DNA of 64,000 nt from Cloacibacterium normanense (GTDB lineage: Bacteria; Bacteroidota; Bacteroidia; Flavobacteriales; Weeksellaceae): the NCBI RefSeq assembly GCF_002943105.1, contig NZ_PTPZ01000007.1, forward strand, positions 1 to 64,000. The letters run 5' to 3'. The notes beneath the pieces are model-generated. The model was not told the DNA's origin. It made no database searches and worked only from the letters and a program-made list of their open reading frames with translations. A program made the position numbers and the translations under genes. Positions 1 through 64,000 of this stretch are shown here, piece after piece (positions within the stretch are counted from its first letter, which is position 1; each line of letters opens with the position of its first letter).

Positions 1-15
1 AACCTATAAAAACAA

Positions 16-47
16 AAACCAAAGCAAAAACGTTTTTGCTTTGGTTT
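16..47 (-). terminator. Terminator of the M43 protease gene
   Basis: A perfectly self-complementary 32-base segment of A/T-rich flanks around GC-containing arms (arm core CCAAAGC / GCTTTGG). It lies about 60 bases past the stop of the minus-strand protease gene, so it most likely ends that transcript. It could work on both strands. Confidence 0.7.
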
Positions 48-106
48 AATTATTTATTTTTGCCCTATAATCTGTATCGGTTTTTTAGGACTAGTCACAT
101 GGAAGA

Positions 107-2059
107 TTATTTTTTGATAAATTTCATCTTAGAAGTTGCTCCTTTTTCAGAAACTTCGATGAAATAGACTCCTTTTGCAAGAGTAGCTACATTGACTTTA
201 TTATTGGTCACTTTTCCTTTTGAAATAAATTGACCTGCAACGTTAAAGATGGTAAAAGTAGCATTATTAGATACTTTTGTAATATTTAAAACATCATTTA
301 CAGGATTAGGGAAAATTTCAACATTCCCTTTTTTTACATCTTCTGCCGCTAATAATGTTCCTAGAGAGAAGGTATAAGAATCATAATAACCATTAAAACT
401 TGTTTGGTTAATCATTACTGTTCCTGAGCTTGTGCTGAGTTTATAATATCCCGAACCAGCATCACAGCAAATACCATCTCCATATAAGTCTCGAATTATA
501 AATGAATAGCAGTCATTATTTGCTAAATTAAAAGTAAAAGTCTTTAATGCTGGAGGTGTGGCTGTATCTGTATATGGGCCTCCATGGTATAAGACATCTC
601 CATTTGCATTAATGAGTTCCCAAGTAGTTTCAGTACCATAAATATCTAATTTTAAATCTAATTTTACTGTAGTAGTAGTAAAGTTAGGAGTAGATTTTAT
701 AGTATATGAATAAGAACTTGTATTATTAGATGGTTTAGAATCTGCACCCCCATTTACAGAAGTAAGTGTAGCTGTGATAACTCCATTTCCAGAAAACATA
801 ACTGGGATAACTGCTTCTTGATTCGTTCCTAAATTTCCTGACCAGTTCTGTGTATAAGTACTTCCATTATCATTAATTGAAAGTGTTGCAGAAGTAATAT
901 TATTACTACCTCTGTTTATAATTTTAAAATTACCAACAGGTCTTCCTCCGCATAACCCACTAAATGAAGGTCTCACGGATACTTCTCCATCATTAGGTAA
1001 TAAGGTTACCGCTGTTAGAGCATCAGAAGTAAGCAATTCTTTTCTTCTCACTGAATTCGTTAAAACAGTATTAAATCTATCTAATTGATTCTGAGTAAAT
1101 ATGTTCATACAATCATCATTTGTATAATCCATATAATTCTCAAACATTTCATCTGATGTCCCACAATCATTTGATTTAGGATGAGTAAAGCATCCATAAT
1201 TAGCATCTTCATGGACTGGAGTATCTGCTACATAATCTTCTCCACAAGTATCATCTCCCCAAATATGTCTTAATCCAAGCCAGTGACCTATTTCATGAGT
1301 GGCAGTTCTACCATAACCATAAGTAGCATCTAAATTAAAACTACCATCATTATAATCTAAATTTCCAAAAAATTGGTATCCGATAATAACGCCATCTGTA
1401 TTTGCCAAACCTGTGTCATCTAATCCATTTAATGTAGAACCTACTGGAAATTGTGCATACCCCAAAACTCCTTCCAAATCACCTCCAAAGTTAACTACCC
1501 AAAGATTAAGATATTTTGTAGGCTCCCAAATAGTATTTGGTTTTAAAACATTTTCAACATCGGATTCTTGCCAAAATTCTTTATCAAATGATACTCTGTC
1601 TATACCATTAGTTGGATTTCCATTAGGGTCTCTAACCGCTAAAGCAAATTCTATATTAGTATCAGCACCTACTGGGTTAGTATTATATCCCTTTGTACCT
1701 ATTTTTTTTCTGTAGTCATTGTTTAAAGTTGTAATTTGAGATCTCACTTGTGCGTCACTAATATTGGTGCCCTGTCCCACAGATTCTCCTTTATTAATTA
1801 CGTGCACAACTACAGGTATCGTTCTAACAGCAGTAACTTTATTTGCTCCTTTATTTCTTAAATTCAAAGATTCGTTAGACATCCAAGTTTCAAACTGACC
1901 TATAGTCGCTCTTTTGAATTTTTGTTGGATCTTTTTTTCATGCTCAGTAGATAAACATCTTATATAACCGTTCGGTGATTTTTTTACTGTTTTTTTTGTC
2001 TGAGCCGAAATGTTCATTGAAATTAATCCAGCCATCAGAAAGAATAGAATTTTCTTCAT
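107..2059 (-). CDS. Secreted M43 (pappalysin/cytophagalysin-like) zinc metalloprotease with T9SS type A sorting domain
   Basis: 650 residues. A signal peptide occupies about residues 1-19, ending at ISAQ. The zinc-binding signature HEIGHWLGLRH is at residues 255-265, and a Met-turn segment (MENYMDYTND) follows about 55 residues later, with paired cysteines between them as in the M43 family. The middle carries beta-rich segments. The last ~75 residues (from VEIFPNPV, ending MKFIKK) form a type A T9SS C-terminal sorting domain, so the protein should be exported and then released or anchored at the cell surface by type IX secretion. The gene is single, with its own terminator at 16-47. Substrate is unknown. 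The related protease at 53604 keeps the catalytic part but uses a lipid anchor instead of this sorting domain. Confidence 0.93.
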   Translation of the reverse strand: MKKILFFLMAGLISMNISAQTKKTVKKSPNGYIRCLSTEHEKKIQQKFKRATIGQFETWMSNESLNLRNKGANKVTAVRTIPVVVHVINKGESVGQGTNISDAQVRSQITTLNNDYRKKIGTKGYNTNPVGADTNIEFALAVRDPNGNPTNGIDRVSFDKEFWQESDVENVLKPNTIWEPTKYLNLWVVNFGGDLEGVLGYAQFPVGSTLNGLDDTGLANTDGVIIGYQFFGNLDYNDGSFNLDATYGYGRTATHEIGHWLGLRHIWGDDTCGEDYVADTPVHEDANYGCFTHPKSNDCGTSDEMFENYMDYTNDDCMNIFTQNQLDRFNTVLTNSVRRKELLTSDALTAVTLLPNDGEVSVRPSFSGLCGGRPVGNFKIINRGSNNITSATLSINDNGSTYTQNWSGNLGTNQEAVIPVMFSGNGVITATLTSVNGGADSKPSNNTSSYSYTIKSTPNFTTTTVKLDLKLDIYGTETTWELINANGDVLYHGGPYTDTATPPALKTFTFNLANNDCYSFIIRDLYGDGICCDAGSGYYKLSTSSGTVMINQTSFNGYYDSYTFSLGTLLAAEDVKKGNVEIFPNPVNDVLNITKVSNNATFTIFNVAGQFISKGKVTNNKVNVATLAKGVYFIEVSEKGATSKMKFIKK

Positions 2060-2186
2060 CTAATATATTTTAATTATTATTTAATTTAAAGGGAATCAAA
2101 GTTATACACTTTTATTCAATTATTTAAAATAAATTTCATTTTTTTTTAAAAAAATATAACATTATTATAATCTCAATATAAATTCC

Positions 2187-2837
2187 TTAAAACTGATACG
2201 CCAAATTCCAGCTAAAGCCCACATTAAATTTAGTAGAGCTTTTGCCAAAGCCCGGAACAATCATAGGCTTCATTTCTTCTTGCTTGGTAGAATAAAATAA
2301 AAATCTTGGTTGTGCATTCACATCTACATATAAATTTGATTTGAACAACTGAACTCTTGCTCCAGCAAAACCTTCTAACCAATAGGCAGACTGATTCACT
2401 GATGGAAAGGCAAGATATTGGTCGCTGCCACCAAAACCACGAATGGGAACTTTTTTGTATTCTTGACTGTAAAAACTAGCTGCTATTTTTGTACCTGCAT
2501 AAAAACCATTATTATGATTTTCGGTATCGATAGAAAGCATATAATATCCTCCTAATTTTCCGAAAATTCCGTTTGCAGTAGCATCATATCCGTTTTTCTG
2601 ATAAATATTTTTTTCAAAACCTACATCTACAATTGCATGAAGATTTTTCTTAATCTCAGAAGAAACATATCCTTGAAATAATTTTCTATCACTAAAAGCA
2701 GATAATCCAGCATTCAGCACATCTAATCCTACTGTAAAATTGGGTTTATATTGATATTTGGTTTTTACTGAATCTTTCTCTTGAGAAAAACCCAAACAAA
2801 AACTAAAAAACAAGATAAAGGTGAGCTTTGTTTTCAT
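2187..2837 (-). CDS. DUF6048-like predicted outer-membrane beta protein
   Basis: 216 residues. The signal peptide is about residues 1-18 (FCLGFSQ). The mature part alternates polar and aromatic residues and ends in the aromatic pattern NLAYQF, which suits an outer-membrane or periplasmic beta-barrel. It resembles the DUF6048 family of Flavobacteriia, which commonly sits next to DUF6452 lipoproteins and rlmD, as here (family recalled, not searched). Its ATG lies inside the preceding gene, a 35-base overlap, so the two are probably translationally coupled. Function unknown. Confidence 0.75.
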   Translation of the reverse strand: MKTKLTFILFFSFCLGFSQEKDSVKTKYQYKPNFTVGLDVLNAGLSAFSDRKLFQGYVSSEIKKNLHAIVDVGFEKNIYQKNGYDATANGIFGKLGGYYMLSIDTENHNNGFYAGTKIAASFYSQEYKKVPIRGFGGSDQYLAFPSVNQSAYWLEGFAGARVQLFKSNLYVDVNAQPRFLFYSTKQEEMKPMIVPGFGKSSTKFNVGFSWNLAYQF

Positions 2838-3276
2838 TGATTATTTGATTTTGATTGAGTTCTACTTTAGTCACTGGATTTGCAGTTTCTAGAGTTCCTG
2901 AAAGGTTTTGGTAAAGCCTTTTGAAACCACAAGCTGGCGAAACATATTCAGAAGTGGTATTATAATTCAGTTTTATTTTAGAAACTTTGCCATTTTTAGT
3001 TTTTCTAACATATAATTCAGTAAAACCTGCATCGTCTACCCGAATAGGAACCAATACGGAATCTATTTTAGTAGCTTCTACAACCGTTAAAATATTATTA
3101 TTACCGTAATCTACATCTAAATAAAGTGACTCTAGAGTCAGCACTTTATTATCTGCACTTTTAAATTTAATTTTTAGTCGAGGTGTAGCTTCTCCGCTTA
3201 CGCAAACATCGTCATCGTTTTCGCAAGAAGTGAGCAAAAAACCCAATATCAAAAAGGGAAAGATTAATTTTTTCAT
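2803..3276 (-). CDS. DUF6452-like lipoprotein
   Basis: 157 residues with a lipoprotein signal peptide: a hydrophobic stretch then LLTSC, with Cys18 as the predicted lipidation site, followed by ENDDD, an acidic +2 region common in surface-exposed Bacteroidetes lipoproteins. The remainder is beta-rich with no catalytic motif. It is the first gene of a two-gene unit with the DUF6048-like gene, whose start lies within its last 35 bases. Physical coupling suggests that the lipoprotein and barrel act together at the outer membrane; that is inference. Confidence 0.72.
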   Translation of the reverse strand: MKKLIFPFLILGFLLTSCENDDDVCVSGEATPRLKIKFKSADNKVLTLESLYLDVDYGNNNILTVVEATKIDSVLVPIRVDDAGFTELYVRKTKNGKVSKIKLNYNTTSEYVSPACGFKRLYQNLSGTLETANPVTKVELNQNQIINENKAHLYLVF

Positions 3277-3398
3277 TTTTTTACGAGGAAATAATATTCT
3301 GAAAACGCCTATTCAACTTGAAAGTCGGTTTCAGATATTTAACTTACTATTTTGATTTTTCTTATTTTAAATTTTCAGAAAAATCTCTTTTATAAAAC

Positions 3399-3431
3399 AA
3401 AGTTCACCATTTTCTGGAAATGATGAACTTT
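3399..3431 (-). terminator. Terminator of the DUF5117 protease gene
   Basis: Inverted repeat with arms AAAGTTCA / TGAACTTT and a further imperfect inner stem, starting 9 bases after the stop codon of the protease gene and followed on the minus strand by a T-rich run. Confidence 0.6.
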
Positions 3432-3440
3432 ATTTTTCAA

Positions 3441-5960
3441 TTATTTTACTTCTAAAGCTTTATCTATCCTGTAAACCAAATCTTCTAAATGATATTTGGT
3501 CACTGCATCTTGTGCATTTTGTGCATTTTTAGAAGCATCTGCTTTTATTTCTCTTAAAACTCCTCTGGTTAATGATTTCACATCAGAGTTATCAGAAATC
3601 GTCTCAGCATTTCTGCCTGTGCTTGGTTTACTTGCCTGAGTTCTCGCTATTAAAGTTTCTACAAAATTTTTCTGTAAATTTCTTCTATAAATATCAATTT
3701 TAGAAGAAGATTTCAACTCAGAAAATACACTATTTTTAATATCTTGAAGATAATCATACACTGCATAAGCATTAGCATCTAAAGATTCTCCTTCGTATAA
3801 TTTATTCAAAACACCTTCGCTTAAAACTCTATTGAGCACTATTTTTTGAAGATTTTCTACCACTTCTACAGGCGATTTATCTATTTTGGTTAAAACAGAA
3901 GTTTTCAACAACCAATTTGGAGTGGTGAATACATTTTCTGATAAAAATTTCAAAGCTTCTTTTTGCTCTGATTTAGAAACCAATTCGTAGATAGCTCCTT
4001 TTTGTTCTACCATTTTCGGTGTTTCTTTTACGCCACCGATGTATTTAGAAACATGACCTAAATATCTAGTAAACTGACCAGAAACTTGAGTAAATCTATT
4101 ATTAAGACTGCTGTAATCTTCATTTGGTTTTGTACTCCACGCTTCTATGTTTTCCATGATTCGCTGAAGATTTTTCACTCCATATTTTCCAGCAATCATA
4201 GGATTATCTCCTACTTGTTCGCTCTGCGAACGCGGATCATAAGGATTGGTTTCTGTACCGAACCAAAGTCTAGGATTTTGTAATTTTTCCATCACCCATT
4301 TATTCAGATGAGCTTTTTCTTTTTCTGGAGAATTATAGTTGTAAAATCTTCTGTAACCCCATTCTATTGCCCAGTCATCATAGTCACCAATTCTTGGCAT
4401 TAATCCAGCTTCGCCTACATTATCTTCTGGTTGTGCTACATAGTTAAATCTCGCATAATCCATGATTGAAGGAGTGTGTCCATTGGCTTTTAACCAAGCT
4501 TTATTTCTAAGATTTTCTACAGGAACCGTAGAACTAGACCCGAAATTATGTCTCAAACCAAGGGTATGACCTACTTCGTGTGAAGAAACAAATCTGATTA
4601 ATTGTCCCATTAATTCATCATCAAAATCTACTTTTCTAGCTCTAGGATCATTTGGTGAAGCTTGCACGAAATACCAATCGTTCAACAATTTCATCACATT
4701 GTGATACCAATTGATGTGACTTTCCAAAATTTCTCCAGTTCTAGGATCTGCAATTGAAGGACCAGAAGCATTGGGAACATCTGAAGGTTTATAAACGATA
4801 GCCGAAAATCTTGCATCTTCTAAACTCCATTCTGGATCTTCTTTTGCATTCGGAACTTTTGCATAAATAGCGTTTTTGAAACCTGCTTTTTCGAAAGCTT
4901 TTTGCCAATCATTTACCCCTTGAATTAAATATGGAATCCATTTTTTTGGAGTTAACGGGTCTATATAAAACACAATTGGTTTCTCTGGCTCTACCAATTC
5001 GCCTCTTTTATATTTTTCTAAATCTTTTGCTTTTGGTTCAAGTCTCCATCTTTTTACCAAAGAAACTCTTTCTACGCCTTGAGGATTTTCATCAAAATCA
5101 GTATAACCTACTGTAAAATAACCTACTCTAGGATCGAAATACCTTGCCTGCATTTTATTTTCTGGCAAAAGAATAATAGAAGAATTCACTTCTACAGTAT
5201 AATTTCCGCTCACTTCAGGTTTTGGAGCACCTGGAATTGGCGAAGCTTCTCCTGCACTTCTGTTGTAGGTTTTAGTCGTATTAATTTCTATATTGGTAGG
5301 GAAAGATTTCACGAAATTGACAAAAGATTTATCTTTTTGAAAAGCTCCTACTCTAAATCCTTTCTTGAAACGAGTATCAAAAGAAACTATATCATTATCT
5401 GCATTGATAAAATCTGTAACATCTATCACGGTAGAGTTTTTTTCTTTACCGAAAGCTTTAATGTCAAAAGCTTGTTCTATAGCATTTACGTTATTTCTCA
5501 TCACTGTTTTATACATTGCAGAGGTAGAATCTTTAGCATAATCTACATAAGAAATAGAGCGCAAAAACACTTTATCATTTGGTCCTTTCTCGAAACTGAT
5601 AACGTTTTGACTGATTTGATCTCCTGCATAACCTACTGTTCCCATTCTCATTTCGGCGCCAGCTTTGGTCAATCTGGTGACTACCAAAAATTCTTTTTTC
5701 AGTGCTTTATCCGGAATTTCGAAATAATATTTGTCTTCTACTTTGTGAACGGTAATAATTCCTTCATCGCTAACTGCTTTGTTGGTAATTACTTTCTCGA
5801 AAGGTTGAATTTTTTCTGGTTTTTTGTCTTTTGGTTTTGCAGTGTTTACAGTGTCTTTTTTAGCTTTTACATCTACTTTTACACTGTCTTTCTGTTGAGA
5901 AAATGCGCTCGCTGACATCATTAATGACAATGCGCAAAACAAATTCAGTACATTTTTCAT
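3441..5960 (-). CDS. Zinc-dependent metalloprotease, DUF5117/DUF5118/DUF4953 type
   Basis: 839 residues with an N-terminal signal peptide (about 1-21, ending SAFSQ) and then a Lys-rich linker. The metzincin motif HEVGHTLGLRHNFG starts at His461. A conserved SIMDY segment follows about 35 residues later and could supply the Met-turn. Length and domain order (DUF5118, DUF5117, ZnMc, DUF4953) match the large periplasmic or surface zinc-dependent proteases common in Bacteroidetes. There is no T9SS sorting domain, so a periplasmic location is likely. The gene is transcribed alone, 86 bases downstream of rlmD on the same strand. Substrate unknown. Confidence 0.88.
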   Translation of the reverse strand: MKNVLNLFCALSLMMSASAFSQQKDSVKVDVKAKKDTVNTAKPKDKKPEKIQPFEKVITNKAVSDEGIITVHKVEDKYYFEIPDKALKKEFLVVTRLTKAGAEMRMGTVGYAGDQISQNVISFEKGPNDKVFLRSISYVDYAKDSTSAMYKTVMRNNVNAIEQAFDIKAFGKEKNSTVIDVTDFINADNDIVSFDTRFKKGFRVGAFQKDKSFVNFVKSFPTNIEINTTKTYNRSAGEASPIPGAPKPEVSGNYTVEVNSSIILLPENKMQARYFDPRVGYFTVGYTDFDENPQGVERVSLVKRWRLEPKAKDLEKYKRGELVEPEKPIVFYIDPLTPKKWIPYLIQGVNDWQKAFEKAGFKNAIYAKVPNAKEDPEWSLEDARFSAIVYKPSDVPNASGPSIADPRTGEILESHINWYHNVMKLLNDWYFVQASPNDPRARKVDFDDELMGQLIRFVSSHEVGHTLGLRHNFGSSSTVPVENLRNKAWLKANGHTPSIMDYARFNYVAQPEDNVGEAGLMPRIGDYDDWAIEWGYRRFYNYNSPEKEKAHLNKWVMEKLQNPRLWFGTETNPYDPRSQSEQVGDNPMIAGKYGVKNLQRIMENIEAWSTKPNEDYSSLNNRFTQVSGQFTRYLGHVSKYIGGVKETPKMVEQKGAIYELVSKSEQKEALKFLSENVFTTPNWLLKTSVLTKIDKSPVEVVENLQKIVLNRVLSEGVLNKLYEGESLDANAYAVYDYLQDIKNSVFSELKSSSKIDIYRRNLQKNFVETLIARTQASKPSTGRNAETISDNSDVKSLTRGVLREIKADASKNAQNAQDAVTKYHLEDLVYRIDKALEVK

Positions 5961-6046
5961 TCGATATTTTAAATTTTTATTTGGTTAAAAATACCTCAAC
6001 TATAAGATAAAAAAATTGAGGATTCTGTTTCGAACCCCCAATTTAG

Positions 6047-7456
6047 TTATTTTTTTATTAATAGCGCTATATTTTCTACATGATGTGTCTGCGGAAACAT
6101 ATCTACTGGCAAAATCTTCACCAAATCATAATGTTCCTTCATCAGTGCTAAATCTCTGGCTTGAGTAGCAGAATTACAGCTAACATAGACAATTTTTGGC
6201 GGAGCTAATTTCAGAATTTGTTCTACCACTTTTTGGTGCATTCCGTCTCTTGGTGGGTCGGTAACCAAAACATTTGGTTTTGGATGATTGGCTAAAAACT
6301 CTTCTGTGAAAACGTCTTTCATATCGCCACAATAAAACTCGCAATTCTCTAAACCATTAAGTTTAGCATGTTCTTTTGCAGCATCAATAGCTTCTTGAAC
6401 CGATTCTATCCCGATTACGTATTTTGCTTTTTGGGCAATATATTGTGCAATCGTTCCTGTCCCTGTATACAAATCATAAACCACATCATTTTCAGAAATT
6501 TCTGCAAATTCCAATGTTTTTCTGTACAAATTCAGTGCTTGCTTATAATTGGTTTGGAAGAAAGATTTTGGTCCGATTTTAAATTTCAGCCCATCCATTT
6601 CTTCATAAATGAAACCTTCGCCGAAATAAGTCTGCACATCTAAATCATAAATAGAATCATTCTGTTTCGGATTGATGGCAAAAACCAAAGTTTTAATCTG
6701 TGGGAATTTTTCTAAAATATAATCGAATAATTGTTCTCTGTTTTCTTTTTCTTCTCTGTACAATTGGAATAAAACCATCCATTCTCCTTGAGAGTTTTGA
6801 CGAAGCATTAAAGTTCTCAAAAAGCCTTCTTGATTTCTTACATCAAAAAAATCTAGACCATTTTCGATGGCGTAATTTCTTACAGCTAATCTTAAATCAT
6901 TAGATGGCGCTTCTTGAAGGAAGCATTCTTGTAAATCTAAAATCTTACTCCACATTCCTGGAATATGGAATCCTAAAGCATCTTTATTCCCGAAATTTTC
7001 TTCGGAACTGATTTCGTATTGAGTAAGCCAACGAGCGTTAGAAAAAGAAAACTCCATTTTATTTCTGTAGAAATATTCTTGCTCTGAACCGAGAATTGGC
7101 AAGGTTTCAAAATTTTCGATTCCGCCAATTCGTTTGATATTGTTATAAACTTCTTCTTGCTTGAAATCGAGTTGTTTTTGGTAAGAAAGGTTCTGCCATT
7201 TGCAACCACCACAAACTCCGAAATGAGTACATTTCGGCTCAACTCTGTAAGGTGATTTTTCTAAAATCTCTATGGCTTCTGCTTCGAAGTATTTAGATTT
7301 AGATTTTTTCACTCTGGCATTTACTACATCACCCGGAACCGCACCAGAAATTAAAACTGTTTTCCCTTCTTCAGTTTTTCCTACGGCTACACCTTTTGCA
7401 CCAGCAGTAATTAATTTAATATTTTCTAAAATAATGTTTTTCTTTTTCTTACTCAT
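6047..7456 (-). CDS. rlmD: 23S rRNA (uracil-C5)-methyltransferase RlmD
   Basis: 469 residues. An N-terminal TRAM-like beta domain (about 8-65) precedes an iron-sulfur cysteine cluster (C76, C82, C85; a further Cys in LQECF). The C-terminal SAM-dependent domain has TGTGTIAQ (motif I), TDPPRDG and the catalytic VSCNSATQARD. Length and motifs fit RlmD, which uses SAM to form m5U in 23S rRNA (1939 in E. coli numbering); RlmC-type specificity cannot be excluded from sequence alone. A TAATTTTG promoter box ends only 7 bases before the ATG, so the mRNA is probably almost leaderless. Confidence 0.9.
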   Translation of the reverse strand: MSKKKKNIILENIKLITAGAKGVAVGKTEEGKTVLISGAVPGDVVNARVKKSKSKYFEAEAIEILEKSPYRVEPKCTHFGVCGGCKWQNLSYQKQLDFKQEEVYNNIKRIGGIENFETLPILGSEQEYFYRNKMEFSFSNARWLTQYEISSEENFGNKDALGFHIPGMWSKILDLQECFLQEAPSNDLRLAVRNYAIENGLDFFDVRNQEGFLRTLMLRQNSQGEWMVLFQLYREEKENREQLFDYILEKFPQIKTLVFAINPKQNDSIYDLDVQTYFGEGFIYEEMDGLKFKIGPKSFFQTNYKQALNLYRKTLEFAEISENDVVYDLYTGTGTIAQYIAQKAKYVIGIESVQEAIDAAKEHAKLNGLENCEFYCGDMKDVFTEEFLANHPKPNVLVTDPPRDGMHQKVVEQILKLAPPKIVYVSCNSATQARDLALMKEHYDLVKILPVDMFPQTHHVENIALLIKK

Positions 7457-7463
7457 AACGATG

Positions 7464-7471
7464 CAAAATTA
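7464..7471 (-). promoter_or_regulatory. -7 promoter box of rlmD
   Basis: TAATTTTG on the minus strand matches the Bacteroidetes TAnnTTTG element. With the usual distance to the transcription start (about 4 bases), the leader would be about 3 nt. Confidence 0.5.
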
Positions 7472-7527
7472 ATGTTTTAAAACTAATTTTCAGACTGTTT
7501 ATTGATTTTCATAAATTTTGAAAAAAT

Positions 7528-7553
7528 AAAAAGCGGACTAAAGTCCGCTTTTT
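7528..7553 (-). terminator. Terminator of the thioredoxin-fold lipoprotein gene
   Basis: Stem AAAAAGCGGAC / GTCCGCTTTTT with a 4-base loop, 20 bases after the stop codon of the gene at 7574. A classic intrinsic terminator that also insulates rlmD. Confidence 0.88.
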
Positions 7554-7573
7554 GATATGATATTTTATCTTTT

Positions 7574-9085
7574 TTAGTGACCGTGACCATCATTTGCAGA
7601 ATGTTGTTCTGTAGCTGAAGGTGCTGTCATTAAATCTGGTGCTTGAGGAACAGCAGTTGGAGCTTGTAAACCAGAAGCTTTGTTCAATCCATCTACTAAA
7701 GCTGGGTCTGCGATATTTAAGTAAGTTTTACTAGAAATTTTACCGTCTTTATCAATGATGATGAAACTTGGCATTTTAAATCCGTAAACAGCAAATTTCT
7801 TAGCAATTTCAGATTTCATACCACCAGTTGCATAATAATTGTTCCCTTGAATTCCTGTGAACATCGCTTTAGAAGTTTTCACGAATTGGTCTTGAGTATC
7901 ATCTAAGTTAATGAAAGCAAAATTCATTTTTGAACCATAGAATTTCACCATTTCTTTAAGAACAGGCATTGTGCTTTCTGTGATGTAAGGATTCCAAGAA
8001 GCGTAGAACACTAATGCTGTAGGTTTTCCTTTAAGATCTGCTAAAGTTATTTTACTGCCATCTTGTTTTACTAAACTTAAACCAGAAACATCTGTTCCTT
8101 GCTCAATTCCGTAAATAGCTTCTTCTAAATTTTTCAACTCAGATTTGATTGCTGAATTTTTGATTTTAGTATCTAAAAATTTGAAAACTTCTTGTAATTT
8201 AGGATTAGCAGGTTCTCTTAAATCATATTGAGCAGCTACCGCAGCAAGAAGATATTCTTTAGTTTTGTCTGAAACATCTTTTTGGGTGTCTAAGAATTTA
8301 GAGAACATTTGCACATTAGAAGTCGGAGCAGCATTCTTTTGTCCTTCGAAGAATTTTTGGAAACCTGCACTTAATTTACTGATAACGTAGTTTCTGTAAT
8401 TAGGCATATCTTCTACATAACTTTCGTTTTCTAGACCTTTTTGGAATTCTAACAATTTAGCTCCTGCTTTGTATTTTGGGTCATTGGTAGCTGGACCATG
8501 CATACTTTCGTATTGAGAAGAAATCATCAATAAAGTTACATCTAGTTCTCTTTTATTGAATTTTTCTACATCGCTGTCTGGTTTTTTCACCTTAGCGATT
8601 TCGTCCATTTTTTTGGTAATATCACCTTTATATTTTTCTAATTCTTTTAGGAAATCTTCTTCTTTTTTAGAAATAACAGATTGGTCTAATTTAGACATGT
8701 ATTGGTTAATGAACTGTTGAGATTCCATTAAGTATTCTGTATTTCCTTTAGCATCACCAGTAATTTTCATTCCTTGAGGGAAAAGCATCGCTTCAAAATC
8801 AAGATTTACTTGATCACCACCTTTTAGATAAAGAAAACCTGTGTTCCCGCCATAAGTAATAACATAAACTCCATCTCTAGGAATTTCTATGGTTTCTGAG
8901 AAATTTCCTTTGGCATCTACACCAAAATTAGCAAGCGGTAAAGTTGCAATTCCTGAAGCATCAATGATTTCTAATCTTTCTAATGGTGAGCCATTAGTCA
9001 CTTTACCATTTATGGTTACTTTGCCACCTTTAGAACATGATAGCAATAAAATGGAGAATAAGAATAATAAAAAATATTTTTTCAT
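7574..9085 (-). CDS. TlpA/DUF4369-type thioredoxin-fold lipoprotein lacking the CXXC motif
   Basis: 503 residues from the ATG at 9085; an in-frame ATG 33 bases earlier (9118) would put a charged stretch before the signal peptide, so I reject it. The signal MKKYFLLFLF...LLLSCS gives a lipobox cysteine. An N-terminal DUF4369-like beta domain (GKVTNGSPLERLEI) is followed by a helical middle and a C-terminal thioredoxin fold (about 335-480) with KGKPTALVFYASWNP. In TlpA/ResA proteins the site reads WCxxC; here W364 is followed by NPYI, so both redox cysteines are gone. The C-terminus ends with a His-rich tail. A membrane-anchored, non-redox thioredoxin-like role is likely. A TATTTTTGC promoter lies about 40 bases upstream. 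Confidence 0.85.
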   Translation of the reverse strand: MKKYFLLFLFSILLLSCSKGGKVTINGKVTNGSPLERLEIIDASGIATLPLANFGVDAKGNFSETIEIPRDGVYVITYGGNTGFLYLKGGDQVNLDFEAMLFPQGMKITGDAKGNTEYLMESQQFINQYMSKLDQSVISKKEEDFLKELEKYKGDITKKMDEIAKVKKPDSDVEKFNKRELDVTLLMISSQYESMHGPATNDPKYKAGAKLLEFQKGLENESYVEDMPNYRNYVISKLSAGFQKFFEGQKNAAPTSNVQMFSKFLDTQKDVSDKTKEYLLAAVAAQYDLREPANPKLQEVFKFLDTKIKNSAIKSELKNLEEAIYGIEQGTDVSGLSLVKQDGSKITLADLKGKPTALVFYASWNPYITESTMPVLKEMVKFYGSKMNFAFINLDDTQDQFVKTSKAMFTGIQGNNYYATGGMKSEIAKKFAVYGFKMPSFIIIDKDGKISSKTYLNIADPALVDGLNKASGLQAPTAVPQAPDLMTAPSATEQHSANDGHGH

Positions 9086-9182
9086 TTCTTTAAAAAAGTT
9101 GTTTTTGTTTTTAATCACGCAAAAATATACTTTTAGTTTTATTTGCAGAAAAAAACTTTGTGTTTTGGGAAAGTTTTAACGA

Positions 9183-9211
9183 AAAATCACCTCAAAGAAA
9201 GAGGTGATTTT
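9183..9211 (-). terminator. Terminator of the sdhCAB operon
   Basis: Stem AAAATCACCTC / GAGGTGATTTT with a 7-base loop, 22 bases beyond the sdhB stop codon. Confidence 0.85.
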
Positions 9212-9232
9212 CAAATTATTTCATTGATAAGG

Positions 9233-10003
9233 TTAATCTACTGTAGTAAATTGAGCTGCAAGAAATTCTCTGTTCATTCTAGCGATGTTTTCTAGAGAAA
9301 TTCCTTTAGGACATTCTACTTCGCAAGCACCTGTGTTAGAACAGTTACCGAAGCCTTCTTCGTCCATTTGTTTTACCATGTTTAGTACTCTTCGCTTCGC
9401 TTCTACTCTACCTTGTGGTAAAAGAGCAAACTGAGAAACTTTAGCACCTACAAATAGCATAGCAGAACCATTTTTACAAGTGGCTACACATGCTCCACAA
9501 CCGATACAAGCTGCAGCATCCATTGCTTTATCTGCATCTTCTTTAGGAACTGGGATTGCGTTTGCATCAAGTGTATTTCCTGAAGTATTTACAGAAACAA
9601 AACCACCTGCAGCCATAATTCTGTCAAATGCGCTTCTGTCTACTACCAAGTCTTTGATTACTGGGAACGCAGCACTTCTCCAAGGTTCAATAGTGATGGT
9701 TTCGCCATCTTTGAACATTCTCATGTGCAATTGGCAAGTTGTAATTCCTGTATCTGGTCCGTGAGCTCTACCATTAATGTACAATGAACACATACCGCAG
9801 ATTCCTTCTCTACAATCGTGGTCGAATGCTACTGGTTCGCTTCCGTTATTTACCAATTGTTCGTTTAGCATATCTAACATTTCAAGGAAAGAAGAATCCG
9901 TAGAAACATCTGATATTTTGTAGGTCTCGAACTGACCTTTTGATTTATTATTTTTCTGTCTCCAAATTTTCAGAGTCAGGTTTAATCCTTTTTTTGCACT
10001 CAT
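9233..10003 (-). CDS. sdhB: Succinate dehydrogenase/fumarate reductase iron-sulfur subunit
   Basis: 256 residues. The N-terminal 2Fe-2S ligands are C64, C69, C72 ([10 protein letters not shown]) and a later Cys near 90. The C-terminal ferredoxin domain has [11 protein letters not shown] (C166, C169, C172, C176) and [15 protein letters not shown] near 222-236 for the [4Fe-4S] and [3Fe-4S] clusters. It moves electrons between the flavoprotein SdhA and the membrane cytochrome SdhC. Last gene of the sdhC-sdhA-sdhB operon, 22 bases after sdhA, with a strong terminator beyond it. The Bacteroidetes type can work in either direction (SQR or QFR); the sequence does not decide. Confidence 0.96.
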
Positions 10004-10025
10004 TTTTTAAATTATTTTATGGAGA

Positions 10026-12038
10026 TTATTTATAACTTCTCGTTTTCACTTCAATATTCTCGTACACCAATTCTTCTTTGTGCAATACTTCGGCGTTGAT
10101 ATCATCACCTTTGTATTCCCAAGCTGCTACATATTTGTAGTTCTCGTCATCTCTTTCTGCTTCACCTTCTGGAGTAGCGTGATCCCAACGGAAGTGTCCT
10201 CCACAAGATTCTTTTCTTTCAAGAGCATCTTTCGCCATTAATTGACCCAGTTCTAAGAAATCTGCCACTCTGAATGCTTTTTCAAGCTCTGTATTCATTC
10301 CATCTGCTTCTCCAGGAACTTTTACATTTTTCCAGAAATCGTTTCTGATTTCTTCTATTTCTTTAATTGCTTCTGCTAAACCTTCTGGAGTTCTTCCCAT
10401 ACCTACTTTGTTCCACATTACGTTTCCTAGTTTTTTGTGGAAGTAGTCTACAGAATGAGTTCCTTTATTGGTTAAGAAGAAGTTTACTTTATCTTTAATT
10501 TCTTTTTCAGCAGCTTCAAATTCTGAAGAATTAGTAGGAATTTGTCCTGTTCTGATGTCTGCAGAAAGATAATCTGCAATCGTGTAAGGCAATACGAAAT
10601 ATCCGTCTGCTAAACCTTGCATTAAAGCAGATGCACCTAATCTGTTTGCGCCGTGGTCTGAGAAATTAGCCTCACCAATTACGAAACAACCAGGAATAGT
10701 ACTCATTAAGTTATAATCTACCCAAACTCCTCCCATGGTATAGTGAACTGCAGGATAAATTTTCATAGGAGTTACGTATGGATCGTCTGCTGTAATTTTT
10801 TCATACATTTGGAATAGGTTTCCGTATTTTTCTTCTACCCATTTTTTACCCAAATCGTAGATTTGTTGTTCAGAAGGATTGTGAATATTTTTCTCAGTAG
10901 CAGCTTCTCTACCTTTTTTCATAATTTCTGTAGAGAAATCTAAGAATACACCTTCTTTAGTATCATTATTTTCGATTCCGAAACCAGCATCACATCTTTC
11001 TTTAGCAGCTCTAGAAGCTACGTCTCTAGGTACTAAGTTACCGAATGCAGGATATCTTCTTTCTAAATAGTAATCTCTATCTTCTTCTTTAACATTTTCT
11101 GGTCTAAGTTTTCCTTCTCTGATTGCTTGAGCATCTTCTAATTTTTTAGGAACCCAAATTCTACCAGAGTTTCTAAGAGATTCAGACATCAGAGTCAGTT
11201 TAGACTGTTGTGTTCCGTGAACTGGAATACAAGTTGGGTGAATCTGTACGAAACATGGATTTGCGAAATACGCTCCTTTTTTGTGAATTTTCCAAGCCGC
11301 AGAAACGTTAGAACCCATCGCGTTAGTAGAAAGGAAATATACGTTTCCGTAACCACCAGAAGCAATCACTACAGCGTGAGCAGAATGTCTTTCGATTTCT
11401 CCTGTTACTAAGTTTCTTGCGATAATACCTCTAGCTTTACCATCTACCATTACTAAGTCCATCATTTCGTGACGGTTGTACATCTTAATTCTACCTTTAC
11501 CAATTTGACGGCTCATTGCAGAATATGCACCTAATAGTAATTGCTGACCAGTTTGACCTTTTGCGTAGAAAGTTCTCTTCACCTGAGTTCCACCGAAAGA
11601 ACGGTTATCTAACTGACCGCCGTATTCTCTACCAAAAGGAACACCTTGTGCTACACATTGGTCAATGATATTTGCAGAAACTTCTGCTAATCTGTGTACG
11701 TTAGCTTCTCTTGCTCTATAATCTCCACCTTTGATGGTGTCATAGAATAATCTGTAAACAGAGTCACCATCATTTTGATAATTTTTAGCTGCATTAATAC
11801 CACCTTGAGCTGCAATAGAGTGCGCTCTTCTTGGTGAATCTTGGTAGCAAAAAGCTTTTACATTATATCCTTGCTCTGCAAGAGTTGCCGCAGCAGAACC
11901 ACCAGCTAAACCAGTTCCTACTACAATAATATCTATTTTATCACGGTTATTTGGTGCAACCAAATTCATGTGTGCTTTATGATTTTTCCATTTGTCTGCT
12001 AAAGGACCTGCTGGAATTTTTGAATCTAATTTGCTCAT
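10026..12038 (-). CDS. sdhA: Succinate dehydrogenase/fumarate reductase flavoprotein subunit
   Basis: 670 residues. The Rossmann FAD site [10 protein letters not shown] is at 41-50. The segment [12 protein letters not shown] (from residue 73) includes the histidine expected to hold FAD covalently. Further family marks are QIHPTC, the active-site-proximal GANRLGAS and the C-terminal HFRWDH. The 670-residue length is typical of the Bacteroidetes/Wolinella-like class rather than the ~590-residue proteobacterial SdhA. Starts 13 bases after sdhC and precedes sdhB by 22, so one operon. Confidence 0.96.
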
Positions 12039-12051
12039 AATATTATGTAAA

Positions 12052-12714
12052 TTATTGAGTTACGAAATGAAATACAGCTACTACGATAAATCCTAGCGGA
12101 ATTAAAACAGAATACCAAGTTCCTAAAGTGATTACACATTTTAAATATTTAGGATGTCTAGCTCCAATCGATTGGAATGATGATTGGAAACCGTGTGATA
12201 AGTGCAATCCTAATAAAACAAAAGAAACTGCGTAAAAAATCACTCTCCATAAATCTGCAAACTTAGCATGTAACTCTTCCCAATATCTTGTTTCATTGAT
12301 TGATAGAGCTTCTACATACTTATAATTCATCTCATGCATCCAGAAATCATACATATGCAGTCCTAAGAAAGCTAAAATTACTGCTCCAGAAATAATCATA
12401 TTTCTAGAAGACCAACTAGAATTTCCGCTGTTATTTGCTACAGCATATTTTACTGGTCTTGCGTTTTTGTTTTTCATTTCTAAAACGAAGCCCATTACAA
12501 AGTGAAAGATTACACCCGCTACTAAAACCGGCTGCATCACAAATTGTATTAAAGGATTGTATCCCATAAAATGAGACGCTGTGTTAAATGCATCTTCACT
12601 AAATATCGATAGTAAATTTACCGACAAGTGAATCAACAAAAAGACAAGCAAAAACATTGCTGAAAGCGCCATTAAAAACTTTCTACCAATTGTAGATTGA
12701 GTTAATCCTGCCAT
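12052..12714 (-). CDS. sdhC: Succinate dehydrogenase cytochrome b subunit (single-chain, di-heme type)
   Basis: 220 residues with five hydrophobic helices and histidines placed inside or beside them (LIHLSVN, IFHFVMG, LHMYDF, LHLSHGF, FHFVTQ), as in the cytochrome b558 family where one polypeptide anchors the enzyme and binds two hemes. No separate sdhD exists, consistent with a three-gene operon. First gene of the operon. Upstream, a TAATTTTG box on the minus strand near 12746-12753 is the likely promoter. Confidence 0.94.
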
Positions 12715-12815
12715 TGTTTATTTATTTTTTTGAATTTTCACAAAATTAAGAATTTGTTAACGTTTGAAACCATGACAAATGTCATGTTTTTTAGTTTATA
12801 ACTATTCTAAATAAA

Positions 12816-14594
12816 TTATTCTAGTCTATAATTTTTCTTATTTATGACTATAGCTTTTACATTTTGAGGAACAAAGACAATTTTAAAATCATTCACTCTT
12901 CTAGCAACCAAATAAGGCTCTATGATGTACTTTTTCTGCTTTTCTAAATTTTTGGAATTTTTCACAAAAAAGACTACTTTATCTTTTTCTTTAACAGAAA
13001 TTATTTTTTCTTTAAAAAATTCGTGTACTAAGATTTCAGATTTAGAATTTTCATAGTAGTTAAATCCTATTCTAAGCATTAAAAATAAAATGACCAAAAA
13101 TCCTACTTTGATGAGTGATTTTAAATGATGACGTATTAAAAATCTCCTCAAAAAATAAATCATACTAAAAAGAACGATGACTTCTGACCAATGCATTGGT
13201 ATGTTTTTAAAGAAGAAAACATCAAGGCTTGCGAAAAAATGAATCACTTTCAAAACCAGTTGAACTCCAGAATCGTAAAGAGCATTTAACCAAGAAATTT
13301 CGAAGCCAAAACCCAACAAAATGGTCATCAATAAAGCAAAAATAATAATTACTTCAGAAAAAGGAATCACCACCAGATTCGCAATAACCGAAATCAAAGA
13401 ATATTGATGAAAATAATAAATAACCAATGGTAAAGTCACCAATTGCGCAGCAATACTAATCGAAATTACATTCACAAAAAAATTCTGAACATTATTTTTA
13501 GGCTTTGGTAAATATTTCAAAATCGGTTCATTGAGCCAAAAAATTCCAAAAACAGCAATAAAACTCAATTGAAATCCTACATCAAAAAGTTGGTTCGTGT
13601 CAAAAATCAAAATCGCTAAACCAGAAATCGCCATTGCATGTAACAAATCTGGTTTCCGTTGCAATAAAACATAGAAATAATACGCAGAAATCATAATACA
13701 CGAACGAATCACAGAACTTCCAAAATCTATAAAAACTGCAAATAACCAAATGAATATCAAAGAAATTACAATCGGTAAATTTCTAAAATTTGCAGGAAAA
13801 ATTGGTTTCAAAAGCAACAAAATCAACCAAAAAATAATCGCCATGTGCGAACCTGAAATCGCTAAAATATGCACCAAACCAGATTTGCTAAAATCTTCCA
13901 CGGTTTCTCGGTCCATTTCTGTACGATCTGCCAGAATGATTCCTTTGGTAAATTCTTTAGATTTTTCAGAAAGTTTTGCTTGGTCGATATTTTGCAAAAT
14001 TTCTAAGCGTTTTTGTTTAATTTTTTCGGAAAAAGTAAGGTTTTCTTTCTCCGCAACTTGAAAAGAATTAGGAGCATATCCTTGAAAATAAATCTGCTTT
14101 CTGGCCAAATATTTTTGATAATCAAATCCAAAATCCTGCGCATTCGCTTTTACTTTGTTGAGATAAATTTCGGCTTTATAAAAATGTTTGAAATCCAGTT
14201 CCTTTTCTTCTTTTGGAACCGACAAAACCAAACCTAAATGGTTTATTTCGTCGTTAACTTTCAAAATTTTGACTTCGTAACGTTTATTTTTCTCGTTGGA
14301 ATTCAGCTTTTTATCCAAAGTAAAAACCACTTCCGACGAACTAGGAAAATGTGGAAGAACTTGTTCTTTATTATGGAGTTCATGTGCGAAATCGCCTAAT
14401 CCCAAAAAGAAAATTGCCAATACATATTCTTTGATTTTGAAGAAAAAATGAATTTTTAAAAAGCTAAAAACTAAAAACAGGAAGCTAAAACTCAAAAACA
14501 CTTTGACTAAAGCAGTTGACAAACTCAACTTTTCGGAAATAAGAATCCCGAAAATGAAACAAATCCACAAAATCAAAAGTGGTTGCTTGTTCAT
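12816..14594 (-). CDS. comEC: ComEC/Rec2 family DNA-uptake membrane channel
   Basis: 592 residues. N-terminal transmembrane segments plus a DUF4131-like domain (about 30-190) are followed by the Competence domain, beginning near GIILADRTEM and continuing LVHILAISGSHMAII with many further helices. The last ~95 residues are soluble but lack the HxHxDH metallo-beta-lactamase domain found in longer ComEC proteins, so this is the short Bacteroidetes form. It would pass single-stranded DNA across the inner membrane during natural transformation. Monocistronic; sdhC starts about 100 bases downstream. Confidence 0.88.
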   Translation of the reverse strand: MNKQPLLILWICFIFGILISEKLSLSTALVKVFLSFSFLFLVFSFLKIHFFFKIKEYVLAIFFLGLGDFAHELHNKEQVLPHFPSSSEVVFTLDKKLNSNEKNKRYEVKILKVNDEINHLGLVLSVPKEEKELDFKHFYKAEIYLNKVKANAQDFGFDYQKYLARKQIYFQGYAPNSFQVAEKENLTFSEKIKQKRLEILQNIDQAKLSEKSKEFTKGIILADRTEMDRETVEDFSKSGLVHILAISGSHMAIIFWLILLLLKPIFPANFRNLPIVISLIFIWLFAVFIDFGSSVIRSCIMISAYYFYVLLQRKPDLLHAMAISGLAILIFDTNQLFDVGFQLSFIAVFGIFWLNEPILKYLPKPKNNVQNFFVNVISISIAAQLVTLPLVIYYFHQYSLISVIANLVVIPFSEVIIIFALLMTILLGFGFEISWLNALYDSGVQLVLKVIHFFASLDVFFFKNIPMHWSEVIVLFSMIYFLRRFLIRHHLKSLIKVGFLVILFLMLRIGFNYYENSKSEILVHEFFKEKIISVKEKDKVVFFVKNSKNLEKQKKYIIEPYLVARRVNDFKIVFVPQNVKAIVINKKNYRLE

Positions 14595-14670
14595 GCAATT
14601 TGGTTATTAGTTTAATCAAATATAAAAATTTATTGAACTCACGAGTTCTTTTTCTCCATTTTTAAACAAA

Positions 14671-14703
14671 AAAATTCCTTAAACGTTACATTTAAGGAAT
14701 TTT
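14671..14703 (-). terminator. Terminator of ppc
   Basis: Perfect 13-bp stem (AAAATTCCTTAAA / TTTAAGGAATTTT) with a 7-base loop, just beyond the ppc stop codon. Confidence 0.85.
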
Positions 14704-14709
14704 ATACTC

Positions 14710-17415
14710 TTATCCAGTATTTTTCAAACCACTAGAAATAGCATTGATTAAACTTAATAATTTATTGAGAATTTTGTCTTTTTCTAGTTTATTTTCGTCA
14801 TCTAAATTTCTCCATTGTTGAAGATAATGAAGGTGTAAATGGTGTAAAACATCTAGTTTTTGGTTTCTCCATTTCAAGTTATCATATTGTCCGCTTCTTC
14901 TTTCCAGAGCCGCTTCTCCGAACAATTCTTCTATCAGCTGAACTCCATTTTGATGGTCGGTAAGAAATTTATTCATCAATAGGTTTCTTTCTTCTTCATT
15001 TTGGTCTAATTCTGCATATTTTTTCATAATTTCTAGATTAGACAAAATAAGATTGGTCTCGGTCTGAATCATTAAAAATTTGAAGAAATTCCAATTTTGA
15101 GCTGCTTCTTTTAACTGTTGATATTCTTGTGGTTTTTCTGATTTCAAAATTTTGAGCGCTTCACCTAATCCGTACCAACCTGTGAGTGCAATACGAGAAA
15201 GATTCCAGCTGAAAACCCAAGGAATCGCGCGTAAATCCTGCAATGTTCTGGTTCCCGTTCTTCTGGCTGGTCTAGAACCTATTTTGCTTTTCTCTAAAAC
15301 ATCTATGCACGTTGCTTTTCCATAAAAATTGATAAATCCTGGAGTTTCTATTAAATTTCTATAATGTTCAAAGGATTTTTGAGCCAGAAATTCCATAGAT
15401 TCAAATGGATATTGTGGTTTTTCGGTTTTGTATTTATTTTGAATAATATGTCTTGCTGTTCCAGACGAAAGTGCATTGAGATTATATTTCGCCGTCATAG
15501 GATTTCCGAAAAGTTGCGCTACAGATTCTCCTTGAACTGTGATTTTCACGGTTCCAAAAACGGCTTGTTCTGGCATACTTTCTAAGAAACGATGATATTT
15601 ACCACCACCTCTACTGATGGTTCCACCAGTTCCGTGGAAGAAATAGATTTCGGTATTATGTTTCTTACCAATTTCTGACAAAGCAATTTCTGCTTTATGA
15701 AGATTCCACTTACTTGCAATTGTTCCACCATCTTTATTACTGTCACTATAACCTAGCATTACTTCTTGTTTCCCATCTAAATTTTTAGCTCTGCTAATTG
15801 TGATAGGATGTTGCAAGAATTTTTCTAAAATTTCTGAACCATTTTGTAAATCTTCGATAGTTTCTAAAAGCGGAACCACTCTTATCTTGGTGTTAAGAAG
15901 TTGAGTTTCTCTCATTAATAAATAAACCACCAATAAATCACTTAAATTTCTGGTCATACTTACAATGAAAGAACCTATTCCCTCTGCTCCATACTGACTG
16001 ATATGTTGACGAATGACTCTATAACAATCTAAAACATTATCTGCTTCTGGACCGTAAGAAATGGTAACGTCTGTAATAAAAGCATTGCTGCTCAAGACTT
16101 GGTTCAGGTAATTTACTCTTTTTTCTTCTTCCCAATTTTCGAAATCATAATCTGTTTCACCGCTGGCTTTAAGAATCTGCGAAATAGCTTTATCATGGAA
16201 AGCGCTATTTTGTCTAATATCTAATTTAGCCAAATGAAATCCGAAACATTGAACCGCTCTTTCTACCGAGAATAATAAATCCTCGGCAATGCTTTGGAAA
16301 CCATTTTGTACCAAAACTTCTCTCAGATTTTTTAAATCTTCTTGAAGCGCTTTGCTAGATTTATAATAGGTTTTAGAATCTTCAAAATTTTCTGTTATGG
16401 TATTTTCTAATTGACAAATCATAAGATTTACGAATTGTCTCCACGGTTCATAATGATTTCTTTCAACTGCTTTTTTGCCCATTTCACCTAATGCAGAAAC
16501 TTTCTCCTGAATCATTTCAGAAAGCTGAAAAGGAACAGGATTAGACACCGCCGAAATAGAAATTTTCTTAGCCAAATGAATTAAATCTTCTTTAATCAAT
16601 GTTAATGCGGCTTTTCGATGAAGCAAAAGTGTTTCCTTAGTCACTGCAGGTGTTACAAAAGGATGACCATCTCTGTCACCACCAACCCAACTTCCAAAAT
16701 TAATTTTCGGGAAATAATCTGGATTTTTAATTTTCTGAGGATTAAGCCCTAACTCAATCCAAGAATTGATGATTTCTTGGTCACTTTTCACTAAAACGTT
16801 GGGGAAAATCTTGGTAAGATAATATAAAACATTTGCTCTTTCGTCTGTAATATCTGGCTTTTCCAGGTAAATTTCGCCTGTTCTCCACCATCTTTCTAGA
16901 AGTTGAATAATTTTTTCTTTAATCTCATTTTGCTCTAATTTACTGAGAGAAGTATTCTCTTTTTTCACCAAAAGCAAGTACAATTCTCTATGCAATTCTA
17001 TAACCGTAACTCTTTTTGCTTCAGTAGGATGCGCAGTAAGAACAGGAATAACATGAGTAGCAGAAACTGCATTCAGCATATCTTCTTCTGTCACATTGGA
17101 ATTTTTCCAAAAATGGAATGCTTCTCCCCATGAACCACGAATTGCGGTGATTTTTTCTTGGTCTTCTAATCTTCTTCTATATTGTGTAGCTCCGTTTTCT
17201 TCTACCAATGTCATCAATTGAAAATAGATACTTAATGATTGTATAATTTTCTCACTAGACAATTCATTTTCTTCGAACTTCTTCCCTTCTTCTGTATTGT
17301 TGATTAAATCTACTAGTTCCTTTTCATTAATTCTAGACAACATTTCTGTATAGCAATCAATGATGAATGTACGGTCCGTAGAAATTTTCTGATAATCCTT
17401 TTCGTTAAAAGCCAT
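14710..17415 (-). CDS. ppc: Phosphoenolpyruvate carboxylase
   Basis: 901 residues, close to the usual ~880-930. Visible motifs: VLTAHPTEAKR with the catalytic His; SWVGGDRDGHPFV; LGYSDSNKDGG; the mobile glycine loop FHGTGGTISRGGG; and the C-terminal GLKNTG, which ends in the family's NTG. It carboxylates PEP with bicarbonate to oxaloacetate, replenishing the TCA cycle that the neighbouring sdh operon serves. One oddity: the loop reads GTGG where E. coli has GRGG, while the second arginine (in SRGGG) is kept. Monocistronic; a TAAATTTG box lies about 20 bases upstream of the ATG. Confidence 0.95.
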   Translation of the reverse strand: MAFNEKDYQKISTDRTFIIDCYTEMLSRINEKELVDLINNTEEGKKFEENELSSEKIIQSLSIYFQLMTLVEENGATQYRRRLEDQEKITAIRGSWGEAFHFWKNSNVTEEDMLNAVSATHVIPVLTAHPTEAKRVTVIELHRELYLLLVKKENTSLSKLEQNEIKEKIIQLLERWWRTGEIYLEKPDITDERANVLYYLTKIFPNVLVKSDQEIINSWIELGLNPQKIKNPDYFPKINFGSWVGGDRDGHPFVTPAVTKETLLLHRKAALTLIKEDLIHLAKKISISAVSNPVPFQLSEMIQEKVSALGEMGKKAVERNHYEPWRQFVNLMICQLENTITENFEDSKTYYKSSKALQEDLKNLREVLVQNGFQSIAEDLLFSVERAVQCFGFHLAKLDIRQNSAFHDKAISQILKASGETDYDFENWEEEKRVNYLNQVLSSNAFITDVTISYGPEADNVLDCYRVIRQHISQYGAEGIGSFIVSMTRNLSDLLVVYLLMRETQLLNTKIRVVPLLETIEDLQNGSEILEKFLQHPITISRAKNLDGKQEVMLGYSDSNKDGGTIASKWNLHKAEIALSEIGKKHNTEIYFFHGTGGTISRGGGKYHRFLESMPEQAVFGTVKITVQGESVAQLFGNPMTAKYNLNALSSGTARHIIQNKYKTEKPQYPFESMEFLAQKSFEHYRNLIETPGFINFYGKATCIDVLEKSKIGSRPARRTGTRTLQDLRAIPWVFSWNLSRIALTGWYGLGEALKILKSEKPQEYQQLKEAAQNWNFFKFLMIQTETNLILSNLEIMKKYAELDQNEEERNLLMNKFLTDHQNGVQLIEELFGEAALERRSGQYDNLKWRNQKLDVLHHLHLHYLQQWRNLDDENKLEKDKILNKLLSLINAISSGLKNTG

Positions 17416-17499
17416 AATTCTTAATTTTTAACAAATTTACGCAATGAAATTGATTAAAACATGAAGAAACCACTCTGAAACTTATCCCTTCAAAATAAA

Positions 17500-17526
17500 A
17501 AAAGAGCAACCTCTTGTTACTCTTTT
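17500..17526 (-). terminator. Terminator of the lpxB-DUF1569 unit
   Basis: Imperfect 11-bp stem AAAAGAGCAAC / GTTACTCTTTT with a 5-base loop, about 30 bases past the stop codon at 17556. Confidence 0.65.
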
Positions 17527-17555
17527 ATTTGTAATTTATTCTTCATTAAAATTCT

Positions 17556-18023
17556 CTAATGAGATTTAGCCAATATGTCTCTTGCAATTTTAAGATGATA
17601 CTGAGTATGAATTTTTAAAAATTTTAAAGTTTGTTTTACATCTAAATGTCCGAAATAAGGATGTTCTATATAAGATTGAGAAGGGAGATTTTTAATCATT
17701 TGCAAATTTTCTCTAACGGAATTTAGATAATTATCTATATTTTCTAGAAAGTTTTCACTTGTAGGAATAGTGAATTTCGGAGCTTTTCCTTTTTTTCTAG
17801 GTATATATCCCGAAGTCATGACCATAAATTTAGCCCAAGAAAATTTAGGTTGATATTTTTCTGGATGAGAAGCAGGCAAACCTTCCAAAATTCTAGAAAT
17901 CACCAAAAGCGAGTGTTCTAAATGCCAACCAATACTCGCTTCTGAAATTTCAGGAGCATTTTTATGGGAAAATTGTTTTAAATTTTCTATTTCTTCGAGT
18001 TGTACAATTATTTTTTTCATCAT
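17556..18023 (-). CDS. DUF1569/DinB-like small protein
   Basis: 155 residues, probably a four-helix bundle. The N-terminal segment SIGWHLEHSL and the C-terminal HPYFGHLDVKQT...HTQYHLKIA place histidines as in DinB/DUF1569 proteins, where they can hold a metal. Two starts (MMKK) are adjacent; the first overlaps the lpxB stop by 4 bases, so translation is coupled to lpxB. Function unknown; DinB-like proteins are often thiol-dependent transferases or hydrolases. Another domain of this type is fused to PaaZ at 37344-39836. Confidence 0.72.
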   Translation of the reverse strand: MMKKIIVQLEEIENLKQFSHKNAPEISEASIGWHLEHSLLVISRILEGLPASHPEKYQPKFSWAKFMVMTSGYIPRKKGKAPKFTIPTSENFLENIDNYLNSVRENLQMIKNLPSQSYIEHPYFGHLDVKQTLKFLKIHTQYHLKIARDILAKSH

Positions 18024-19126
18024 AGATTAACAATAATTTCTGCAGCGTGATTACTTGCTCCTTTTCCACCTAATTTTTCTCTGAGAAGTTCATAATCCTG
18101 AAGCATTTTGTCACGTTTTGGCCCTTCCAGAATTTTTTGAAGTTCATCAACTAAATTTTCCGTATTGAGTTGATTTTGAATCAATTCCTTCACCACTTCT
18201 TTGTCCATAATCAAATTCACGAGTGATATAAATTTGATATTTTTCACCACACGTTTACCAATTTCGTAAGAAATTTTACTGGTTCGGTAACACACAATTT
18301 CTGGAACATTCAGCAACGCTGTTTCTAGAGTTGCCGTTCCCGAAGTCACCAAAGCTGCTATAGAACATCTCAATAAATCATAGGTTTTATTGGAAACAAA
18401 ATGCACATCATCATCTACAAATTTTTGGTAAAATTCTTTAGGTAAACTTGGTGCTCCTGCAATTACAAACTGATAATTTTTAAAAGAATCTCTAACCGAA
18501 AGCATCAAAGCGAGCATTTTTTCTACTTCCTGCTCTCGAGAACCGGGTAAAAGGGCAATAATTTCTTTTTCATTTAAACCATTTTCCTTTTTGAAATTTT
18601 CAACAGAAATTTCTGGCAAATCAGAAATCGCATCGAGTAAAGGATGACCTACAAAATGCGCATCTACTTGATGTTTTTTATAAAAATCTTTCTCGAAAGG
18701 AAGAATCACCAGCATTTCATCTACATATTTTTTGATGGTTTCTACTCTGCCTTCTTTCCAAGCCCATAATTGTGGAGAAATATAGTAAACTACTTTTATT
18801 CCAAGATTTTTTGCAAACTCTGCAATCCTTAAATTAAAACCTGGATAATCTACCAAAACCAAGACATCTGGTTGATAATTCTTAACATCTTCTTTGCAAA
18901 GTTTTATATTTTTCAAAATCGTTCTAAGGTTCATCGCCACTTCCAAGAAGCCCATAAAAGCGAGTTCTTTATAGTGTTTTACGGGTTTTTCACCAGCAAC
19001 TTTCGCCATTAAATCTCCTCCCCAAAATCTGAATTCTGCATTTTGGTCTTTCTGTAAAATGGCTTTCATTAAATTAGAAGCGTGTAAGTCTCCTGATGCT
19101 TCTCCTGCGATGATATAGTATTTCAA
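18020..19126 (-). CDS. lpxB: Lipid-A-disaccharide synthase
   Basis: 368 residues, near the usual length. The N-terminus KYYIIAGEASGDLHASN and the internal segments QLWAWKEGR, LLPGSREQEV and VTSGTATLE are typical of LpxB, the GT19 enzyme that joins UDP-diacylglucosamine to lipid X. Alignment of the conserved N-terminus forces a TTG start codon at 19124-19126; no ATG exists in a suitable place. Directly upstream is an AAAATCT-type tandem repeat (19127-19163), whose last unit runs into the TTG. The gene usually follows surE in flavobacteria, but surE is absent here. Confidence 0.92.
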   Translation of the reverse strand: MKYYIIAGEASGDLHASNLMKAILQKDQNAEFRFWGGDLMAKVAGEKPVKHYKELAFMGFLEVAMNLRTILKNIKLCKEDVKNYQPDVLVLVDYPGFNLRIAEFAKNLGIKVVYYISPQLWAWKEGRVETIKKYVDEMLVILPFEKDFYKKHQVDAHFVGHPLLDAISDLPEISVENFKKENGLNEKEIIALLPGSREQEVEKMLALMLSVRDSFKNYQFVIAGAPSLPKEFYQKFVDDDVHFVSNKTYDLLRCSIAALVTSGTATLETALLNVPEIVCYRTSKISYEIGKRVVKNIKFISLVNLIMDKEVVKELIQNQLNTENLVDELQKILEGPKRDKMLQDYELLREKLGGKGASNHAAEIIVNL

Positions 19127-19163
19127 GATTTTAGATTTTTTAGATTTTAGATTTTAGATTTTC
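19127..19163. repeat. AAAATCT tandem repeat before lpxB
   Basis: Four to five imperfect copies of TTTAGAT (minus strand AAAATCT) directly against the lpxB start codon. The same unit occurs before aspS (23091-23133) and between paaB and the next gene (46547-46565). Confidence 0.8.
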
Positions 19164-19199
19164 AGATGGACTAAAAATTTTTATTCTAAAAATTTGACT

Positions 19200-19207
19200 T
19201 AATTTTG
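19200..19207 (+). promoter_or_regulatory. -7 promoter box of the DUF2480 gene
   Basis: TAATTTTG, 20 bases before the ATG at 19228; fits the TAnnTTTG consensus. No clear -33 TTG at the usual spacing. Confidence 0.45.
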
Positions 19208-19227
19208 TTCAAAGATAATAATAAAAA

Positions 19228-19737
19228 ATGTCAGAAGATTTCGAAATAAAAAATAAAGTAGCAGAAAGCGGTTTGGTGAATTTTGATTTATCAGCACTTT
19301 CTCCTAAAGGCAAAAGAATTGGGATAGATTTAAAGGATTTTCTTTTCATGGAAATGATTTTGAAAGAAAAAGATTTCCGCGAAAAAGTTGCAGAAATAGA
19401 CCCTGAAATATATTGTGACGCCTTTGTTTACGTTTATTGTTCGGTAGACGCTATTGTTCCGATTTGGGCTTATTTCCTCATCACTTCCAAACTTACAGGA
19501 GTGGCAAAAAAAATAGTTTACGGAACCAAGAAAGATTTAGAAGTGGTTTTAATGCACGAAGCGATTTCTCATTATAATTTTGCAGATTTAGAAGCTAAAC
19601 GCGTCCTCGTAAAAGGTTGCAGCGAAGAAGACATTCCCGAAAACGCGTACATAGAATTGGTAGAAAAACTGAAACCTATTGTAAAATCACTTATGTTCGG
19701 CGAAGCTTGTTCTAATGTCCCAATTTTTAAAAATTAA
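19228..19737 (+). CDS. DUF2480 family protein
   Basis: 169 residues, cytosolic, no signal peptide. The sequence (EIKNKVAESGLVNFDL near the start, then IDLKDFLFMEMILKEKDFR and IPIWAYF-like core) matches the conserved, uncharacterised DUF2480 family of Bacteroidetes, whose members have this length. Conserved Cys and His residues (YCDAFVYVYCS, LMHEAISHYNF, KGCSEED) suggest a possible metal or redox site, but no function is known. It is followed after 3 bases by the DUF2723-like gene, so the two are likely cotranscribed. Confidence 0.82.
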   Translation: MSEDFEIKNKVAESGLVNFDLSALSPKGKRIGIDLKDFLFMEMILKEKDFREKVAEIDPEIYCDAFVYVYCSVDAIVPIWAYFLITSKLTGVAKKIVYGTKKDLEVVLMHEAISHYNFADLEAKRVLVKGCSEEDIPENAYIELVEKLKPIVKSLMFGEACSNVPIFKN

Positions 19738-19740
19738 AAA

Positions 19741-21006
19741 ATGAAATCTACTAATAACCAATTTATCTTTTTATTTATCTTTTTTATCATTGTATATAGC
19801 TTAGGAAGTTTCAGCAAAATACCTTTTGGAGATTGTGTGGGCTATGTTTTAACAACAGAAAAAGGAATATTCATAAAAGAAGCTACTGCAACTTCACACA
19901 TCTTATATATTAATACAGCCATTTTAATTAAAAAATTACTATTTATCGATGGTATTTTAGCAAATAAAATCTTAGTGATTACATCAGGAGCAGCAGTCGT
20001 TTCATTGATATATTTAATTGTATTAGAGATGACCAAAAAACAATTAACATCCTTCATATCTGCTGTGGTTTTTGGCTTCAGTTTTTCTTTTTGGAGAAAT
20101 GCAGAAATTGTGGAGGTATATACTTTTAATGCGGTTTGGATTACACTCTATTATTATTTTGCATTAAAAGCTTACAATAAAAATTCTCCTAAACATCTAT
20201 TCATTTCAAGTATATTTTTAGGGATAAGTTTATGGGCACATATCCAAAACATATTGCTTATTCCTTCTTATTTATTGTTACTTTTTTATTTTAAGAAGAA
20301 AACAAACGCTTACCTTTTTCCTCTATTAGCTTTTTGCATTCTTTTCGGATTGCTTTTTGTGGTAAATATAAGCCAAAACCTATCCTTTCATTCAGTTTTT
20401 ACCTCAGAACAAGGCAATTGGGTATCTAATTCTTTTAAGAAAGATTTATCTACTTATTTATATGATTTTATAAAATCCTTAGGATATTTAATTTATAATT
20501 TCAATCTATTTGTAATTATTGGCATATACGGATTTTATTTACTGTTTACTACTCAACCAAGAATCGCTTGGTTCATATTAACTGCTTCATTAGCTGTTTA
20601 CGGGTTTTCTACATTCTATGCCGTTTCAGATAATTATGTGTTTTTCATTCCTTTCAATATATTATTTGCCATTTTAATAGGAGTTGGACTTTCTAAAATC
20701 CAAAATAAAATAATGTTAAAAAGTTTTAGTTTTATCGCTTTCTTGATTCCTTTATTTTATATTTTCAGTTTTAGCATCGCTCAGCATACAGAAAAAGGAA
20801 AAAATTTTGGTGAATTCAAATCCTATAAAGGAGGGTTGAATTATTACCTTCTACCCTGGATGAATGAAAACGTAGGAATTGTAGAATTTACTCTGGAAAA
20901 TAGAAAAGCTCCCGAAAAAGTTAATTGGATGACTTACAGCGCTATGGAATACATCAACTTATTGAAAACAAAAAACATCCCAGAAGATGAAATAAAAAAA
21001 CATTAA
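19741..21006 (+). CDS. DUF2723-like polytopic membrane protein (GT-C fold candidate)
   Basis: 421 residues with about nine to ten hydrophobic segments. The N-terminal GDCVGYV...TATSHILY and the WRNAEIVEVYTFNA segment resemble the DUF2723 family, in which DSGE and EVY motifs are conserved and whose members are proposed protein O-mannosyltransferase-like GT-C enzymes; here the first acidic motif reads GDC. It ends with a soluble segment of about 60 residues. It may transfer a sugar from a lipid carrier to exported proteins, but that is inference from fold. Shorter than many DUF2723 proteins (~1000 residues), which usually carry extra C-terminal repeats. Confidence 0.65.
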   Translation: MKSTNNQFIFLFIFFIIVYSLGSFSKIPFGDCVGYVLTTEKGIFIKEATATSHILYINTAILIKKLLFIDGILANKILVITSGAAVVSLIYLIVLEMTKKQLTSFISAVVFGFSFSFWRNAEIVEVYTFNAVWITLYYYFALKAYNKNSPKHLFISSIFLGISLWAHIQNILLIPSYLLLLFYFKKKTNAYLFPLLAFCILFGLLFVVNISQNLSFHSVFTSEQGNWVSNSFKKDLSTYLYDFIKSLGYLIYNFNLFVIIGIYGFYLLFTTQPRIAWFILTASLAVYGFSTFYAVSDNYVFFIPFNILFAILIGVGLSKIQNKIMLKSFSFIAFLIPLFYIFSFSIAQHTEKGKNFGEFKSYKGGLNYYLLPWMNENVGIVEFTLENRKAPEKVNWMTYSAMEYINLLKTKNIPEDEIKKH

Positions 21007-21037
21007 AAAAACCGAAGATTATTCTTCGGTTTTTTTC
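21004..21037. terminator. Bidirectional terminator shared by the DUF2723-like gene and THX
   Basis: Arms ACCGAAG (21011-21017) and CTTCGGT (21024-21030), flanked by A7 and a T-run. Because the THX stop codon is at 21019-21021, one arm of the hairpin lies inside the THX coding sequence. Confidence 0.85.
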
Positions 21038-21225
21038 TTTCTAGTAGTTTTTGGCTTTTCTTCAGCTACTTCTTCTTTAGGTTTTGCTGCTTTTTTAGGT
21101 TTTTCAGCTTTTGCTTCCACTTTTGGAGCCGCTACTTTAGATGTTCCAGATTTTCTCGGTCTTGTTTTTCCGTAGCTTCCTGCGGTTACTTTTCCTCTTC
21201 TCGTTTTTTTATCGCCTTTTCCCAT
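21019..21225 (-). CDS. 30S ribosomal protein THX-like protein
   Basis: 68 residues from the ATG at 21225. The N-terminus MGKGDKKTRRGKVTAGSYGK is the hallmark of the THX family of Bacteroidetes, small basic proteins bound to the 30S head. A start 57 bases further upstream is open but encodes hydrophobic residues (YFKFFNFV) foreign to the family. The C-terminal half is a low-complexity Lys/Ala/Pro/Glu tail, longer than in Thermus Thx. Its final codons form one arm of the shared terminator. Confidence 0.88.
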   Translation of the reverse strand: MGKGDKKTRRGKVTAGSYGKTRPRKSGTSKVAAPKVEAKAEKPKKAAKPKEEVAEEKPKTTRKKKTEE

Positions 21226-21318
21226 AAATATTAGTTTTAAATGATTGGTTATTACAAAGTTAAAAAATTTAAAATAGTACACAAATGCATTTTATCATCT
21301 TAAAAATTTAGATTTTTT

Positions 21319-21443
21319 GGGCGTGCCTTTTTATTTTTAGCCACTTCATTCCTTTCCCCAAAAAACAAAAAGTCGGTCTTCACCTACAATTCCTCGTTCC
21401 AAAGCTTTAGCCTGCGCCTACTGCGGGATTTTCGGTTACGCCC
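21319..21443. repeat. GC-rich intergenic element with short inverted ends (candidate dispersed element)
   Basis: A 125-base non-coding segment with about 47% G+C by hand count (59 of 125), against roughly one third around it. It begins GGGCGT and ends ACGCCC, a 6-base terminal inverted repeat. No ORF with credible composition. I recall very similar sequence in intergenic regions of Chryseobacterium-group genomes, which would make it multi-copy; only a search can confirm this. Confidence 0.5.
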
Positions 21444-21519
21444 TCACGCAAAATGCAACGCAGAAAAATAAATTTTATCAAAATTTAAATATTTTTTATT
21501 AATTTACGATAATTATTTA

Positions 21520-21527
21520 TACATTTG
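21520..21527 (+). promoter_or_regulatory. -7 promoter box of the DUF2975 operon
   Basis: TACATTTG, 24 bases upstream of the ATG at 21552; matches TAnnTTTG. Confidence 0.5.
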
Positions 21528-21551
21528 CAATATAATTTTAAAACAAAAATC

Positions 21552-22154
21552 ATGAAACTAATCGGCAAAAACTCTGTCTCTAAGTATTTCAGTTACTTTT
21601 TTTTAGTCCTTTTTTTATTTATTGCTTTTCATTTTATTTATGAAATCATTGGCTTTTCAGTCCTTTATTATAAGTATAAAACAGGAAGCAATATTTTATC
21701 AGACTATTTTCTTCTGGGAAATGATGTTGGTTGGGCAAAAAACGAATACACCAATCCAATAAAAGATGTTCTGAAATTTAAAATTTATTATCCATTCACA
21801 GAACAAAATCTATTAACTGGAATTTACATTAAAAACTTCATTATTAATAGTTTAATTGGCTCTGGCTTTTTTACACTTTTCAGTTTTATATGCTATAAAA
21901 TCACCAATTCTTTAAGTAAAGATTATATATTTAACTTGAAGACAATAAATTTGTTCAAAAAATTGGCTTGGTTAAGCATTCTATTCGTTCCTATTCAAAT
22001 TATCAATTGGTTTTATAATCTAAATTTAAAAATGAGCGCTGATTTATTGTACACTAATTTTATATTTTTAAGCTTAGGAATTATTATATTTTTCATCATC
22101 GCTTTCTTCAAAAAAGGCTACGAACTTCAATCAGAAAACGATCTAACAATTTAA
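21552..22154 (+). CDS. DUF2975 family membrane protein, copy 1
   Basis: 200 residues from the ATG at 21552. The start is fixed by its paralogue downstream, which begins with the same MKLIG-NS-SKY pattern; a start at 21525 would add nine residues and overlap the promoter box. Four transmembrane helices, then the family's closing signature FKKGYELQSENDLTI. In this family the membrane protein is nearly always followed by a small Cro/CI-type regulator, as here. Function unknown; a membrane sensor or regulator partner is a reasonable guess. It is the first of a tandem pair, 11 bases from the next gene. Confidence 0.8.
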   Translation: MKLIGKNSVSKYFSYFFLVLFLFIAFHFIYEIIGFSVLYYKYKTGSNILSDYFLLGNDVGWAKNEYTNPIKDVLKFKIYYPFTEQNLLTGIYIKNFIINSLIGSGFFTLFSFICYKITNSLSKDYIFNLKTINLFKKLAWLSILFVPIQIINWFYNLNLKMSADLLYTNFIFLSLGIIIFFIIAFFKKGYELQSENDLTI

Positions 22155-22165
22155 AATTATAAACT

Positions 22166-22744
22166 ATGAAACTAATAGGACAAAATTCTATTTCAAAATA
22201 TTTAAGTCATTTTTTCTTTATAGGATTTTTAGGATTTTTATTTTATTTACTATATTTTCTATTCGGATTTTTTATTTGTTATTTAAACTACAAAGAAGGT
22301 TTTGAAATCTTTTCCAATACTTTTTTTGTAGAAAAGAAGATATTTACTAGTGGAATTTTTGATTTTTTTACAATAAATTTTCCATTTACAAAAACACCTT
22401 TAATTGAAGCAGTTTATAACATAAGAAGCTTTTTAGGAATTACCATTGGTTTAATTTACTTTATCATTTTTTTCTATTCTTCTTACAGAATAATGAAATT
22501 CTTAGTTAATGATAAAATATTTACAATCAACATAATAAAATGGACTAAAATATTCACAATCAATAATTTAATATTTCTAATATTATTCGTTGTGCTTTGG
22601 TATTTCACTTGGAAGATTATTACATTGGTAGAGCTTATTTTGTACATCTTCACAATAAGTTTTTTTATAATAGTATCACTGTTTGTAATTGAATTTTTAA
22701 AAAAAGGAAATTTAATTCAATCAGAAAACGATTTAACAATTTAG
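22166..22744 (+). CDS. DUF2975 family membrane protein, copy 2
   Basis: 192 residues, four predicted transmembrane helices. It shares the N-terminus (MKLIGQNSISKYLSHFF) and C-terminus (FLKKGNLIQSENDLTI) with the gene just upstream, while the middle is diverged, especially the loop between helices 1 and 2. This is a tandem duplication followed by divergence. Very rich in Phe and Ile. It precedes the regulator gene by 4 bases, so all three genes form one operon. Confidence 0.8.
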   Translation: MKLIGQNSISKYLSHFFFIGFLGFLFYLLYFLFGFFICYLNYKEGFEIFSNTFFVEKKIFTSGIFDFFTINFPFTKTPLIEAVYNIRSFLGITIGLIYFIIFFYSSYRIMKFLVNDKIFTINIIKWTKIFTINNLIFLILFVVLWYFTWKIITLVELILYIFTISFFIIVSLFVIEFLKKGNLIQSENDLTI

Positions 22745-22748
22745 AAAT

Positions 22749-22958
22749 ATGCCAATCATCATCAACCTAGACGTAATGCTTGCGAAACGCAAAATGCAAT
22801 CGCAAGAACTCGCAGAAAAAATTGGCATTACACAAGCCAATCTTTCCATACTAAAAACAGGTAAAGCCAAAGCATTAAAACTTTCGACTTTAGAAGCCAT
22901 TTGCAAAGCTTTGGATTGTCAACCCGCAGATTTATTAGAATATATTCCAGAAAAATAG
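22749..22958 (+). CDS. YozG-like Cro/CI helix-turn-helix regulator
   Basis: 69 residues, a single HTH domain: VMLAKRKMQSQELAEKIGIT, then the recognition helix QANLSILKTGKAKAL and the closing LEAICKALDCQPADLLEY. This is the HTH_26/YozG type that accompanies DUF2975 membrane proteins. It probably controls its own operon; no clear palindrome was found at the 21520 promoter. The pairing suggests that the membrane proteins modulate it, by analogy with other membrane-protein/HTH pairs. Confidence 0.88.
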   Translation: MPIIINLDVMLAKRKMQSQELAEKIGITQANLSILKTGKAKALKLSTLEAICKALDCQPADLLEYIPEK

Positions 22959-22984
22959 TTTTTAATCCGCAAAAAAACTTCTAT

Positions 22985-23007
22985 AATCTCACTTCCATCT
23001 TCCATCC
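22985..23007. repeat. CTTCCATC direct repeats
   Basis: Two to three imperfect copies of CTTCCATC in the gap before aspS. Belongs to the same GAAGT/ACTTC-type low-complexity repeats seen at 29725-29756 and 45394-45424. A TATCTTTG box (about 23019-23026) follows and may be the aspS promoter. Confidence 0.55.
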
Positions 23008-23090
23008 TAAAATCTTATCTTTGCAACCTAATTTTTGGGAATTAGGAGATTATATATTCCTCAAATTTTGAAATTGAATTTCATAATTTG

Positions 23091-23133
23091 AAATATCTAA
23101 AATCTAAAATCTAAAATCTAAAATCTAAAAAAA
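23091..23133. repeat. AAAATCT tandem repeat before aspS
   Basis: Five near-perfect copies of the 7-base unit (AATCTAA register) that end directly at the aspS ATG (23134), so the repeat occupies the place of the ribosome binding site. Confidence 0.85.
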
Positions 23134-24882
23134 ATGTTCAGAACGCACACTAACGGAGAACTTACACTCAAAAATCTTAATGAAAAAGTTACACTTTCTG
23201 GCTGGGTACAAACCATCAGAGACAAAGGTTTTATGGTTTGGATAGATTTGCGAGACCGTTACGGAATTACTCAATTGGTTTTCGATGCAGACAGAACTTC
23301 GGCAGAAATTCTAGAAAATGCGAAAAAACTCGGTCGTGAATTTGTGATTCAGGCAGAAGGAACCGTAATTGAACGTGCTTCTAAAAATCCAAAAATCCCA
23401 ACTGGAGAAATTGAAATTTTAGTAGAAAAACTTACGATTCTCAATAGCGCAGAATTGCCGCCTTTCACCATCGAAGACGAAACTGATGGCGGCGAAGAAT
23501 TGAGAATGAAATACAGATATTTAGACATCCGTAGAAATCCTGTGAAAGACAAACTGATTTTCCGTCACAAAATGGCGCAAAAAGTTAGAAATTATCTGTC
23601 AGATAAAGGATTTATCGAAGTAGAAACGCCAGTTTTGATAAAATCTACTCCAGAAGGAGCGAGAGATTTTGTGGTACCAAGCAGAATGAATCAAGGGCAA
23701 TTTTATGCACTTCCACAATCTCCACAAACTTTCAAACAACTCTTAATGGTTGGTGGAATGGACAGATATTTCCAAATTGTGAAATGTTTCCGCGACGAAG
23801 ATTTGCGTGCAGACCGTCAACCAGAATTTACCCAAATTGACTGCGAAATGGCGTTTGTAGAACAAGAAGATGTTCTAGAAATTTTCGAAGGAATGACGGC
23901 GCATTTATTGAAAGACATCACTGGAAAAGAATTTGGTAAATTCCCAAGAATGACTTTCGATGAAGCGATGAGAACCTACGGAAACGACAAACCAGACATA
24001 AGATTCGGAATGAAATTCGTGGAAGTAAATGAATTGGTAAAAGGAAAAGATTTCAAAATATTTGATGAAGCAGAATTGGTAGTTGGGATTAATGTAGAAG
24101 GTTGTGCAGATTATACAAGAAAACAAATTGATGAATTAATCGATTGGGTAAAACGTCCACAAATTGGAGCAACAGGAATGGTTTGGATTAAATTCCAAAA
24201 TGACGGTGTTATCACTTCATCTGTCAATAAATTTTATTCTGAAGAAGATTTAAAGAAAATTGTAGAAAAATTCGGCGCAAAACAAGGAGATTTAATTTTC
24301 TTAATGAGCGGAAACGCCAATAAGGTGAGAACTCAACTTTCCGCTTTAAGAATGGAACTCGGGAACAGATTAGGTTTAAGAAAAGGCAATGAATTTGCTC
24401 CACTTTGGGTAATAGATTTTCCGCTTTTAGAATGGGACGAAGAAACTGGAAGATATCACGCAATGCACCATCCTTTTACCTCGCCAAAACCTGAAGATGT
24501 ACACTTGTTAGAAACCGAACCAGGAAAAGCAAGAGCCAATGCTTATGATATGGTGCTGAACGGAAACGAAATTGGCGGTGGTTCTGTAAGAATTTTCAAT
24601 AAAGAATTGCAGAGCAAAATGTTTGATTTGTTAGGTTTTTCTAAAGAAGAAGCAGAAGCGCAGTTTGGTTTCTTGATGAATGCTTTCAAATTCGGAGCGC
24701 CTCCTCACGCTGGATTGGCTTTTGGTTTTGATAGATTAGTTGCCATTCTCGACGGAAACGAAGTAATTAGAGATTACATTGCTTTCCCGAAAAATAATTC
24801 TGGACGAGATGTAATGATTGATGCACCAAGCCCGATTGCCAATGAGCAACTTGATGAATTAGCATTGAAAGTGAATTTGTAA
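23134..24882 (+). CDS. aspS: Aspartyl-tRNA synthetase
   Basis: 582 residues, the bacterial type. The N-terminal OB-fold anticodon domain (about 1-110, with [21 protein letters not shown]) is followed by class II motif 1, motif 2 ([18 protein letters not shown]) and motif 3 ([13 protein letters not shown]). The inserted GAD-like domain lies between (about 285-420). Charges tRNA-Asp. The coding frame starts directly after a tandem AAAATCT repeat, and a 15-bp terminator hairpin follows the stop. Confidence 0.97.
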
Positions 24883-24890
24883 AAATATAC

Positions 24891-24923
24891 AATCCTTAAA
24901 GGTTTCTAAAACCTTTAAGGATT
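24891..24923 (+). terminator. Terminator of aspS
   Basis: Perfect 15-bp stem AATCCTTAAAGGTTT / AAACCTTTAAGGATT with a 3-base loop, then A-rich sequence rather than a clean T-run; the next hairpin at 24946 provides the T-run. Confidence 0.75.
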
Positions 24924-24945
24924 TAAAAAAATAATTTATACATTA

Positions 24946-24972
24946 GAGCGAGGTTTTTCCCTCGCTTTTTTT
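24946..24972 (+). terminator. Terminator upstream of fic (copy 1)
   Basis: Stem AGCGAGG / CCTCGCT followed by T7. The 16 bases ATTAGAGCGAGGTTTT are identical to those of the terminator after fic (26021-26036). Confidence 0.85.
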
Positions 24973-24986
24973 ATTTATCAATATTA

Positions 24987-25028
24987 TTAACATCGGATAA
25001 AACTAAAATTAAATACATCCGATATTAA
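24987..25028. promoter_or_regulatory. Putative fic operator (12-bp inverted repeat)
   Basis: Arms TTAACATCGGAT (24987-24998) and ATCCGATATTAA (25017-25028) are complementary at 11 of 12 positions. The right arm falls where the -33 element would be relative to the -7 box at 25040. A similar pair of arms lies inside the gene at 25349-25388. Confidence 0.65.
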
Positions 25029-25039
25029 GAAAAATTTCT

Positions 25040-25047
25040 TACCTTTG
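25040..25047 (+). promoter_or_regulatory. -7 promoter box of fic
   Basis: TACCTTTG ends 4 bases before the fic ATG, so transcription should begin at or within a base or two of the start codon (leaderless mRNA). Confidence 0.6.
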
Positions 25048-25051
25048 CCCA

Positions 25052-26011
25052 ATGAATTGGCAAAATTATCCTTATCACTTTGAAGGTTTAGAGAAACATC
25101 TCGAAAGAATTCTGCAAAAAAAAGCAGAATTGGATAAATTACGTCCAATTCCGAGTTATGCTGTGAAAAGCATCAAAGAAAGTTTAATGCTAGAATGGAC
25201 GTATAATTCTAACAGCATCGAAGGAAATACTTTGACACTTCACGAAACAAAAATGGTAATTGAAGAAGGTTTCACCATCAAAGGAAAATCTTTGAGAGAA
25301 CATTTCGAAGCGATAAATCATCAGGAAGCCATCGAATTTGTAGAGTCATTAATATCGGATAAACAAAATTTAAACAAAACCGATATTATGAGAGTTCATT
25401 ATTTGGTTTTACAAAAAATTGAAAAAGATTTTGCTGGAATGTTCAGAACTTCTGGTGTAAGAATTTCTGGAGCAAATTTTACTCCACCAAACGCTTTTAA
25501 AGTAGATGAACTGGTAACAGAATTAATCGACTGGGCAAATTCTTCAGATATAAATATTATTATAAAAGCGGCAATTTTTCACCACAGATTTGTTTGGATT
25601 CATCCGTTTTTCGATGGAAATGGTAGAACTGTACGTTTGATTTTCAATCTTTTATTAATGAGAGAAGGATTTCCTCCTGCAATTATCCTCAAAAATGACA
25701 GAAAAAAATATTATGATGCTTTAAACTTAGCAAATAATGGAGATTATTCTAAAATTTTATTATTAGTTCTTCAAGCTTTGGAGAGAAGTTTAGACATTTA
25801 TTTAGGTTCTCTTAATAATACGTATGACAATTATCGTCCGATTTCTAATATTGTAGAAGAAGAAAGACTTCCTTATGGACAAGAATATGTAAGTTTATTG
25901 GCTAGAAAGGGAAAAATAGACGCTTTCAAGGAAGGTAGAAATTGGCTTACAACCAAAGAAGCTGTTCTAGATTACATAGAAAAGCGAGAAAGAAAAAGAA
26001 AATTAAATTGA
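25052..26011 (+). CDS. Fic family AMPylase-type protein with C-terminal DNA-binding-like domain
   Basis: 319 residues. The Fic core motif HPFFDGNGRTVR (184-195) is intact, with catalytic His184. The N-terminal helix has SNSIEG (S53-xxx-E57-G58), the self-inhibitory motif of class II Fic enzymes. The C-terminal ~40 residues (YVSLLARKGKIDAFKEGRNWLTT, in pieces YVSLLARKGKID and GRNWLTTKEA) look like an excisionase/MerR-type helix-turn-helix. It would transfer AMP (or another nucleotide group) to a protein target, with possible DNA binding. No antitoxin gene adjoins it. It is flanked by near-identical terminators and has inverted repeats both at its promoter and inside it. Confidence 0.9.
   Translation: MNWQNYPYHFEGLEKHLERILQKKAELDKLRPIPSYAVKSIKESLMLEWTYNSNSIEGNTLTLHETKMVIEEGFTIKGKSLREHFEAINHQEAIEFVESLISDKQNLNKTDIMRVHYLVLQKIEKDFAGMFRTSGVRISGANFTPPNAFKVDELVTELIDWANSSDINIIIKAAIFHHRFVWIHPFFDGNGRTVRLIFNLLLMREGFPPAIILKNDRKKYYDALNLANNGDYSKILLLVLQALERSLDIYLGSLNNTYDNYRPISNIVEEERLPYGQEYVSLLARKGKIDAFKEGRNWLTTKEAVLDYIEKRERKRKLN
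25349..25388. promoter_or_regulatory. Second putative fic operator, inside the coding sequence
   Basis: Arms TAATATCGG (in 25349-25360) and CCGATATTA (25380-25388) are a perfect 9-bp inverted repeat. The CGG-to-CCG span is 27 bases here and 28 at the promoter copy, and the spacers are similarly A-rich. Confidence 0.45.
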
Positions 26012-26024
26012 TTTTTATAAATTA

Positions 26025-26050
26025 GAGCGAGGTTTTCTCCTCGCTTTTTT
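26025..26050 (+). terminator. Terminator of fic (copy 2)
   Basis: Stem AGCGAGG / CCTCGCT followed by T6; near-identical to the hairpin before fic at 24946-24972. Confidence 0.88.
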
Positions 26051-26121
26051 GGAAATTAAACGATTATTTGATTTCTGATATATTTCAGTTTAAAAATATT
26101 ATTCACGCAATAGCAATAGCG

Positions 26122-26129
26122 TAACTTTG
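26122..26129 (+). promoter_or_regulatory. -7 promoter box of the AspT-type transporter
   Basis: TAACTTTG, 21 bases before the ATG at 26151. Confidence 0.55.
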
Positions 26130-26150
26130 CACTACTAAAAAACTATTATT

Positions 26151-27839
26151 ATGTTCGAGTGGCTTAAAACCTTACTTTTCCCAACTGAAGACCCAAGTGT
26201 AATTCAATCATTAGTTACCATAATGCTTGCAATAGGTACTGGAGTTTTCTTTGGAAGATTGAAAATGGGCAAAATTACCTTCGGTGTTTCTGCAGTAATG
26301 TTTACTGGATTAATCTTGGGGCATTTGGGCTATAGAATGAATGAAAAAATATTCGATTTCATTAGAGATTTCGGTTTGATTTTGTTTGTTTATGGTATCG
26401 GATTACAAGTAGGACCATCATTCTTTTCTTCTTTTAGAAATGAAGGTTTAAAGTTTAATATTCTAGCTGTTTCTACAGTTTTATTCGGAGGATTCATCAC
26501 TTTTCTACTCTTTAAATTCACAGGAGTGAGCATAGAAAACTTAGTGGGAATTATGAGTGGCGCTGTAACCAATACACCAGGTTTAGGAGCTGCTAAAAAT
26601 ACCATTGTAGAATTAAAAAATCAGTTTCCAGATAAAACATTTGACGACCCAACAATTGGTTACGCCATCACTTATCCTTTAGGTGTTTTTGGAATCATTG
26701 GCGTCATTATTTTATCTAAAGTTCTTCTAAAAATTCATCCTGATGTAGAAATGAGAAAATTCAGAATGAATAAAATTAATCGCGAAGAACCATTAGTTCA
26801 CAAAAAACTAAGAGTTACAAATCCTCAATATTTTGGAATTCCATTAGGTGAAGTAATTAGCAACATAGGATATGATATTGTAGTGTCTAGATTAAAACAC
26901 AGTGGCGAGGTTTCTGTTTTTTCGCCAAAATTAGACACAGAACTTCAAGACAGAGACGTACTGATGATTGTAGGAAAAGAAGCCGATTTAGAAGACTTCA
27001 TCAAAAAAGTAGGAAGACCTTCTACTGACTCTTTCATAGAATCTGATTCTGACATTAACAAGAAAAATATTTTCGTAACCAAACCTTCTGCCGTTCACAA
27101 AACACTCTCAGATTTAGACTTGTACAATGCTTATGATGTAAAAGTAACTAGAGTTTTCAGAGCCGGGAAAGAGATGATTCCTAGACCAAGTTTAGAACTT
27201 TTCTACGGAGATATTTTGAGAGTTATTGGTACTGACCAAGGTATTAAAGAAGCAGAAAAAATTATTGGTAATCAAGAGAAAAAATTAATAGAACCAGATT
27301 TCTTATCTCTTTTCGGAGGTTTATTAATCGGGATTATCGTAGGTTCTATTCCGTTAGTGATTCCTGGTTTACCAATTCCATTAAAATTAGGATTTGCAGC
27401 AGGACCACTTATTGTAGCATTACTTATTTCTAGATATGGTGGTATTTCTTTCATTCACTCTTATATCAATAACGGAGCGACTTATTTCATGAAAGATTTA
27501 GGAATTTGCTTATTCTTTGCAGCAGTAGGTATTCATGCAGGAGAAGGATTTTATGAAAATTTCATCAAATATAACGGTTGGCTATGGATTTTATATGGTT
27601 CTGCAGTAACTTTCATTCCATTAATTCTGATGGTGATTGTAGGAAGATTTTTCTTAAAAATCAATTATTTACAATTGGTAGGAATTATGAGCGGAAGTTA
27701 TACAGACCCAGCTGCATTATCATTCAGTACTAATTATTTAGATTCTGACATTCCAATCCAAAGTTACGCGCAAGTTTATCCTTTGGTTACCATTGCCAGA
27801 ATTTTTACCGCAAGTTTATTAATCTTGCTATTGACTTAA
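26151..27839 (+). CDS. AspT/YidE-type transporter with two RCK_C domains
   Basis: 562 residues. Two homologous membrane halves (about 15-190 and 385-560), each with about five helices and related glycine-rich motifs (GIMSGAVTNTPGLGAA in the first, GIMSGSYTDPAALSF in the second), flank a cytosolic middle with two TrkA C-terminal (RCK_C) modules (about 220-300 and 305-375). This is the aspartate:alanine exchanger architecture also seen in E. coli YidE and YbjL. The substrate is not predictable from sequence. Monocistronic, with its own promoter and a terminator shared with yajC. Confidence 0.88.
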   Translation: MFEWLKTLLFPTEDPSVIQSLVTIMLAIGTGVFFGRLKMGKITFGVSAVMFTGLILGHLGYRMNEKIFDFIRDFGLILFVYGIGLQVGPSFFSSFRNEGLKFNILAVSTVLFGGFITFLLFKFTGVSIENLVGIMSGAVTNTPGLGAAKNTIVELKNQFPDKTFDDPTIGYAITYPLGVFGIIGVIILSKVLLKIHPDVEMRKFRMNKINREEPLVHKKLRVTNPQYFGIPLGEVISNIGYDIVVSRLKHSGEVSVFSPKLDTELQDRDVLMIVGKEADLEDFIKKVGRPSTDSFIESDSDINKKNIFVTKPSAVHKTLSDLDLYNAYDVKVTRVFRAGKEMIPRPSLELFYGDILRVIGTDQGIKEAEKIIGNQEKKLIEPDFLSLFGGLLIGIIVGSIPLVIPGLPIPLKLGFAAGPLIVALLISRYGGISFIHSYINNGATYFMKDLGICLFFAAVGIHAGEGFYENFIKYNGWLWILYGSAVTFIPLILMVIVGRFFLKINYLQLVGIMSGSYTDPAALSFSTNYLDSDIPIQSYAQVYPLVTIARIFTASLLILLLT

Positions 27840-27862
27840 AAATTAATCTTTGACCCAATAAA

Positions 27863-27894
27863 AAAAATTCCATCAATAATTTGATGGAATTTTT
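27863..27894. terminator. Bidirectional terminator between the AspT-type gene and yajC
   Basis: Arms AATTCCATCAA / TTGATGGAATT with a 4-base loop, A-run on one side and T-run on the other; serves both converging transcripts. Confidence 0.85.
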
Positions 27895-27923
27895 ATTTTA
27901 TAAAAGTTCTAAATTTTTTAGAA

Positions 27924-28244
27924 TTATTTTCCTACTGTTTCAGGGAATCTAGCTTCTGTAAATTCTCTAGAAATTGCAGCTTTTTCGAATTTTAATTTAC
28001 CGCTCATGGTTTCTAAAATCACGCCGTCTTCTACTACTTGTACAATTTTAGCATGCATACCAGAAGTGGTTACTACTCTAGCACCTGGTTTTAGAGAATC
28101 TTGGAATTGTCTTTCTTTCTTTTGCTTGGTAGTTTGTGGTCTCAAGATTAAGAAGTAGAAAATTACAATCATTAAGACAAATGGTAAAATCATTGAGAAG
28201 AAATCACCTCCACCTTGTGCTTGTAGAAATATTGTTGTAAACAT
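27924..28244 (-). CDS. yajC: Preprotein translocase subunit YajC
   Basis: 106 residues. One N-terminal transmembrane helix (ILPFVLMIVIFYFLILRP) is followed by QTTKQKKERQFQDSLKPGARVVTTSGMHAKI, in the pattern that defines YajC, the SecDF-associated accessory protein. Third gene of nusB-DUF1573-yajC, an order widely kept in Flavobacteriia, 10 bases after the DUF1573 gene. Confidence 0.94.
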   Translation of the reverse strand: MFTTIFLQAQGGGDFFSMILPFVLMIVIFYFLILRPQTTKQKKERQFQDSLKPGARVVTTSGMHAKIVQVVEDGVILETMSGKLKFEKAAISREFTEARFPETVGK

Positions 28245-28254
28245 ATTTTATTTT

Positions 28255-28737
28255 TTAGGGTTGAATATCTGCTGAGAATCTAATTTCGATAGGAACTTGT
28301 GCTACGTTTGCATAAACTTCTGCTGATTTATACACTACACCATCAAAATTTGTAGAATCAAATTTTAGCGTAATTTGACCTTTTTGACCAGGCATAATTG
28401 GTTCTTTAGTATAATCTGGAGCAGTACATCCGCAACCTGGTTTTACCGCAGAAATAATCAAAGGATTTTTACCTGTGTTGGTTACTTCGTAAACGTGTTC
28501 TACCACATCTCCTTTTTTGATTTTTCCGAAATTAAAATCTGGTTCAGAAAGTGCTAATGTAGTTTCTGCATGATTTTTTGCTTCGCTTACCAAGTCACTT
28601 TGTTTTACTACTCTATCATCTGCAAAAGGATCTTTTTGCTCTGTTGTAGTAGCAGTTGATGTTTCTGTTGCTTCATTTTTTTTACAAGAAGCTAAAGTCA
28701 AAACAGCTAGTAAGCTTAAACCTAATATTCTTTTCAT
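28255..28737 (-). CDS. DUF1573 lipoprotein
   Basis: 160 residues with a lipobox (LASCKK, Cys18). A Thr/Glu-rich linker leads to a DUF1573 immunoglobulin-like domain with NFGKIKKGDVVEHVYEVTN and PGCGCTAPDYTKEPI, the CGC motif being typical. Such proteins are abundant lipoproteins in Bacteroidetes, with no established function. Between nusB and yajC in a conserved operon. Confidence 0.9.
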   Translation of the reverse strand: MKRILGLSLLAVLTLASCKKNEATETSTATTTEQKDPFADDRVVKQSDLVSEAKNHAETTLALSEPDFNFGKIKKGDVVEHVYEVTNTGKNPLIISAVKPGCGCTAPDYTKEPIMPGQKGQITLKFDSTNFDGVVYKSAEVYANVAQVPIEIRFSADIQP

Positions 28738-28778
28738 TGATTCTGATTTTTTAAAATTTCCTCAAATTTAATCAAAAT

Positions 28779-29684
28779 TTATGCTCTAGAAATATCTTTC
28801 GTGTATTTATCTAAGATTCCATTCACAAAAATCTGACTTCTATCGGTAGCAAAGACTTTAGAAACCTCTATATATTCGTTGATAATCACTTTTGCTGGAG
28901 TGAGAGGGAAATTATCTATCTCTGTAATAGCTGTAATTAAAATCAATCTATCCATTAAAGAAATTCTTTCTAAATCCCAATTTTCCAGTCTTTCTTCGAT
29001 TTTTTTCTCAGAATTTTCCCAGTGAGAAATGCTTTGCAGTAATAATTTTTTAGCAAAATGTCTATCCTCTTCATCTTTAAGCATTTTGATTAAAGTATGA
29101 CTCGGCTGATTTTGTTTCATAAAACCAATGGTCTTCTGGATCATAGAATTCGAGATATGAAAATCATCTGCCCAAGACAATTCTAATTCTTCTAAACGCT
29201 CATGAAAATCTTCATTTTCGGCAACATATTTTAGAAATAATTTCCCAACAAACTTTTGGTCTTCTTCAAAACTTAGGCTTTCTTCGGCCATATATTCTTG
29301 GTAACGCTTACTCGCAACAATTCTCTGAAATGTTTTCACCAACAATTCATCGTGTAAGTCCCACTGATATTTTTTGTGTTTTGAATTAAAGGAAAGTCTT
29401 TCTTCGTTTTGATCAAGTTGTAAAAAAACTTGATTATTTACGAATTTCATGTTAGGATTAAGATCTTCTTCAGTCTTAATAAATTTATTTTTACCGATTT
29501 CAATTTGTCTTTCGGCAAGATCTTTTAATGCAACCAAAAAGTTGAGTTGATAAATATAGAGATAATAGATTTTTTCAATCTCTGTAAACATATTTTTCTC
29601 TAAAACATCAGTTTTTATAGGATTCTGATGATAAGAATATAGTGTCTGCACTACTTTTTCGCGGATTTGTCTTCTTCCTAACAT
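28779..29684 (-). CDS. nusB: Transcription antitermination factor NusB
   Basis: 301 residues from the ATG at 29684. The N-terminus MLGRRQIREKVVQTLYSY is the standard flavobacterial NusB start, so the open extension to 29714 is not used. The NusB fold proper is the C-terminal ~130 residues (ISLMDRLILITAITEI and PAKVIINEYIEVSKVFATD...FVNGILDK); the long N-terminal half is a feature of the Bacteroidetes form. Acts in rRNA antitermination with NusE. A TATCTTTG box about 30 bases upstream is the likely promoter of the nusB-DUF1573-yajC operon. Confidence 0.93.
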   Translation of the reverse strand: MLGRRQIREKVVQTLYSYHQNPIKTDVLEKNMFTEIEKIYYLYIYQLNFLVALKDLAERQIEIGKNKFIKTEEDLNPNMKFVNNQVFLQLDQNEERLSFNSKHKKYQWDLHDELLVKTFQRIVASKRYQEYMAEESLSFEEDQKFVGKLFLKYVAENEDFHERLEELELSWADDFHISNSMIQKTIGFMKQNQPSHTLIKMLKDEEDRHFAKKLLLQSISHWENSEKKIEERLENWDLERISLMDRLILITAITEIDNFPLTPAKVIINEYIEVSKVFATDRSQIFVNGILDKYTKDISRA

Positions 29685-29724
29685 TTTCAAAGAGCTTTTA
29701 ATAAGATGCTGCAAAGATAGAAAA

Positions 29725-29756
29725 AAATGCTGGAAGTAAGAAACATGAAGTCAGAA
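29725..29756. repeat. GAAGT-type imperfect direct repeats
   Basis: Copies of GGAAGT, GAAGTCAGAAGT in the divergent gap between nusB and the ABC exporter; the complement of the ACTTC repeats at 45394-45424. Confidence 0.45.
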
Positions 29757-29792
29757 GTTATTTTTGCTTCTTTTTCAAACTTATATTTTCTG

Positions 29793-29800
29793 TATTTTTG
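29793..29800 (+). promoter_or_regulatory. -7 promoter box of the ABC exporter
   Basis: TATTTTTG ends 5 bases before the ATG at 29806, predicting a leader of about 1-2 nt. Confidence 0.55.
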
Positions 29801-29805
29801 CAACT

Positions 29806-31485
29806 ATGAATTCACTTAAAACGCTTAATCCTTACTTTTGGAAACACAGAGTTCTGCTATTTTGGGGCTTGCTATTTATCATAGCATCTAACTTTTTTGC
29901 TATTTATCAAGTACAGTTTGTAGGCCAGAGTGTAGATGTTATCAAAAGTGTTTTAGATAAGAAAAATGTAGATAAAGAATTATTATTCAACACTTTATTA
30001 ATTAACGGCGCCATTATCGTGGGAACTTCAGTTTTGTCTGGAGTTTTCAGATTTATGATGAGACAAACCATTATTGTAGCTTCTAGAAGAATAGAATACG
30101 AACTCAAAAATAAAATTTACAGACATTACCAAGAGCTTTCGCTTACTACTTATAAAAAAACCACAATTGGTGATTTACTGAACAGACTTTCTGAAGATGT
30201 AGTGGCGATTAGAATGTACCTTGGTCCTGGTGTAATGTATGTGGTGAACTTGGTGATTTTATTAGTCATCACGAGTATTTACATGCTCATGACTAATGTG
30301 CAAATGACACTTTGGACACTTATTCCACTTCCTATTTTGTCTTTTTTAATTTACAAAGTAAGTTCTATTATCAACCGAAAATCTAAAATTATGCAGAAAA
30401 GCCAAAGTGCGATTTCTACATTTGTACAAGATAGTTTTTCGGGAATTAGAGTGGTGAAATTTTTCAACAAAGAAAAGTACATCGAAAAAAATTACGGCGA
30501 AAAAGTAAAAGATTATCAAGACAAAGCATTAGATTTAGCCAAAACAGAAGCGTATTTCTTTACCATTATTTTATTTGTTATTGGTTTATTGAATGTTGCC
30601 ATTTTATACATCGGTGGTAAAAATTATTTCGAAGGAAAACTTACGGTAGGAACCATTGCAGATTTCTTCATGTATATTAATATTCTGATTTGGCCATTTT
30701 CTATGGTAGGTTGGGTTTCATCTGTTAATCAAAGAGCTGCTGCTTCTATGACCAGAGTGAATGAATTTTTGGACATAAAATCTGAAATCGTCAACAAAAA
30801 TTTCGACCAATATGAAATTAAAGGCGATATAGAATTCAGAAATGTATCATACACTTATCCAAATACAGGAATTAAAGCTTTAGAAAATCTAAGTTTCAAA
30901 CTAGAAGCTGGGAAATCTATGGCGATTATGGGAAAAACAGGCAGCGGAAAATCTACTATCGCATTGTTACTATGCAGGTTAATTGATCCCGATGAAGGAG
31001 AAATTTTAATTGATGGGAAAAATCTGAAAGACCATAATCTAGAATTATACAGAAAACACATTGGCTATATTCCTCAGGAAAGTTACTTATTCTCGGATAC
31101 GATTGAGAATAACATTGGCTTTGCAATAGACCATCCTACGCATGATTTGGTAGAAGAATTTGCAAAAAAAGCAGATGTGCATAAGAATATTGTAGAGTTC
31201 AAAGACCAATATAAAACTATGGTTGGAGAACGTGGTGTAATGCTTTCTGGAGGGCAAAAACAGCGTATTTGTATCGCAAGAGCACTCATTAAAAAACCAG
31301 AAATTCTCATCTTTGACGATTCACTTTCTGCACTCGATACAGAGACCGAAGAAAACATCCTTCAAAACATAGAAAAAGACATTAAATCTTGCACTTCTAT
31401 CATCATAACTCACAGAGAATCAAGCGCAAAAAGAGCCGACTTTATTCTAAATCTTAGTGATTTAGATACTACGGAAACTTCGTAA
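29806..31485 (+). CDS. ABC exporter (fused membrane and ATPase domains) with a degenerate Walker B neighbour
   Basis: 559 residues from the ATG at 29806; the in-frame ATG at 29764 lies upstream of the promoter box. Six transmembrane helices (about 1-310) precede the nucleotide-binding domain with Walker A GKTGSGKST (376-384), the signature LSGGQKQR, Walker B ILIFD (D504) and the D-loop SALD. The residue after Walker B, normally a catalytic Glu, is Asp505. Such a change is typical of one half of heterodimeric exporters, yet no partner gene adjoins. Resembles the MdlB/multidrug-lipid exporter group; substrate unknown. Confidence 0.9.
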   Translation: MNSLKTLNPYFWKHRVLLFWGLLFIIASNFFAIYQVQFVGQSVDVIKSVLDKKNVDKELLFNTLLINGAIIVGTSVLSGVFRFMMRQTIIVASRRIEYELKNKIYRHYQELSLTTYKKTTIGDLLNRLSEDVVAIRMYLGPGVMYVVNLVILLVITSIYMLMTNVQMTLWTLIPLPILSFLIYKVSSIINRKSKIMQKSQSAISTFVQDSFSGIRVVKFFNKEKYIEKNYGEKVKDYQDKALDLAKTEAYFFTIILFVIGLLNVAILYIGGKNYFEGKLTVGTIADFFMYINILIWPFSMVGWVSSVNQRAAASMTRVNEFLDIKSEIVNKNFDQYEIKGDIEFRNVSYTYPNTGIKALENLSFKLEAGKSMAIMGKTGSGKSTIALLLCRLIDPDEGEILIDGKNLKDHNLELYRKHIGYIPQESYLFSDTIENNIGFAIDHPTHDLVEEFAKKADVHKNIVEFKDQYKTMVGERGVMLSGGQKQRICIARALIKKPEILIFDDSLSALDTETEENILQNIEKDIKSCTSIIITHRESSAKRADFILNLSDLDTTETS

Positions 31486-31530
31486 AAACTTAAAAATTAC
31501 GCTAAAATCTCAATTTCTTTAAAATTTATT

Positions 31531-31559
31531 TTGAGATTAAAAGAAATCTTTTATATTTG
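31531..31559 (+). promoter_or_regulatory. Promoter of the DUF3276 gene
   Basis: TTG (31531-31533), 18 bases, then TATATTTG (31552-31559): the best full match in this window to the Bacteroidetes -33/-7 promoter. The ATG is 28 bases downstream. Confidence 0.6.
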
Positions 31560-31587
31560 TTCAATAGGATTTCTAAAATAAGTAACA

Positions 31588-31923
31588 ATGAGTGATTACA
31601 AGGAGAGAAACGAAAATGAAATTTTCACAAAGGTGTTGAAGGCAGGTAGAAGAACTTATTTCTTTGATGTGCGCGAAACAAAAGCAGGAGACTATTATCT
31701 TACCATTACAGAAAGCAAAAAGAATTTTGGTGAGAATGGAGAAGCAACTTTCGAGAAGCATAAAATCTATTTATACAAAGAAGATTTTGCAAGTTTCAGA
31801 GAAATGTTTAATGAATCTACAGATTTTATCATCGCTCAAAAAGGTGAGGACGTAATTTCTGAAAAACATGACAAAGACTTTAAGTCTAGATCTTTCACAA
31901 TCGAATCTGACGACGAAGTATAA
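31588..31923 (+). CDS. DUF3276 (PUR-domain) nucleic-acid-binding protein
   Basis: 111 residues. The core IFTKVLKAGRRTYFFDVRET and GDYYLTITESKK is the PUR repeat seen in DUF3276 proteins of Bacteroidetes and in Borrelia BpuR, which bind single-stranded DNA or RNA as dimers. The last 15 residues are acidic. Monocistronic, with a consensus promoter and a strong terminator, as suits a highly expressed nucleoid or RNA-binding protein (inference). Confidence 0.88.
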   Translation: MSDYKERNENEIFTKVLKAGRRTYFFDVRETKAGDYYLTITESKKNFGENGEATFEKHKIYLYKEDFASFREMFNESTDFIIAQKGEDVISEKHDKDFKSRSFTIESDDEV

Positions 31924-31930
31924 AATTAAA

Positions 31931-31957
31931 AAAAGCATCCTTTTTTAGGATGCTTTT
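31931..31957. terminator. Terminator of the DUF3276 gene (possibly bidirectional)
   Basis: Stem AAAAGCATCC / GGATGCTTTT with a T-rich loop, 7 bases past the stop codon. The converging lipoprotein gene ends at 32002 and may share it. Confidence 0.85.
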
Positions 31958-32001
31958 ATATTTTTAAATGATTCTTTGATCCAAATTCTTGGATTATTTT
32001 T

Positions 32002-32523
32002 CTATTGATTTGGCGCAGGAATACTTGAAAATCTCATGCTAATAGTGAGATTAGTATCATTAGTCGCCGTATTTTTCAATACATAAGCTACTCTAGCTTT
32101 TACAGAACCGCTTTTTACAATTTGGTCTAAAATTTTAGACGTATCTGGATCTAAGTTGAGCGTATTCCCAATATTAGAGCCAATATCCGTTCTTTGAGCC
32201 ACTAAAATTTCACCAGTGTTATTTCCAGAAAGATAAACTTTGATGGATTTAAAAATTCCCAATTCGCCATTCGTACTCAAGTTGGTAGCAGTTGCTTTGG
32301 CGCTAGAAATTCTAATATCTTGAACCATGCTGGTTCCCGCTCCTACATATTGAGCGAAACTCGTAGCAGAAGACGTTACAGAAATTTCTTGATTTCCTGG
32401 CACTCCAGAAGAAACCAAAACATTTGTGGTATAAGGAACGGTATTCTGCACGATGCTTTGCACTGTACCACAACTCACTGTGGTAGCTGCAATTACAAAA
32501 GCTGATAAAATTAAATTTTTCAT
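32002..32523 (-). CDS. Lipoprotein of unknown function
   Basis: 173 residues with a lipoprotein signal (ATTVSCG, Cys19). The mature part is Ser/Thr/Asn-rich and beta-patterned, with no catalytic motif I recognise. Follows the next lipoprotein gene after 14 bases, so the two are likely one operon. Confidence 0.75.
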   Translation of the reverse strand: MKNLILSAFVIAATTVSCGTVQSIVQNTVPYTTNVLVSSGVPGNQEISVTSSATSFAQYVGAGTSMVQDIRISSAKATATNLSTNGELGIFKSIKVYLSGNNTGEILVAQRTDIGSNIGNTLNLDPDTSKILDQIVKSGSVKARVAYVLKNTATNDTNLTISMRFSSIPAPNQ

Positions 32524-32537
32524 ATTTACATTTTTTT

Positions 32538-33026
32538 TTATTCTACAGTTACGGAGATATTTCCCTTCAATTTTCCTTCTGCCATGAGATTTTTGCCAAA
32601 AACAATCTTATAGGTTCCGCTTTGTTTTTTAGCATATTTCATTTCTCTCGAAAAAGGACCATCCGCAGAACCATCTGGTAAAATAATTTGATTAATTCTG
32701 AGATTTCTACCTTTCTCTACGGTATTGATTTTAGCAGAAAGAGTGGGCTTATTAAAATTTTTAATCACCAGAATAAATTGTTGGTTCTCATCTGTAAACT
32801 CTTCACCAATGGTAAATGGAAGTTGAGAAGCATCTACAGTTCTGATGATTTTATTACCTTCTACCGTTCTCATTGCACCTCGTCTTCCTTGTGATGGTTG
32901 AGAAGAATTATTTTCCATGATTTCTGTTTTAGTGGTAGTTGTATTTGCATTTTGAGAAATTCCGTTGTTGGAACAACAACTCACTCCCAAAATAGAACTC
33001 CACAAAACATTAATTAAAATTTTCAT
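32538..33026 (-). CDS. Lipoprotein of unknown function
   Basis: 162 residues. A short signal (NVLWSSILGVSCC) gives a plausible lipobox cysteine, then a Thr/Asn/Gln-rich linker, a basic GRRGAMR stretch and a compact beta domain of about 110 residues that ends NISVTVE. Family not recognised. First gene of the two-lipoprotein unit. A perfect 14-base palindrome (33042-33055) lies 15 bases upstream of the ATG. Confidence 0.7.
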   Translation of the reverse strand: MKILINVLWSSILGVSCCSNNGISQNANTTTTKTEIMENNSSQPSQGRRGAMRTVEGNKIIRTVDASQLPFTIGEEFTDENQQFILVIKNFNKPTLSAKINTVEKGRNLRINQIILPDGSADGPFSREMKYAKKQSGTYKIVFGKNLMAEGKLKGNISVTVE

Positions 33027-33041
33027 ATCATCTGGTTTATC

Positions 33042-33055
33042 ATTAGCGAGCTAAT
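33042..33055. promoter_or_regulatory. Perfect 14-bp palindrome upstream of the lipoprotein pair
   Basis: ATTAGCGAGCTAAT reads almost the same on both strands (arms ATTAGC / GCTAAT around a GA centre). It sits in the leader region of the lipoprotein gene at 33026 and could be a small operator or hairpin; no regulator is identified. Confidence 0.3.
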
Positions 33056-33128
33056 ATTATACCAAAGTTAATCAATAAATTGTAGAATATTCAGCTTAAT
33101 GCAAATGTTATAACAATTCGTTAGAATT

Positions 33129-34490
33129 CTAAAAATCCAATGTTTCGTAGTACAGAATTTTTGATAAATACGGCTTTTTATCATTCAACTCTTTTTCATA
33201 ATTCGCTCTTTCACTCATTTCTTTCGGAAATTTTTCTTGAAGAATTTTATCATTGTAATTCAAAGAATACAGAAATTTAAAATCTGCTTTTTCATTCTTA
33301 ATATTGTAAACTGTGGCAATATTTCCCCAATTGATAAAACTACACACCAAAATCGTTCCGTAGAAATACCAAACCATTTGGTTAAAAAGATACGCATTGG
33401 TTTTTTGCTTATGAATTTTAATGAAAGTAAAAACCAATCCAATAATGGCTAAAATTAAAAACGCATAAACACCTAATCTTTTGTAGGTTAAACCTAAATT
33501 GAATACGTATTCAGAATTTTTCACAAAAGCTGAAATCACTAAAACTGCATTCAGAAATACCCAAATTTTTGCCAAAACTTTCAAAGATTTTGCTCGTGTA
33601 TCAAAATTGAAACTCCCTTTAAAATAGAACATAATCACACCTATTGCCATCACAATACTCGCAATTACCGCTCCTACTCTTTCGTGCGTTTCTTCGGCAA
33701 GTTGATTGGCTGTAGCTTTTGGTAACTCTACAAACTGCTCATAATTAAACGTAATGATGAAGAATAACAATAAAATATTCAATGCTACAAAGGAAACTAC
33801 ACCGCTTAATCTTTCAAAAGGAAGGTCTAGAAAATCGTAAGTAGGTATCAGTTTTTTGTCTTCATTCAAAAAATCGTTTTTCAGATAATGATTGTTCTTG
33901 ATAAAAAATTCATAAATCGAAAAATTGAAATAATTAAAAGCCAAGAAAAACCCTAAAATACTTAACGCAATCACTTGCCAAAGATTAATATCTAATTCAT
34001 AATCAGAAAAAAGCGAAGCAAAATGTGAACTTCCGTGTGTATAAATCGCAAAGAAAATCAAAAGCAGAAAAGCTGGGATTAGAACCACCGCTAAAACTTT
34101 TTGCCAAAAACTTTCGGTTTTTCTCTGTGGCAACCATTGTTCCAACTGAAAAACACGGTAAATAAAAGTCACAAAATTAATTGCAAAAACTGGAATGACA
34201 AGAATGGATTTAAGTTCTTTGTTTTTGGAAGTGAAACCCAATAAAAAAAGCGAAGTGAAAATGGCCAAAAAAGAGGCAAAATCACCATACCAAGCAAAAG
34301 CAATACTGCTTAAAATGCTGGTCGCCAAAACTGAATAAAAAGTTCGGGTTTTGAATCTTTTTTCGGTATTAAAATAAGTAAGAACCGCAACCAAAATTCC
34401 TAAAATACCGATATTTAATCCAGGTTCTTGGTCATAAAACAGTACAACAAACATTGCTGTAACTAAAAAGATTAAGTGATGTGTTTTCAT
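33129..34490 (-). CDS. DUF4153/DUF4173-like polytopic membrane protein
   Basis: 453 residues from the ATG at 34490, which gives the natural membrane-protein start MKTHHLIFLV; the start at 34523 would overlap the preceding gene. About a dozen hydrophobic helices, then a C-terminal soluble segment of about 60 residues (YNDKILQEKFPKEM). Its helix-dense layout resembles the DUF4153/DUF4173 families of Bacteroidetes. Second gene after the 96-residue membrane protein (19 bases apart), downstream of one of the two ACTTTG-N5-CAAAGT sites. Function unknown. Confidence 0.68.
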   Translation of the reverse strand: MKTHHLIFLVTAMFVVLFYDQEPGLNIGILGILVAVLTYFNTEKRFKTRTFYSVLATSILSSIAFAWYGDFASFLAIFTSLFLLGFTSKNKELKSILVIPVFAINFVTFIYRVFQLEQWLPQRKTESFWQKVLAVVLIPAFLLLIFFAIYTHGSSHFASLFSDYELDINLWQVIALSILGFFLAFNYFNFSIYEFFIKNNHYLKNDFLNEDKKLIPTYDFLDLPFERLSGVVSFVALNILLLFFIITFNYEQFVELPKATANQLAEETHERVGAVIASIVMAIGVIMFYFKGSFNFDTRAKSLKVLAKIWVFLNAVLVISAFVKNSEYVFNLGLTYKRLGVYAFLILAIIGLVFTFIKIHKQKTNAYLFNQMVWYFYGTILVCSFINWGNIATVYNIKNEKADFKFLYSLNYNDKILQEKFPKEMSERANYEKELNDKKPYLSKILYYETLDF

Positions 34491-34509
34491 ATGATTTTTT
34501 TTATAAAAA

Positions 34510-34800
34510 TTAACTTCCCGCAACTGGACTTCCGAAAATTCCTACCGCTAATTCTGCCCAAATCAGAAATAATGCTAACAGAATTATTACGATGTAAAAC
34601 ATTCTTCTCGCATTCTTTTTCTCCATTTTCAGAACCATATCTACGCAAAATGCGGTTCCAAAAAGAAGAATTCCAGCGATTAAAAAGTCAAAACCAGACC
34701 AATTAATTTCTTTGGTAAACTGCATCCCAATAAACGGAATAACTAATAGTAAAGCTGCCAATCCATAAATGACGAAGCTTCTTTGTTTGTTTGTTATCAT
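34510..34800 (-). CDS. Small membrane protein of unknown function
   Basis: 96 residues with three transmembrane helices (YGLAALLLVIPFIGM; FLIAGILLFGTAFCV; IVIILLALFLIWAEL). Similar small proteins are common beside winged-helix regulators in flavobacteria, but I know no function. First gene of the unit whose promoter box TAACTTTG (34841-34848) is embedded in a putative operator. Confidence 0.75.
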   Translation of the reverse strand: MITNKQRSFVIYGLAALLLVIPFIGMQFTKEINWSGFDFLIAGILLFGTAFCVDMVLKMEKKNARRMFYIVIILLALFLIWAELAVGIFGSPVAGS

Positions 34801-34823
34801 AATTTTTAATTTAAATTTTTATT

Positions 34824-34848
34824 TAAAGTACTTTGAATTACAAAGTTA
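34824..34848. promoter_or_regulatory. Putative operator 1 for the winged-helix regulator, overlapping a -7 box
   Basis: ACTTTG-AATTA-CAAAGT (34830-34846), a perfect 6-bp inverted repeat. The 25 bases 34824-34848 match 36501-36525 at 22 positions. The minus-strand TAACTTTG (34841-34848) is the -7 promoter box of the gene at 34800, so a bound regulator would block RNA polymerase. Confidence 0.7.
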
Positions 34849-34954
34849 ATTTCTAAAAAATTAAAGGTTTGCTCCTTTTTGATTTTTGACTAATTGTTGT
34901 CAGTTGATTGTTTTAAATTTTCAATTCTCCACTTTTAATTTTCAATTTAAAAAA

Positions 34955-35239
34955 TTACTTTCCTAATAATTTTTCTAAAGCTGATAGATGTTCTTCGAAA
35001 GCTTTTCTTCCTGCTTGTGTAACACGGTAAGATGTTTTTGGTTTTTTGCCTACAAATTCCTTCTTGATTTCTATGTAATTAGATTTTTCTAATGCAGAAC
35101 TGTGGCTGGCTAAATTCCCGTCTGTTACTTCTAACAGTTGCTTCATTTCATTAAAATCAACCCAATCGTTAACCATCAGAACGGACATAATACCCAATCT
35201 GACACGGCTTTCAAATTCTTTGTTGAGTTGAGAAATCAT
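34955..35239 (-). CDS. Winged-helix transcriptional regulator (HTH_34 type)
   Basis: 94 residues. SRVRLGIMSVLMVNDWVDFNEMK, LLEVTDGNLASHSSALEKSNYI (recognition helix) and the wing KKPKTSYRVTQAGRKAFEEHL are typical of the PF13601-like winged-helix regulators. There is no obvious ligand domain. It is the third gene of the unit starting at 36497, and putative operators lie at the head of its own unit and of the next one, which suggests autoregulation and joint control. Confidence 0.88.
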   Translation of the reverse strand: MISQLNKEFESRVRLGIMSVLMVNDWVDFNEMKQLLEVTDGNLASHSSALEKSNYIEIKKEFVGKKPKTSYRVTQAGRKAFEEHLSALEKLLGK

Positions 35240-35261
35240 AATTTTTAATTCAATTTATAAA

Positions 35262-35867
35262 CTACCTTTTATCAATATTAATTACAAAATCAAAATATTT
35301 GTCTTCTATTCGATTATGCTTTTTATCAATTTGAACAATTACTTTATTTTTACCATTAATATTTTCACTTATATATCTAATTGCCAATTGATTAGTTTTC
35401 ACAACATTATCAATTTCATTTTTGTCTAAAAAAATCAGACTATCTTTAATTTTATATTTACCTCGAAATTGAGAACGTCCTAATACTGAGCCATTCTCAA
35501 ATAAATAAGAACCATCTTTTCTAAATTCAAATGAATAACCATTAATATCTCCATCATAATTAGCTTGCAATATAACTTCCGAACTGTCTCTATACCACAA
35601 ATAAAAAATTACGACTAAGACTCCAAAAATTATAAAACCGCCAATGAAAGTGGGAATAAAGTTCTTCATGCTTTTATCTTTATGGTATCGAATTAGATTA
35701 TTCTTTAAAGTAAATCCAAAAAAAATAAAAAAAACTAGAATTAATACAAAATACACAAACCCATCAAAAATAAAGAATTCATTTGCATTAACATAAGTGA
35801 AATATAAATAATATAATCCCGATAAAATCATGAGAATAAAGATCAATATTTCGGAAAACTTCTTCAC
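35262..35867 (-). CDS. Membrane protein of unknown function
   Basis: 201 residues. Three N-terminal transmembrane helices (about 7-25, 34-53, 72-92), then a soluble beta-rich region (SFEFRKDGSYLFENG, KYKIKDSLIFLDKNEI) of about 105 residues that resembles lipocalin-like patterning only loosely. Family not recognised. Base composition is more AT-rich than the flanking genes. 12 bases after the previous gene and 22 before the regulator. Confidence 0.7.
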   Translation of the reverse strand: MKKFSEILIFILMILSGLYYLYFTYVNANEFFIFDGFVYFVLILVFFIFFGFTLKNNLIRYHKDKSMKNFIPTFIGGFIIFGVLVVIFYLWYRDSSEVILQANYDGDINGYSFEFRKDGSYLFENGSVLGRSQFRGKYKIKDSLIFLDKNEIDNVVKTNQLAIRYISENINGKNKVIVQIDKKHNRIEDKYFDFVINIDKR

Positions 35868-35879
35868 TTTTAATTATTT

Positions 35880-36497
35880 TTACTTATACTTCTTATGCAT
35901 TATCAAACCATAAACAATATGCAAAACTCCAAAACCAACTGCCCAGAAAAATAATCCATACCCTAAAAAGAACAGTGATACAATTCCTAATGCCATTTCG
36001 CACAATCCTAAATATTTAATGTCAGAAAAAGTGTAATTTCCTGCATTAAATAGCGCTAATCCATAGAAAATTAAAGTGGCTGGAGAAAGTAAACCATGTA
36101 AACCGTGATACAATAATCCTGCGCAAAATAAACCTCCAATTCCCAATGGAATGGCAAAGTTATACAACAATTTTTTGGTGGTAGCATCCCAAATTTGAAG
36201 ATGATGGGCTTTGCTTTTTTTAATGGTAAAATACGCTCCAGAAGAAATCGCTAAAACCATTATGAACATCGCCACGATAACCAAGTGAACAATAAAGTCT
36301 TTTTCATAGTATTTTACAGTTCCCTCAAAATAATCTACACCATTTTTTTTGAAAAAGAAATAAACATAAATAGCACCAGCTAAAGCAAATAAACCAGCAA
36401 AAACGCCAGAAATTCCGCTCAAAGAAATAAATCGAGAGCTTTTTTCCATCATTTTTCTGATGTGCTGCAAGTCTTCTTGGTAGTTTTTATTTTCCAT
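35880..36497 (-). CDS. Membrane protein of unknown function, head of the regulator operon
   Basis: 205 residues from the ATG at 36497 (MENKNYQEDLQHIRKMME); the open extension to 36518 would read through the operator. A cytosolic helical start is followed by about five to six hydrophobic helices (GVFAGLFALAGAIYVYFFF, LVIVAMFIMVLAI and more). The QEDLQHIRKMMERS-type head is common in flavobacterial membrane proteins encoded with a winged-helix regulator. Promoter box TAACTTTG lies about 20 bases upstream. Confidence 0.75.
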   Translation of the reverse strand: MENKNYQEDLQHIRKMMEKSSRFISLSGISGVFAGLFALAGAIYVYFFFKKNGVDYFEGTVKYYEKDFIVHLVIVAMFIMVLAISSGAYFTIKKSKAHHLQIWDATTKKLLYNFAIPLGIGGLFCAGLLYHGLHGLLSPATLIFYGLALFNAGNYTFSDIKYLGLCEMALGIVSLFFLGYGLFFWAVGFGVLHIVYGLIMHKKYK

Positions 36498-36500
36498 AAA

Positions 36501-36525
36501 TAAAGCACTTTGAAACACAAAGTTA
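36501..36525. promoter_or_regulatory. Putative operator 2 for the winged-helix regulator, overlapping a -7 box
   Basis: ACTTTG-AAACA-CAAAGT (36507-36523), a perfect 6-bp inverted repeat with the same 5-base spacing as operator 1. The minus-strand TAACTTTG at 36518-36525 is the -7 box of the membrane-protein/regulator operon. Confidence 0.7.
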
Positions 36526-36567
36526 CTATTTATTTTGAAACTGCAAAATTAATTTGCAGTTTCTTTC

Positions 36568-37332
36568 TTATTTAGCTCTAAGATTTTCTTTTATCATTTC
36601 AATATTTTTCTTGGCTGTATCTTCTAAAATAAGACTTGCGCTCATTTGAATTCTTTCTGGAGAAAGCTCTGTAAAGTGCTCTGTTCCTTCCCAAGACACT
36701 TTTTTGATTAAAGCTAAGGCATCTGAACTTCTACTTGCTAATTTTTCTAAAAATTGAGCAATTTCCGAATCCATTTCTGCAATCGTTGGAGAAACCGAAT
36801 GGTAAATATTATGCTGTTCTGCCCAATTTGCGCTTCGGAAATCGGCATCTATCGCCATCGCAGTGAATTGTGATTTACCGATTTTTCTTTCAACATAAGG
36901 TCCAATCACAAACGGACCAATTCCCAGATTAATTTCGGTAAGTGCCAAACTTGCATTCTCTGTCGCAAAACAATAATCTGCAGCGCAAGCAATTCCTACT
37001 CCACCTCCAGTCGTTTTTCCTTGAACTCTTACCACTACAATTTTTCTGCAAGTTCTCATGGCATTGAGCACTTTAGCAAAACCGCCAAAGAAAGTTTTTG
37101 ATGTTTCTAAATCATTGATTGCTAACAATTCATCAAAACTTGCTCCTGCACAAAACGCTTTTTCTCCCTCAGATTTTAGTAAAATGGCTTTTACTTCTTC
37201 TTTAGCCGCTTCGTCTAAAATAGTTTGCGCTAATTTTTCTAAAATTTCGCCGGGTAATGAGTTGCTTTTTGGCGTCCCGAAAGTGATTTCGGAAATATTA
37301 TTTTTAATTTCTGATATTACAAATGGTAGCAT
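36568..37332 (-). CDS. Enoyl-CoA hydratase/isomerase family protein of the paa cluster
   Basis: 254 residues, crotonase fold. FCAGASFDEL forms the first oxyanion-hole segment and GKTTGGGVGIACAADYCF the second; ALTEINLGIGP supplies the catalytic Glu position. Last gene of the phenylacetate cluster, 11 bases after paaZ. It could be the 2,3-dehydroadipyl-CoA hydratase (PaaF role). Its TEINLGIGPFVIGPYV segment also resembles methylglutaconyl-CoA hydratases, so I leave the symbol empty. Confidence 0.85.
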   Translation of the reverse strand: MLPFVISEIKNNISEITFGTPKSNSLPGEILEKLAQTILDEAAKEEVKAILLKSEGEKAFCAGASFDELLAINDLETSKTFFGGFAKVLNAMRTCRKIVVVRVQGKTTGGGVGIACAADYCFATENASLALTEINLGIGPFVIGPYVERKIGKSQFTAMAIDADFRSANWAEQHNIYHSVSPTIAEMDSEIAQFLEKLASRSSDALALIKKVSWEGTEHFTELSPERIQMSASLILEDTAKKNIEMIKENLRAK

Positions 37333-37343
37333 AACTAGTTTTT

Positions 37344-39836
37344 TTAAATTAGATTAAATTGTTCAAAATGATGCGTAAAATGTTTTGTGTGCATCAACTC
37401 CATCATTTCTTTATTGAGCTTTCCAAAGACAAAATGCATATGCTCCGCTTCTGGATTTTCTCTATAATAAATCTGATATTTCTGAAGATTTTCTAAAAAT
37501 TTCTCTTTGGCTTGCTCCAGATTTTTATACTTCAACACTGGTAAAGTTCCATCTTCTGGAAGGAACGGCGCAGGAAAATCTTTTGGCATTTTTCGGTGAT
37601 TGTATAGAGAATCTTGATACTTTTCTAAATGCTCTTCTGGTGTGAAGCATTTCTCAGCTTCTGGTTCACCCATGCTATACAGTATAGTTGTTTCTAGATG
37701 TTCCAACATTTGCTGAGCAGTCATTTTACCCCAATTTGGTTTTGTATTTTCAGTTAAACCATTCAATAATTTTTGAATATTTCTTCTATTTAGTTCAATG
37801 AAAGGAGATTTTTTTGCCACCAAAGTCAAAATGGTAGCGACACAAACCACTTCTTCTCTTTGATTCACTACCTCAACCAACCATTTTACTACTCCACTTG
37901 GAATATTTCTACCTTTTACACCTCTGTTGATTTTTTCTTTCGCCGTCAAATAAACGGTAATGGTATCTCCAGCATAAACTGGCTTAAAGAAACTTGCATT
38001 TTCCAGTCCATAATTCGCAATAACTGGCCCTTTTTTTCCAGAAACGAATAAACCTGCTGCTGCAGAAAGGATAAAATATCCGTGTGCAACGGTCTTGTCA
38101 AAAATAGTTCCGTTTAAACTGGTTGCATCTGTATGTGCATAAAAATGATCCCAAGAAACATTAGAAAAATTCACAATATCTGCTTCCGTAACTGTTCTTC
38201 CTGCGGTTTCTAGAGAATCTCCAACTTCCACTTCTTCAAAATATTTCTGGAAAGGATGCTTATCACTGAATTTCTTTTCTGCTCCTTGCGTATAAACCTT
38301 GGTAATCGCTGTCAAAATATCTGGCGAACCCTGAATCGCAGTTTTTTGTAAAAAGAAATGAAGTCCGTTTAAACCACCCATTTCTTCGCCACCACCAGCT
38401 CTTCCAGGACCACCATGCATTAAAGTTGGCAACGGAGAACCGTGACCTGTGCTTTCTTTGGCATTATCTCTATTCAAAACAAAGATTCTTCCATGAGAAC
38501 TCGCCATTTTCCAAGAAGTTTCTACCACAAATTTTTTATCGTGAGAAACAATAGAACCTACTAAACTTCCTTTTCCTCTTTTTGCTAAAGCAGCAGCTTC
38601 TTCTGCGTCTTTGTAAGGCATTATTGTAGAAACCGGGCCAAAAGCTTCTAGTTCGTGAGATATATTTTTTTCAAAAGGTTTGTCATTATAGAAAACTTTC
38701 GGAGTAAAGAAAGCTCCGTTTTCATAATTTGCTTCTACCAAATCATGCTTTCCATCGTAGATGAGTTCTGTTTCAGCTTTTAAGAGATTTACTTTTTCTT
38801 CTAAAATCTGCATTTGTTCTTTTCCAACAATAGAGCCCATTTTGGTTTCTCTGCTTAATGGATTTCCAATTTTTGTTTGGTCAAGAGCTTTTGATAACGC
38901 ATTTTGAACATCACCAACTAAATTTTCAGGAACAATAATTCTACGAATTGCCGTACATTTTTGTCCTGCTTTGGTGGTCATTTCATTTTTAACTTCTTTG
39001 ATGAACAAATCAAATTCTGGAGTTCCCGGTTTGGCATCTAACCCAAGAATAGAACAGTTCAAAGAATCGGCTTCCATATTAAAACGAACTGCATTTCCCG
39101 AAATTGAAGGTAGCGCTTTCAGTTTTCTACCAGTATTTGCGGAACCTGTGAAAACTACAGAATCTCCATCTTTTACGAAATCTAAAATATTGCCAGGTTC
39201 GCCACAAATCAATTGAACTGCACCTTCAGGAAGATAACCGCTTTCTATCATATCTTTGAAAACCTCATTCGTAAGATAAGAACTGTACGGCGAAGGTTTT
39301 ACAACGGCTGGAACTCCCGCCAAAAGTGATGTTGACAATTTTTCTAACATTCCCCAAACAGGAAAATTATAGGCGTTGATTTGTACAGAAACCCCTTCAC
39401 TTGGTGTGAGAATATGCGTTCCGAGATGCGTTCCGTTAGCAGAAATTTTCTGAGTATCTCCATCTACCCAAAATGGTGTATTGGGAAGCATTCTTTTCGC
39501 CAAACCTGAATAGGTGAAAAAAGTACCAAAACCGCCTTCTATATCTACCCAAGAATCAACATGTGTGGCACCTGTTTTATAAGAAAGTTCATAATATTTT
39601 TTCTTTCTTTCTAAAAGATACAATGCGATTTTTTTGAGCATTTCACCGCGGTCGTAAAAAGTCATAGAAGACAAGTTTTTATAACCTGTAGTTCTTCCAA
39701 AATGCAATGCTTCTTCAAAATCTAGTCCCGAAGTATCTGAAATGGCAACCAATTCTCCGTTTACAGCATTGTAAAGCGGAATTTCGTGGCCATTTCCTTC
39801 AATCCATTGTCCTGATATGTAGTTTTTTAGTTTCAT
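37344..39836 (-). CDS. paaZ: PaaZ ring-opening enzyme fused to a DUF1569/DinB-like domain
   Basis: 830 residues, about 150 longer than E. coli PaaZ. The N-terminal aldehyde dehydrogenase (about 1-520) has FNMEADSLNC with the general-base Glu and AGQKCTAIRRI with the catalytic Cys. The MaoC-type hydratase (about 535-670) has FSNVSWDHFYAHTD and KTVAHGYF. Together they open and oxidise the oxepin-CoA ring. The additional C-terminal ~145 residues contain WGKMTAQQMLEHLE and LMHTKHFTHHFEQF, matching DUF1569/DinB-like four-helix proteins with metal-type histidines. Precedes the enoyl-CoA hydratase by 11 bases. Confidence 0.92.
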   Translation of the reverse strand: MKLKNYISGQWIEGNGHEIPLYNAVNGELVAISDTSGLDFEEALHFGRTTGYKNLSSMTFYDRGEMLKKIALYLLERKKKYYELSYKTGATHVDSWVDIEGGFGTFFTYSGLAKRMLPNTPFWVDGDTQKISANGTHLGTHILTPSEGVSVQINAYNFPVWGMLEKLSTSLLAGVPAVVKPSPYSSYLTNEVFKDMIESGYLPEGAVQLICGEPGNILDFVKDGDSVVFTGSANTGRKLKALPSISGNAVRFNMEADSLNCSILGLDAKPGTPEFDLFIKEVKNEMTTKAGQKCTAIRRIIVPENLVGDVQNALSKALDQTKIGNPLSRETKMGSIVGKEQMQILEEKVNLLKAETELIYDGKHDLVEANYENGAFFTPKVFYNDKPFEKNISHELEAFGPVSTIMPYKDAEEAAALAKRGKGSLVGSIVSHDKKFVVETSWKMASSHGRIFVLNRDNAKESTGHGSPLPTLMHGGPGRAGGGEEMGGLNGLHFFLQKTAIQGSPDILTAITKVYTQGAEKKFSDKHPFQKYFEEVEVGDSLETAGRTVTEADIVNFSNVSWDHFYAHTDATSLNGTIFDKTVAHGYFILSAAAGLFVSGKKGPVIANYGLENASFFKPVYAGDTITVYLTAKEKINRGVKGRNIPSGVVKWLVEVVNQREEVVCVATILTLVAKKSPFIELNRRNIQKLLNGLTENTKPNWGKMTAQQMLEHLETTILYSMGEPEAEKCFTPEEHLEKYQDSLYNHRKMPKDFPAPFLPEDGTLPVLKYKNLEQAKEKFLENLQKYQIYYRENPEAEHMHFVFGKLNKEMMELMHTKHFTHHFEQFNLI

Positions 39837-39837
39837 A

Positions 39838-39873
39838 TGTTAATGTGATGATGTGATGATGTGATAATTAGAT
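39838..39873. repeat. GATGATGTG tandem repeat between paaZ and paaY
   Basis: About three imperfect copies of a GATGATGTG/GATAATTA unit. Related repeats occur at 41900-41935, 42641-42680 and 43857-43920. Confidence 0.75.
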
Positions 39874-39901
39874 AATTCTAAAATTAAAAAATTTGGCGCC
39901 A

Positions 39902-40492
39902 TTATTTCGTCCAAACAGAGTAATCTACAATTTTGGTGGGCGTTTGTTCTACAAATTCTGTGTATGGTTCGCACGGTTGAATGGCGGTTTTTCCTTCTCT
40001 AGCTAGTTCTTGATAAATAGCGGTTCCTTTGGTTTTCCAAGCAATCATTTCGTCTGAAACTTCGCGAATAATTTTCGCAGGACTGCCAACTATCAATTTT
40101 CTATTTTCCGAAATAAAACCAGTAGGAACGAAGCTTAACGCACCAATAATACATTCGTCTCCAATTTTGGCATTGTCCATTACGACGGCGTTCATCCCAA
40201 CCAAACAATTTTTGCCAATGTGCGCCGAATGAATAATCGCGCCGTGACCAATATGTGCCGATTCTTCTAAAATAGTGGGAATTCCCGGAAAAACGTGAAG
40301 CGTACAGTTTTCTTGAACGTTTGCACCGTCTTTGATAATGATTTTGCCCCAATCTCCCCGCAAAACTGCATTAGGCCCGATGTATACTTCTTCGCCAATT
40401 TCTACATTTCCTATAATTACCGCTTGAGGATGAATGTATGCTGATTTTCTAATGATTGGTTTTATGCCGTGGTATGAATAAATATTTGCCAT
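39902..40492 (-). CDS. paaY: PaaY-like hexapeptide-repeat protein
   Basis: 196 residues, a left-handed beta-helix of the gamma-carbonic-anhydrase type: repeated [IV]G-x-x-x-x-[IV] hexads from KSAYIHPQAVIIGNV to NRKLIVGSPAKII, with the three metal-type histidines in the segment TLHVF, HIGHGAI and HSAHIG. PaaY proteins in phenylacetate clusters are reported thioesterases that clear dead-end CoA esters. Its place between paaZ and paaJ supports the assignment. Confidence 0.87.
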   Translation of the reverse strand: MANIYSYHGIKPIIRKSAYIHPQAVIIGNVEIGEEVYIGPNAVLRGDWGKIIIKDGANVQENCTLHVFPGIPTILEESAHIGHGAIIHSAHIGKNCLVGMNAVVMDNAKIGDECIIGALSFVPTGFISENRKLIVGSPAKIIREVSDEMIAWKTKGTAIYQELAREGKTAIQPCEPYTEFVEQTPTKIVDYSVWTK

Positions 40493-40500
40493 ATATTTTT

Positions 40501-40680
40501 ATTTATGTTCTTTTGTCTTGAAACAAAAGAACCAAAAGTTCAAGACTGTGAATTCTCGGCTAAAATTTTTCATTAATTCTAAAATCCCTGAAACTCGCTT
40601 CGCTCAAACAACAGGAATTTATTAACGAATCAATTTCAAAATTTTTTAACACCTCCAATTCAATGTCAAAAAAAGAAAAA
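40501..40680. repeat. Intergenic composite element between paaY and paaJ (candidate dispersed element)
   Basis: A 180-base non-coding segment. It opens with a hairpin TTCTTTTGT / ACAAAAGAA (loop CTTGA) and contains ATCCCTG...CAGGAAT arms around CTCGCTTCGCTC. No credible ORF. I recall similar sequence, beginning with the same hairpin and the same CCTGAAACTCGCTTCGCTC core, between genes in Chryseobacterium relatives; that recollection needs a search. Confidence 0.5.
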
Positions 40681-40684
40681 GCTT

Positions 40685-41893
40685 TTAAATTTTTTCAATG
40701 ATCATTGCGTAACCTTGTCCAACTCCGATGCAGAGCGTACAAAGTGCATATTTTTTATTTTTTCTCTGTAATTCTAAAGCAGCAGTTCCTACAATTCTGG
40801 TTCCTGACATTCCGAGAGGATGACCTAATGCAATCGCGCCACCATTTGGATTTAATCGTTCGTCTTTTGAATCAATTCCTAATTCTTGTAAAACAGATAA
40901 TGCTTGCGCTGCAAAAGCTTCGTTGAGTTCAATAATATCCATATCTTCTAACGAAAGATTGGCTCTAGAAAGTGCTTTTTTGGTCGCTTCTACTGGTCCT
41001 ATTCCCATAATTCTAGGTTCTACACCAACCACTGCGCTTGAAATAATTTTTGCCAATGGCTTCAAATTATATTTTTTAACGGCGTCTTCACTTGCCAAAA
41101 TCATAGCAGCAGCTCCGTCATTTAAGCCAGAAGAATTTCCTGCAGTAACACTTCCGTCTTCTTTTTTGAAAGCAGGTTTTAGCTTCGCCAATTTATCTAA
41201 AGTAGTATCTGGTTTTACAAATTCGTCTTGTGAAAAGATTTTTGGCTCGGCTTTTTTTTGTGGAATTTCTACGTTTACAATTTCTTGAGCTAATCTTCCT
41301 GAATTTTGAGCAGAAGTAGCTTTTTGTTGAGAATGTAAAGCGAATTCATCTTGCGCTTCTCTGGAAATTTTATAGATTTCAGCTAGATTTTCCGCGGTTT
41401 CTCCCATTCCGTCAACTCCGTAGAGTTCTTTCATTTTAGGATTAACAAACCTCCATCCAAAACTGCTATCAAACAACTGAACATCTCTACCAAAAGGTTG
41501 AGCAGATTTACTCAAAACATAAGGCGCTCTGGTCATCTGTTCAACTCCTCCTGCAATGTAAAAATCGCCTTCTCCAATTGCAATTGCTCTGTACGCATTG
41601 GCAATTGCTGCCATTCCAGAAGCGCATAATCTGTTCACGGTTTCTCCACCAATTTTTATAGGAAGCTCTGCCAAAAGTGAAGCCATTCTTGCGACATTTC
41701 GGTTATCTTCTCCAGCTTGATTGGCACAACCTAAAATCACGTCTTCTATTTCTTCGGCGGGAATTTTTGGATTTCTTTTTACAATTCCCTTCAAAACAAT
41801 GGCTGCTAAATCATCTGCTCTGACTTCTGATAAGCCTCCTTGAAATTTAGCAATTGGTGTTCTAATGTAATCTATGATGTATACTTGTTTCAT
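40685..41893 (-). CDS. paaJ: 3-oxoadipyl-CoA/3-oxo-5,6-dehydrosuberyl-CoA thiolase
   Basis: 402 residues, thiolase fold. NRLCASGMAAI holds the acyl-accepting Cys near residue 89; GGAIALGHPLGMSGTR gives the His and CTLCIGVGQGYA the second Cys. High similarity in length and motifs to PaaJ/PcaF thiolases, and the position in the cluster fits PaaJ, which releases acetyl-CoA twice in the pathway. Confidence 0.92.
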   Translation of the reverse strand: MKQVYIIDYIRTPIAKFQGGLSEVRADDLAAIVLKGIVKRNPKIPAEEIEDVILGCANQAGEDNRNVARMASLLAELPIKIGGETVNRLCASGMAAIANAYRAIAIGEGDFYIAGGVEQMTRAPYVLSKSAQPFGRDVQLFDSSFGWRFVNPKMKELYGVDGMGETAENLAEIYKISREAQDEFALHSQQKATSAQNSGRLAQEIVNVEIPQKKAEPKIFSQDEFVKPDTTLDKLAKLKPAFKKEDGSVTAGNSSGLNDGAAAMILASEDAVKKYNLKPLAKIISSAVVGVEPRIMGIGPVEATKKALSRANLSLEDMDIIELNEAFAAQALSVLQELGIDSKDERLNPNGGAIALGHPLGMSGTRIVGTAALELQRKNKKYALCTLCIGVGQGYAMIIEKI

Positions 41894-41899
41894 ATTTTT

Positions 41900-41935
41900 A
41901 ATGAGATAATTAGATGATGTGGTAATGTGATAATC
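41900..41935. repeat. GATGTG-type repeat between paaJ and paaI
   Basis: Degenerate copies of GAT(G/A)ATGTG and GATAATTA in the 73-base gap. Confidence 0.6.
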
Positions 41936-41966
41936 AAAAAATCAGCACGTTTTCACTCTAACACAT

Positions 41967-42380
41967 CTATAAATCAACTACTTTTTTATCAATTTTATAA
42001 ACAGTTCCTCTGAAACTTGCGACCACCACTTTATGCTGATTGGTAATCGTAATATCATAAACTGCTGTTTTTCTGGTATCTGCCATGAGAATACTCTCGG
42101 CAAAAAGCGTGTCTCCTAAACGTACTGCTTTGGTAAAATTAATCATACAATTGAGCGCAACTGCTGCATCTCCTGTATTGTTAGAAGAAAATGCCAATGC
42201 AGAATCCGCAAAAGCAAAAGTTACTCCGCCATGAACCGTTTTTAAGCCATTAATCATCTCTTTTTTGATGGGCATTTCAATCAAACAGTAATGTTCGCGA
42301 ACTTCAACCAGTTTTATCTCCATCCATTGAGAGAAAAAATCTTGATTGAGCATATATTGTGCGGTTTCTAATGGTGTCAT
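41967..42380 (-). CDS. paaI: PaaI-type hotdog thioesterase
   Basis: 137 residues, a single hotdog domain. NGLKTVHGGVTFAFADSALAF has the HGG motif with the catalytic Asp following, as in PaaI, the hydroxyphenylacetyl-CoA thioesterase that rescues CoA from side products. Located between paaJ and paaH. Confidence 0.92.
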   Translation of the reverse strand: MTPLETAQYMLNQDFFSQWMEIKLVEVREHYCLIEMPIKKEMINGLKTVHGGVTFAFADSALAFSSNNTGDAAVALNCMINFTKAVRLGDTLFAESILMADTRKTAVYDITITNQHKVVVASFRGTVYKIDKKVVDL

Positions 42381-42384
42381 TTAT

Positions 42385-42424
42385 TATAAAATTGTAAAGT
42401 CGTTAATTTGTAAAATTGTGTAGT
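42385..42424. repeat. GTAAAATTGT/GTAAAGTCG repeat after paaI's start
   Basis: Imperfect direct copies of TTGTAAAATTG and GTAAAGTCG, shared in another order with 44727-44754. Confidence 0.65.
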
Positions 42425-42428
42425 TGAT

Positions 42429-42635
42429 TTATTTAAGTTTTCTGCCTTTTAAAAAGCTATTGTATATGGTGAAAATTAAAACAAATATTGTTAAAATCAA
42501 CCATTTATCTTGGAAAAACTGTAAAAAAGTATCCTCAGAATTGTTGATGAATTTATTCATAAAAAAACTCATCGGAACAATAATGACGAAAGATACAATA
42601 GCGTTTATGATTGCAATAATTAGTTTTGGATTCAT
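42429..42635 (-). CDS. Small membrane protein of unknown function inside the paa cluster
   Basis: 68 residues with two transmembrane helices (IIAIINAIVSFVIIVPMSFF; WLILTIFVLIFTIY) and a basic C-terminus (LKGRKLK). Coding strand and position agree with the operon, and an ATG lies 48 bases beyond the preceding gene's limit with repeats on both sides. The complementary strand is also open, so coding is probable rather than certain. No family recognised. Confidence 0.55.
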   Translation of the reverse strand: MNPKLIIAIINAIVSFVIIVPMSFFMNKFINNSEDTFLQFFQDKWLILTIFVLIFTIYNSFLKGRKLK

Positions 42636-42640
42636 ATTTT

Positions 42641-42680
42641 GAATGTGATAATGCGTTAATGAGACAATTTGATAATGAAA
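42641..42680. repeat. GATAATG-type repeat between the small membrane gene and paaH
   Basis: Degenerate copies of GTGATAATG / TTGATAATGA. Confidence 0.5.
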
Positions 42681-42693
42681 TTGAGCTCTTAAA

Positions 42694-43854
42694 TTAATTC
42701 AATTTTCTAAGCAACGGACTTTGTCTGTAGCGTTCTTCTTGGTATTCTTCGTAGAGATTTTGTAAGACTTCAGAAATTTTTGGATATCCAATTTCCTTTC
42801 CCCAATTCAATAATCCTTTCGGATAATTTACGCCTTTTTGCATCGCAGTTTCTATATCTTCATCATTGGCAATTCCTAATCTTTTTGCTTCTACCGCTTC
42901 ATTAATGAGCATAGAAATAATTCTCATAAAGATTTGGTTATCGGTTATCAGTTGTTGGTTCTCGGTTTTTAAATATTGATTCTTGGCTCTTGATTCTTGT
43001 CTCTGTTCAGAATAATCATAAAAACCTTTACCTGTTTTTCTGCCAAGTAATTTGGCTTCATTCATTCTTTGTTGAAGCAAGGAAGGTTTATATTTGGGAT
43101 CGAAAAAATAATCCTGATAAACCGTTTTCGTTACCGAAAAATTCACATCAATTCCGATTAAATCCATCAATTCAAATGGTCCCATTTTGAAATTCCCAAA
43201 AGATTTCATCGCGTCATCTACTTGTTCGGGTGTTGCCAAATTTTCTTCTACAATTCTCAAAGCTTCACCATAAAAAGGTCTTGCAATTCTGTTAACAATA
43301 AAACCGGGAACATCTTTAGCAATGATAGGAGATTTACCCCAAGATTTCATTAAATCTACGATTTCTTGAGCCAAATTATTTTCAGTCAATAGCCCTGGAA
43401 TTACCTCAACTAAGGGCATTAATGGCGCTGGATTGAAAAAATGAATTCCAATAAAACGTTCAGGATTTTTAAGTTCTGCCTGAAGCGAAGTAATGGAAAT
43501 AGACGAAGTATTAGAACCCAAAACACATTTTTCTGAAACATAAGTTTCTAACTCGGCGAAAACTTTTTGTTTGATTTCTTTATTTTCGATGATGGCTTCT
43601 ATGACTAAATCGCAATCTTTCAATTCTTTGATTTCTTGACAAGGCTTAATTTGGTTGAAGATTTCTAAAGATTTTTCAGTAGAAATTTTTCCTTTTTCCG
43701 CTAATTTATTTAATGTGGTTTTTAAATTTTTTAGAGATTTTTCGGTTTGTGAGAAGTTGGCGTCGTATAAAAAAACCTCGCAATGTGCAGTAGCTGCTAA
43801 TTGCGCAATGCCAATTCCCATAGTTCCTGAGCCGATGATTCCTACTTTCTTCAT
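42694..43854 (-). CDS. paaH: 3-hydroxyacyl-CoA dehydrogenase PaaH with a repeat-derived insert
   Basis: 386 residues. N-terminal NAD-binding GSGTMGIGIAQLA (8-20) and ENKEIKQKVFAEL, HFFNPAPLMPLVEV with the catalytic His, then the C-terminal 3HCDH helices (GFIVNRIARPFYGEAL, LGRKTGKGFYDYS). It oxidises the 3-hydroxyadipyl-CoA intermediate with NAD. After FYDYS the chain has about 28 residues rich in Gln, Asn and Glu (SEQRQESRAKNQ, ENQQLITDNQ) encoded by 42932-43010, DNA that is built of intergenic-type direct repeats. The segment falls in the linker between domain repeats, so function may survive. Confidence 0.9.
   Translation of the reverse strand: MKKVGIIGSGTMGIGIAQLAATAHCEVFLYDANFSQTEKSLKNLKTTLNKLAEKGKISTEKSLEIFNQIKPCQEIKELKDCDLVIEAIIENKEIKQKVFAELETYVSEKCVLGSNTSSISITSLQAELKNPERFIGIHFFNPAPLMPLVEVIPGLLTENNLAQEIVDLMKSWGKSPIIAKDVPGFIVNRIARPFYGEALRIVEENLATPEQVDDAMKSFGNFKMGPFELMDLIGIDVNFSVTKTVYQDYFFDPKYKPSLLQQRMNEAKLLGRKTGKGFYDYSEQRQESRAKNQYLKTENQQLITDNQIFMRIISMLINEAVEAKRLGIANDEDIETAMQKGVNYPKGLLNWGKEIGYPKISEVLQNLYEEYQEERYRQSPLLRKLN
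42932..43010. repeat. Intergenic-type repeat embedded in the paaH reading frame
   Basis: On the coding strand it reads as direct repeats of AAGAATCAAGAGCC and of AACCGATAACC/AACCAACAACTG units, in frame and without a stop codon. Confidence 0.7.
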
Positions 43855-43856
43855 AA

Positions 43857-43920
43857 TATGATGATGTGATGATGTGACGATGTGATAATCTGCAAATCAA
43901 CACATCATCACATCATTATT
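43857..43920. repeat. GATGATGTG repeat forming a long hairpin between paaH and paaG
   Basis: Left side GATGATGTGATGATGTG and right side CACATCATCACATCATT are complementary, giving a stem of about 17 bp around a loop of about 22 bases that fills the 64-base gap. Confidence 0.8.
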
Positions 43921-44716
43921 ATTTTCCTGTATAATTGGGTTTTCTTTTTTCTAAAAATGCAGTAACGCCTTCTTTGAAATCTTGGGTTTCTGCTGCGTCT
44001 TGTTGATAAATTCCTTCTAAATCTAACTGCTCTTTTAAATCGTTTTCATAAGAATGATTGAATGCTTTTTTGGTTAATGCAATCGCTTTTGTTGGTAAAT
44101 GAGAAAGCGTTTCCAGCACTTCCATAGATTTTGCAGAAAATTCTGAATCACCGAAAACATCTGCAATTAAACCTATTTTCAATGCATCATTTGCCGTGAG
44201 TTTTTTTCCTGTAAAAGCAAGATAATTCGCTTGTTGACGTCCTAATAATTTTGGCAACCAATACGTTCCGCCAGTATCTGGAATTAAACCAATATTTACA
44301 AAAGCTTGAGAAAAATAGGAATTTTCTGTAGCCAAACAAATATCACAAATCAGCGCCAACATTGCTCCAGCTCCAACTGCAGGACCATTCACCAAAGAAA
44401 CGACTGGCTTTCTGCAATGTGCAATTTCTTCAACCAAAGGATTGTAATAATCTACCACCATTTTCTGAATCACTCTTTCTTCCTCTATATTTCCGAGTGA
44501 AAGTGCTTCTTTCAAATTTTGCCCCGAACAAAAAGCTTTTCCTCTGCCAGAAAGTGCTACACATCGCACATTTTCATCTTCATTGCATGCTACAATGAAA
44601 TTTTTCAACTCTTGGAGTAAAACTTTATTGAGTGAATTGTAGGTTTCGGGCTGATTGAGATAAGCGATTTTCAACTTACCCTCGAAATGGGTTTCTATTT
44701 CTATCTGAGTGAACAT
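43919..44716 (-). CDS. paaG: PaaG-type 1,2-epoxyphenylacetyl-CoA isomerase
   Basis: 265 residues, crotonase fold. FCSGQNLKEAL and GPAVGAGAMLALICDICLA form the oxyanion hole; FVNIGLIPDTGGTYWLPKLLG matches the PaaG pattern, with an Asp (LIPDTGG) as the acidic catalytic residue. It turns the ring epoxide into oxepin-CoA. Upstream of paaH, downstream of paaD. Confidence 0.92.
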   Translation of the reverse strand: MFTQIEIETHFEGKLKIAYLNQPETYNSLNKVLLQELKNFIVACNEDENVRCVALSGRGKAFCSGQNLKEALSLGNIEEERVIQKMVVDYYNPLVEEIAHCRKPVVSLVNGPAVGAGAMLALICDICLATENSYFSQAFVNIGLIPDTGGTYWLPKLLGRQQANYLAFTGKKLTANDALKIGLIADVFGDSEFSAKSMEVLETLSHLPTKAIALTKKAFNHSYENDLKEQLDLEGIYQQDAAETQDFKEGVTAFLEKRKPNYTGK

Positions 44717-44726
44717 TTTCTTTAGA

Positions 44727-44830
44727 ATTGTTAATTTGTAAAATCGTAAAGTCGTTTTTACAAATCTAATGTTTTTATGTGATTTTTTTAGTTCTGCGAT
44801 TTTGCAACTTTACAGTTCCACAATTTTACG
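44727..44830. repeat. Inverted pair of GTAAAATCGTAAAGTCG-type repeats between paaG and paaD
   Basis: Left part ATTTGTAAAATCGTAAAGTCG (44734-44754) and right part from TGCGATTTTGCAACTTTAC to ACAATTTTACG (44794-44830) are related in opposite orientation. Confidence 0.65.
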
Positions 44831-45295
44831 CTAATGACATTTAAAATAATCAAAAGGTTCTAAACAATCTTGGCACTGATAACTGGCTTTGCAAAGTGTG
44901 GAACCAAATCTGCTGATTTGCGTAGTGTTTTCACTGCCACACCTCGGACATTTTTTGGGAATGTGAAGATGATTTTCCTCTGCTCCTTTTTCTGGTGGAA
45001 CAATTCCGTAAGCTTTTAGTTTTTCTCTGGCTTCATCGGTCATCCAATCTGTAGTCCAAATCGGAAACATTTTGGTAATTACTTTTGCAGAAATTCCTTT
45101 CTCTTTAAATAGTTTGATAATATCTTCTTCGATATTAAACATAGCGGGACACGCAGAATAAGTAGGCGTAATGATGATTTCTGCTTCTGTTTCAGAAATC
45201 ATTTTTGCATCACGAACAATCCCGAGTTCCACGATGTTAATCACTGGAATTTCAGGGTCTGGAATCTGAGTGAGTTTTTCTAAAAGATTCTGCAT
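44831..45295 (-). CDS. paaD: Phenylacetyl-CoA epoxidase subunit PaaD
   Basis: 154 residues. The N-terminal MIP18/DUF59-like domain (IPDPEIPVINIVELGIVRD, TPTYSACPAM) is followed by a four-cysteine module CPRCGSENTTQ...YQCQDC...FKCH typical of PaaD. It is thought to help assemble the Fe-S or di-iron centres of the PaaABCE monooxygenase rather than catalyse. Confidence 0.94.
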   Translation of the reverse strand: MQNLLEKLTQIPDPEIPVINIVELGIVRDAKMISETEAEIIITPTYSACPAMFNIEEDIIKLFKEKGISAKVITKMFPIWTTDWMTDEAREKLKAYGIVPPEKGAEENHLHIPKKCPRCGSENTTQISRFGSTLCKASYQCQDCLEPFDYFKCH

Positions 45296-45300
45296 TGTTT

Positions 45301-45424
45301 TTTAACGCAAAGAGCGCAAAGATTTATTTTATTTTATCGAAAATAGATTTTCCATTTCACTTCGTTTCATTCAGAATGACAGTATGTTAAAAAACTTCCA
45401 GCTTCTGACTTCAGACTTCCAACT
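45301..45424. repeat. Three different repeat types in the paaD-paaC gap
   Basis: In order: AACGCAAAGAGCGCAAAG (45304-45321); a copy of the CATTCTGAATG-AACGAAGTGAA type on the minus strand (about 45350-45382); and ACTTC repeats (ACTTCCAGCTTCTGACTTC, about 45394-45424). Confidence 0.65.
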
Positions 45425-45426
45425 TT

Positions 45427-46167
45427 CTACCAAACACAATTTGGATAGGTTCTTTGCATGTACTGCAATTCGCACAAAATATATCCAAAATATTCGGTGT
45501 GAATTCCTTTTCTGCTGCCTTTTTGCATAAATTCTGAAGCAGGAACTTCTAAACCAAATTTGGCAAAATCTTCTGCGATTTTAGCTTTCCATTCTTCATG
45601 AAGTTGTTTAGACGCAGGAATTAAATTCAGTGCTACTAAATTTTCCTCTTCTTCTACTTCATCAAAAAGTCCACCTGTGTATTCCCAAAGATTTTCGAGA
45701 GCCGCTTCTATTCTTTTTCGACTTTCTTCAGTTCCTTGAGCAAAAATACGCATCCAAGTTTCGGTATGAGTATAGTGATATTTTACTTCTTTCAGAGATT
45801 TTTGAGCAATGGCTCTCAGTTCTTCATCTGCAGAATTGCTTAAATTTTCGTACAATAAATTTTGGTAAACCGCAAAGAAATAAGCCTTCATAATGGTATT
45901 AGCATAATCTCCGTTTGGTAATTCTAGCAATTGTGCATTGAGATATTCTTTTTCTACACGAAGCATGGCAAAATCATCTGCAGTTCTGCCGTCATTAAAT
46001 AAATTTGCCGCTAAATTGTAGAAATTATTGGCTTGACCTAATTGATCAAGAGCGATGTTAATTATTGCAATATCTTCTTCCAAGTACGGACCTTTTCCGC
46101 ACCATTCTGCCAATCTTTGGCCCATAATTAGGGAATCATCTGCGAGTTTTAGGAGGTAGTTTTTCAT
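45427..46167 (-). CDS. paaC: Phenylacetyl-CoA epoxidase subunit PaaC
   Basis: 246 residues, mostly helical, related in fold to PaaA: LADDSLIMGQRLAEWCGKGP, EEDIAIINIALDQLGQA and YHYTHTETWMRIFAQGTEES. PaaC is the structural partner of catalytic PaaA in the (PaaAC)2 heterotetramer. Confidence 0.94.
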   Translation of the reverse strand: MKNYLLKLADDSLIMGQRLAEWCGKGPYLEEDIAIINIALDQLGQANNFYNLAANLFNDGRTADDFAMLRVEKEYLNAQLLELPNGDYANTIMKAYFFAVYQNLLYENLSNSADEELRAIAQKSLKEVKYHYTHTETWMRIFAQGTEESRKRIEAALENLWEYTGGLFDEVEEEENLVALNLIPASKQLHEEWKAKIAEDFAKFGLEVPASEFMQKGSRKGIHTEYFGYILCELQYMQRTYPNCVW

Positions 46168-46170
46168 AAT

Positions 46171-46246
46171 TTTGGCTTTCGGCTTTCGGCTATCTGCTTT
46201 CGGCAGCCAAAAATTGCTGATTGCCGATTGCTGATTGCTGAAAGCA
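46171..46246. repeat. GGCTTTC / TTGCTGAT repeats between paaC and paaB
   Basis: Direct copies of GGCTTTC(G) followed by copies of ATTGCTGATTGC, ending GCTGAAAGC, which pairs with the first block. Related sequence at 48249-48282 and 48320-48362. Confidence 0.75.
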
Positions 46247-46249
46247 TTC

Positions 46250-46531
46250 TTACATGTTTTTCACATCATTAGGAATTTGGTAAAAAGTAGGATGACGATA
46301 GAGTTTATCATCTGCAGGATCAAAGAAAGCTTCTTTGTCTATTCCTTCGCTTGTTACCACATATTTGCTGGGAACTACCCAAATAGAAGTTCCTTCTCCG
46401 CGTCTTGTATAAACGTCTCTAGCGTTTTGAAGTGCCAGTTCTGCAGTTGGCGCTTGAACCGTTCCTGCGTGTTTATGAGAAAGTCCTGGTTTGGTTTGGA
46501 TAAAAACTTCCCACATATCAAGGTTATTCAT
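46250..46531 (-). CDS. paaB: Phenylacetyl-CoA epoxidase subunit PaaB
   Basis: 93 residues: LDMWEVFIQTKPGLSHKHAG, AELALQNARDVYTRRGEG and IWVVPSKYVVTS define PaaB, which bridges PaaAC units and the reductase. Confidence 0.95.
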   Translation of the reverse strand: MNNLDMWEVFIQTKPGLSHKHAGTVQAPTAELALQNARDVYTRRGEGTSIWVVPSKYVVTSEGIDKEAFFDPADDKLYRHPTFYQIPNDVKNM

Positions 46532-46546
46532 TATTTTAAATTATAA

Positions 46547-46565
46547 ATTTTAGATTTTAGATTTT
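46547..46565. repeat. TTTAGAT repeat after the unknown gene in the paa cluster
   Basis: Two to three copies of TTTAGATT next to the stop codon at 46566; same unit as before lpxB and aspS. Confidence 0.6.
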
Positions 46566-47159
46566 TTAAAATTTTATTTTAAACTCTGATTCAATGTATT
46601 TTAAAATTTCCATGAAGTTTTGTAATTCATCAATTTCGGGATAATGTTCTGAGTAGGTTTGGGGATTAGAGTAAAAAAATTGATTAAAAACATTACCATT
46701 CCTGTACATTACATTATATCCAACTCCATCCATTACTTCTGTATGACTAATTTCTATATCATATTCTTTGGTTTCATCATTTAAAACTACAGTTTTTTTC
46801 TCTCTTTTGTAATTAAAGTAATTTTCTTTTGGTAAGTATTGAATATTTCTAATTTCAAAATTCATAAATGTCTTATCTGAACATTGAAATTTGGTTACTT
46901 CTGGACTTTCACTATTGTATTCATCTGATCTTGTTTGAGGAAAAAACCAACTAATTAATTCAGCATTACATTTATTATTCTTAAAATAAATTCTAAAAAC
47001 CTTACCTCCATTAGTCAAAGAAAAATCTTTATAAATTCTAATTTCTTGTTCATTCTCAATTTTTTCAGGAATTTGTGCATAATAATCTGCACTTCTTCTT
47101 TGTTGAGCATTTAAAGAAATAGATAGAAAAATTATAAATATTTTAAAAATAAAATTCAT
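46566..47159 (-). CDS. Secreted protein of unknown function between paaA and paaB
   Basis: 197 residues. Signal peptide about 1-18 (FIIFLSISLNAQ). The mature domain is beta-rich with no catalytic motif I recognise (VFRIYFKNNKCNAELISWFF, GYNVMYRNGNVF). It separates paaA from paaB, which are normally adjacent, has a flavour of periplasmic protein unlike the cytosolic pathway, and is flanked by repeats on both sides (46547-46565, 47165-47247). It looks like a later insertion. Confidence 0.72.
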   Translation of the reverse strand: MNFIFKIFIIFLSISLNAQQRRSADYYAQIPEKIENEQEIRIYKDFSLTNGGKVFRIYFKNNKCNAELISWFFPQTRSDEYNSESPEVTKFQCSDKTFMNFEIRNIQYLPKENYFNYKREKKTVVLNDETKEYDIEISHTEVMDGVGYNVMYRNGNVFNQFFYSNPQTYSEHYPEIDELQNFMEILKYIESEFKIKF

Positions 47160-47164
47160 TTTTA

Positions 47165-47247
47165 ACGTTCGGCTCCTATGGAGCCGTTTTTGGGTGGTTG
47201 TTTTTTTCTACACATATTTCGTTCCTATGGAACGATTTTATTTTTTC
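47165..47247. repeat. REP-like pair of palindromes (GGCTCCTATGGAGCC and CGTTCCTATGGAACG)
   Basis: Two 15-base palindromes with the same centre CCTATGG at 47171-47185 and 47220-47234, separated by a T-rich spacer with CTACACATATTTCG. I recall this combination as a frequent intergenic repeat in flavobacteria. Confidence 0.75.
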
Positions 47248-47305
47248 GTTGAAATAAATTTCAACTTTAGAAAATTTGTCGATTCTACGAAACTGACTTT
47301 TATAA

Positions 47306-48244
47306 TTATTTTGTTAATTCTTTAACTTTAGATGCATACGCAATTGCAGCTTCTTTTACCCAAGCGTTTTCTGCTTGTGCTTTTCTTTTGGTTTCAAGGC
47401 GTTTTTTATTGCACGGTCCGTTTCCTTTTAAGATTTCATTAAATTCATCCCAAGGTAAATCGCCAAAATCATAATGTCCTGTTTCTTCGTTCCATTTTAA
47501 ATTTTTATCTGGAACTTTCAGCCCTAAAAATTCTGCTTGAGGAACGGTAACATCTACAAATCTTTGGCGAAGAGAATCATTACTTTCTCTTTTCACTCGG
47601 TAATTCATTGATTTTTGAGAATTAGGAGAGGCGTCATCATTCGGTCCAAACATCATCAAAGCTGGCCACCAGAATCTGTTTAAAGCATCTTGAGCCAGTT
47701 GTTTCTGTTCTTTGGTTCCACGGCAAAGCGTCATCAGGATTTCGTAGCCTTGTCTTTGGTGAAAAGATTCTTCTTTACAAATTCTGAGCATCGCTCTGGA
47801 ATAAGGGCCGTAAGAATTTCCCATCAACATTACTTGATTCATAATCGCAGCTCCGTCTACCAACCAGCCAATCGCTCCAATATCTGCCCAACTTAACGCT
47901 GGATAATTAAAAATACTAGAATATTTGGCTTTTCCAGAAAGCATATCATTATAGGTAGAATCTCTATCTGCGGCTATTTCTCCGTTGTTCAGCGTTTCTG
48001 TAGCGGCATATAAATACAAACCGTGACCTGCTTCGTCTTGAATTTTTGCCAAAAGTGCAATTTTTCTTCTCAAACTTGGCGCTCTGGTAATCCAATTGGC
48101 TTCTGGCAACATTCCCACTACTTCAGAATGAGCATGCTGTGAAATCTGTCTTACCAGAAGTTTTCTGTAATCTTCTGGCATCATATCTTTGGGTTCTACC
48201 TTATTTTCGGCTTGAACGTATTGTAAAAATTTTTCTGTATTCAT
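47306..48244 (-). CDS. paaA: Phenylacetyl-CoA epoxidase catalytic subunit PaaA
   Basis: 312 residues from the ATG at 48244 ([11 protein letters not shown]); an in-frame TTG upstream would encode repeat DNA. Di-iron ligands lie in [13 protein letters not shown] and [13 protein letters not shown], i.e. the paired ExxH motifs of the ferritin-like fold. [15 protein letters not shown] and MLPEAN also match PaaA. Catalyses O2-dependent epoxidation of phenylacetyl-CoA. Confidence 0.96.
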
Positions 48245-48248
48245 ATTT

Positions 48249-48362
48249 TTGCTTTCAGCTTTCGGCAATCTGCTTTCAGCATTTTTTAAATTTTTTAATA
48301 CAATATTTTTTTGATTATGAGCTCTTTTCAGCTGATTGCAGAAAGCAGACAGCGATAAGCCA
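48249..48362. repeat. GCTTTCAGC / AGCTGATTGCAG repeats upstream of paaA
   Basis: Direct copies GCTTTCAGCTTTCGGC...GCTTTCAGC (48251-48280), then GCTGATTGCAGAAAGCAGACAGCG (in 48331-48354), partly complementary to the first block. Confidence 0.7.
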
Positions 48363-48364
48363 AA

Positions 48365-48622
48365 TCATAATTTTCCGTCGCTTAAATCGTCTTTTATATA
48401 AATCCCTACTTTAGAATTTACAAATTCTCCTGCCACGAAGTTTATTTTTTGGTCTCCGTTAGTAATTTCATACTCTTTGAAAAAGTAAACTTGTCCTTCA
48501 TAAGGTCCTTTTACTTCTACTTTTTTGTTGACACAATGCCAATAATGGTTCCAAATATTTGTGCCATTTATTTTAAACTCTTCGTTTTCATCGATGGCTT
48601 TTGCGAATTTCCAATTGACCAT
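48365..48622 (-). CDS. Small protein of unknown function between paaE and paaA
   Basis: 85 residues, no signal peptide, about five Trp/His-rich positions in the first half (WNHYWHCVNK) and a beta-rich remainder. Coding strand and 22-base spacing after paaE agree with the operon. Not recognised as a standard paa gene; perhaps an accessory to the oxygenase or its electron transfer (inference from place only). Confidence 0.68.
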   Translation of the reverse strand: MVNWKFAKAIDENEEFKINGTNIWNHYWHCVNKKVEVKGPYEGQVYFFKEYEITNGDQKINFVAGEFVNSKVGIYIKDDLSDGKL

Positions 48623-48644
48623 TTTTTTAATTTTTTAGAATGAA

Positions 48645-49730
48645 TTATACATCATAGTTCAGCATCACAATATTGGTAGTAGGATGACACTGACAAGTTA
48701 ACACAAAACCTCTTGCGACTTCGTCTTCGGTAAGCGCAAAGTTTTTTTCCATAAAAACCTCACCTTCCATCACTTGAGCTTTGCAGGTGCAACAAACACC
48801 GCCTTTACAAGCAAACGGAACTGGAAAGTTTTCTTTCAATGCTTTATCTAAAATACTTTCTTTTTTAGAATTGAGATGAATAGAATATTCATCATCATCT
48901 ATAATTAACGTCACGAAACTTTCTAAGTTGGGTATTTTCTTGAATTCTTCGCTCATTTCTGCATTATCTTCATCATCTGGAGCGGAGAAATATTCATATA
49001 AAACCTGCAATGCTGGAACTTTTCTTTCTTTTTTCAGAAAATCCGAAGTGGACTTAATCATTTCGGTTGGTCCACAAATAAAAAACGTAGAATCTTCTGG
49101 TTTTATTTCTGAATTTTTATCTAAAAGTTGACCTAACTTTTCAGTGGTGATTCTTCCTTCAAAAAGAGCATCTTCTTGTGGTTCTCTACTCAAAACATGT
49201 GTCACCTGAAATCGCTCTGGAAATCTCTCTTTCAAAGCATCTAATTCTTCTTTGAGTAAAATATTTTGAGAATTTTTATTGCCAAAAAACAATAAAACTT
49301 TAGCATTTGGCTCTTGAAACAATGCTTCTTTGAGATTAGACAAAACCGGAGAAATACCGCTTCCTGCTGCTATTCCTACATAATTTTTATGATTAGATGC
49401 GTGATAATTGGTACAGAAATTTCCCATAGGTTGTTGCACTTCTACCTCATCATTTTCTTTAAGATTTTGATTAAGATAGGTAGAAATAGTGCCATTTTCC
49501 ATCTGTTTAACTAAAATGGAAAGCGTTTGAGAATTTTCTGAAGGTGCATCTATGATAGAATAAGAACGGCGAAACTCTTCTTCCCCGAAATTAAACTTGA
49601 GGTTAAGATATTGCCCTTGTTTAAATTTAAATTTATCTTGTATAGAAGAAGGTATTTCGAAGGTAATTCTCACTGCCTCATCTGTAACCTTCTGAATTTT
49701 AGCTACTTTTAATGTATAAAAATGGTTCAT
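48645..49730 (-). CDS. paaE: Phenylacetyl-CoA epoxidase reductase subunit PaaE
   Basis: 361 residues. A ferredoxin-NADP reductase-like part (FAD: EEFRRSYSI; NAD(P): IAAGSGISPVLS, FICGPTEMI) is followed by a C-terminal plant-type 2Fe-2S ferredoxin (CKGGVCCTCKAQV, later Cys in TCQCHP). It passes electrons from NAD(P)H to PaaA. First structural gene after the TetR regulator. Confidence 0.95.
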   Translation of the reverse strand: MNHFYTLKVAKIQKVTDEAVRITFEIPSSIQDKFKFKQGQYLNLKFNFGEEEFRRSYSIIDAPSENSQTLSILVKQMENGTISTYLNQNLKENDEVEVQQPMGNFCTNYHASNHKNYVGIAAGSGISPVLSNLKEALFQEPNAKVLLFFGNKNSQNILLKEELDALKERFPERFQVTHVLSREPQEDALFEGRITTEKLGQLLDKNSEIKPEDSTFFICGPTEMIKSTSDFLKKERKVPALQVLYEYFSAPDDEDNAEMSEEFKKIPNLESFVTLIIDDDEYSIHLNSKKESILDKALKENFPVPFACKGGVCCTCKAQVMEGEVFMEKNFALTEDEVARGFVLTCQCHPTTNIVMLNYDV

Positions 49731-49802
49731 ATCAATTCATTTCTTCGGAAGTAACCCGATGTCAACAAATATAATATTTTATGCGAAAAATAAAAGATAA
49801 AT

Positions 49803-50390
49803 TTATTTTTTACCAATCACGCCATAGAGTAAAACATTTTGAAGAAAACGAATATGCTTTTCTAGATCAAAATTTTCTTCGGGAATGTATCGGTAAACGT
49901 TATTCAGTACATTGAGGGAAAACTTGGTGGTCAACATTAAATTTTCGTCATCTTTTAAACCCAAAGAAAGCAAATATTCTTTGATGACTTCTTCTGCAAG
50001 GTCTTTATAATCATTAATCTTTTGAAAATATTTCTGTTGATCTTTAAAATCAACTTTTAATCTATAAATATTTGTAAAAAAAACATCAAACATTTTTACA
50101 TCATTATACATTGCGGTAAGATGATTGATGACTAAGATTCTAACTTTTTCAAAAGCAGATAGGCTAGGATTTTTGAGATCATCATTTCTCTGCATAAATC
50201 TATTTGACACATCATTACTAATCCACTCCATAATTTCTTCTTTAGATTTAATGTGTGCATAAAGTGATGCAGCTTTTACATTCATCACTTCTGCTATGTC
50301 TCTCATAGAGGTATCTGCAAAACCTCTTTTATAGAACAATTCAAGAGCTACATTAAGTATTTCTTGTTGTCTCGGAGTGAGATTCTTCAT
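49803..50390 (-). CDS. TetR family regulator of the paa cluster
   Basis: 195 residues from the ATG at 50390 (MKNLTPRQQEI). N-terminal HTH: EILNVALELFYKRGFADTSMRDIAEVMNVKAASLYAHIKSKEEIM, a textbook TetR pattern. The C-terminal ligand-binding helices are of unknown specificity. It lies just before paaE on the same strand, with a 72-base gap, and is the likely repressor responding to phenylacetyl-CoA, like PaaR in other bacteria (the analogy is inference). Putative promoter box TATATTTG is at about 50409-50416 (minus strand). Confidence 0.9.
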   Translation of the reverse strand: MKNLTPRQQEILNVALELFYKRGFADTSMRDIAEVMNVKAASLYAHIKSKEEIMEWISNDVSNRFMQRNDDLKNPSLSAFEKVRILVINHLTAMYNDVKMFDVFFTNIYRLKVDFKDQQKYFQKINDYKDLAEEVIKEYLLSLGLKDDENLMLTTKFSLNVLNNVYRYIPEENFDLEKHIRFLQNVLLYGVIGKK

Positions 50391-50455
50391 TTGTATTTGT
50401 GCTTTTAACAAATATACAATATAAATTTTCTAAAAAAATTAACATTATATAATAA

Positions 50456-50480
50456 AACAAATAAAAATTATGAATTTTAT
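50456..50480. promoter_or_regulatory. AT-rich imperfect palindrome upstream of the TetR gene
   Basis: AAATAAAAATT-ATG-AATTTTATTTA has arms complementary at most positions. It could be a TetR-type operator, but the region is so AT-rich that chance is likely. Confidence 0.25.
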
Positions 50481-50541
50481 TTATCAAACCTCGAAAGATA
50501 TACAAGCAATCATGTCATTTCCTCATCTATTTATTTTTTAA

Positions 50542-50607
50542 AATCCAGAAATTTTGTCTTTAAAAAACCTAAGAAATTACAAAAATCAGGAAATTTTGAC
50601 CTAAAAA
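50542..50607 (+). promoter_or_regulatory. Two 24-bp direct repeats 42 bp apart upstream of clpB
   Basis: AATCCAGAAATTTTGTCTTT (50542-50561, continuing AAAA) and AATCAGGAAATTTTGACCTA (50584-50603, continuing AAAA) match at 19 of 24 positions. Spacing of 42 bases is about four helical turns. Candidate heat-shock activator or repressor sites. Confidence 0.4.
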
Positions 50608-50652
50608 TAACTTTAGAATACATTTTGAAGCATACCAATCAAAACCATTAAT

Positions 50653-53259
50653 ATGAACTTAAACCAATATACCACAAAATCACAAGAAGCCATTCAAAAA
50701 GCACAACAAATCGCGCTTGATTTTGGCCATCAAAGCATTGAACCTCAACATTTATTAGAAGGAATTCTTCAAGTAGATGAAAATATTTCTGCATTCTTGA
50801 TGAAAAAATCAGAAGCAGACCTTAATCTTATTAGAGAAAAAAACCGTGAAGCCTTAGAAAAACTTTCAAAAGTAGAAGGTGGAAACATTTACCTTTCTCA
50901 ATCAGCGAACAAAATTCTTTTAGACGCACCGAATGTTGCCAAAAAAATGGGCGATGAATATGTAACCATTGAGCATCTTTGGCTTTCACTTTTAGAGGTA
51001 AATTCTGAAGTTTCTAAAATTTTAAAAGATTTTGGAGTGACTAAAAATTCATTAGAAGCAGCCATCAAAGAATTGAGAAAAGGAAGCAAAGCAACTTCGG
51101 CAAGTTCAGAAGAAACTTATCAAAGTTTAAATAAATATGCTAAAAACTTCAACGAACTCGCTGCAGAAGGAAAACTAGATCCTGTAATTGGCAGAGATGA
51201 AGAAATAAGAAGAGTTTTACAAATTTTATCAAGAAGAACCAAAAACAACCCGATTCTCATTGGTGAACCTGGCGTAGGTAAAACCGCAATTGCAGAAGGA
51301 ATTGCTCACAGAATTATTTCAGGTGACGTTCCAGAAAACCTGATGGACAAAACCATTTATTCACTAGATATGGGCGCATTAATTGCTGGAGCAAAATACA
51401 AAGGTGAATTCGAGGAGCGTTTGAAATCTGTAGTGAATGAAGTTATCAAAAGTGATGGACAAATCATTCTCTTCATCGATGAAATTCACACTTTAGTAGG
51501 AGCTGGTGGTGGAGAAGGCGCAATGGACGCTGCTAATATTTTGAAACCTGCATTGGCAAGAGGAGAACTTAGAGCAGTAGGTGCAACTACACTAAACGAA
51601 TATCAAAAATATTTTGAAAAAGACAAAGCTTTAGAAAGACGTTTCCAAAAAGTAATGGTAGAAGAACCAGACACAGAATCTGCGATTTCTATCTTGAGAG
51701 GGATTAAAGATAAGTACGAAGCGCACCATAAAGTAAGAATAAAAGACGAAGCCATCATTGCGGCCGTAGAAATGTCTCAAAGATATATTTCAGACAGATT
51801 TTTACCAGATAAAGCCATCGACTTGATTGATGAAGCTTCAGCAAAACTAAGAATGGAAATCAATTCTAAACCTGAAGAATTAGATGTTCTCGACAGAAAA
51901 TTAATGCAGTTAGAAATAGAACTCGCCGCAATTTCTAGAGAAAAAAATGAATTGAAAATCAATCACCTAAAAGAAGATATTGCGAAAATTCAGGAACAAA
52001 GAAACGAAATCCACGCAAAATGGCTTGGCGAAAAGCAAAAATCTGAAGATTTAACCGCCATTAAAAAAGAAATAGAATCTCTGAAATTAGAAGCAGAAAG
52101 AGCTTCCAGAGTTGGTGATTATGCTAAAGTTGCAGAAATTCAATACGGAAAATTACGTGAAAAAGAGGAAGATTTGAAAAAATTAGAACTCGAAATGCAA
52201 AATCATCAGAATGAGCTGATCAAAGAAGAAGTTACCGCTGAAAATATTTCAGAAGTCATTGCAAAATGGACTGGAATCCCAGTTACCAAACTGCTTCAAT
52301 CTGAAAGAGAAAAATTATTAAATCTAGAAACCGAACTCCACCACAGAGTGGTAGGTCAAGAAGACGCGATTTCTGCTGTTTCAGACGCAATTAGAAGAAA
52401 TAGAGCTGGATTAAATGACGAGAAAAAACCAATCGGAAGTTTCCTATTCCTTGGAACCACTGGAGTTGGTAAAACTGAATTAGCAAAAGCTTTGGCTGAG
52501 TTTCTATTCGATGACGAGAACAACATGACCAGAATAGACATGAGTGAATACCAAGAAAGACACTCAGTTTCTAGATTAGTTGGTGCACCTCCAGGCTATG
52601 TAGGTTATGATGAAGGCGGACAATTAACCGAAGCAGTGAGAAGAAGACCATATTCTGTAGTGCTTTTGGACGAGATAGAAAAAGCGCATCCAGATGTTTT
52701 CAACACGCTTTTACAAGTTTTAGACGATGGAAGATTAACCGATAACAAAGGAAGAGTAGTGAATTTTAAAAATTCCATCATTATCATGACTTCCAACCTC
52801 GGTTCGCATATTATTCAGGAACGTTTTGACGCTGCACAGCGTGACAAAGATGACAATATCGATTTTGAAACTTTAGAAGCAACCAAAGAAGAAGTTTTCG
52901 GATTATTGAAACAATCTCTTCGTCCGGAATTTTTAAACAGAATAGATGAAGTGGTGCTTTTCCAACCGTTAAGCAAATCAGAAATTGGTAAAATCGTAAA
53001 TTTCCAATTAAGAGGATTTAATCAAATGCTAGAAAAGAGAAACATCATCTTAACTGCTACCGAAGATGCTTTAAAATATCTAACTAACAAAGGTTACGAC
53101 CCTACATTTGGAGCTAGACCATTAAAAAGAGTGCTTCAACAAGAAGTTCTGAACAGATTATCTAAAGAAATTCTCGCAGGAAAGATAAATGATGGAGACA
53201 GAATCACTTTAGATTATTTCGAAGAGAGCGGACTGGTTTTTCGACCAGTTGAAATATAA
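50653..53259 (+). CDS. clpB: ATP-dependent disaggregase ClpB
   Basis: 868 residues. Order: N-terminal Clp_N repeats (about 1-145), AAA+ ring 1 with Walker A GEPGVGKT (204-211) and LFIDEIH, a long coiled-coil middle domain (about 400-530), AAA+ ring 2 with GTTGVGKT (601-608) and [14 protein letters not shown], and the C-terminal D2-small domain. The middle coiled coil marks ClpB rather than ClpA/C. It pulls apart protein aggregates with DnaK. Monocistronic, with a terminator at 53308. Confidence 0.97.
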
Positions 53260-53603
53260 CATTCATATTTTTCATATATAACTAACTATTTAAGTTTTTC
53301 ATAGGAGATCCGTCTGGAATTTTTCAGGCGGATTTTTCTATTTTTAACAAATTATCAACCTATCAGATTAAAATCAAATTTAAAAACTAAAAAAAACACT
53401 ATAAAATAAAATATCATCAAAAATAAATAAAAAAAAATATTTAACAAATAAACAAACATAATAAACTTCTAGATAGTTAATTAACAATTAAAAATCTAAA
53501 ATATTAAATATAAAACAAGTATAATTTAAAAAAAATTAAAAAAAAATATTTCAATATAATTTACAACTTTATATATTCACATTGTTAATTAAAATCTATT
53601 TTT
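53260..53603. other. Intergenic region, clpB terminator plus extremely AT-rich tract
   Basis: This 344-base gap holds the clpB terminator, then about 250 bases (53340-53590) with very few G/C, mostly A-runs and TAAA/AAAT words on the plus strand. There is no ORF of note and no RNA gene I can see. It is directly upstream of the M43 lipoprotein gene and probably works as an A-tract/UP-like promoter region. Confidence 0.6.
53308..53338 (+). terminator. Terminator of clpB
   Basis: Stem ATCCGTCTG / CAGGCGGAT (one G-T pair) followed by T5, about 50 bases past the stop codon. Confidence 0.85.
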
Positions 53604-54587
53604 ATGAAGAAATTATTATTCGGTGTTATAGCACTCGGAATGTTAGCCGCTTGTAACACAACTGAGGAAACTGCAAACTTAACAGACAGTGCCGCAAAAA
53701 CAGCAACTGCATCTAGAAAATCTTGTCCGTCTGAAGAAATCAGAGCAGAACTACTTAAAAATGACGCAAAAGCAAGAGCAAGATTTGCTGCAATTGAAGC
53801 AGGAACTGAAAGATTCATTCAAGCTAAAAAATTAGGAAGAGTATTAGCTGATGGAACTGTAGAAATCCCTGTTGTATTCAATGTATTATACAGAACAAGC
53901 GCTGAAAATATTTCAGATGCAAGAATCGCCGAACAAATTGCTGTTTTAAATGCAGACTACGCTGGAACTAATGCGGATGCATCTAAAATCCCTTCGGAAT
54001 TCTCTACAGTAGCAGCTGGTGATACTAAAGTAAGATTTAGATTAGTAAAAACTGTAAGAAAATCAACTACTGTAAGATCTTGGAGAACTAACGATGCTAT
54101 GAAAAAATCTTCTCCTAAAGGAATTGATGCTACAGATCCTACTCAATACTTCAACATTTGGGTAGTTGGTGACATGTCTTCAATCTTAGGATACGCTACA
54201 TTCCCAGAATCTGCTGGTTTATGGAATGATGGTGTAGTATTAGCTGCTCCATTCGTAGGTGTAACTGGCGCTTCTGCTCCTTATAACTTAGGTAGAACTG
54301 CGACTCACGAAGTAGGTCACTACTTAAATCTTCGTCACATTTGGGGAGATGCAACTTGTGGAAACGATTTCGTAGCAGACACCCCTACTCAAACAGGCGC
54401 TAATTATGGCAAACCAGCTTATCCATTATACAACACTTGTGGTGGTGTACAAAGATCTGTAATGTTCATGAACTACATGGATTATGTAGATGATGCTGCA
54501 ATGTATATGTTCTCTGCTGGTCAAAAAGACAGAATGCAAGCTGTAGTAGCTGCAGGTGGAGCTAGAGCAGGATTAAGAAATTTATAA
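53604..54587 (+). CDS. M43 family zinc metalloprotease, lipoprotein form
   Basis: 327 residues. Lipobox LAAC (Cys17) after a short signal. The catalytic domain has HEVGHYLNLRHIWGD from His235, conserved cysteines (ATCGNDFVADTPT, YNTCGG) and FMNYMDYVDD as the Met-turn. The product is a compact M43 protease that should be anchored by lipid; the larger relative at 107-2059 uses a T9SS domain instead. Substrate unknown. Preceded by an unusually AT-rich tract. Confidence 0.92.
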   Translation: MKKLLFGVIALGMLAACNTTEETANLTDSAAKTATASRKSCPSEEIRAELLKNDAKARARFAAIEAGTERFIQAKKLGRVLADGTVEIPVVFNVLYRTSAENISDARIAEQIAVLNADYAGTNADASKIPSEFSTVAAGDTKVRFRLVKTVRKSTTVRSWRTNDAMKKSSPKGIDATDPTQYFNIWVVGDMSSILGYATFPESAGLWNDGVVLAAPFVGVTGASAPYNLGRTATHEVGHYLNLRHIWGDATCGNDFVADTPTQTGANYGKPAYPLYNTCGGVQRSVMFMNYMDYVDDAAMYMFSAGQKDRMQAVVAAGGARAGLRNL

Positions 54588-54604
54588 AATTTTATATTGA
54601 ATAT

Positions 54605-54636
54605 AAAAGCCGAATCGAAATGATTCGGCTTTTTGT
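54605..54636. terminator. Terminator of the M43 lipoprotein gene (shared with the T9SS-B gene)
   Basis: 12-bp perfect stem AAAAGCCGAATC / GATTCGGCTTTT, 17 bases past the stop; the converging gene ends at 54638. Confidence 0.85.
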
Positions 54637-54637
54637 T

Positions 54638-56758
54638 TTATTTATTTTTAAGAAGTATCCAGCCCGTTCTGGTATAATGTCCATCAATTTCCATTACATA
54701 CCAATAAGTTCCCGAAGGCAATAGTCTACCGTTATATAAACCGCCCCAATAGAATTTAGAAACATCTTCAGCCGTGAAAACTTGAGTACCGAATTTATCA
54801 AAAATTTTAAGTTTCACTTTAGAGAAAAACTCAATATTAGAAACCCTCCACACATCATTATAACCATCTTGATTCGGTGTAAAAGCATTTGGAATAAAAA
54901 GCACCGCTGAAGTAGCAACCGCTGTACAACTATTGGTTTGAGATTTCACATAAATCTGATAAATTCCAGCGGACAAATTTTTAAAAATATTTGAAGTTTG
55001 CCAATTTACATTGTCTAAAGAATATAAATATGGTGGATTCCCATTTTCCGCTAAAATTTCTAGAAAATCCTCCCCACTTTTCACTTGAGTGATTATCGGA
55101 GTAATACCAGGAGTTACTTCAACTGTCTGAATAGCTACACAGCCATTCCCATCTATAAGTTTCACAGAATATTGACCTGGACTTGAAATTGGAAAGGTTC
55201 TACTCAATACAGGAGGAACGGTTTGCCATTCAGCAATAAAACCCTCTCCCACATCTAACACTAGCGTTTCACCATCACAAATAGAATCATCTTTTAAAAC
55301 AGTGGAAAATGGAGCTTGTAGAATTTTAACTTTTACTTCTGCCCTTTCACTTTCACAACCATTTACCGTTTGTGTAACCCAAAAAGAAAAATCTCCAGCA
55401 ATTGAAGTATTAGGAATTGGAGCGACTGAATCTCCAGTACCTCCTGTTAAACTAGTATACCATTTCAAATTAGTACCTACTGCTGACAAAGATGAGGCAG
55501 TGGAATTTTGACAAAATTCATAATTTGAAACGATAGGAACCGATGGATTATCAAGAATATTAAATGTAATTTTCGCTCTTGCGCTTTCACAACCATTTAC
55601 CGTTTGTGTAATCCAAAAATCTTTACTTCCAACTACGGAAGTATCAATAATTGGAGTATTTACACTTCCTATTCCTCCTGTTGCAGAAGTATACCAGAGT
55701 ATATTATTTTCTGGAATAGTGAAGGTTGCGGTAGAATTTTTACAAAAAATAAAACTTCCATTGCTTGGTGCGTTTGGATATCCATTCATTTTAACCGTAT
55801 AAACACCAGACATTACCCTACAAGAAGTCAAATTTATATTAGTAGATTCACCTACAATAAATCTGAATTGGTCATTATTCTGATAACTCCCTGCCGGAAT
55901 GGTAATATTAGGATTACTTGTTGCGCCAGTTAAATTCGACCAGGTATTTCCGCCATCTGTACTTTTTTGCCAAATGAAATTTACATTTTGAAAAGTATTA
56001 GAACTCATTTGCGCAGTTAGAATAAAACTCTGTGAATTATCACAAACTCCAGTAGTGAAAAGATTTCCTAAAGTAGCAGTGATAGATGTAGATGGACCAC
56101 AGGGTGAAAAACTAATATCATCTATCGCCAAGTCATTTCCGTTTCCTCCAGGAGCATTATTAATTAAAACTACATCTACATCAGAGGAAGAAGGGTCTGA
56201 TTTAAAATCTAAATAGTAATTCTTCCAAACTTCGCCTACTTCTTGAGGCAAATCTCCCGTAGAAACAGAGCCTAAAATAACTCCAGAAGTACTTCTAATT
56301 TGAAAAGTTACATTAGGCTTTATCATATTACTTCCCGCTCTATGGATGTTTAAAATCCATGCAGAAAATCTATAAATTTGATTGGAACACAAATTAGAAA
56401 CTCTTCTTCTGTAAAATTCACCAGGCGTGTAATCTGCATTTACCACCAACATATTTCCATAAGTTCCAGACGGATCATTGGTATGATCTAATGATTTTTG
56501 CCAACTCCAAGGTAAATATTCCGTAGTATTTGAAATTGTATAATAACCATCATTGGGTGGCATTACTGATGAATAAATATAATTGGTAAATGCTGGAGAA
56601 ACCAACGCTGGAGAAACCGTCTGATAAGAATTATTTACCCTCCCAAAATCTTCTACGAAAATTGGAGCTCCGAACGAACCTCCACATGTTTGAGAAATTA
56701 CCCTTACTGAAAAACAAAGAATTAGAAATAAAAGGAATTTAAAGTATTTTTTTTTCAC
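54638..56758 (-). CDS. Large secreted adhesin-like protein with T9SS type B sorting domain
   Basis: 706 residues. Signal peptide about 1-22. An N-terminal jelly-roll-like region (about 25-215, LAIDDISFSPCG) is followed by Ig-like modules of about 80 residues (two near-repeats beginning PIVSNYEFCQNSTA and FIFCKNSTATF, with CESxRA), then a PKD-like part and the C-terminal type B T9SS domain (IPNAFTPNQDGYNDVWRV...SGTYWYVM). It is exported through type IX secretion. Likely surface attachment or gliding-associated; no enzyme domain recognised. Confidence 0.9.
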   Translation of the reverse strand: MKKKYFKFLLFLILCFSVRVISQTCGGSFGAPIFVEDFGRVNNSYQTVSPALVSPAFTNYIYSSVMPPNDGYYTISNTTEYLPWSWQKSLDHTNDPSGTYGNMLVVNADYTPGEFYRRRVSNLCSNQIYRFSAWILNIHRAGSNMIKPNVTFQIRSTSGVILGSVSTGDLPQEVGEVWKNYYLDFKSDPSSSDVDVVLINNAPGGNGNDLAIDDISFSPCGPSTSITATLGNLFTTGVCDNSQSFILTAQMSSNTFQNVNFIWQKSTDGGNTWSNLTGATSNPNITIPAGSYQNNDQFRFIVGESTNINLTSCRVMSGVYTVKMNGYPNAPSNGSFIFCKNSTATFTIPENNILWYTSATGGIGSVNTPIIDTSVVGSKDFWITQTVNGCESARAKITFNILDNPSVPIVSNYEFCQNSTASSLSAVGTNLKWYTSLTGGTGDSVAPIPNTSIAGDFSFWVTQTVNGCESERAEVKVKILQAPFSTVLKDDSICDGETLVLDVGEGFIAEWQTVPPVLSRTFPISSPGQYSVKLIDGNGCVAIQTVEVTPGITPIITQVKSGEDFLEILAENGNPPYLYSLDNVNWQTSNIFKNLSAGIYQIYVKSQTNSCTAVATSAVLFIPNAFTPNQDGYNDVWRVSNIEFFSKVKLKIFDKFGTQVFTAEDVSKFYWGGLYNGRLLPSGTYWYVMEIDGHYTRTGWILLKNK

Positions 56759-56802
56759 AAAACCTCAATTTTTTGGAAGGATAAAATTAGGGATTTAAAA
56801 TT

Positions 56803-56833
56803 AAAAATCCCGAAAATAAATTTCGGGATTAAA
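56803..56833 (-). terminator. Terminator of the SDR gene
   Basis: Stem AATCCCGAAA / TTTCGGGATT, 10 bases past the stop codon at 56844. Confidence 0.8.
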
Positions 56834-56843
56834 AAGTTGATTT

Positions 56844-57725
56844 TTATGATTTCTTTTTTGCTTTTATCATCATTTCCAGCATATCCCACATTTCTTGTGG
56901 AATTTGTTCTAGCATATTAAATTCTCCAGCACCTTGCAACCATTCTCCACCATCGATGGTTACAACTTCTCCGTTAATGTACGCTGAATAATCAGAAACC
57001 AAATACGCCGCTAAGTTTGCCAATTCTTGATGTTCTCCTACTCTTCTCAATGGTACTTTTTTTCTCATATCAAATTTTTCGGCTAAATCTCCTGGCAATA
57101 ATCTTTCCCAAGCTCCTTTTGTAGGGAATGGACCCGGTGCAATTGCATTAAAACGGATATTATATTTCGCCCACTCTACAGCTAAACTTCTCGTCATCGC
57201 TAAAACTCCTGCTTTTGCACAAGCTGAAGGAACTACATAAGCAGAACCTGTCCAAGAATAAGTGGTAACAATATTAAGCACAGTTCCCGGAATTTTATTG
57301 TCTATCCAATATTTTCCTACAGAAAGTGTACAGTTTTTGGTTCCTTTCAAAACAATATCCAAAATAGAATCAAAAGCAGAATGCGTCAATCTTTCGGTGG
57401 GTGAAATAAAATTTCCCGCAGCATTATTGAGCAAAATATCTATTCTACCAAATTCTTTAATCGCAGTTTCTTTCATAGCTTCTACTTCGTCCCAATTTCT
57501 TACATCGCAAGAAACACAAAGTACTTTTCCGCCTGTTTCTGCTTCTAATTCTGCGGCAGTTCCTTGTAATTTTCCTAAATTTCTAGAAGTAATTACTACT
57601 TTGGCTCCTAATTGAAGAAAATATTTAGTCATGGCTTTTCCTAAACCACTTCCACCACCAGTAACGATGGCTACTTTATCTTTTAATGCGTTCTCTTGAA
57701 GCATAGGTTGAGTATACATATTCAT
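56844..57725 (-). CDS. SDR oxidoreductase, 2,4-dienoyl-CoA reductase type
   Basis: 293 residues. Rossmann motif TGGGSGLGKAM, NNAAGNF and NIVTTYSWTGS...SACAKAGVLAM. In the usual SDR catalytic YxxxK, Tyr is replaced by Ser (SACAK), as in peroxisomal-type 2,4-dienoyl-CoA reductases, which supports this call. It would use NADPH to remove a double bond from dienoyl-CoA during unsaturated fatty acid oxidation. Monocistronic. Start at 57725 is open to choice with a Met three codons in. Confidence 0.82.
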   Translation of the reverse strand: MNMYTQPMLQENALKDKVAIVTGGGSGLGKAMTKYFLQLGAKVVITSRNLGKLQGTAAELEAETGGKVLCVSCDVRNWDEVEAMKETAIKEFGRIDILLNNAAGNFISPTERLTHSAFDSILDIVLKGTKNCTLSVGKYWIDNKIPGTVLNIVTTYSWTGSAYVVPSACAKAGVLAMTRSLAVEWAKYNIRFNAIAPGPFPTKGAWERLLPGDLAEKFDMRKKVPLRRVGEHQELANLAAYLVSDYSAYINGEVVTIDGGEWLQGAGEFNMLEQIPQEMWDMLEMMIKAKKKS

Positions 57726-57812
57726 AATAAATCTTGTTTAAAATTAATGCTTAAAAGTAAGCATTTATAAAATTCCGTGAAAAAAATCTGTTATGTAAAG
57801 AAGATGATTCAC

Positions 57813-57844
57813 AAAAAAAGACCGCAAAATTGCGGTCTTTTTTT
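57813..57844 (-). terminator. Terminator of the M16 peptidase gene
   Basis: Stem AAAAGACCGCAA / TTGCGGTCTTTT followed on the minus strand by a long T-run, 20 bases past the stop codon. Confidence 0.88.
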
Positions 57845-57864
57845 TAAAATATTTTAAAAAATTT

Positions 57865-60792
57865 CTAGTATCCAAAAATTTCTTCTAAAGAAAGTTTTTT
57901 CACTTCTCCAAGTTTTTTCATATCGTCCATAGAAACTCTTTTTTCTGAAGCTACAATTGCATACTTGTAAGGTTTTCCTGAGAAATAATTCTGGTGGAAT
58001 TTCTTAACATCTGCCATCGTAATTTTATCTACCGTTTCATACATTTTCTTTCTAATGTCATCATTTAGACCTAAATTTTTAGCATTCAAATAATTGTAAA
58101 TGATACCATCTTGAGTAATTCTCTCTGTCTGAATATCTTTTTTCACTTGATTTTTAGCCAATTCTAAATTTTTAGGCAATTCTGGCATTTTGGTTAGCAA
58201 TTCATTCATAGCAACCGTAGCATCATTAAATTTATCTGCTTGAGAACCTACATAACCTAATAAATAGTAATCTTGGTCTTTTTTCTGTGGCTGCACATAA
58301 TATCCGTAAGTACTGTAAGCCAAAGCTTTACTTTCTCTAATCGTTTGGAATACTAAGCTTCCCATACCTCCACCGAAATAGTTATTGAACACATTAACCA
58401 TCGTCGTTTTTTCTGGGTTGTAAGTTTCTGTATTTCTAATCCATCTCGTTTCTGCCTGAACCATATCATAATCTGCAAAAAGCACTTGATTTTTAGTAGG
58501 AACTTCTTGTTTGAAAGTTTTTGCTGGAGTTGCTACTGCAAAATTTGCAGGAACTTGGTGAAATGTTTTCAACTGAGAAACAACGTTATAAACAGGAGTT
58601 GGTCCGTAATAAATTACTGTTTGCTCATAATTATTCAGGTTTTTAATTCTGTCTACTAATTCTTGAGCAGTTACCGCATTCAGTTCTTCATTGGTCAAAA
58701 CATTGTTGAATTTATTTTCTGAACCATAAAGCGCATAACTTGTTAAACCTTGTAAAATAGCACCTTTATTTGCTTTTGCATCTTTTCTGGCTTTATTTAG
58801 TCTTGCTTTAAGTGCTGCCAAAGCTTTGTCATCTGCTTTTACATTTTTTACCACTTCTTCGTACAATTTCACTGCATTTTCGAAGTTTTCTTGTAAACCT
58901 TCAATATTTACCGTAGTGTACTCTTCTCCTGTAGAAACATTAAAACTACATGCAATTTTGTAGAATGCTTTAGAAATTTCTTCGGCAGTCATTTTATCAG
59001 TTCCTAAAAACTGAATGTATTGAGAAGCTAAACCTTGTTTTTTATCATTCAAAGAACCGATTTTGTAACGGTAGCTTAATCTGAAAATATCATTGTCTTT
59101 ATTCGGAACGTAAAGTACTTCTGCTTTTCCTAATTTAGATTTCTGAATATCTTTTTTGTAATCTAAGAAAACTGGTTTCGCAGCAGTTGCAGGCATTTCA
59201 TTTATTGTTTTCACAAATGCCGATTGCTTATCTGGATTGGTTTCTACTGGTGTAATTGATGGTTTTTCAATTTTTACAGTCGCTGGAGATTCTCCTTTTC
59301 TTTTCAAAACAGCTACATAATTGTCACCAAAATATTTATTTGCAAAAGCTACGATGTCTTCTTTTTTGATTTTAGACAAATCATTTACATACGCAACTTG
59401 GTCTCTCCAATCTAGTTCTGAAGTGAAAGCATCCATCAAAACACTAGCTCTATCACCGTATTTTTCGGTTTCGTAGATTTTGTTTTTCTTGATGTTATTG
59501 ATGATAGAAGTGATAAGTTGGTCATCAAAATTTCCTTTTTTAAGGTTTTCGATTTCATTCAATACTAAAGCTTTTACATCTTCTAAACTTTGACCAGAAG
59601 TTGGCGCAGCAGAAAGATATAAGATTCCGTAATCAATTAATGAATAAGTGAAAGCTGAAGCTCTCAATAATTTTTGTTTTTTAACCAAGTTCAAGTCTAA
59701 TAAACCCGCTCTTCCGTTGGTTAAAATTTGACCAACTAAGTCAGCTAACAAAGCATCTTTATCTTTATTTCCAGGTAATCTGTAACCGATGGTTAAATTT
59801 TCTGCATCTGGACCTACAATTTCTTTTACAATTGGAGCTGTAATCGCATCTTCTGGTTGGAAAGTGTATTTATCAAATGGTTTTGGTTGCATGTAAGAAA
59901 ACGCTTTGTCCACTTTTGCAATTACCTCATCTGGATTGAAGTCACCCGAAAGGATAATTCCCATGTTATTAGGAACGTAATATTTATTAAAATACTTTCT
60001 GATTTCTATTAACGAAGGATTTTTAAGGTGTTCTACTGTACCAATGGTGGTTTGTAAACCGTAGTTATGCTTTTGGAAAAGATTAGAGAATAAAGTTTCA
60101 GAAACTTTTCTTCCGTCATTATCCAGCGTTCTATTTTTTTCTTCGTAAACCGCTTCTAATTCAGTATGGAAAATTCTCAAAACTGGATTTCTGAATCTTT
60201 CTGCTTGTACTGCTAAATATTTATCTAAAGAAGCACTAGGAACGTCATCTGTATAAACGGTTTGTTCAAAACTGGTGAAAGCATTGGTTCCTTGAGCGCC
60301 CATTGCAGACATCATTTTGTCATACTCGTTTGCAATAGCATATTTTGCAGCAACTCCAGAAACAGAATCTATTTTTTTATAGATGGCTTTTCTTTGAACT
60401 TCATCTTTAGTTGAATTATACTGTTCGTATAATGCGTCAATTTTTTCTAATTCTACTTTTTCTTTAGACCAATCTAGTGAACCATATTTATCAGTTCCTT
60501 TAAATAACATGTGCTCTAAATAATGCGCCAAACCAGTATTGGTTGCAGGATCTGTTTTACTTCCTGCTTTGATGGCAACATACGCTTGGATTCTAGGATC
60601 CTTATTCGTAGGACTTAAAATAACAGTTAAACCATTCTTCAAAGTGTAAAAACGAGCCTTCGTAGGGTCATTGGTTACATATTTATAGGTGTAACCGCCA
60701 CTCGAAGCTTCTTTCCACTGAAACTGGTTTTGGGCAAAAGCAACTACAGAAACTAATACTGCAGCAAATGCCAAAGTAAGCTTTCTAATCAT
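57865..60792 (-). CDS. M16 family zinc metallopeptidase (two-domain, periplasmic)
   Basis: 975 residues, signal peptide about 1-20 (VVAFAQ). The inverted zinc motif HxxEH is HYLEH at residues 90-94 with the downstream Glu in ELEAVYEEKN. The C-terminal homologous half (about 520-975) lacks the zinc motif, as in two-domain pitrilysin-like enzymes that form a closed chamber. Degrades peptides after export. Monocistronic. Confidence 0.94.
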   Translation of the reverse strand: MIRKLTLAFAAVLVSVVAFAQNQFQWKEASSGGYTYKYVTNDPTKARFYTLKNGLTVILSPTNKDPRIQAYVAIKAGSKTDPATNTGLAHYLEHMLFKGTDKYGSLDWSKEKVELEKIDALYEQYNSTKDEVQRKAIYKKIDSVSGVAAKYAIANEYDKMMSAMGAQGTNAFTSFEQTVYTDDVPSASLDKYLAVQAERFRNPVLRIFHTELEAVYEEKNRTLDNDGRKVSETLFSNLFQKHNYGLQTTIGTVEHLKNPSLIEIRKYFNKYYVPNNMGIILSGDFNPDEVIAKVDKAFSYMQPKPFDKYTFQPEDAITAPIVKEIVGPDAENLTIGYRLPGNKDKDALLADLVGQILTNGRAGLLDLNLVKKQKLLRASAFTYSLIDYGILYLSAAPTSGQSLEDVKALVLNEIENLKKGNFDDQLITSIINNIKKNKIYETEKYGDRASVLMDAFTSELDWRDQVAYVNDLSKIKKEDIVAFANKYFGDNYVAVLKRKGESPATVKIEKPSITPVETNPDKQSAFVKTINEMPATAAKPVFLDYKKDIQKSKLGKAEVLYVPNKDNDIFRLSYRYKIGSLNDKKQGLASQYIQFLGTDKMTAEEISKAFYKIACSFNVSTGEEYTTVNIEGLQENFENAVKLYEEVVKNVKADDKALAALKARLNKARKDAKANKGAILQGLTSYALYGSENKFNNVLTNEELNAVTAQELVDRIKNLNNYEQTVIYYGPTPVYNVVSQLKTFHQVPANFAVATPAKTFKQEVPTKNQVLFADYDMVQAETRWIRNTETYNPEKTTMVNVFNNYFGGGMGSLVFQTIRESKALAYSTYGYYVQPQKKDQDYYLLGYVGSQADKFNDATVAMNELLTKMPELPKNLELAKNQVKKDIQTERITQDGIIYNYLNAKNLGLNDDIRKKMYETVDKITMADVKKFHQNYFSGKPYKYAIVASEKRVSMDDMKKLGEVKKLSLEEIFGY

Positions 60793-60873
60793 ATTGAATT
60801 AATTTTTTTCTATTAGACGCAAAAAATGCAAAAATGTTTCTTAAACATTCATATTTTTTGAAAAGGAATGATT

Positions 60874-62208
60874 TTAGCGTTCAAAAAGCAATCTTTCTCC
60901 GTGTTTTTCAGGAGAAACTTTACCATTTTCGAAAGCAAGAAAACCATTCACGAAAGTATGTGTAATTTCTGAATGAAACGTCTCGTTTTCTAGCGGACTC
61001 CAACCACATTTTGAAAGGATATTTTCCTTAGAAACTGTAGTTTCTGCATTTGGATTAATGAGAACTAAATCTGCTTTGTACCCTTCTTTTACATAACCTC
61101 TTTTTTCAATTTCGAATAAAATAGCAGGATTATGACACATTTTTTCAACTATTTTTTCTAAAGAAATCTTGCCTTTTTTGAAATATTCAAACATTACAGG
61201 TAAAGAATATTGAACCAAAGGTGCTCCAGAAGGACAGCTCAAATATTTGTTAGATTTTTCTTCCAAAGTATGCGGAGCATGATCAGTTGCAATCACATCT
61301 ATTCTATCATCTAAAAGTGCTTCCCAAAGTCCATTTTTATCCGTTTCTGTTTTTACAGCAGGATTCCATTTGATAAGAGAACCTTTGGTTTCATAATCTT
61401 CGTTGGTAAAATGAAGGTGATGCACACAAACTTCAGCGGTGATTTTTTTGTCCTTTAACGGAATGTCATTTCGGAAAAGCTCCATTTCTTTTGCAGTAGA
61501 AAGATGATAAACATGCAATCTCGCTCCAGTTTTTTTGGCGAGTTCTATTGCTTTTGAACTTGAAAGATAACACGCTTCTTCACTTCTAATTAAGTGATGA
61601 AATTTCACAGGAATATCTTCTCCGTATTGTTCTTTATAGATTTCTGTATTTTTTCTGATGGTTGTTTCGTCTTCACAATGCACACAAATCGGCATTTTCA
61701 CGTGAGAAAAAATCTCTTCCAAAATTTCGGGATTATCTACCAACATATTCCCTGTAGAAGAACCTAAAAAAAGTTTGATGGCCGCTACATTTCTTGGATT
61801 GGTTTTTAGAACTTCTTCTAAATTATCATTGGTTCCACCCATCGAAAAGGAATAATTGGCATAAGATTTCTCAGAAGCAATTTTGTATTTTTCTTCTAAA
61901 AGTTCTTGTGTTACAGCATTGGGAACGGTGTTCGGTTGTTCTATAAAACTGGTAATTCCACCTGCAATTGCGGCTTTTGATTCGCTTTCTATATCGCCTT
62001 TATGCGTTAAACCAGGCTCACGAAAATGCACTTGATCGTCTATCACACCCGGAATAAGAAAAGAATTTTCGGCGTCAATAATTTTATCTACATTTTCTTC
62101 GGAAATAGTTGATGAAATTTTCGCAATCAAATCATCTTCAATCAATACATCAGATTTAAAAATCTTTCCTTCGTTTACGATTTGTGCGTTTTTGATTAGG
62201 GTTTTCAT
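60874..62208 (-). CDS. pyrC: Dihydroorotase (class I)
   Basis: 444 residues. DDQVHFREPGLTHKG (57-71) carries the metal His61 and substrate-binding Arg; further ligands fall in HCEDET, HVYHLST and IATDHAPHT. It closes N-carbamoyl-aspartate to dihydroorotate in pyrimidine synthesis. The typical HxH pair reads QxH here (Gln59, His61), a variation I recall as usual for Bacteroidetes dihydroorotases. Divergent from the flippase gene. Confidence 0.93.
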   Translation of the reverse strand: MKTLIKNAQIVNEGKIFKSDVLIEDDLIAKISSTISEENVDKIIDAENSFLIPGVIDDQVHFREPGLTHKGDIESESKAAIAGGITSFIEQPNTVPNAVTQELLEEKYKIASEKSYANYSFSMGGTNDNLEEVLKTNPRNVAAIKLFLGSSTGNMLVDNPEILEEIFSHVKMPICVHCEDETTIRKNTEIYKEQYGEDIPVKFHHLIRSEEACYLSSSKAIELAKKTGARLHVYHLSTAKEMELFRNDIPLKDKKITAEVCVHHLHFTNEDYETKGSLIKWNPAVKTETDKNGLWEALLDDRIDVIATDHAPHTLEEKSNKYLSCPSGAPLVQYSLPVMFEYFKKGKISLEKIVEKMCHNPAILFEIEKRGYVKEGYKADLVLINPNAETTVSKENILSKCGWSPLENETFHSEITHTFVNGFLAFENGKVSPEKHGERLLFER

Positions 62209-62350
62209 TTTACTTTTAGATTTTTACAAATTTAATTTAACTTTTGAGGAAAGCCAAAGAAATTTGGGTTTTTAATACCCAATTAACACTTCAATAAATT
62301 GATTTCTAAAAATTGTAAAATCCAAAATATTAAATCTCAAATCTTATCTT

Positions 62351-62358
62351 TACTTTTG
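62351..62358 (+). promoter_or_regulatory. -7 promoter box of the flippase gene
   Basis: TACTTTTG, 21 bases before the TTG at 62380. Its position inside the longer open frame argues against the ATG at 62299. Confidence 0.5.
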
Positions 62359-62379
62359 CATTCTAAAAACGCTAAAAAA

Positions 62380-63831
62380 TTGTATAAAAAACTATTCGGA
62401 CAGACCGCCATTTATGGTTTAAGTTCAGTATTAGTAAGGATTTTTCCTTTTCTTATCGCTCCTATCGTTACAAGAGCATTTGGGCCAGCTGCATCTTCAC
62501 CATTTGTAGATTGGTACTCTATTGCTGGAGTTATTACGGTTTTTTTAACGCACGGAATGGAAACTTCGTTTTTTCGATTTGCGCAAGAAGATGATATTGA
62601 CAAAAAAACCTTAATCTCTACTACTGCACTTAGCATTCTTTCGGTTGGGTTCATTTACTTGATTTTAGGATATGTTTTCAGACAAGAATTAGCAAATGCT
62701 TTCGAAACGCCTGACCAAGTCAATTTTTTGGTCATTTTCTTATTCATTTTATCTTTTGATGCGTTTTCCACTATTCCTTCGGCTGTTTTAAGACTCGAAG
62801 GAAGGCCAATTCAATATATGCTTTCTAAAGTAATCGGTTCATTGGTTTACTTTTTTCTAGTGGTATTTTTCATCAAATGGTTGCCTAAATTTCCAGAGGG
62901 AATTCTTGGGTTAAAATACAATCCAGAAATTGGGGTAGGTTACGTTTTTATTGCTAATTTGGTTCAGAGTATTGTCACTTTAGCGATTGTAGGCAAAGAA
63001 TTTGTGAATTTCAGCATCAAAAAATTTGATTTTCAACTTTGGAAAAGAATTATGAATTATTCTTGGCCAGTAATGATTGCCGGTTTGGCTGGAATTGTAA
63101 ATCAAACCCTTGACAGACAATTTCTTAAATATTTACTTCCAGATAAAGAAGCGCGCCATCAGATTGGAGTTTATGGCGCTGTTTACAAAATCGCAACGTT
63201 TATTACAGTCTTTAGACAAGCCTATCAATTAGGCATTGAGCCCTATTTTTTCAGCAGTTTCAAAGATAAAAACAATCATAAAACCTATGCAGTTTTAATG
63301 GACGTTTTTGTAATTTGTAATTGCTTGATTTACATGGGATTGATGGTAAATCTTCAATGGATTTCTGAAAAATATTTGAGAAATCCGCTTTATTATGAAG
63401 GAATAGAAATCATTCCGATGGTGATGTTAGGTGCTTTATTTTTAGGGATTTACCTTAACCTTTCTATTTGGTACAAACTTTCAGACCAAACTAGAGTTGG
63501 TTTATATATTTCTATCATCGGAGCAGCAATTACCGTCCTTATTAACGTTCTTTTTATTCCAGAATATGGATATTGGGCAAGTGCGACTGCTGCATTAGTA
63601 ACGTTTACGAGTATGATGGTAATTTCCTACATTTGGGGAAGAATAAAATATCCTATTCCTTATAACACTGGAAAAGTAATCCTTTATCTCGTCATTTCGG
63701 TTTCACTTTCTATGATTTCGTTTTACTATTTTAGAACTAATTATATAGTAGGAAACTTATTTTTAGCATTATTCATAGGTTTTGTAGCCTTTAAGGAACA
63801 AGCCATTATCAAAAGAATTTTAAAAAGATGA
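62380..63831 (+). CDS. Polysaccharide/oligosaccharide flippase (PST/MOP superfamily)
   Basis: 483 residues from a TTG at 62380, which gives (M)[15 protein letters not shown], the usual start of this family; the ATG at 62299 would add 27 polar residues and lie upstream of the promoter box. About 14 transmembrane helices in the MOP fold ([40 protein letters not shown]). Moves lipid-linked sugars across the inner membrane for LPS or capsule. Its stop overlaps the dut start (ATGA), so the two are translationally coupled. Confidence 0.88.
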
Positions 63832-64000
63832 CCATAAAAGTAATCAACAAATCAAAACACGCATTACCAAAATACCAAACTGCACTTTCTGCAGGAATGG
63901 ATTTATATGCTAATACTTCTGAACCCATCACGCTGAAATCTTTAGAAAGAAGATTAATCAGCACAGGATTATTCATTTCATTACCAGAAGGTTACGAAGC
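63828..64000 (+). CDS. dut: dUTP diphosphatase, partial (window end)
   Basis: The first 57 residues. [17 protein letters not shown], then motif [10 protein letters not shown] and the start of the following strand ([19 protein letters not shown]), with the Dut signature. Catalyses dUTP to dUMP and pyrophosphate. Overlaps the flippase stop by 4 bases and is cut by the window end. Confidence 0.93.

What the first reader, a model, noticed from the sequence alone, without database searches (positions are those of the whole stretch)
24987..25388. Fic gene with paired inverted-repeat sites, one at the promoter and one inside the gene
TTAACATCGGAT...ATCCGATATTAA overlaps the expected -33 region; TAATATCGG...CCGATATTA lies about 360 bases further, inside the coding sequence, with nearly the same spacing (28 versus 27 bases) and A-rich spacer. 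The protein has a C-terminal segment like an excisionase/MerR HTH. Promoter plus intragenic operators would allow DNA looping and autorepression of a potentially toxic AMPylase.
Basis: partly seen in the sequence, partly recalled or inferred. Interest (0 to 1): 0.6.

Follow-up and report, generated by a model that had tools for sequence, protein, structure and literature searches.

The report
Fic enzyme with self-repression operators
A bacterial enzyme gene of the Fic family carries in front of it, and in some relatives also inside it, a mirror-image DNA site that the enzyme's own DNA-binding tail probably grips to turn the gene down; the front site is kept in nearly all relatives examined, the inner one only in a small group.

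Summary
Both palindromes exist and are the only good copies of this motif in the window. The promoter copy (24987-25028) is conserved far beyond chance: TTAATATCGGATA-N15/16-TATCCGATATTAA stands before 81 of 83 related fic genes with upstream sequence and 104 of 106 in an extended set; 162 flank control windows reach at most 17/26. Of 11 family genomes (296 searched) with a strict symmetric copy, 9 have it at fic and 1 in a fic remnant. The protein is a class II, FICD-like Fic with a highly conserved C-terminal winged HTH. A Chloroflexota relative with that domain has other arms with the same 16-bp gap. The site most likely serves autorepression of a probably leaderless promoter, as shown by experiment for Yersinia CccR (PMC9755527). 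The intragenic copy (25349-25389) is real but clade-limited: complete in 8 of 13 genes of one clade, plus one remnant. Codon shuffling (p 0.0005-0.0015, related genes) and synonymous conservation argue moderately against accident. It is perhaps an auxiliary operator; looping is untested and centre distances show no common helical phase. Kind: new variant of a known kind.

The parts
24987..25028 (.). promoter palindrome (operator 1): arms 24987-24999 and 25016-25028, 16-bp A/T-rich gap; -65 to -24 relative to the ATG
   Evidence: same motif at 81 of 83 relatives, 104 of 106 in the extended set
25040..25047 (+). -7 promoter element TACCTTTG (TAnnTTTG), 4 nt before the ATG, so the mRNA is probably leaderless
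   Evidence: rule that the G of TTTG is at -5 from PMC6847099 (passages)
25052..26011 (+). fic gene, 319 aa, class II Fic protein with C-terminal winged HTH
25208..25225 (+). inhibitory motif S-N-S-I-E-G (residues 53-58)
   Evidence: S53, E57, G58 invariant in 61 aligned relatives; same motif type as TSAIEG and SARIEG in PMC10628234 and PMC9755527 (passages)
25349..25389 (.). intragenic palindrome (operator 2, function inferred): arms 25349-25361 and 25377-25389, 15-bp gap, codons 100-113
25601..25636 (+). Fic active-site motif HPFFDGNGRTVR (residues 184-195)
25841..25984 (+). C-terminal winged HTH (residues 264-311): helices 264-271, 277-285, wing strands 291-294 and 297-300, helix 302-311
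   Evidence: AlphaFold2, block pLDDT 81-85 there; HTH_17 below its cut-off
25937..25939 (+). codon of R296 at the tip of the wing; R or K here goes with the inner bases of the arms, not significant after correction for relatedness

Best explanation
The gene encodes a FICD-like class II Fic enzyme fused to a winged HTH. A dimer puts its two HTHs on the two arms of the promoter palindrome, about 29 bp centre to centre; this covers -65 to -24 of a probably leaderless promoter and keeps RNA polymerase off: the enzyme represses its own gene and, as far as the motif tells, little else. In one clade a second copy of the site arose in the coding sequence (codons 100-113) and perhaps works as an auxiliary operator, by a loop between bound dimers or as a roadblock. 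Shown here: motif, positions, conservation, near-confinement to fic loci, clade limits of the second site. Inferred: binding by the protein, repression, dimer geometry. A role of the intragenic copy is inferred at about 0.5, looping at about 0.3; the figure given as confidence is for promoter autorepression.
For: Promoter motif in 81 of 83 relatives with upstream sequence (79 with gap 15/16); 162 of 162 true control windows at 17/26 or less; 104 of 106 in the extended set. Own genome: a loose pattern finds the two fic sites and two places inside unrelated open frames. Family: strict pattern in 15 of 296 genomes; of the 11 symmetric, 9 lie at fic, 1 in a fic remnant, 1 alone. HTH with many invariant positions. 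Chlorohelix homologue with C-terminal HTH_17 (27.0 bits) has 17-nt arms of other sequence with the same 16-bp gap; 0 of 100 shuffles as good; of 9 plasmid homologues without any HTH_17 match, 8 show nothing (48-100 of 100 shuffles as good). R296K goes with altered inner bases: both arms not GGAT in 16 of 23 K rows, 3 of 81 others. Second site: 8 genes at codon-shuffle p 0.0005-0.0015; synonymous conservation rank 4 of 305 in the clade of 13 (2 of 305 without L012), against 46/310, 272/303, 69/304 in three clades without it. Precedent: CccR binds AGATAATCAT-N26-ATGATAATCT by its HTH and represses its own gene (PMC9755527, passages).
Against: No binding data. The strict pattern misses 15 of the 24 family genomes that have fic, the own genome included, and hits 5 of the 272 without fic, 3 of these on one strand only; the loose pattern's reversed control also hits 2 of 7 genus genomes. 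A solitary near-perfect palindrome (25/26) stands without fic (L110). In the de novo palindrome test 13 of 100 shuffles equal or beat the window's own promoter, one homologue without HTH (L. gasseri) reaches 2 of 100 inside the preceding gene, and Leptotrichia, with an N-terminal HTH_17, has nothing (59 of 100). R296K: 4 for, 1 against, 4 ties in independent pairs, 4 pairs on starred branches; other HTH residues show raw links too. Second site: rank 9 of 305 with 7 chosen rows, left block alone 25 of 314; no excess within the genus (rank 27 of 305; 0 of 26 arm sites against 73 of 957 variable); 3 genes keep only the left arm, L010 and L012 have neither. Centre distances differ by 120 bp in L042.
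Confidence: 0.75

Rival explanations
1. The promoter palindrome is the operator, but the intragenic copy is an accident: codons for S-D and D-I lie near a match, and drift in an A/T-rich gene completed it once in a clade.
For: D111-I112 are nearly invariant in the family, giving part of the right arm free; the site is limited to one clade and decays there; no excess conservation within the genus.
Against: Codon-shuffle p 0.0005-0.0015 for the 8 full sites, which are related genes; synonymous rank 4 of 305 in the clade of 13; two other lineages have second copies elsewhere: behind fic in Halpernia, tandem upstream in L068.
Confidence: 0.4
2. Another DNA-binding protein of the phylum, not Fic, binds the palindrome.
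For: No direct binding evidence for Fic; a solitary palindrome stands in a genome without fic (L110).
Against: The symmetric strict palindrome is nearly confined to fic loci in 296 family genomes; fic has different neighbours (window: aspS and a putative transporter; Halpernia: DNA ligase and helicase), so the site goes with fic; other arms with the same gap before the Chlorohelix homologue.
Confidence: 0.12
3. The palindromes work as RNA hairpins rather than as protein sites.
For: The arms could pair in RNA; the intragenic copy is transcribed.
Against: The promoter copy lies upstream of the inferred start of a leaderless transcript, so that promoter does not transcribe it; the bases ATCG are kept in at least 102 of 104 rows in each arm, not merely complementary.
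Confidence: 0.04
4. The second sites control other promoters: an internal promoter in the window, the helicase gene in Halpernia.
For: In Halpernia the second site ends 90 bp (L020) and 12 bp (L029) before the first ATG of a ligase-associated helicase gene.
Against: No TAnnTTTG box was seen by eye close behind the intragenic copy in the window.
Confidence: 0.15

Closest known systems
CccR of Yersinia pseudotuberculosis (PMC9755527; passages read)
   Same: Class II Fic with C-terminal HTH; dimer binds a widely spaced inverted repeat in its own promoter and represses itself (experimentally shown there).
   Different: CccR arms AGATAATCAT with a 26-bp gap, here TTAATATCGGATA with 15-16 bp; no DUF4172 match here; CccR is secreted and AMPylates FtsZ, unknown here; no second operator in the passages read.
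CbFic2 of Coxiella burnetii (PMC10628234; passages read)
   Same: Class II Fic with C-terminal HTH that binds DNA; binding alters dimerisation and (de)AMPylation.
   Different: DUF4172 and DeoR-type wHTH; random DNA was used, no specific operator in the passages read; Foldseek rank 35.
FICD (HYPE) of animals
   Same: Closest solved relatives of the Fic core (phmmer 2.5e-38 to 6.7e-44, worm homologue included; Foldseek ranks 1-27, 31-36% identity); class II inhibitory motif.
   Different: Sequence matches end by residue 261: the HTH is outside them; eukaryotic enzyme.
BT_2513 of Bacteroides thetaiotaomicron (PDB 3cuc)
   Same: Fic fold in the same phylum.
   Different: 27% identity; its promoter was not examined.
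lac repressor with an auxiliary operator inside lacZ (recalled, no call)
   Same: Promoter operator plus a distant operator in coding sequence.
   Different: There looping is established; here only the two sites are seen.

Membership tests
Class II Fic protein | Fic domain with HPFx(D/E)GN(G/K)R motif | tested here: met
   Pfam Fic 82.1 bits, cut-off 24; HPFFDGNGRTVR at 184-195; 61 of 61 aligned relatives match Fic
Class II Fic protein | inhibitory motif (S/T)xxxE(G/N) N-terminal to the Fic core (rule recalled, examples) | tested here: met
   S53-N-S-I-E57-G58, S, E and G invariant in 61 relatives
SoFic equivalog (NCBIfam NF046030) | score above curated cut-off | tested here: not met
   47.6 bits against 550
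HTH_17 domain (PF12728) | score above curated cut-off | tested here: not met
   18.3 bits against 27; 22 of 61 relatives match at E 0.01; order of elements in the model is that of a winged HTH
CccR-type self-repressing Fic | C-terminal HTH on a class II Fic | tested here: met
CccR-type self-repressing Fic | widely spaced inverted repeat at its own promoter | tested here: met
CccR-type self-repressing Fic | N-terminal DUF4172 (stated for CbFic2 and related structures in the passages) | tested here: not met
   only Fic and HTH_17 matched up to E 1
CccR-type self-repressing Fic | dimer binds the repeat and represses | not testable with these tools
   needs gel shift, footprint, reporter
Repression by DNA loop | two operators held by one oligomer; phase dependence | tested here: inconclusive
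   34.3-34.5 turns in 7 loci, 45.9 in L042, 97.8-97.95 in Halpernia (10.5 bp per turn assumed); binding untested

The most novel reading that the evidence does not exclude
Operator DNA is an allosteric partner of the enzyme as well as a gene switch: Fic dimers bridged between the promoter and the intragenic site are held in one catalytic state (inhibited or deAMPylating) and leave the DNA as the AMPylating form, so that repression, loop and enzyme activity form one feedback device, with second sites evolved separately inside, behind or upstream of the gene.
Probability: 0.12. Interest if true: 0.75.

Novelty: new variant of a known kind. Interest (0 to 1): 0.52.

Why it matters
In the papers searched only CccR appeared as a Fic protein with a defined operator bound by its own HTH. 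Here is a family whose operator can be read from sequence in many Bacteroidota, which gives ready sets of natural protein-operator pairs for binding tests and makes it testable whether DNA sets the catalytic state of such an enzyme. The intragenic copy is a clean case for asking whether a second operator in coding sequence is kept by selection.

Tried and rejected
Looping phase: no common helical register. HTH-operator covariation: strong in raw counts, not significant after correction for relatedness; the outer TTAA as control gave 2 for, 2 against, 5 ties. Intragenic conservation within the genus: no excess. Mobile element: one phage record at 40% identity, five viral contigs with 30-42% over parts, 46 plasmid records all under 60% identity. 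The palindromes of G059 and G072 looked like counter-examples; G059 proved to be a fic remnant, G072 stays unexplained. PADLOC names (SoFic, PDC-S04) match the Fic part of the protein; no evidence of defence was sought further. One search read L003 and L005 on the wrong strand; corrected. The two promoter misses are L026 (17/26, a visible variant) and L035, where I had placed the start codon inside a degenerate site (by eye); L056 has no upstream sequence and was left out. The one control window at 24/26 was L074's own promoter site. The homologues of the set are the best 80 of 434, a capped list. The careful tree did not finish; the quick tree was used, and the fork of L012, the genus and the other 8 rows is unresolved. 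In one search Persicobacter (L173) was not scored. Before the final filing I added to check which homologues have an HTH and to name neighbours; this moved Leptotrichia out of the group without HTH. Papers: six searches on Fic operators listed none on an operator of a Bacteroidota Fic, judged from titles and abstract starts; two on intragenic operators (no paper; 82, 12 of 29 listed) were not followed.

Full report
What is there. The gene at 25052-26011 (+) encodes a 319-aa Fic protein (Pfam Fic 82.1 bits) between aspS and a putative AspT/YidE-type transporter gene. Its core is closest to animal FICD among solved structures (phmmer 2.5e-38 to 6.7e-44, worm homologue included; Foldseek ranks 1-27). 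It has the class II inhibitory motif S53-N-S-I-E57-G58 and the active-site motif HPFFDGNGRTVR. The model (mean pLDDT 88) shows a C-terminal winged HTH at 264-311. HTH_17 is matched only below its cut-off (18.3 of 27 bits; 22 of 61 relatives at E 0.01), yet the stretch around YGQEYVSLLARxGKIDAxKEGRNW holds many invariant or nearly invariant positions.

Promoter site. Of 84 loci (L001, L003-L005, L007-L086; the 80 are the best of 434), L056 lacks upstream sequence. Of the other 83, 81 have TTAATATCGGATA-N-TATCCGATATTAA at 18/26 or better, 79 of the 81 with gap 15 or 16. The two misses are a visible variant (L026, 17/26) and L035, where a degenerate site was hidden by my choice of start codon. 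Controls: 163 flank windows, of which one (24/26) was L074's own promoter; the other 162 reach at most 17. In the extended set of 107 proteins, 104 of 106 with upstream sequence reach 17/26 with gap 15/16; L035 and L141 do not. The bases ATCG (positions 6-9 of the arm) are kept in at least 102 of 104 rows in each arm; the next G in 100 and 86. By record titles the loci come from Weeksellaceae, Flavobacteriaceae, Sphingobacteriaceae, Chitinophagaceae, Saprospiraceae, Cytophagales and others.

Nearly confined to fic. In the own genome the loose pattern finds the two fic sites and two places inside unrelated open frames; it hits 6 of 7 genus genomes, two of them without fic, and its reversed control hits 2 of 7. 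Among 296 family genomes, drawn from a larger group, 24 have fic at E 1e-60. The strict pattern occurs in 15. Eleven of these are symmetric (both strands): nine lie at fic (one of the nine, G041, behind the gene), one in a fic remnant (G059, L109), one alone between two convergent genes (G072, L110; 25/26; no flank similarity to the fic loci held). Four match on one strand only. The strict pattern finds no site at fic in 15 of the 24 fic genomes, the own genome among them, and hits 5 of the 272 others. Its reversed control hits 2 of 296. Fic is patchy: 27 of 395 order and 11 of 395 phylum genomes at E 1e-80.

Promoter and mRNA. TAnnTTTG follows the start of the right arm in 70 of 81 rows and lies 3-5 nt before the ATG in 44 of these 70. 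In F. johnsoniae the G of TTTG is at -5 and 87% of predicted transcripts have leaders above 10 nt (PMC6847099, passages); leaderless mRNAs are 5.5% in F. psychrophilum (PMC9723704, passages). So this fic is probably leaderless and its operator covers -65 to -24, not transcribed from that promoter, which speaks for a DNA site.

Same device, other letters. A Chlorohelix (Chloroflexota) plasmid homologue, 43% identical over 19-317, with a C-terminal HTH_17 at the cut-off (27.0 bits), has AGATAATTACTACGAAT-N16-ATTCGTGGTAATTATCT ending 18 bp before its ATG; in the 13-nt arm test 0 of 100 shuffles were as good. Ten other plasmid homologues were scored. Nine have no HTH_17 match: eight show nothing (48-100 of 100 shuffles as good), one (L. 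gasseri) reaches 2 of 100 within the preceding gene. The tenth, Leptotrichia, has an N-terminal HTH_17 and shows nothing (59 of 100). The window's own promoter gets 13 of 100 in this test, so the test is weak in A/T-rich DNA, and Chlorohelix is one positive example.

Covariation. R296 lies at the wing tip. Both arms depart from GGAT in 16 of 23 rows with K and in 3 of 81 with R or N. In independent pairs on all branches the commonest outcome was 4 for, 1 against, 4 ties (outer bases as control 2, 2, 5); on starred branches only 4 pairs exist. Many other residue-base pairs also correlate in raw counts. Suggestive only.

Intragenic site. Full copies (21-23 of 26, gap 15, codons 100-113) occur in L001, L003-L005, L007, L009, L042 and L049; L008, L119 and L145 keep the left arm; L010 and L012 have neither. 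These 13 rows form one clade on a quick tree with moderate support (89), in which L012, the genus and the other 8 rows are unresolved. L024 has a left arm and L046 a weak site. A fic remnant in G059 keeps the copy (23/26) although promoter and codons 1-99 are gone. Against 2000 synonymous shuffles per gene the eight full copies give p 0.0005-0.0015 (0.0005 is the floor); of 83 genes tested 13 are below 0.05 and 9 below 0.01. The genes are related, so these values are not independent. Synonymous conservation of the two blocks ranks 1 of 305 in the eight chosen for the site, 1 of 307 in eight rows chosen by the tree, 27 of 305 in the genus alone; 2 of 305 in 12 rows, 4 of 305 with L012, 9 of 305 in seven rows of which I chose one or so per species; the left block alone ranks 3, 5 and 25 of 314; in three clades without the site the two blocks rank 46/310, 272/303 and 69/304.

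Other second sites. Both Halpernia loci carry a copy (24/26) directly behind the fic stop and before a ligase-associated helicase gene; L068 has two tandem copies upstream. Centres lie 360.5-362.5 bp apart in seven loci, 481.5 in L042, 1027-1028.5 in Halpernia, 54 in L068: no common phase.

Reading. The promoter site is very probably the operator of the Fic protein itself; CccR gives the experimental precedent (PMC9755527, passages) and CbFic2 shows DNA altering activity (PMC10628234, passages). The intragenic copy is about as likely as not an auxiliary operator; accident is a serious rival. Looping is a hypothesis.

Noticed in passing
window 25040-25051; L001, L003-L005, L007-L086 upstream of fic: TAnnTTTG box 3-5 nt before the ATG in 44 of the 70 loci that have the box: fic is probably often leaderless, in a phylum where that is uncommon.
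   Followed up: partly
L020 2963-3004, L029 2965-3005: Second palindrome directly behind the fic stop and in front of a ligase-associated DEXH helicase gene in two Halpernia genomes.
   Followed up: partly
L109 2441-2664: Fic remnant in a family relative: promoter and codons 1-99 gone, large internal deletion, intragenic palindrome still 23/26.
   Followed up: yes
L110 2360-2400: Solitary near-perfect palindrome (25/26) between two convergent genes in a genome without a fic match; flanks unlike the fic loci held.
   Followed up: partly
L068, 130 and 76 bp upstream of the start used: Two tandem palindromes, centres 54 bp apart, in Pedobacter fastidiosus.
   Followed up: no
L167 679-728: Chlorohelix plasmid fic with 17-nt arms and 16-bp gap; its outer letters AGATAAT equal those of the CccR operator.
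   Followed up: partly
L175 upstream of 351: Leptotrichia plasmid Fic with an N-terminal HTH_17; the stretch before it holds ATTCCGATA twice as a direct, not inverted, repeat (by eye).
   Followed up: no
L006 958-2316: A second, different Fic protein (452 aa, 36% identity) in one genus relative; no comparable palindrome in the stretch searched upstream.
   Followed up: no
window 24891-24923: Perfect 15-nt inverted repeat with a 3-nt loop behind aspS, terminator-like.
   Followed up: no
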